Origin: an uncultured Gammaproteobacteria bacterium
Lineage (GTDB): Bacteria > Pseudomonadota > Gammaproteobacteria > Pseudomonadales > Azotimanducaceae_A
NCBI GenBank assembly: GCA_913041025.1
Contig: CAJWGQ010000036.1
Coordinates: 1 to 18,071 of the forward strand
Length of the DNA stretch: 18,071 nt
Direction of reading: 5' to 3'
Part shown: positions 1 to 18,071 of the stretch, one piece after another
How the letters are laid out: each line of letters starts with the position of its first letter
Position numbering within the stretch: the stretch's first letter is position 1
The notes under the pieces: generated by a model
Databases searched by the model: none
What the model was told of the DNA's origin: nothing
Seen by the model: the letters and a program-made list of their open reading frames with translations, nothing else
Made by a program: the position numbers and the translations under genes

Positions 1-60
1 GTAACCAATGGCATCTGGTACTTTCAAAAAACCACTGAAGAACTTGCGCTCTGGCTGTAA
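1..60 (+). CDS. C-terminal end of a truncated upstream gene
   Basis: The first reading frame is open from the window edge for 19 codons and ends in TAA at 58-60. The peptide ends in WYFQKTTEELALWL, which looks like ordinary protein sequence, but it is too short to assign to a family. The next gene starts about 100 bases downstream on the same strand, so this could be the previous member of the same transcription unit. It could also be a chance open frame; the sequence to the left of the window would decide. Confidence 0.35.
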   Translation, partial: VTNGIWYFQKTTEELALWL

Positions 61-161
61 TACCAGGACCCACTCAACAAAAAGACAATAGGCTCAAGAG
101 TAAATAGAGATCACTCAAGTTTTTGTTTAGAGTTACCAGAGCACCAACAAACGTTCCTTAT

Positions 162-1202
162 ATGAAAATAAGCATCAGCGCCTCTTCTCCTGCCTGGGAC
201 CGAGACGCTTTTTCAGATCAACTCACCTACGTGCAAGAAGCAGAGCGGATGGGCGCAGATACAGTCTGGACAGTCGAAGGATGGGGACAAGACGCAGTAA
301 CCCCTCTGGCCTACCTTGCAGCGCGGACCAAAACTATAAAACTGGGTACCGCGATTATGCAAATCACCGCCAGGGCCCCGGCTATGACCGCGATGACCGC
401 GATGACCCTGTCCTCGTTATCAGAAGGTAGATTTATTTTGGGTCTTGGTTCTAGCGGGCCCCAGATAGTCGAGGGCCTTCACGGGCAGTCATTTGAAAGA
501 CCACTGTCGAGGATGAAAGAGACAATCAAAATCATCCAGGCCGCGCTTGCGGGCGAAAAAATCACAAGTTCGAGCGAGCAGGTTAAGCTACCCCTACCCA
601 ACGGCGAGGGGAAGCCTATGCGACTCGCCCAACCACCCAACGAGGAAATCCCTCTATATCTAGCGACACTCGGCCCCAAAAGCCTCGAGTACACAGGACA
701 GGTCGCTCAAGGGTGGATAGGCACCGCTTTTACACCAGAACGCGCGGACGCACTCCTCGACCCTATATGGGCTGGAGCCGAATCAGCAAAGCGAGACAAA
801 AGCCAGATCGATGTTCACGTAGGGGCGGCCAGCGTGGCTTTTGGAGAGGACATACGATCTCTGGTGCAGCCATTAAAAATGAGCAAGGCTTTTACTTTAG
901 CCGCAATGGGCTCGAAAAATACCAATTTCTACAACGACGCCTATTCGAAATCAGGCTGGGCGGAAGCAGCACAAAAAGTCAGGGATCTTTGGCTAAAGGG
1001 TCAGCGTGATCAGGCTGCGCTGAGCGTGCCCGACGAAATGGTTTTACAAACCAACTTGCTCGGTACTGAAAAAATGGTAGCAGAGCGCCTCAGGGTCTAC
1101 CGCGAGGCAGGTGTCACCACCCTTAAAGTTGCACCGATCGGCTCGGATTTGGAGGAGCGGATCAACGCGCTAGGCAAAGTCATCGACCTTGCGGTTAATT
1201 GA
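162..1202 (+). CDS. LLM-class flavin/F420-dependent oxidoreductase, Rv3520c-like
   Basis: This encodes a 346-residue TIM-barrel protein of the luciferase-like monooxygenase superfamily (PF00296). Family signatures include ADTVWTVEGWGQDAVTPL near residues 32-49, the segment TKTIKLGTAIMQI that follows it, and LSEGRFILGLGSSGPQIVEG around residues 90-110. These closely resemble what I recall of the actinobacterial Rv3520c-type F420-dependent group. Members move a hydride between F420H2 or reduced FMN and a small organic substrate in the cytoplasm; cofactor and substrate here are unknown. I chose ATG 162 because MKISISASS matches the usual first beta strand. A TTG at 123 would add 13 residues, and neither start has a strong ribosome site. 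A three-fold 9-base repeat lies inside the gene. The downstream SnoaL-like gene is on the same strand 129 bases away. Homologues often sit in steroid or lipid catabolism regions, which fits the neighbours but does not prove a role. Confidence 0.88.
   Translation: MKISISASSPAWDRDAFSDQLTYVQEAERMGADTVWTVEGWGQDAVTPLAYLAARTKTIKLGTAIMQITARAPAMTAMTAMTLSSLSEGRFILGLGSSGPQIVEGLHGQSFERPLSRMKETIKIIQAALAGEKITSSSEQVKLPLPNGEGKPMRLAQPPNEEIPLYLATLGPKSLEYTGQVAQGWIGTAFTPERADALLDPIWAGAESAKRDKSQIDVHVGAASVAFGEDIRSLVQPLKMSKAFTLAAMGSKNTNFYNDAYSKSGWAEAAQKVRDLWLKGQRDQAALSVPDEMVLQTNLLGTEKMVAERLRVYREAGVTTLKVAPIGSDLEERINALGKVIDLAVN
384..410 (+). repeat. Three tandem 9-base units inside the LLM gene
   Basis: ATGACCGCG occurs twice in tandem, followed by the partly matching ATGACCCTG, and encodes MTA-MTA-MTL in frame. 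It lies in the segment before the conserved GRFILGLG motif. Unit length is a multiple of three, so slippage would add or remove whole MTA units without breaking the frame. Confidence 0.7.
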
Positions 1203-1331
1203 GCTTAGCCTTGAAAGGATTCACTTACCTTCTCTGATGCTAAGATCATTTCCTGAAGTGAAGGGCGTTCAAGGATACTGAACCACTCTTTAATAATATC
1301 TAAAGGCCTCGCTGGTCGGGGAGGAGACACC

Positions 1332-1790
1332 ATGGAATTAGAGGGTCGAATAAAGCGCCTAGAAGACATCGAAGAGATTAAACAACTCAAGGCCCTTTAT
1401 TGCGAAATCTGTGACGATGACCATAACCCAGACAGGATAATCAGCATATTCACATCCGATGGCATATGGGAAGGCAAGGGAATAGGTAAGGCTAGCGGTC
1501 ATCAGGAGATCCGAAAGTTGTTCGAATCGTTTAAAGCCATGATGAGTTTTTCACAACACATGACCATGAACCCTCGTATTCGCGTTGACGGAGATACCGC
1601 GATTGGTACCTGGTACTTTTTTGGTCCCTTCACATTCCGTGATGGCAGTCAGGCAAAGTGGCAGGCAACACGTTATCACGAGGAATACGCGCGTACCGAT
1701 GGCGTATGGAAAATAAAGCACTTGAAAATAGCCCCACCGGGTATGAGCGTAAGATATGAAACAGGCTGGGGATCTGAGCGTTACAATTAA
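1332..1790 (+). CDS. SnoaL-like / NTF2-fold family protein
   Basis: This 152-residue protein has the cone-shaped alpha+beta barrel pattern of the SnoaL_4 (PF13577) group. An N-terminal helix, RIKRLEDIEEIKQLKALYC, is followed by the acidic turn DDDHNPDRIISIFTSDGIWEG. Beta strands follow at AIGTWYFFGPFTFRDG, with a closing strand DGVWKIKHLKI. The family includes polyketide cyclases, steroid isomerase-like enzymes, dehydratases and non-catalytic binding proteins, so the fold can be called but the reaction cannot. The ATG at 1332 is preceded by GGGGAGGAG at a good distance, one of the best ribosome sites in the window. It follows the LLM gene on the same strand and faces the convergent dioxygenase gene, 172 bases away tail to tail. 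Small SnoaL-like proteins often travel with catabolic oxidoreductases, and that context is the only clue to its job. Confidence 0.85.
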   Translation: MELEGRIKRLEDIEEIKQLKALYCEICDDDHNPDRIISIFTSDGIWEGKGIGKASGHQEIRKLFESFKAMMSFSQHMTMNPRIRVDGDTAIGTWYFFGPFTFRDGSQAKWQATRYHEEYARTDGVWKIKHLKIAPPGMSVRYETGWGSERYN

Positions 1791-1962
1791 AGAACTCAGA
1801 AAGTCCCCAAGAACATCGAAACCCCGTCAATCGACATCGCAGCCTCTTCTTTGCTCCTACCCTTCGAACGCGGCTGTTCTACCCATTAAGTCACCTTCTT
1901 CTTAAAAAGTTCCAAGCTATGATGAGTCCTTACCCTACTCATTGACTCAACCTATCCAACCC
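1791..1962. other. Convergent intergenic gap without recognised features
   Basis: These 172 bases separate two genes that meet tail to tail. I looked for a bidirectional terminator and found only a four-base-pair GAAC/GTTC match near 1870, which is too weak to call. No credible small reading frame was seen on either strand. Confidence 0.5.
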
Positions 1963-3048
1963 TTAACTCGAGCTGAACCCTAACGCCTCTCGGTAAGGCT
2001 TCATATCCATCCCCGGGTAACGTCGACCGACAGAATCCACTGTCTCTTGCGTCCAGTAAGGGTCACCAGGCGGCGCAAAACCCAAAACTGCGCGCTGCTC
2101 GACGTTAAGCCTTTCCAAATAGCGATTGGGCAACAAAGCCATCCTGGGAGCCAGTCCTTGCCAGCTGACCCAATCAGCGTGCCTTTTTCTCCAGCCCCTG
2201 TGATGGGTATACCTCACTCTGTTAAGAGCGGCCGGGGTACCTCGGTGCCAAGCGTCTAGTCTATACAAGACACAGGTACCTTTTTTATAGTGAATGGGTC
2301 GTTCCCTTTGGTAACGCTCTTCAGTTAATTCAAGAGACCTCGGCCCATCTGAAGTCGATGCAGAACCGTTGGTTGTTCCGAATATAAAGTTGGGAGGGTT
2401 GAAGGTTTCGGGTCTGTAACGGGTTAATTCCCCCGCTTTTGCTTTGGCGAAGTGCGTCGCTCCGCCAGCCTCCTCTACGTCGCTATAGTAACAAAGACAG
2501 GCAACGACCTCCGGACCCGACTCTCTTGGAGGAACCAACAACGTGTTGTTGCCATAATCTACATGGATATCCTGATCACCGGCAATTGACATCGGCTGGG
2601 CGCCATCCTCTTCTCCGACGGGCCTTCCAAATTTCGCGATCAAATGATCTTGATAAAGTCTTAGTTCGGCAGCATCCACACCCAACAGCTCGCTCGCGGC
2701 CCTGATCGCCCGGTGATGCACAGACATGTGATTGATAGCCAAGTCAGCAGACTCCTCCTGACGATGAATCCAGGGCATCGAAGAAAATGGGTTGTAACGC
2801 TCATCAGACAAACTACGCGCGATGACTTTCTGCTCTGGAAACAGCTCTATAGTCTCCGCTACCGCCTGCTCGACCATCTCACTAGGCCATAGGTCATCAA
2901 CAACGATAAACCCATCCTCAAGGAAACGCCGCCTTTGATCGCTCGTCAGTAGCTTCGCTTCCGAATCTTGGTCGCTTGGAAGCTGTTCAGGCCACCACCA
3001 ATCTTCTTCTTTCATACCCTTATAGGGATCTGGAGATGTGTTTTTCAT
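1963..3048 (-). CDS. Phytanoyl-CoA dioxygenase (PhyH) family protein
   Basis: This 361-residue protein belongs to the PhyH family (PF05721) of Fe(II)/2-oxoglutarate oxygenases. The facial triad is visible: DIHVDYG supplies His162 and Asp164, and AWHRGTP supplies His268. Arg277 and Arg279 lie downstream at the spacing expected for binding the 2-oxoglutarate carboxylate. The region LTSDQRRRFLEDGFIVVDDL at 34-53 is the usual start of the double-stranded beta-helix domain. The roughly 30 residues before it are rich in acidic residues and Trp (DWWWPEQ). The intact triad implies an active hydroxylase rather than a degenerate homologue, but family members act on many substrates and none can be named. 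I chose ATG 3048 over an upstream GTG at 3066 because GGTGG lies before it. The gene is divergent from the amidohydrolase at 3172, sharing a 120-base region with a palindrome. Confidence 0.87.
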   Translation of the reverse strand: MKNTSPDPYKGMKEEDWWWPEQLPSDQDSEAKLLTSDQRRRFLEDGFIVVDDLWPSEMVEQAVAETIELFPEQKVIARSLSDERYNPFSSMPWIHRQEESADLAINHMSVHHRAIRAASELLGVDAAELRLYQDHLIAKFGRPVGEEDGAQPMSIAGDQDIHVDYGNNTLLVPPRESGPEVVACLCYYSDVEEAGGATHFAKAKAGELTRYRPETFNPPNFIFGTTNGSASTSDGPRSLELTEERYQRERPIHYKKGTCVLYRLDAWHRGTPAALNRVRYTHHRGWRKRHADWVSWQGLAPRMALLPNRYLERLNVEQRAVLGFAPPGDPYWTQETVDSVGRRYPGMDMKPYREALGFSSS

Positions 3049-3092
3049 TAGACCACCAACTTGCACCTTGTTTTCAATGTATATCCACCCTA

Positions 3093-3121
3093 TTGGCAGA
3101 AATAGGTTAACCTATCATAGT
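3093..3121 (+). promoter_or_regulatory. Candidate sigma-70 promoter for amidohydrolase 1
   Basis: TTGGCA at 3093-3098 and CATAGT at 3116-3121 are separated by exactly 17 bases, matching four of six consensus positions in each hexamer. The start codon of the amidohydrolase lies about 50 bases downstream. The whole spacer is occupied by the palindrome at 3102-3115, so a protein bound there would block RNA polymerase. Confidence 0.4.
3102..3115. promoter_or_regulatory. Perfect 14-bp palindrome, probable operator
   Basis: ATAGGTTAACCTAT reads the same on both strands and stops being symmetric just outside these ends. It lies in the divergent region between the dioxygenase and amidohydrolase genes, inside the spacer of the candidate promoter. 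Its core AGGTTAACCT recurs at 6811-6822. No regulator gene is present in the window, so a TetR- or GntR-like binding protein is only an inference. Confidence 0.5.
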
Positions 3122-3171
3122 CAAGGTCGCGTCTGCAGAGCCAGACAGACAAACCAACCGGACTAGATCGA

Positions 3172-4809
3172 ATGCTCACACTCTACCCAGCCAAAAAAGT
3201 CATCACCATGAATCCTTCGATGCCACAAGCCAAGGCCATCCTGGTGGACAATGATCGAATCGTAGAAGTGGGATCAATCGAACGCATGAAACCATGGCTC
3301 GACGCCAAACCTCACCAAGTTGATGACCGTTTTCAGGATAGGATAATCTGTCCCGGCTTCATCGATCCGCACCTCCACCCGAGTATGGCAGCAGTGCTTC
3401 TTCCGATGGAGTTCATCACGGCTATGAAGTGGAAACTCCCTTGGGGAACAGTCGAGCCAACGACGTCGGAGGCGTCATTCGATAAACGAATGCGCGAACT
3501 GCACCACGAAAAAGGCCCTGAAGAACCGCTGTTCATTTGGGGTTTTCATCAGTTGTGGCACGGAAAAATGAGCAAACCCCGCATTAATGCGGTGACTGAC
3601 GAGCGCCCCGTGATCGTTTGGCACCGGTCGTTTCATGAGCTGTATATGAACGATGCGGCCCTCCAGATGGTCAGCCTCAAAGAGCAAGACATCAAGCCAG
3701 GAGCACAAATCGATTTCCAAAACGGCCATTTTTATGAAACTGGCTTGGGGCTTGCCATTGCAAGACTTAATCCCTGGATACTAAGCCCGGAGCGCTTCGC
3801 CAATGGCTTAAAACGATTGAAAGAAGTCGTCCATTATGGCGGCCACACCACCATCGGCGATATGGCGACTGGGCTTTTTGATTTCGAGTCCGAGGTGGCG
3901 GCTTTAAACCAAATTCTTGAAGGCGATGATGTGCCTTTTCGGACTCGTTTAGTTGCTCATGGAAGCTACGTTAGAGGATGGGCAGACACACTGGAAGAAT
4001 CAGTAAAATTAGCGTCGGGACTGACGAACCGAAACACTCATCGGCTGCAATTCGGTCAGCACATCAAGTTATTTAGTGACGGGGCCTTCTTCAGCCAGCT
4101 AGCGCAAATGGAGGAGCCCGGTTATATCGACGGACACCACGGCGAATGGCTAATGCCTCCTGAGCTACTGGAAACCAACATACGCGCCTATTGGAACGCG
4201 GGGTTCCAGATTCACGTGCATTGCTGCGGAAACCTCGGAGTGGAGTTAACCCTCGATATTCTTGAAAAAATGCAGTTTGAAAGACCAAGATTCAACCACG
4301 GGTTTACCTTTGAGCACTTCGGATTCAGCACTCCAGAGCAAATTAAACGCATCAGATCCTTGGGCGCCCAAGTCTCCGCAAACATCTACTACTTGCATGA
4401 ATTATCGGATATGTACTCCAGAGAAGGGATAGGTCACGAGCGCGCATCACAAATCTCCCGAATAGGATCGTGTTTTAGGGAAGGGATTAACACCACAGTT
4501 CACTCGGACTTCACCATGGCCCCGGCCGAGCCCTTGAATCATGCCTGGGTAGGCGTTAATCGAATCAACGCCGCCGGAGAGGTGATGTGCGCCGAAGAGA
4601 AAATCACACCACAACAAGCGCTCGAGGCCATCACGATCAACGCAGCCCATGTCCTCGGCATGGAATCGATCACAGGCAGCTTACGATCCGGCAAGTTGGC
4701 CGATTTCACAGTACTAGAAGATTGCCCGCTCTCGTGTTCACCCGAAGAGATCAACGATATCCCGATCATCGGCACCGTGTTTGAAGGCAAATCATTTTTC
4801 ATCGACTAA
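3172..4809 (+). CDS. Amidohydrolase family 3 (YtcJ-like) metal-dependent hydrolase 1
   Basis: This 545-residue protein is an amidohydrolase-superfamily enzyme of the Amidohydro_3/YtcJ type (PF07969). A small beta domain (residues 1-60) precedes the barrel, and the metal ligands are all in place: HxH at His67/His69 in FIDPHLHP, Lys299 in HIKLFSDGAF as the likely carboxylated bridge, His348/His350 in QIHVHCCGN, His382 in FTFEHF, and Asp445 in VHSDF. The closing sequence GSLRSGKLADFTVLEDCPL is typical. Members hydrolyse amide, ester or ring C-N bonds; the substrate is unknown. No signal peptide is seen, so it should be cytoplasmic. Its stop codon is followed after two bases by a G3E GTPase start, implying translational coupling. 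It is a clear paralogue of the hydrolase at 6796-8460 (shared MKPWL, PGFIDPH and TMxP-like N-terminal features). No clear Shine-Dalgarno sequence precedes the ATG. Confidence 0.9.
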   Translation: MLTLYPAKKVITMNPSMPQAKAILVDNDRIVEVGSIERMKPWLDAKPHQVDDRFQDRIICPGFIDPHLHPSMAAVLLPMEFITAMKWKLPWGTVEPTTSEASFDKRMRELHHEKGPEEPLFIWGFHQLWHGKMSKPRINAVTDERPVIVWHRSFHELYMNDAALQMVSLKEQDIKPGAQIDFQNGHFYETGLGLAIARLNPWILSPERFANGLKRLKEVVHYGGHTTIGDMATGLFDFESEVAALNQILEGDDVPFRTRLVAHGSYVRGWADTLEESVKLASGLTNRNTHRLQFGQHIKLFSDGAFFSQLAQMEEPGYIDGHHGEWLMPPELLETNIRAYWNAGFQIHVHCCGNLGVELTLDILEKMQFERPRFNHGFTFEHFGFSTPEQIKRIRSLGAQVSANIYYLHELSDMYSREGIGHERASQISRIGSCFREGINTTVHSDFTMAPAEPLNHAWVGVNRINAAGEVMCAEEKITPQQALEAITINAAHVLGMESITGSLRSGKLADFTVLEDCPLSCSPEEINDIPIIGTVFEGKSFFID

Positions 4810-4811
4810 AG

Positions 4812-5732
4812 ATGCAAGGGGCCAATTCTAAAGACATTCCAATCACCTTAATTTGCGGGTACCTGGGCTCAGGAAAAACCACTCTCATCAACCAAATCCT
4901 CAACACACCCCTATTCCCAAAACGACTAGCCATCCTGATTAACGATTTTGGTGACCTAGACGTAGACGCCACTTTAATCAAACAAGAGCGCAATGACGGG
5001 AACATAATCAGTTTAAAAAACGGATGCGTCTGCTGCAAAATACAGGACGATCTCGTTTCCACTTTAGAAATCATTAAATCGGAGCAAACCGATGGTGTTT
5101 TGATAGAAGCCAGCGGTATCGCCATACCAAACAAGCTCAAGAAACAGTGCCTCGTTCCGGGCTATGATCTAGGCCGTTGCGCCGTTACGATCGACGCACA
5201 GAATTTCAACACCAAACGGAAAGACAAATATGTCGGGTACCTTGTCGAACAACAGGCAACCGAGGGAGACCTTTTAGTAATCACCAAAACCGATCTGGCC
5301 CCCACCTTTAAATTAGAACTCTCCATCAAGAGCAAGAGTTCAGATCAAAGTGTTAATCGTATCGAACAGGTTTTATCAAGTGATCCCAATTTAACAGAGC
5401 ACCTTTTCCAACCTCAAAACATGACAACGACGTCTGATGAAACAGAAAAGGGCGTCGGCTTTGCCAGCACCACATTGAAACAAACAAGACTAATTCCGCA
5501 AAGCAAGCTCGAGAGTCTGGTCGAAGGAATTCCCAGGTGGGTAGAACGCATCAAGGGAGCAGCTCATACAGATCAAGGCGTAACGCTTGTTCAAGCAAAC
5601 TCTCACTTTCGCAATTTAACCTCTCAACCCGAACCAGGCCCTAGAGGTTTGATTATCATCTATCCGGAAGACTTTCGCTCAGAGGTCAAAACAACTTTCT
5701 ACGAATGGCGGGAGTGGTTCTCCATCAGCTAG
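4812..5732 (+). CDS. CobW/G3E-family GTPase 1, putative metallochaperone
   Basis: This 306-residue protein belongs to the COG0523/CobW group of G3E GTPases. The Walker A motif GYLGSGKTT is at residues 16-24. The metal-binding GCVCC motif is at 71-75, EASGIAIP at 99-106 replaces the usual E-[ST]-[ST]-G, and TKTD at 158-161 stands for the guanine-specificity NKxD. A CobW C-terminal domain follows, including PRWVERIKG. Family members insert or allocate Zn, Co or related metals using GTP. No His-rich metal-storage tail is present. The start lies two bases after the amidohydrolase stop, so the two proteins are probably made together; delivery of metal to that hydrolase is the natural inference. 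Its stop is only 24 bases from the stop of the second, convergent GTPase gene. Confidence 0.88.
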   Translation: MQGANSKDIPITLICGYLGSGKTTLINQILNTPLFPKRLAILINDFGDLDVDATLIKQERNDGNIISLKNGCVCCKIQDDLVSTLEIIKSEQTDGVLIEASGIAIPNKLKKQCLVPGYDLGRCAVTIDAQNFNTKRKDKYVGYLVEQQATEGDLLVITKTDLAPTFKLELSIKSKSSDQSVNRIEQVLSSDPNLTEHLFQPQNMTTTSDETEKGVGFASTTLKQTRLIPQSKLESLVEGIPRWVERIKGAAHTDQGVTLVQANSHFRNLTSQPEPGPRGLIIIYPEDFRSEVKTTFYEWREWFSIS

Positions 5733-5756
5733 TAGAAATAATGCTCGGCTTAGAGA

Positions 5757-6794
5757 CTAGTCGACTTTAATCTCGCAGGCCTTAAGACGGTGTGTAAAAT
5801 CTCGAAACTCTGAGATTCCGGATTGGCCGATCACCACGAGCTCCTTTTTGTCTGCTCTTCCTACAATCTGATTAACTCGCCAATAACGACCCACCACCTG
5901 GACATCAAATATCGGAGCAACCTCATCACGATCATCTTCGCTGGTTAAGCCGACGAAACCCTTTATGCGGTAGACGAATCGAGGAATGGTATCCAACAGT
6001 TCACGAAATGACTTCCTATTCAGAGGGCCATCAAAGCTAATCGACTCCGATGCAAACTGGCTGTAGTCGTGGACCTGTTTCAAAACTGGTAGATGGGCGC
6101 CCTTCAAAGATGACCCAAAAAGCACTTTCTCTAACCCCTCTTTAATCTTGGACGCGAATAGAATCGGTCGGCCTGGAGTTAGTCCTTCAAGCTGATTCGA
6201 CAGATCGAGTAACTGATCCTCACCCGAGGTCTTGGTGACAATAATCAGGTGTGCTGACTCAAGCTGGCGCAGCAAAAGTTCCCGAGTGAAAATATCGGCA
6301 GCTCTTTCTTCTAAGGTTGTCGCATCGACCACGGCTATAACGCCATCCAGTTCAAATCCAGTTTGGTTTCGCACGGTTTGCGTAAACCCAAAGGGATCAG
6401 ACAATCCACTGGTCTCGATAATGATAGCGGCAGGCAGCTTCGATCTTGCTCGTATCTCGGTCAAGCGATCTGATAAATCAGACCCCAACACACAACAGGC
6501 ACAGCCATTTTCTAATTCTATGGTCTCGGCATCTCGTCGGCGAATCATCGCACCATCGATGTTGATCGAGGCAATGTCGTTTACTATCACCAAGATTTCG
6601 TCGTTAACTTGCTCGAGCAACTTGCACAGCAAAGTTGTCTTACCAGCACCTAAAAAACCACACAACAAAATCACAGGAATCGACTGGGCCTCAGCATTTT
6701 GTACGTTATCGCTACAAACCATTTGTCCTGGATGGCCCAAAGTCGTCATCAATACGTCTTTCGCCTCGACCAACCTATCTTCTTCCGAGAGCAT
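5757..6794 (-). CDS. CobW/G3E-family GTPase 2, putative metallochaperone
   Basis: This 345-residue paralogue of the GTPase at 4812-5732 carries Walker A GFLGAGKTT at 46-54, GCACC at 97-101 and ETSGLSDP at 127-134. The guanine-specificity motif has decayed to TKTSGED, so nucleotide selectivity may differ. A CobW C-terminal domain ends in ELVVIGQSGISEFRDF, another family hallmark. About 35 extra residues precede the first beta strand. The frame is open for 54 codons further upstream, but that part overlaps the hydrolase gene in another frame. ATG 6794 is preferred because it begins one base after the hydrolase stop and has AGGA before it. A 16-bp palindrome lies just upstream of that ribosome site. 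As with the first copy, a role in metal supply to the adjacent hydrolase is inferred, not shown. Confidence 0.88.
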   Translation of the reverse strand: MLSEEDRLVEAKDVLMTTLGHPGQMVCSDNVQNAEAQSIPVILLCGFLGAGKTTLLCKLLEQVNDEILVIVNDIASINIDGAMIRRRDAETIELENGCACCVLGSDLSDRLTEIRARSKLPAAIIIETSGLSDPFGFTQTVRNQTGFELDGVIAVVDATTLEERAADIFTRELLLRQLESAHLIIVTKTSGEDQLLDLSNQLEGLTPGRPILFASKIKEGLEKVLFGSSLKGAHLPVLKQVHDYSQFASESISFDGPLNRKSFRELLDTIPRFVYRIKGFVGLTSEDDRDEVAPIFDVQVVGRYWRVNQIVGRADKKELVVIGQSGISEFRDFTHRLKACEIKVD

Positions 6795-6795
6795 A

Positions 6796-8460
6796 TTAAT
6801 CTGTCCTCGCAAGGTTAACCTTGCCTGCCAGAATCGTTCCTCGTACGGCAATGTCACGGATTCTTCTGGTATCAACCTGAAAGGGGTCTTCATCCAAGAT
6901 CGCAAAGTCAGCGCACTTACCGGCTTCGATGCTCCCCAGACGATGGTCCTGACCAAGCACGTAGGCCGCGTCCACCGTAATCGCGCGCATCGCCCGCTCC
7001 ACCGAAATTCTCTCGCCAGGACTCAAAACAGTTTCTCCATCTGAGCCTATCCTGTTCACCGCAATCCAAACAGCTGTCAGGGGATGCATCGGCGCGACGA
7101 CCAGATTGTAGTCAGAGTGTAGGGCAAATCTTGCCCCCGCATCGACTAAGGAGCCCAGCCTGGCTGTGGCTTCGGTTCGATCCGGGCCAAACCCACGATC
7201 ATTGTGTATATCGGATCGGTAATGAACAAAATAGGGATTCACACTCGCTAATCCACTCAAAGCAGAAAGCCGCCGAGCCTGAGCAGGAGTACTAATGCAA
7301 TAGTGCTCTATGGTAAAGCGATGATCAAACTTCGGCGATCTATTTAACAATTCACTAAGAGTATCCAACGTCATGTCAACAGTTTCGTCTCCGTTGGCGT
7401 GAGAGTGGATCTGTATCCCATTTTCCCAAAACGGCAGCATTCTCTCCACCATGTCAGACCAGTCGACGTCACCCGTCAACCCCACTTCTCCATCAAGATA
7501 GCCCGGAAAATTCAACTTTAATGTCATTGCCGGGTAAGAACCGTCATTGACATACTTGACACCGTGGACCGCAAGCCGATCGGTTTCCTTTGTCTTCATC
7601 TCCGAGTAAAACTCCATGAAGTCCTTACCAAAACTTCTGCGTAGAGCAGACTCAAAGGGAACCAACAGCACTCTCATGGGCAAAACGCCTTGCTCAATCG
7701 CCCGCATGTGGTCGTCCCACTCTCTTTCAAAGGAGTCCACTCCATAGATCATGTCTGCGGTCGCGGTAACACCACTATCGACCGCTACCTGCCCTTGTAG
7801 ACTGAGCGCTTGGAGCCCAAACCCTGCCCCATAGACCTCTTCTCGGACAGGTTTTGAAGCAGCACCAACCGCTGCAGACTCTACGAACCAGCCATTCAGT
7901 CTCCCATCAGCATATCGCCCCAGGCCATGCAGCTCAGTCTCTTCGTTCACTCCTATATGCTCGATCATCGCCGAATTCGCATAAACAATGTGCGGTGCGT
8001 AAGCCAATACCCATATCGGAACATCCTTGGACACTTGGTCGAGCATGTCTCGGTCCAGGTGACCTTTTTGGACCCCTGGATCATACCCCCAGGCGATGAC
8101 AGGGTTCCTCGATGCTTCGGTGAGCTTTTTTAGCTTTTCCAAAACGGCATCTCGGTCAATGAATCCCGAGACCTTTCGCCCGGACGGGTCGGTCGAGTCG
8201 ATAGGACCTAGGTATTCGAGCCCCATGTATGTCCCAGAGAGCCTAAGATGGGTGTGAGGATCAATAAAACCAGGGAACAAAACTTTGTTTGAAAAGGTAT
8301 CGTCTATTTCGTGGGGGTACCGTTCAAGCCACGGTTTCATGCTGTCTAGATTGCCAACAGAGACTACTTTCCCTTCCGCCACCGCCACAGCGTTTGCGAC
8401 CGGTCTTCCCAGATCCATCGTGCGAATCGTTTTCGCCAGAAACACAGTCAACTTGTCCAT
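6796..8460 (-). CDS. Amidohydrolase family 3 (YtcJ-like) metal-dependent hydrolase 2
   Basis: This 554-residue protein is a YtcJ-like amidohydrolase. It has HxH at His69/His71 in FIDPHTH, Lys302 in VKYVNDGS, His352/His354 in IHSHANGD, His386 in FTIEHY and Asp450 in LHSD. The HANGD sequence is the classic form for the family, whereas copy 1 has HCCGN, so the active sites differ around the same metal ligands. It ends in GSIEAGKCADFAILDEDPF. The N-terminus parallels copy 1 (MKPWL, then PGFIDPH). I chose ATG 8460 because MDKLTVFLAKTIRTMD aligns with copy 1; a TTG at 8478 would add six residues. The G3E GTPase gene begins one base after its stop. The YeiH-type transporter gene is divergent, with about 150 bases between the starts. 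The substrate is unknown. Confidence 0.9.
   Translation of the reverse strand: MDKLTVFLAKTIRTMDLGRPVANAVAVAEGKVVSVGNLDSMKPWLERYPHEIDDTFSNKVLFPGFIDPHTHLRLSGTYMGLEYLGPIDSTDPSGRKVSGFIDRDAVLEKLKKLTEASRNPVIAWGYDPGVQKGHLDRDMLDQVSKDVPIWVLAYAPHIVYANSAMIEHIGVNEETELHGLGRYADGRLNGWFVESAAVGAASKPVREEVYGAGFGLQALSLQGQVAVDSGVTATADMIYGVDSFEREWDDHMRAIEQGVLPMRVLLVPFESALRRSFGKDFMEFYSEMKTKETDRLAVHGVKYVNDGSYPAMTLKLNFPGYLDGEVGLTGDVDWSDMVERMLPFWENGIQIHSHANGDETVDMTLDTLSELLNRSPKFDHRFTIEHYCISTPAQARRLSALSGLASVNPYFVHYRSDIHNDRGFGPDRTEATARLGSLVDAGARFALHSDYNLVVAPMHPLTAVWIAVNRIGSDGETVLSPGERISVERAMRAITVDAAYVLGQDHRLGSIEAGKCADFAILDEDPFQVDTRRIRDIAVRGTILAGKVNLARTD
6809..6824. repeat. Perfect 16-bp palindrome at the amidohydrolase 2/GTPase 2 junction
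   Basis: GCAAGGTTAACCTTGC is fully self-complementary and shares the 10-base core AGGTTAACCT with the operator-like palindrome at 3102-3115. It lies in the last codons of the hydrolase, immediately before the Shine-Dalgarno region of the GTPase gene. As RNA it could fold into a six-base-pair stem with a UUAA loop. It could therefore be a DNA operator or a translational hairpin. Confidence 0.5.
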
Positions 8461-8559
8461 TTTCCGATCACTCTGCAATCATGACAATTGGCACCTCAGC
8501 CACTCCAAAACGGTTACTCCACTTAACATAGCCCGCGCCCTTAGGAACTAAAACAACCG

Positions 8560-8588
8560 TAGATAGCCAAGAGGTTTGGTTATATATT
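8560..8588 (+). promoter_or_regulatory. Candidate promoter for the YeiH-family gene
   Basis: TAGATA at 8560-8565 and TATATT at 8583-8588 are 17 bases apart, matching four and five of six sigma-70 consensus positions. The ribosome site AGGAAG at 8603-8608 precedes ATG 8612, leaving a short leader. Support is motif-based only. Confidence 0.35.
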
Positions 8589-8611
8589 GCTCAGAATCAT
8601 CGAGGAAGTAC

Positions 8612-9562
8612 ATGGCAATCATCTCTTCTCTGTTTTCGGACAAATTCTTGCTCTCTATTCTAGTGCTGGCAGTTTTGTTAGTGATATTAGGCAACCCTGC
8701 GCTAGCGTTTCTCGCTGCGGCGGCGATTTCTTTATGGTCTAACAGAATAATCATCAAGAATGCGTCCAAGTACTCTAAATACTCTCTTCAAACTGCCATC
8801 GTCCTTCTCGGATTCAGCATGAGCGCGGATAACCTGCTCGCTTTGAGCGCAGATTATGCGCTGACCGTATCGGTCTATGTGGTCATCACATTACTTGCGG
8901 GCTTATTGATCGGATGGATGATCAGGCAACAGAGCGTCGATAGCAAACTGATCTCGACTGGCACAGCCATATGCGGGGGCACCGCAATCGCTTCGCTATC
9001 ACCTATTTTGTCAGCCACGCCGGCACAAACGGGTATGTGTTTAGCATTAGTCTTCGTCCTGAACGCCCTTGCCCTCTTGACCTTTCCCTATGTCGGTCAA
9101 TGGTTGGAACTGTCTCAAGCACAATTCGGCGTCTGGTCAGCCCTCGCGATTCATGACACCTCCAGTGTCGTGGCGACCGCTATGATCTACGGAGAAGAAG
9201 CAGCCCAAGTCGCGACCACGCTTAAGCTGGGCAGAACTTTGTGGTTGATCCCCATTTTATTGGGTTTCGCGCTCATCGAAGGCAGCAAGGAAAACAAAGG
9301 CAGACTAGTCACCGTGCCTAGGTTTATCTTTCTGTTTATTGGGGCTTCTGTCTTAGCCTCTTACTTCGACTTGCCCTCAGTCTTCATTACGACGACAGGC
9401 GTCGTGAGCAAAACCCTACTCGTAATAGCACTATTCCTTGTCGGAATCGCGACCACTCGAGAAAACCTTTCCGTGTTAAATGCTAAACACCTGATCCAAG
9501 GGCTCGCCATCTGGATCCTTGTTGTTGCCGCGACGCTAGGTTATGTAATAACCCAAATCTGA
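8612..9562 (+). CDS. YeiH/UPF0324 family putative sulfate exporter-type membrane protein
   Basis: This 316-residue integral membrane protein belongs to the YeiH family (PF03601), annotated as putative sulfate exporters but poorly characterised. It is mostly hydrophobic, with about nine to ten membrane segments. It carries the family signatures TGTAICGGTAIASLSPIL near 118-136 and WSALAIHDTSSVVATAMIYG near 178-197, followed by LKLGRTLWLIP. ATG 8612 is preferred because AGGAAG lies just ahead and the first membrane helix then begins at the right place; a TTG at 8576 lacks such support. It is divergent from amidohydrolase 2 and converges on the YghU-like gene with only 18 bases between their stops. 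Transport of sulfate, sulfite or another oxyanion is possible. A LysR regulator often accompanies yeiH genes, but none is present here. Confidence 0.88.
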   Translation: MAIISSLFSDKFLLSILVLAVLLVILGNPALAFLAAAAISLWSNRIIIKNASKYSKYSLQTAIVLLGFSMSADNLLALSADYALTVSVYVVITLLAGLLIGWMIRQQSVDSKLISTGTAICGGTAIASLSPILSATPAQTGMCLALVFVLNALALLTFPYVGQWLELSQAQFGVWSALAIHDTSSVVATAMIYGEEAAQVATTLKLGRTLWLIPILLGFALIEGSKENKGRLVTVPRFIFLFIGASVLASYFDLPSVFITTTGVVSKTLLVIALFLVGIATTRENLSVLNAKHLIQGLAIWILVVAATLGYVITQI

Positions 9563-9580
9563 CCACGTGATCCGATTCAC

Positions 9581-10426
9581 TTACTTGATGTCACTCGCAT
9601 CGTGGCGCTCTGGCACGCGCTCCTCTTCCGGGCCCCAGGGACGATTTACTCTCCTGCCTCTTTGCACTGCCGGGCGCTCCTCAATCTCTTTTGACCATCG
9701 CACGACGTGTTCATAAGAGGATACATCCAAAAAAACAGCAGAATTGTAACTGTTATGGAGGACCAAATTCCCATACCAGGAGTAAGTCGCTATATCCGAG
9801 ATATTGTAGGTGTCGCCACATAGATACTGACGCGAGGACAGATTACGATCGAGCACATCTAGTTGTCTTTTGACCTCCATTGCAAACCGGTTAATGGGAT
9901 ACTCAAATTTTTCTGGTGCATAAGCATAAAAGTGGCCAAACCCACCACCCAGATAAGGCGCACTACCCATTTGCCAAAAAAGCCAGGACATACATTCCGC
10001 CCTTTCTGAAGGATCGTCAGGCAAAAACTCCCCAAACTTTTCCGCGAGATAGACTAGAATCGCGCCTGATTCGAAAACACGAGTCGGCGGCGTGGTGCTT
10101 CGATCTAAAAGAGCGGGGATCTTCGAGTTGGGATTAATCTCAACAAATCCACTACCAAACTGATTACCTTCGCCTATGTTGATCAAAAAAGCGTCATACT
10201 CGGCACCCTCATGCCCTAAAGCCAAAAGCTCTTCCAACAAAACCGTTACCTTTACTCCGTTGGGCGTTCCTAATGAGTAAAGTTGAAGCGGATGTTTTCC
10301 AACCGGCAGTTCTTTTTCATGCGTTGAGCCCGCAATGGGCCTGTTGATGTTACTGAAGGCGGCCCCGTCTTCGGTATTCCAAGTCCACACCTCGGGCGGC
10401 GTATAAGAAGAATTTGAATCACTCAT
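9581..10426 (-). CDS. yghU: Glutathione transferase-like disulfide-bond oxidoreductase, YghU type
   Basis: This 281-residue protein closely follows E. coli YghU (about 288 residues) as I recall it. Shared stretches include VWTWNTEDGAAFSNINRP, LPVGKHPLQLYSLGTPNG, NPNSKIPAL, RVFESGAILVYLAEKFG and FGHFYAYAP, plus the C-terminal ERHDAS. The thioredoxin-like domain covers roughly residues 45-130 and the all-helical domain the rest. YghU binds two glutathione molecules, lacks the classic Tyr/Ser/Cys catalytic residue, and reduces disulfide bonds and organic peroxides. The ATG at 10426 has TGGAG at a suitable distance. It lies 82 bases downstream of the Baeyer-Villiger monooxygenase gene on the same strand, with a possible weak terminator between them, so it may or may not share that transcript. 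The likely role is protection from peroxide or electrophile stress during catabolism. Confidence 0.93.
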   Translation of the reverse strand: MSDSNSSYTPPEVWTWNTEDGAAFSNINRPIAGSTHEKELPVGKHPLQLYSLGTPNGVKVTVLLEELLALGHEGAEYDAFLINIGEGNQFGSGFVEINPNSKIPALLDRSTTPPTRVFESGAILVYLAEKFGEFLPDDPSERAECMSWLFWQMGSAPYLGGGFGHFYAYAPEKFEYPINRFAMEVKRQLDVLDRNLSSRQYLCGDTYNISDIATYSWYGNLVLHNSYNSAVFLDVSSYEHVVRWSKEIEERPAVQRGRRVNRPWGPEEERVPERHDASDIK

Positions 10427-10461
10427 AAATTACTCCAGCAACAGTTTTTCATCATCACTAT

Positions 10462-10508
10462 ATAAAGAAAATAACAGACGCTCCAAGGCGACCTTATACC
10501 GATCTGTT
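10462..10508 (-). terminator. Possible terminator after the Baeyer-Villiger monooxygenase gene
   Basis: Just after the TAG stop, AACAGA pairs with TCTGTT at 10503-10508 and 10473-10478. An inner AAGG-CCTT hairpin lies between them. The minus-strand sequence then continues ATTTTCTTT. The stem is interrupted by a large internal loop, so attenuation rather than full termination is likely, and the call is weak. Confidence 0.3.
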
Positions 10509-12356
10509 CTAATTAAAGACGTATGGCTCAAGAGTTTCCTGAGCATGAACACGATACTTATGCCAACGACCTCCGCCGTAGTAACTAAGACTCCCAGGCT
10601 CTGCCTTGCCCTCCCCGTTATAATACGAATAGCAATCGCGAAACGCGCTGGTCTGAATGTCTACTTGTTTGCAGTGCTCTACATACGCTTCTTCTTGAGC
10701 CTTATCTACATCAACCGCGCTCGCGCCCTTCTCTCTCATTGTTTCCAACAACCAGACGAGATAATCACCGTGCACCTCGAGCGCATCGGTAAAGTTAAAA
10801 CTACCTCCTCCACCCTGAGGGCCTGCAACAATAAACAGATTGGGGAATCCATTACTGTGAATACCCAGAAAGGTCTGAGTACCTTTTTCTTCCCATTTCT
10901 CTTGAAGTGTTTGTCCTCCCCTTCCCTCGACCATATTGAAGGTTGCAGCTTCCATCCATTTAAAACCGGTTGCATAAATCAGCACGTCTAACGGATATTC
11001 TCTGCCTTCGTGAACGACACCTCTCTCATTGATCTTAGATACTCCCGATGGTGCTGTATCCACCAAATTCACGTGAGGTAAATTAAAGGTGGGCAAGTAC
11101 TCATCATGAAATGCTGGCCTTTTACACCCATAGGGGTAGTAGGGTTTCAACGACTGGGCAATCTCTGGATCCTCAACTATGTTGTCCACTCGAGTTCGAA
11201 TTTGCTCCATGATCCGAAAATTGGTGTCTAGCTGCTTCGTCATCATTTCTTCAGCCGTGAGCTCACGCGAGTGCTGCTTCCTTTCCTTAAAATCAGCGAC
11301 CTTACCAGCGAGGTATTCGTCGTTGGCCTTTAAGGCAGTCCGACCGGAAGAGATTTTCGCAAATCGAGCGCGCCTGGCTTTTGCCCAGCCCGGTTCGGTT
11401 TTCCACTGATCGATCTCTTCTTGCGTTGTCTCTCGCTGATCTCGAACGTCGATAGAAGATGGAGTCCTCTGGAATACGTGTAGCTCTTTCACAACTTTTG
11501 CGATCTCAGGCACGACCTGTACGGCCGTCGCGCCAGTCCCAATAACACCCACCCTTTTACCTTTTAGATCTACGTTATAATTCCAACGGGACGTATGAAA
11601 TGACTCACCCTTAAACGATTCCATCCCTTCGATTCGCGCCAACTTAGGAGTAGTCAACAAGCCATTAGCAAGAATGACATAACGAGCCTTCATCTGATCG
11701 CCTCGATCTGTGAGCACCTTCCAGCTTTGATGTTCTTCTTCCCAAACGGTCCTCTCGACTGTGGTATGAAAGAGACACTTGTCATAAAACCCAAATTTCT
11801 CTGCAAGCTTTTGACAGTACTCCATAATCTCGAACCCGGAAGCGAACTTCATTGTAGGGAAGTAACCCATCTCCTCAAGCAGCGGGAAGTAACTGTAGGA
11901 CTCGACGTCGCAGGCAATTCCAGGATAGCGGTTCCAGTACCAAGTGCCGCCTACGTCTCCGCCCTTCTCACAAAAACGAACATCTTCGAATCCCGCATTT
12001 TTCAATTTATACCAAAGTAATAAGCCTGCAAATCCAGCTCCTACTACCAATATTTCGCATTCATCTTTTAAAGCCTCGCGCTGAACTGGCTCGCTCGAGT
12101 AAAGATCTTCTAGGTACCGACTAAACTCTCCTTTCATCTCCATATAATCGGCCGCATCGCGTCGGCGCTCTTTGAAAGCTTGATACTTTTCTTGTTCCTC
12201 GGCATTAAACACCGCGCCTACAGGTTCTTCTGGGAGCGTGGTCAAGGACTCATCATTCAAAGCCGAGTACCCTTTACCGGTGATTTTTTCCGTGGCTTTA
12301 CCCGCCCTGGTATTGAATATTTTAAGTCCGCTATTGGGATCAATTTGAATCGCCAT
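10509..12356 (-). CDS. Flavin-containing Baeyer-Villiger-type monooxygenase
   Basis: This 615-residue protein is a class B flavoprotein monooxygenase. An FAD-binding Rossmann motif GAGFAG is at 106-111, GGTWYWNRYPG at 136-146, and the NADPH-side motif GTGATA at 273-278. The type I Baeyer-Villiger fingerprint FxGxxxHxxxW runs from Phe248 to Trp258 (FKGESFHTSRW), followed by Asn where Pro or Asp is usual. Such enzymes insert oxygen next to a ketone to give an ester or lactone, using NADPH and O2. About 95 residues precede the Rossmann fold, an extension found in longer Baeyer-Villiger enzymes of the roughly 600-residue class. ATG 12356 has GAGAGG upstream; a GTG four codons earlier is less likely. 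It follows the CoA-transferase gene after a 183-base gap without a convincing promoter. Ketone substrates may be alicyclic or terpenoid, but this cannot be read from sequence. Confidence 0.9.
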   Translation of the reverse strand: MAIQIDPNSGLKIFNTRAGKATEKITGKGYSALNDESLTTLPEEPVGAVFNAEEQEKYQAFKERRRDAADYMEMKGEFSRYLEDLYSSEPVQREALKDECEILVVGAGFAGLLLWYKLKNAGFEDVRFCEKGGDVGGTWYWNRYPGIACDVESYSYFPLLEEMGYFPTMKFASGFEIMEYCQKLAEKFGFYDKCLFHTTVERTVWEEEHQSWKVLTDRGDQMKARYVILANGLLTTPKLARIEGMESFKGESFHTSRWNYNVDLKGKRVGVIGTGATAVQVVPEIAKVVKELHVFQRTPSSIDVRDQRETTQEEIDQWKTEPGWAKARRARFAKISSGRTALKANDEYLAGKVADFKERKQHSRELTAEEMMTKQLDTNFRIMEQIRTRVDNIVEDPEIAQSLKPYYPYGCKRPAFHDEYLPTFNLPHVNLVDTAPSGVSKINERGVVHEGREYPLDVLIYATGFKWMEAATFNMVEGRGGQTLQEKWEEKGTQTFLGIHSNGFPNLFIVAGPQGGGGSFNFTDALEVHGDYLVWLLETMREKGASAVDVDKAQEEAYVEHCKQVDIQTSAFRDCYSYYNGEGKAEPGSLSYYGGGRWHKYRVHAQETLEPYVFN

Positions 12357-12539
12357 ACTTCCTCTCACAGCTTCTCTGATTAACTCTTACCCTGCTATAT
12401 TTGCCTAGGGTCGTCAATCACAGGATCTCAACCGAACTCAAAGAATCGAAGATCATCTTTCCCCAAAAGATCAAAGCAAGAATAAAGTTTAGATGCTTTG
12501 GTCTAATCACCGCTAGAACTGGACAGCGAAGTAGTTCGG

Positions 12540-14906
12540 CTAAACTCCTACCGCGCCGATATCATAGAGCTCAGCAACTTGTTCGTCGCTATAACCCAGC
12601 AGATCACGAAGATACCGGTCAGTATCCGCCCCGAGACACGGCGCCGATCGACTGACCTGACTACTCGTACTTCTAGAAACCCAGGGGATTCCCGTATGCG
12701 CCTTTGCGCCCACCTCAGGATGCGGTAATCGTTCGATGAAACGTCGACTCAACAGATGACGGTCTTCAACGATATCCTTGGTTGTCATTGTGGGGAACGC
12801 GGCAACGCCTTTTGCCTGTAAACGCTCGGTTATATTCCATTTATCCTTGTCTTGAGTCCATAGAGTAATAATCTGGTCCAAGGCGTCTTCGTTTTGTTTT
12901 CTGGCCTTCAGATCTTTAAACCGCGGATCCTCTTCTAGGCCTTTTGAAATTTCTTTTGCCACTTGTCGCCATTCCTCATCCCCAGTAACCGCAATAGAAA
13001 CCCACGCGTCCTCGCCTGTGCAGGGATAACAACCGTGAGGTGCCATCACGTGACTCCGGTTCCCAATGCGCTGGGGCTGTTTGCCATCGACGACATAGTC
13101 CATCCAACCAGATAGATTGAGCACGGCCGTAGCCTCCCAAAGGCTAATATCCAAGTGATCTCCCTCACCGGTTTGTTCTCGTCTCAACAACGCAGAGACC
13201 ACTCCGAGCGTTCCCGTGATTCCCGCCGTCGGATCTGGCATTGAAAGTCCGATCTCCTGTGGTCCGCCGCCTATATACCCGGTCCCTTCAGACAAACCCG
13301 CAAGAGGCGGCATCGCTGGGCCATAGCCCATGTATTCTCTGTAAGGCCCGGTCTGACCGTAGCCACTAATACTGACTAATATCAGCTTGGGATTAATCGC
13401 TTTTAACTGATCATATCCAAGTCCCAGCCGGTCCAGCACGCCCGTCGCGAAATTTTGAACCAATACATCGCTTTTTGAAACCAACTGACGAACAATCTCT
13501 AGACCTCTTTCATGGCCAAGATCGATCGACATACTCGACTTTCCCTGGTTCCATTGATTGAACATGCCAGAGTTATTTAGTGTGGGCTCCCAATCTTCTG
13601 GAAAAACCGGCATCCGTCGGTACAGGTCCGCTCTCTTTGTAGATTCTAATCTAATTACTTCAGCGCCAAGATGGGCCAGGTTAAGGGAACAGAAAGGCCC
13701 CGCCCATGCCCAGGTCATATCTAACACACGGACACCTTCCAGCGGCAGACCGATAGACCCTGTTGAATTTACGAGTTCGCGCCCAGACAACGACTCGATG
13801 TCATCGTTGTGCTCGCCTAATGTAGGAGCAGCTCGGATAAACGATGCTCGACCCGATTGTTTCAAGGTAGCGCCCCTCATTAACTCGAGCTCGCCCAGAT
13901 CTCCGAGCGCAACTTTTTCAAAAAACCCTCTAGATCGAAGATGCTCGCTCCTGGACATCTTTTCAAAGTCCATCACAGGCGCGACGCATATTCGATGCTG
14001 CTGTGCCGCGTGATATAGATCTTCGGCTAACCAGTCTCCAACAAACTCTTGCACCATCGCGTGAACCATATCCTGGTTCTCGGCTCTGCCCGGTTGATCC
14101 AAAAACAACTCCAGAGACGCCCATTCCGGATTTCCCATGAACTCGACCAATCTTTCCCATTGGTCCTGTTCAATACATGCTATAAATACGGGCCTATCCT
14201 TCGCCTGGAATATTTTCCAAGGAATAAGCGATCTCGGAAAGATCCTAGAAATAACATCGCCCTTATAACTGAACACCGGGACAGCAACTTCCAGCACAGA
14301 GCACACGTACTCTTGAATCGAAAAATCGATCGCCTCACCTTGGCCGGTCGAGCGCGCTTTTTTTAAATACGCCAGCCCTGTCGCGGCAGCCGAGATCGCG
14401 GCCATCATAGAACTCTGTTCACCGAAAGGTTTCAGAGGCGGCAAGCTGGGATCTGGCTCAGTGGCCGGACAAAGGTTTGCCCAGCCGCCAGCATTCACAA
14501 GATTTATTTCCTCTGTTGAATAATCTGAATAAGGCCCGCTCAAACCAAAAGGGGTAACCGCTAGCACTACCAGGTGAGGTCGACTCTCTAATAGGACATC
14601 AGCATCGAGCCCCAATCTCACAACCTCAGATTGTTTTAGTCCGTGCACGACCAAGTCTGCCCAATCTAGAAGCCGACTGAGCTCTGCCTTATCTTCATAA
14701 TTGACAGAGACACCGCGCTTGTTTACGTTCAGAGCCGAAAACAACAAACCCTCCACAGGTTTACTCTTTTTACCGATAAAACCCGAAGAAGCCCTCAAAG
14801 TATCGCCAGTCAGTGGCTCTACCTTAATAACGTCGGCACCTTCGTCTGCAAGCAGTTTGCCTGTATAGGAAGTCGCGACTCCGCCCGAAAGCTCTAACAC
14901 CCGCAT
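12540..14906 (-). CDS. Tandem-domain CaiB/BaiF (class III) CoA-transferase
   Basis: This 788-residue protein carries two class III CoA-transferase domains (PF02515) in one chain, about residues 1-375 and 385-788. Each has the first-strand signature (MRVLELSG; EGVRVLDMTWAWAGPF) and a GADVIKVE- or GAEVIRLE-like motif, and each has an NxNKR-like segment or its remnant. Class III enzymes move CoA between carboxylic acids through an aspartyl-CoA intermediate. The catalytic Asp is present only in the second half: Asp558 in MPDPTAGI. A gapless alignment puts Ser166 at that place in the first half. Single-domain relatives form interlocked dimers, so this fusion probably folds as an internal pseudo-dimer with one active centre; the DMSP enzyme DddD is a known tandem example, but no DMSP genes are nearby. 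ATG 14906 starts 44 bases after the cis-prenyltransferase stop. Confidence 0.9.
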   Translation of the reverse strand: MRVLELSGGVATSYTGKLLADEGADVIKVEPLTGDTLRASSGFIGKKSKPVEGLLFSALNVNKRGVSVNYEDKAELSRLLDWADLVVHGLKQSEVVRLGLDADVLLESRPHLVVLAVTPFGLSGPYSDYSTEEINLVNAGGWANLCPATEPDPSLPPLKPFGEQSSMMAAISAAATGLAYLKKARSTGQGEAIDFSIQEYVCSVLEVAVPVFSYKGDVISRIFPRSLIPWKIFQAKDRPVFIACIEQDQWERLVEFMGNPEWASLELFLDQPGRAENQDMVHAMVQEFVGDWLAEDLYHAAQQHRICVAPVMDFEKMSRSEHLRSRGFFEKVALGDLGELELMRGATLKQSGRASFIRAAPTLGEHNDDIESLSGRELVNSTGSIGLPLEGVRVLDMTWAWAGPFCSLNLAHLGAEVIRLESTKRADLYRRMPVFPEDWEPTLNNSGMFNQWNQGKSSMSIDLGHERGLEIVRQLVSKSDVLVQNFATGVLDRLGLGYDQLKAINPKLILVSISGYGQTGPYREYMGYGPAMPPLAGLSEGTGYIGGGPQEIGLSMPDPTAGITGTLGVVSALLRREQTGEGDHLDISLWEATAVLNLSGWMDYVVDGKQPQRIGNRSHVMAPHGCYPCTGEDAWVSIAVTGDEEWRQVAKEISKGLEEDPRFKDLKARKQNEDALDQIITLWTQDKDKWNITERLQAKGVAAFPTMTTKDIVEDRHLLSRRFIERLPHPEVGAKAHTGIPWVSRSTSSQVSRSAPCLGADTDRYLRDLLGYSDEQVAELYDIGAVGV

Positions 14907-14950
14907 CGACTAACCATCTCACCTTTATGGGTTGATAAATCGCTCAATGC

Positions 14951-15718
14951 TCAAGCTCCAAACCGTCTATCTCTTTGTTGCCATACGCGGATCGCTCGCC
15001 AGTAATCAATCTTTCGAAAAGCTGGCCAAAAAACTTCCGTGAAATATAACTCTGAGTACGCGCTCTGCCAGAGCAGAAAACCTGACAAGCGCTCCTCGCC
15101 AGAGGTTCTAATGATCAAGTCAGGGTCCGGCATTCCTTCCGTGTACAGGTGATCAGAAAAAAGCTCTTCATTGATCTCTTCCGGAGCGAGCTCTCCCGAC
15201 CGGACCTTTACTGAGATCTCCTTCACAGCATCGATAATTTCAGCTCTTCCCCCGTAACCTAAAGCAATATTAAGCTGAAAGTTTTCATGGTCTTGGGTCA
15301 ATTTTTCGACTGCTTCGATTTCTTCGATCATTTCTTGCGATAGGGTCTGCCTCTGGCCTATCACCTTAACTTTTACGCCTTCTCTCTTGATCACAGGGTC
15401 CGTCTGCAAAGTCTTTAGCTTGTTGAGGATGATTTCCATCACCTCTGACACCTCGTCTTCGCTACGATTGTAATTTTCGGTTGAAAACCCGTACAAGGTC
15501 ACGATTTTGATCTGTAAATCCAGACACCAACTTAGGAAGTCCTCTAGCTTGTCAGAGCCCACCCTATGACCATCGCTTCGTTTAGCAAGGCCCTTGGCCA
15601 TCGCGTAACGTCGATTGCCGTCGACGATCAACCCAACATGATGAGGCATGCGTCTGGTAAAGACCTGTCGGCGCAGAAGACCTTCATAAAATCTATACAA
15701 AAAAGACGGGATATTCAT
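14951..15718 (-). CDS. cis-Prenyltransferase (polyprenyl diphosphate synthase, UppS family)
   Basis: This 255-residue protein is a cis-prenyltransferase (PF01255) that condenses isopentenyl diphosphate onto an allylic diphosphate. Catalytic Asp33 lies in IVDGNRRYA. LYGFSTENYNRSEDEV at 75-90 matches the second conserved region. RTSGEERLSGFLLWQ and YSELYFTEVFWPAF near the C-terminus provide the isopentenyl-diphosphate-binding and dimer motifs. Bacterial UppS normally reads DGNGRWA and SSENWxRP; here both Trp are Tyr and Gly is Arg, closer to archaeal-type or medium-chain enzymes. Canonical neighbours (frr, dxr, cdsA, rseP) are absent, so this is probably a paralogue with another chain length or role rather than the essential enzyme. 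Hence no uppS symbol is assigned. AGGAAG precedes ATG 15718. It heads the minus-strand series with the CoA-transferase and the monooxygenase. Confidence 0.9.
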   Translation of the reverse strand: MNIPSFLYRFYEGLLRRQVFTRRMPHHVGLIVDGNRRYAMAKGLAKRSDGHRVGSDKLEDFLSWCLDLQIKIVTLYGFSTENYNRSEDEVSEVMEIILNKLKTLQTDPVIKREGVKVKVIGQRQTLSQEMIEEIEAVEKLTQDHENFQLNIALGYGGRAEIIDAVKEISVKVRSGELAPEEINEELFSDHLYTEGMPDPDLIIRTSGEERLSGFLLWQSAYSELYFTEVFWPAFRKIDYWRAIRVWQQRDRRFGA

Positions 15719-15735
15719 TTCTTTCTTCCTATCAA

Positions 15736-15750
15736 CATGCCTTGGGCATG
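15736..15750. repeat. Inverted repeat in the leader of the cis-prenyltransferase gene
   Basis: CATGCC and GGCATG form perfect six-base arms around TTG. The repeat lies 17 bases upstream of the start codon, between a candidate promoter and the ribosome site. It could be an operator half-site pair or a small hairpin in the leader. Confidence 0.4.
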
Positions 15751-15764
15751 CATAAAACGCCTAG

Positions 15765-15794
15765 ATCATATTGCATTATGAATCCCGATGTCTT
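15765..15794 (-). promoter_or_regulatory. Candidate promoter for the cis-prenyltransferase operon
   Basis: On the minus strand AAGACA (15794-15789) and TATGAT (15770-15765) are 18 bases apart, matching four and five consensus positions. The predicted transcript would begin near 15758 and carry the inverted repeat at 15736-15750. This is the only promoter-like pair I see in the 251-base gap upstream of the gene. Confidence 0.3.
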
Positions 15795-15820
15795 GAAGAT
15801 TTCTATTTAAATATATAATA

Positions 15821-15848
15821 GTTCTGGTGCGCTGGATTAGCGCAGAAC
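15821..15848 (-). terminator. Bulged hairpin, possible terminator after the GPH transporter gene
   Basis: On the minus strand GTTCT-GCGCT pairs with AGCGC-(ACC)-AGAAC around a five-base loop, giving ten base pairs with one three-base bulge. An AT-rich run, TATTATATATTT, follows. It lies about 120 bases after the transporter stop and before the cis-prenyltransferase promoter candidate, a suitable place to separate the two units. The tail is not a clean U run, so an operator or RNA element is also possible. Confidence 0.35.
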
Positions 15849-15969
15849 AGTTACCGGTCATAAAATCTCTAAGGAGACTGTAAAGAGAGAGAAGCAATCG
15901 TGTGACAGTGCACGCCAAGAAAAGGCTTTCTCGGTTTAAAGAAAATGACAGAGAAACCCTTTTATTTGC

Positions 15970-17427
15970 TCACCCGACATTTTTAAGTCTGTTTGCTCTC
16001 CTTTCCAAACGCTCTCTCAGTCTCGCATGCCTGCTTGGCGTGAGCGGATAATCCCAGATTAATTTCATTGCAATCCCATAGAAAAATATTGGGCCCAAAC
16101 AATAAACCCAACGAAGCGCCGTGACACCACTCGCTGTACTAGCCGACATGTCACCAGAGGGATCAAACCCCATCCAGCCGACAATATTTAAAGAAAAACC
16201 CGTACCTAAAGCGATCGCGATTTTCTCGGTAAACCCTAAGAACGCAAAATAGGTTCCTGCTCGCGCAGCGCCGCTCCGCGCCGCATCAACATCCACTACA
16301 TCAGCAATCATTGCCACCGGCAAGAACTGCAAACCGCCAAAACAAAAGCCCTTCACCACGAACAGAAGGAAAAAAGGCAGATAGTCACCGTAATCAAGAA
16401 GCAGGTTCGCGCCACTCACCGCTGCCACGGTGATTAATGTACACATGAACGCTTTGTGTTTACCAATGGTTCTGCCTAACCATAACCAAAACGGAATGGC
16501 CGCGAGGCCAGCCACAAAATAAAAGAAATACGCAGCCCCGATAGTAGGCACTCCGACGATATCTCTGATAAAGAATAAAGAGACTGCGTTGCGGAAAGAC
16601 TCGCCAAAAGCCACCAGTAACGCGATGATCAGCACTCTTTTCATAGGACCGTTTTTAATCACCAATCTCAGGCCGTCCATAAAGGTCGGCCGCTTTTCAA
16701 CCTCGTCGAGATCTGGCTCTCGCACGAAAAAGAACACGATGGCAACGCAAATAGGCAACAGGGACATCACAACAAAAGCCAGACCCGCCAACACCGGGCC
16801 GGTCAGGGTGGCCCTATCGACGATTTCTTTGTCCCTGAAGTCACCAGAAAAGGCGCCAATCGCATCAGTCCAAAGTGTCGAGATAACCTGTCCTACTCCT
16901 ACCCCGCCGTCAGCGGTAATTTCAATAATCATCGGTACAAAGGCGGCGATCAGCAATCCCGCCAATATGTAGAACTCCCTGGCTGCAGTAACCCGGCTCC
17001 TTTGGTGGTACTCCGGGGACAACTCAGCTCCCCAGGCCCTATGCGGCAGCGCGATCATCGTGCTTCCTAGGAAAAACACGGTAAGCCAAACCAAGAAATA
17101 CAAAATTCCCACTCCATCGGGCGGGATAAACAGCATGTAGGTTCCCAGGATCATGACCGGAAGACCTATCAACAACCACGGACGACGTCGACCGATCCTG
17201 GTTCTCCAGCGATCAGAGAGTTCTCCGATCACGGGGTCGGTTACCACATCGGTTAGTCGAGCAAGCATCAAAATAGTGCCCACCATCGCCAGACTGATGC
17301 CTAGCCCGCCGGAATAGTGCGCGGGAATCCAAATAGCCAAGGGATAACCAATGACAGCTAAAGGCATTCCCAGGGTGCCATGTGCATAGATGGTCTTCTT
17401 GGTGAGCTCGAGCGTTGTTTCAGACAT
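15970..17427 (-). CDS. MFS transporter, GPH (MelB-like) sugar/cation symporter family
   Basis: This roughly 485-residue membrane protein matches the MFS_2/GPH family (PF13347), with about twelve predicted membrane segments. The hallmark loop after the second segment reads LTDVVTDPVIGELSDRWRTRIGRRRPWL, containing the family's D-P-x-x-G-x-x-S-D and RxGRRRPW elements. Cytoplasmic loops are rich in Arg and Lys. GPH members usually co-transport sugars or glycosides with Na+ or H+, but many GPH genes of marine proteobacteria sit in lipid or steroid catabolic clusters, so the substrate should not be assumed to be a sugar. Two ATG codons are adjacent; the second (17427) is better spaced from AGGAAG, while the first, at 17430, would add one residue. 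It begins 26 bases after the stop of the upstream GST gene, forming a two-gene unit. Confidence 0.88.
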   Translation of the reverse strand: MSETTLELTKKTIYAHGTLGMPLAVIGYPLAIWIPAHYSGGLGISLAMVGTILMLARLTDVVTDPVIGELSDRWRTRIGRRRPWLLIGLPVMILGTYMLFIPPDGVGILYFLVWLTVFFLGSTMIALPHRAWGAELSPEYHQRSRVTAAREFYILAGLLIAAFVPMIIEITADGGVGVGQVISTLWTDAIGAFSGDFRDKEIVDRATLTGPVLAGLAFVVMSLLPICVAIVFFFVREPDLDEVEKRPTFMDGLRLVIKNGPMKRVLIIALLVAFGESFRNAVSLFFIRDIVGVPTIGAAYFFYFVAGLAAIPFWLWLGRTIGKHKAFMCTLITVAAVSGANLLLDYGDYLPFFLLFVVKGFCFGGLQFLPVAMIADVVDVDAARSGAARAGTYFAFLGFTEKIAIALGTGFSLNIVGWMGFDPSGDMSASTASGVTALRWVYCLGPIFFYGIAMKLIWDYPLTPSRHARLRERLERRANRLKNVG

Positions 17428-17453
17428 CATACTTCCTGAAGCTGTGTTGTAAA

Positions 17454-18065
17454 TTACTGCATCGTGATTGCTGTTTGAAAGGCAGGACGAGCCTCAATTC
17501 GGCCGACGTAAGCCTTTAGGTGCTCCATATCATCAGACACGCACCCGATTCGGTTACTCATAAAACACGCGTGCCCCAACATAACGTCGGCGGCAGAAAA
17601 ATCCCCTATCAAATAGTCCCGGCCTTCGAGCGCTTGGTTTACTGGCTCCAGCGCCTTGCTCAGAAGCTTTTTCGCTTGCCCAAGAACCGTTTCATCGCGA
17701 CGATCAGGTGGCAACAAGATGGTCTGCACAACGACCGTATTGACAGGCGGCATGACCATTCCCTCACAATAGTGAAACCACTGGAGATACTCGGGGTAGA
17801 GATCAGACTCGACGCTAGGCTTTAAACCACCATTCTTATGTCTCTCGATCACGTACTCAACAATAGCCCCAGACTCATATATCTGGACGTCGCCATCATC
17901 AAGTACGGGAACACGACCTAATGGGTGGCGTGACCTGTGCTCGTCAGACTTCAAATCCTTCGGACTGAAAGCCATCTTGTTAATATCATAAGGTAACTCT
18001 AGCTCTTCCAATAACCAGACGATCCTTCCTGCCCTAGAATTCGGTGCGAAATGCAGTTTCAACAT
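17454..18065 (-). CDS. Glutathione S-transferase family protein
   Basis: This 203-residue protein has the standard glutathione S-transferase layout. The N-terminal thioredoxin-like domain (about 1-80) contains NSRAGRIVWLLEELELPYDI, with Ser10 placed like the catalytic Ser of some bacterial classes, the cis-proline motif GRVPVLDD, and the glutathione-binding YESGAIVEYV. A helical domain follows, with DYLIGDFSAADVMLGHACF forming the N-capping box. It is only distantly similar to the YghU-type protein at 9581-10426 and is a different class. Glutathione conjugation, isomerisation or dehalogenation are all possible. The gene is complete, but its promoter lies beyond the right edge. It precedes the GPH transporter gene by 26 bases on the same strand, suggesting a shared transcript for uptake and processing of one compound. 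Confidence 0.88.
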   Translation of the reverse strand: MLKLHFAPNSRAGRIVWLLEELELPYDINKMAFSPKDLKSDEHRSRHPLGRVPVLDDGDVQIYESGAIVEYVIERHKNGGLKPSVESDLYPEYLQWFHYCEGMVMPPVNTVVVQTILLPPDRRDETVLGQAKKLLSKALEPVNQALEGRDYLIGDFSAADVMLGHACFMSNRIGCVSDDMEHLKAYVGRIEARPAFQTAITMQ

Positions 18066-18071
18066 GTTAAT

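Follow-up and report, generated by a model that had tools for sequence, protein, structure and literature searches.

Amidohydrolases encoded beside co-diverging COG0523 GTPases as candidate metalloenzyme-maturase pairs

UreG is a G3E GTPase that matures a nickel enzyme, urease. Likewise, Nha3, the activator of Fe-type nitrile hydratase, is presented in two papers (PMC9164220; PMC2770081) as a COG0523 protein dedicated to a metalloenzyme that is encoded adjacent to it. A review notes that the clients of many COG0523 proteins are not known, and it urges that clients be predicted from gene clusters (PMC9164220). Gene neighbourhood has also been used to set COG0523 subfamilies (PMC2770081), and the word 'amidohydrolase' is absent from the main text of that paper. 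The pairing of an amidohydrolase with a COG0523 GTPase is not described in the available parts of PMC7174638 and PMC13081902, nor was a description found in the parts of the literature searched, and a prior mention is possible. One paper lists an 'amidohydrolase family protein' and a COG0523 GTPase that lie two loci apart in S. aureus (SA2366, SA2368). The analysis reported here supplies a client prediction, in which a COG0523 group is tied to a defined hydrolase clade.

The window, by which we mean the entire 18,071-nucleotide stretch of uncultured Gammaproteobacteria DNA that was analyzed, carries two hydrolase/GTPase pairs (Table 1). The ORF coordinates agree with the original prediction that these pairs are arranged tail to tail: 2 bases separate the AH1 stop from G1, a single base separates AH2 from G2, and the two GTPase stops are 24 bases apart. 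One terminator-like match (stem at 5745-5764, + strand) overlaps this convergent gap, and terminator-like sites are not clearly enriched in the region from 3000 to 8700, which has 8 of them versus 6.2 in shuffled sequences. By analogy with the principle of UreG and urease, each pair probably consists of a metalloenzyme and its private maturase GTPase, and this resemblance does not imply that G1 and G2 handle nickel.

Table 1. Features of the four-gene locus. The length of G2 is counted from the ATG at 6794 and that of AH2 likewise from an inner ATG; the ORF list has a start further upstream for each.
Feature	Position	Strand	Basis
AH1, Amidohydro_3 (YtcJ-like) hydrolase, subfamily B	3172-4809	+	ORF, 545 aa; Pfam, tree, alignment
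G1, COG0523/CobW-type G3E GTPase, AH1 partner	4812-5732	+	ORF, 306 aa; Pfam, tree, motifs
24-base gap, convergent GTPase genes	5733-5756	.	between G1 and G2 stops
G2, COG0523/CobW-type G3E GTPase, AH2 partner	5757-6794	-	ORF, 345 aa; Pfam, motifs
AH2, Amidohydro_3 (YtcJ-like) hydrolase, subfamily A	6796-8460	-	ORF, 554 aa; Pfam, tree, alignment, model

Assignment of AH1 and AH2 to the YtcJ-like class is founded on the Pfam Amidohydro_3 domain (148.8 and 210.4 bits, respectively; cut-off 29.7) and not on a COG1574 assignment. The two proteins are 30% identical, and both retain the HxH/Lys/His/His/Asp residues (H67, H69, K299, H350, H382 and D446 in AH1; H69, H71, K302, H354, H386 and D450 in AH2) that we take to be the metal ligands in the amidohydrolase family, just as had been claimed from the sequence. 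Across the 117-row hydrolase clade, the HxH, Lys, beta-5 His and Asp positions are invariant, apart from one row with a gap at HxH. A single row lacks the beta-6 His, which is present in the other 116. Two additional histidines, H352 and H448 in AH2 numbering, were considered as a mark of chaperone dependence and rejected, since both occur outside the clade as well. The latter is invariant within the clade whether or not a GTPase is linked, and the former is present in 74 of the 78 rows that make up subfamilies A to C, as well as in 29 of the 39 remaining rows. The predicted model of AH2 has a mean pLDDT of 93.1, and its best structural matches are two Amidohydro_3 proteins of the same fold, PDB 3igh and 3icj (TM 0.71 and 0.69, normalized to the query length; 21-23% identity). 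As the titles of the two entries read 'uncharacterized', they offer no substrate that can be transferred to AH2.

G1 and G2, which are 27% identical to each other, both carry the cobW domain (PF02492; 129.4 and 131.8 bits against a cut-off of 20.7). The CobW_C domain scores above its cut-off in G2 (30.4 versus 22), and none is listed for G1 at E 0.001. Also as predicted, both proteins keep the Walker A motif (GYLGSGKT in G1, GFLGAGKT in G2) and the CxCC motif (CVCC and CACC), the second of which is typical of COG0523 according to PMC9164220. The G domain of G2 is matched by YjiA, UreG and HypB, and this protein bears an N-terminal extension of ~35 residues. The two GTPases belong to the same COG0523 family as the ZigA/YciC and CobW subfamilies and share their motifs, but neither G1 nor G2 reaches the NCBIfam equivalog cut-off for ZigA (80 and 88.3 bits; cut-off 600) or for CobW of cobalamin synthesis (99.5 and 85.7 bits; cut-off 332.1). 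With the UreG model (cut-off 204.2 bits), G1 remains below the cut-off at 26.4 bits and G2 is not listed. Among the Pfam matches of the 14 main window genes, there is no urease accessory family besides the shared cobW domain. The comparison with Nha3 is made by description, and the client of Nha3 is an enzyme of a different class.

The distribution of this gene arrangement was surveyed with hydrolase queries in 653 genomes, comprising 274 from the class of G009, 289 from that of G008 and 90 from that of G002, a MAG labelled as Myxococcota. A COG0523 gene lies directly downstream on the same strand for 52 of 58 genes of subfamilies A to C (A 6/7, B 10/13, C 36/38), versus 0/38 for the remaining members of the hydrolase clade and 0/33 for hydrolases outside of it; many of the surveyed genes are closely related, and these counts are not independent events. 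Relatives of AH1 and of AH2 thus both retain the adjacency, as the chaperone-client idea anticipated, and by these surveys it exceeds chance. On the hydrolase tree, the linked or unlinked state changes 9 times, versus 54 times when labels are shuffled. Six of the surveyed A to C genes lack the GTPase: one of these (L184) is only 352 bases from a contig end, and three subfamily B genes, 52-54% identical to AH1, have no GTPase within wider flanks either.

A total of 39 clade members without an adjacent GTPase, two of which sit at contig edges and hence were not scored, share the same metal-site residues, save for one that lacks the beta-6 His. Since these residues are retained without the GTPase, the hydrolase fold and metal site, as judged by sequence, do not require this partner. 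The GTPase-less sister enzymes constitute a natural control.

Similar pairs are also formed by two types of hydrolases that reside outside the clade. A PRK09061-type hydrolase has a CobW gene directly downstream, and a Pseudomonas-type amidohydrolase has a COG0523 gene downstream in 23/23 orthologues and in 0/4 paralogues. Six proteins among the 120 matches listed of 1220 contain both PF02492 and PF07969, and there is no convincing intact hydrolase-GTPase fusion in the clade among these listed matches. P0241, P0288, P0310 and P0325, as well as P0124 from a separate search, were rejected as fusions: they are single-member metagenome predictions that resemble frameshifted joins, and so we take them as signs of adjacency. 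P0251 (with a garbled relative, P0266) joins a PRK09061-type hydrolase to a COG0523 protein, and it was likewise set aside as a genuine fusion because its relatives on annotated plasmids are two separate genes. Among 15 listed of 26 plasmid records compared with P0251, the six at 51-62% identity cover the hydrolase and the GTPase part, and the other nine, at 42-46%, cover the hydrolase part only. A count in which 6/6 records covering >=80% of P0251 have the GTPase was discarded as circular, since the query itself contains the GTPase.

In six annotated plasmid pairs the genes overlap or are separated by no more than 4 bases, and 20 bases separate the genes of a seventh. One annotated pair is carried by plasmid IV of Paracoccus aminovorans JCM7685 (WP_074970544.1 and WP_074970545.1). 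The presence of pairs on plasmids, together with the fact that no Pfam family is found in more than three of 132 neighbour proteins sampled and no other neighbour is recurrent, would suit a mobile two-gene cassette held together by transfer without any functional link. This explanation is very unlikely given that the GTPase motifs are kept over deep divergence, that gene order is constant, and that a similar gene also adjoins hydrolases from outside the clade. Transporter genes adjoin some pairs, which suggests that the substrates might be imported amide- or peptide-like nutrients.

If each GTPase serves its own hydrolase, then the two proteins should be seen to diverge together. Co-divergence across 65 pairs yields a Spearman coefficient of 0.47, whereas none of 999 permutations, which ignore kinship, exceeds 0.196. 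Moreover, the GTPase matches the subfamily of its hydrolase rather than the genome in 30/31 within-genome tests; the test that fails involves L083, whose GTPase shifts between groups across trees. A stricter measure, under which the closest GTPase must also be the one paired with the closest hydrolase, holds in only 20/31. For held-out plasmid pairs, the nearest main-set GTPases are those of the hydrolase's subfamily in 5/5 cases (C 3, A 1, B 1), and the matched pairings expected for the two families are therefore borne out. Conserved adjacency and matched trees had both been named beforehand as points on which the chaperone-client idea could be refuted, and both were found.

The partners of the hydrolase clade also separate from other sampled COG0523 proteins, with an SH-aLRT of 98 (161 rows) and support of 71/97 in a careful 66-row tree, where the background of both trees, as in the motif, His-rich and G4 counts, includes L032 and L050. 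Use of these two as unlinked background was wrong, as both adjoin PRK09061-type hydrolases as partners. His-rich stretches are no general mark of the clade partners (C 6/45, A 0/10, B 0/15) and are commoner in the other COG0523 proteins (10/43).

The pattern GTTATNNNATAAC, which we take to be the Zur box, has six matches versus 5.5 expected, with none located upstream of a hydrolase. PMC2770081 describes some COG0523 proteins as zinc-starvation proteins under Zur control, as would befit a general metal-scarcity factor that is co-transcribed with the hydrolase by happenstance. We consider this explanation quite improbable for the partners, because they form their own group in COG0523 trees and match the hydrolase subfamily within genomes, and because no Zur-like box is present upstream of either pair in the window.

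Adjacency and co-divergence show coupling only, and unlinked relatives retain the metal site without a chaperone. The GTPase might be a true hydrolase partner that switches the enzyme on or off, or senses its state, in a nucleotide-dependent manner, or that removes a wrong metal. A hint of altered nucleotide use comes from the G4 motif, where NKxD is expected: G1 carries TKTD and so retains the Asp, whereas G2 carries TKTS and lacks this guanine-specificity residue, as do all 17 metagenome relatives of G2 in the set. We nevertheless regard such a role as unlikely, because CxCC is retained in 70/70 clade-linked partner GTPases and because characterized COG0523 proteins handle metals, according to PMC9164220.

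The maturase reading is based on conserved adjacency and order, co-divergence, motifs, folds, and the similar pairing in two outside types. Because the genes adjoin and co-evolve, each GTPase is probably the dedicated metal loader of its hydrolase. The hydrolase would adopt the amidohydrolase fold and carry the HxH/Lys/His/His/Asp metal site, and the COG0523 protein would be made from the next gene, starting at or near the hydrolase stop. This protein would bind nucleotide via Walker A and a transition metal via CxCC, and would then dock on the newly made apo-hydrolase, into which the metal would be released upon nucleotide hydrolysis. Docking would be specific, with each hydrolase subfamily keeping its own GTPase subfamily. 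In this scheme we infer the physical interaction, the direction in which metal is transferred, the substrates, and the identity of the metal, for which zinc is the default assumption.

A broader proposal, which we offer tentatively, is that the UreG-like principle extends to ordinary amidohydrolases, such that three lineages, through no fewer than two independent origins, have become dependent on a private COG0523 metal loader. Under this proposal, docking would be of a lock-and-key type, carboxylation of the bridging lysine might also be supported, and the G2 line would have moved off strict guanine specificity. If the client prediction itself is true, some amidohydrolases would be under-metalated when expressed alone, and several systems would be available to measure the contribution of the GTPase.

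Duplication and inversion had originally been proposed to explain the mirror layout. The two pairs are indeed homologous and face each other, but a recent local event of this kind is highly improbable. AH1 clusters with enzymes that lack a GTPase, leaving AH2 outside the group (SH-aLRT 99 in a quick tree of a 53-row set), AH1-type and AH2-type pairs reside on different contigs in each of three genomes (G001, G475 and G569), and the hydrolase and COG0523 trees run contrary to AH1-AH2 and G1-G2 being nearest relatives. Because the subfamilies diverged anciently and are apart in other genomes, the mirror layout arose later. No AH1 or G1 gene is present in the flanking DNA examined around the four genomic relatives closest to AH2, where one contig stops ~0.8 kb beyond the GTPase. 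P0004 and P0122 derive from contigs of identical reported size (2175 bases), as do P0009 and P0129 (11629 bases), and these matching sizes suggest shared contigs for G1- and G2-type genes in those cases.

The hydrolases and GTPases of the two tail-to-tail pairs (Table) are only distantly similar, with 30% identity between AH1 and AH2 and 27% between G1 and G2. Their spacing, as originally predicted, is reproduced by the open reading frame coordinates in the window. The nearest genome relatives of AH2 (71-72% identity) occur in four genomes from the class of G002, a Myxococcota MAG. G2 carries intact Walker A and CxCC motifs, but its G4 motif is TKTS rather than NKxD, and the G4 Asp is absent from all 17 metagenome relatives of G2 examined.

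Table. Coordinates of the paired genes and of other features noted in the window.
Feature	Position	Strand	Match
Oxygenase-like protein	1963-3066	-	2OG-FeII (weak)
AH1	3172-4809	+	Amidohydro_3
G1	4812-5732	+	CobW
G2	5757-6794	-	CobW
AH2	6796-8460	-	Amidohydro_3
Zur-like palindrome pattern	9540-9552		exact
788-aa protein	12540-14906		PF02515, two stretches
UppS-kind synthase	14951-15718		polyprenyl diphosphate synthase

A scan by relatives of G2 yielded at least 80 loci and is no census. Among 80 loci chosen in this way, a clear relative of AH1 or AH2 adjoins the GTPase in 10 (L001-L006, L008, L009, L023 and L052) and a distant one in two more (L049 and L066); an initial look gave no hydrolase match in the other 68. 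Because these loci had been selected by their GTPase, we also searched by hydrolase alone in three classes, whose seed genomes all derive from GTPase-chosen loci. For the class of G009 (274 genomes), all 18 places were examined, with L092 from the seed genome tallied among the GTPase-chosen genomes. For the class of G008 (289 genomes), all 65 places were examined and 61 counted, omitting fragments L146 and L191, L137 (tallied elsewhere) and L171 (its end identical to another row). For the class of G002 (90 genomes, 142 places), 54 of the best 59 places were examined and 51 counted, omitting fragments L267 and L268 and the seed genome's own gene. A hydrolase was called linked if a COG0523 open frame on the same strand overlapped it or had its upstream end less than 150 bases past the hydrolase end.

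In a tree of 166 hydrolases built by a quick method, a single clade of 117 rows (SH-aLRT 100) contains subfamilies A (with AH2), B (with AH1) and C, together with a remainder. The adjacency at the root of the original prediction proved to be conserved: in the three hydrolase searches, 6 of 7 A, 10 of 13 B and 36 of 38 C genes are linked (one of the 36, L181, in a seed genome), compared with 0 of 38 in the remainder and 0 of 33 outside the clade. With GTPase-chosen rows included, the values are 10/11, 15/18, 45/49, 0/39 and 2/49, respectively. These are counts of genes, not events, because many rows are closely related; the linked label changes 9 times on the hydrolase tree versus 54 times when labels are shuffled. 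The exceptions are the A gene L252, the B genes L131, L133 and L135 (no COG0523 in wider flanks), and the C genes L182 and L184, the latter only 352 bases from its end. L097_1489, also unlinked, leads a hydrolase-hydrolase-GTPase run, and L097_1 is a cut copy of L106. For L145 and L233 in the remainder, fewer than 300 bases lie downstream and linkage is not judgeable. In the class of the Myxococcota MAG, AH1-like hydrolases that lack a neighbouring GTPase are numerous (L233, L235-L246, L253-L266, L273 and L279).

The partner GTPases were placed in a COG0523 tree of 161 rows, including 43 of about 80 background proteins. A branch with SH-aLRT 98 parts the clade partners from the background and from a Pseudomonas pair, and the split is recovered at 71/97 in a careful tree of 66 sampled rows that leaves out six long-branched ones. 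The clade partners are therefore likely, although not firmly, separate from other COG0523 proteins. The COG0523 proteins of L032 and L050, which an earlier tree had placed as background among the partners, are actually partners of another amidohydrolase type.

Within the 161-row tree, G1 groups with the partners of subfamily B and G2 with those of subfamily A. For 65 pairs, distances on the hydrolase and GTPase trees are correlated (Spearman 0.47; maximum of 999 permutations 0.196, kinship ignored). For genomes with at least two pairs, 30 of 31 partly non-independent tests place a GTPase closer to its counterpart in whichever pair from another genome has the nearest hydrolase than to the GTPase of the sibling pair in its own genome; shared organism history can hardly account for this. 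The stricter measure of an identical nearest neighbour in both trees holds in 20 of 31. For all five held-out plasmid pairs (three C, one A from Mesorhizobium and one B from Pukyongiella), the nearest main-set GTPases match the hydrolase type. The joint phylogeny thus bears out the matched pairings.

A duplication followed by inversion had been proposed for the mirror layout. However, subfamily B is nearer to GTPase-less enzymes than to A in the hydrolase tree, and A-type and B-type pairs lie on separate contigs in G001, G475 and G569. Subfamilies A and B are thus old, and the tail-to-tail arrangement is most simply seen as two old pairs brought together later. G1- and G2-type proteins on identically sized contigs suggest that some metagenome relatives share this layout.

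Other amidohydrolase types also have a COG0523 neighbour. One is the PRK09061 type (768 bits, cut-off 340), with the GTPase gene directly downstream in L032 (8512-10936), L050 (8576-11002), L293 and L294, and a CobW gene directly after it on plasmids of Roseomonas and Sulfitobacter. When P0251, a PRK09061-type hydrolase joined to a COG0523 protein, was searched against plasmids, 6 of the 15 records listed match both parts (51-62%) and 9 the hydrolase part only (42-46%). A search of 278 genomes in the class of G008 gave three relatives at 63%, all with the GTPase, and three at 33-39%, none with it; the genomes of the first three also share near-identical C-type genes and are thus close kin, so that they count little above once. 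For a third type, searched in 25 genomes of the genus of the Pseudomonas locus (two without a match), every one of the 23 orthologues (L302-L324; 88-100% identity) has a COG0523 gene as its direct downstream neighbour, and none of the 4 paralogues (32-33%) does. Partners of both types fall among background COG0523 proteins, as neighbours in the 161-row tree (85) and apart in another. By these placements the pairing has at least two origins, and perhaps three. Five candidate hydrolase-GTPase fusions (P0124, P0241, P0288, P0310 and P0325) were rejected, as their sequences look like the result of frameshifts in metagenome contigs.

Coupling of the hydrolase and GTPase genes is well supported by adjacency and co-divergence. 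This part of the predicted chaperone-client idea stands; metal transfer from GTPase to hydrolase would follow from the family to which the GTPases belong. We consider it the most likely reading, with moderate confidence, that each pair comprises a private metallochaperone and its client. Urease itself belongs to the amidohydrolase superfamily, and its activation is accompanied by lysine carboxylation. The proposed principle resembles the dedication of UreG to urease and of Nha3 to nitrile hydratase, precedents outlined in PMC9164220. Hydrolases of the remainder have the same metal site as A-C and no adjacent GTPase, and therefore the fold does not require the chaperone. Perhaps the GTPase is needed to secure the correct metal, to gain speed or when metals are scarce. 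For Staphylococcus aureus, a table in PMC5480029 includes a COG0523 GTPase and, two loci away, a member of the amidohydrolase family (SA2366-SA2368), both induced.

Seven of 61 matching plasmid records were examined. Those of Burkholderia multivorans, Paracoccus aminovorans, Mesorhizobium sp. WSM4875, Pukyongiella litopenaei and Caballeronia sp. NK8 carry an annotated amidohydrolase with a 'GTP-binding protein' next after it, the spacing ranging from a 4-base overlap to a 20-base gap. Annotated GTPases are absent within 2.5 kb of a Plesiomonas hydrolase (35-36% to C) and a Leisingera hydrolase outside the clade. Among 132 of 166 neighbour frames, script-picked from loci with a recognised pair (34 left out by hand), no Pfam family occurs in more than three. 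Since these frames come from mechanical calling and probably include some non-genes, this result indicates only the absence of a strong recurrent neighbour. Plasmid pairs of various types lie near genes for a sodium:solute symporter, ABC or TRAP transporters or an M81 peptidase, which suggests that the pairs serve the use of imported nitrogen-containing compounds.

In the window, the Zur-like palindrome pattern lies within the end of a PF03601 gene, and the match count across the window is in line with chance expectation. The oxygenase-like gene is immediately upstream of AH1, with a 2OG-FeII match of 22 bits (cut-off 27). The 788-aa protein is apparently a tandem pair of CoA-transferase family III domains. 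The UppS-kind synthase (269 bits, cut-off 109.55), which lies amid catabolic-looking genes, is possibly an extra copy.
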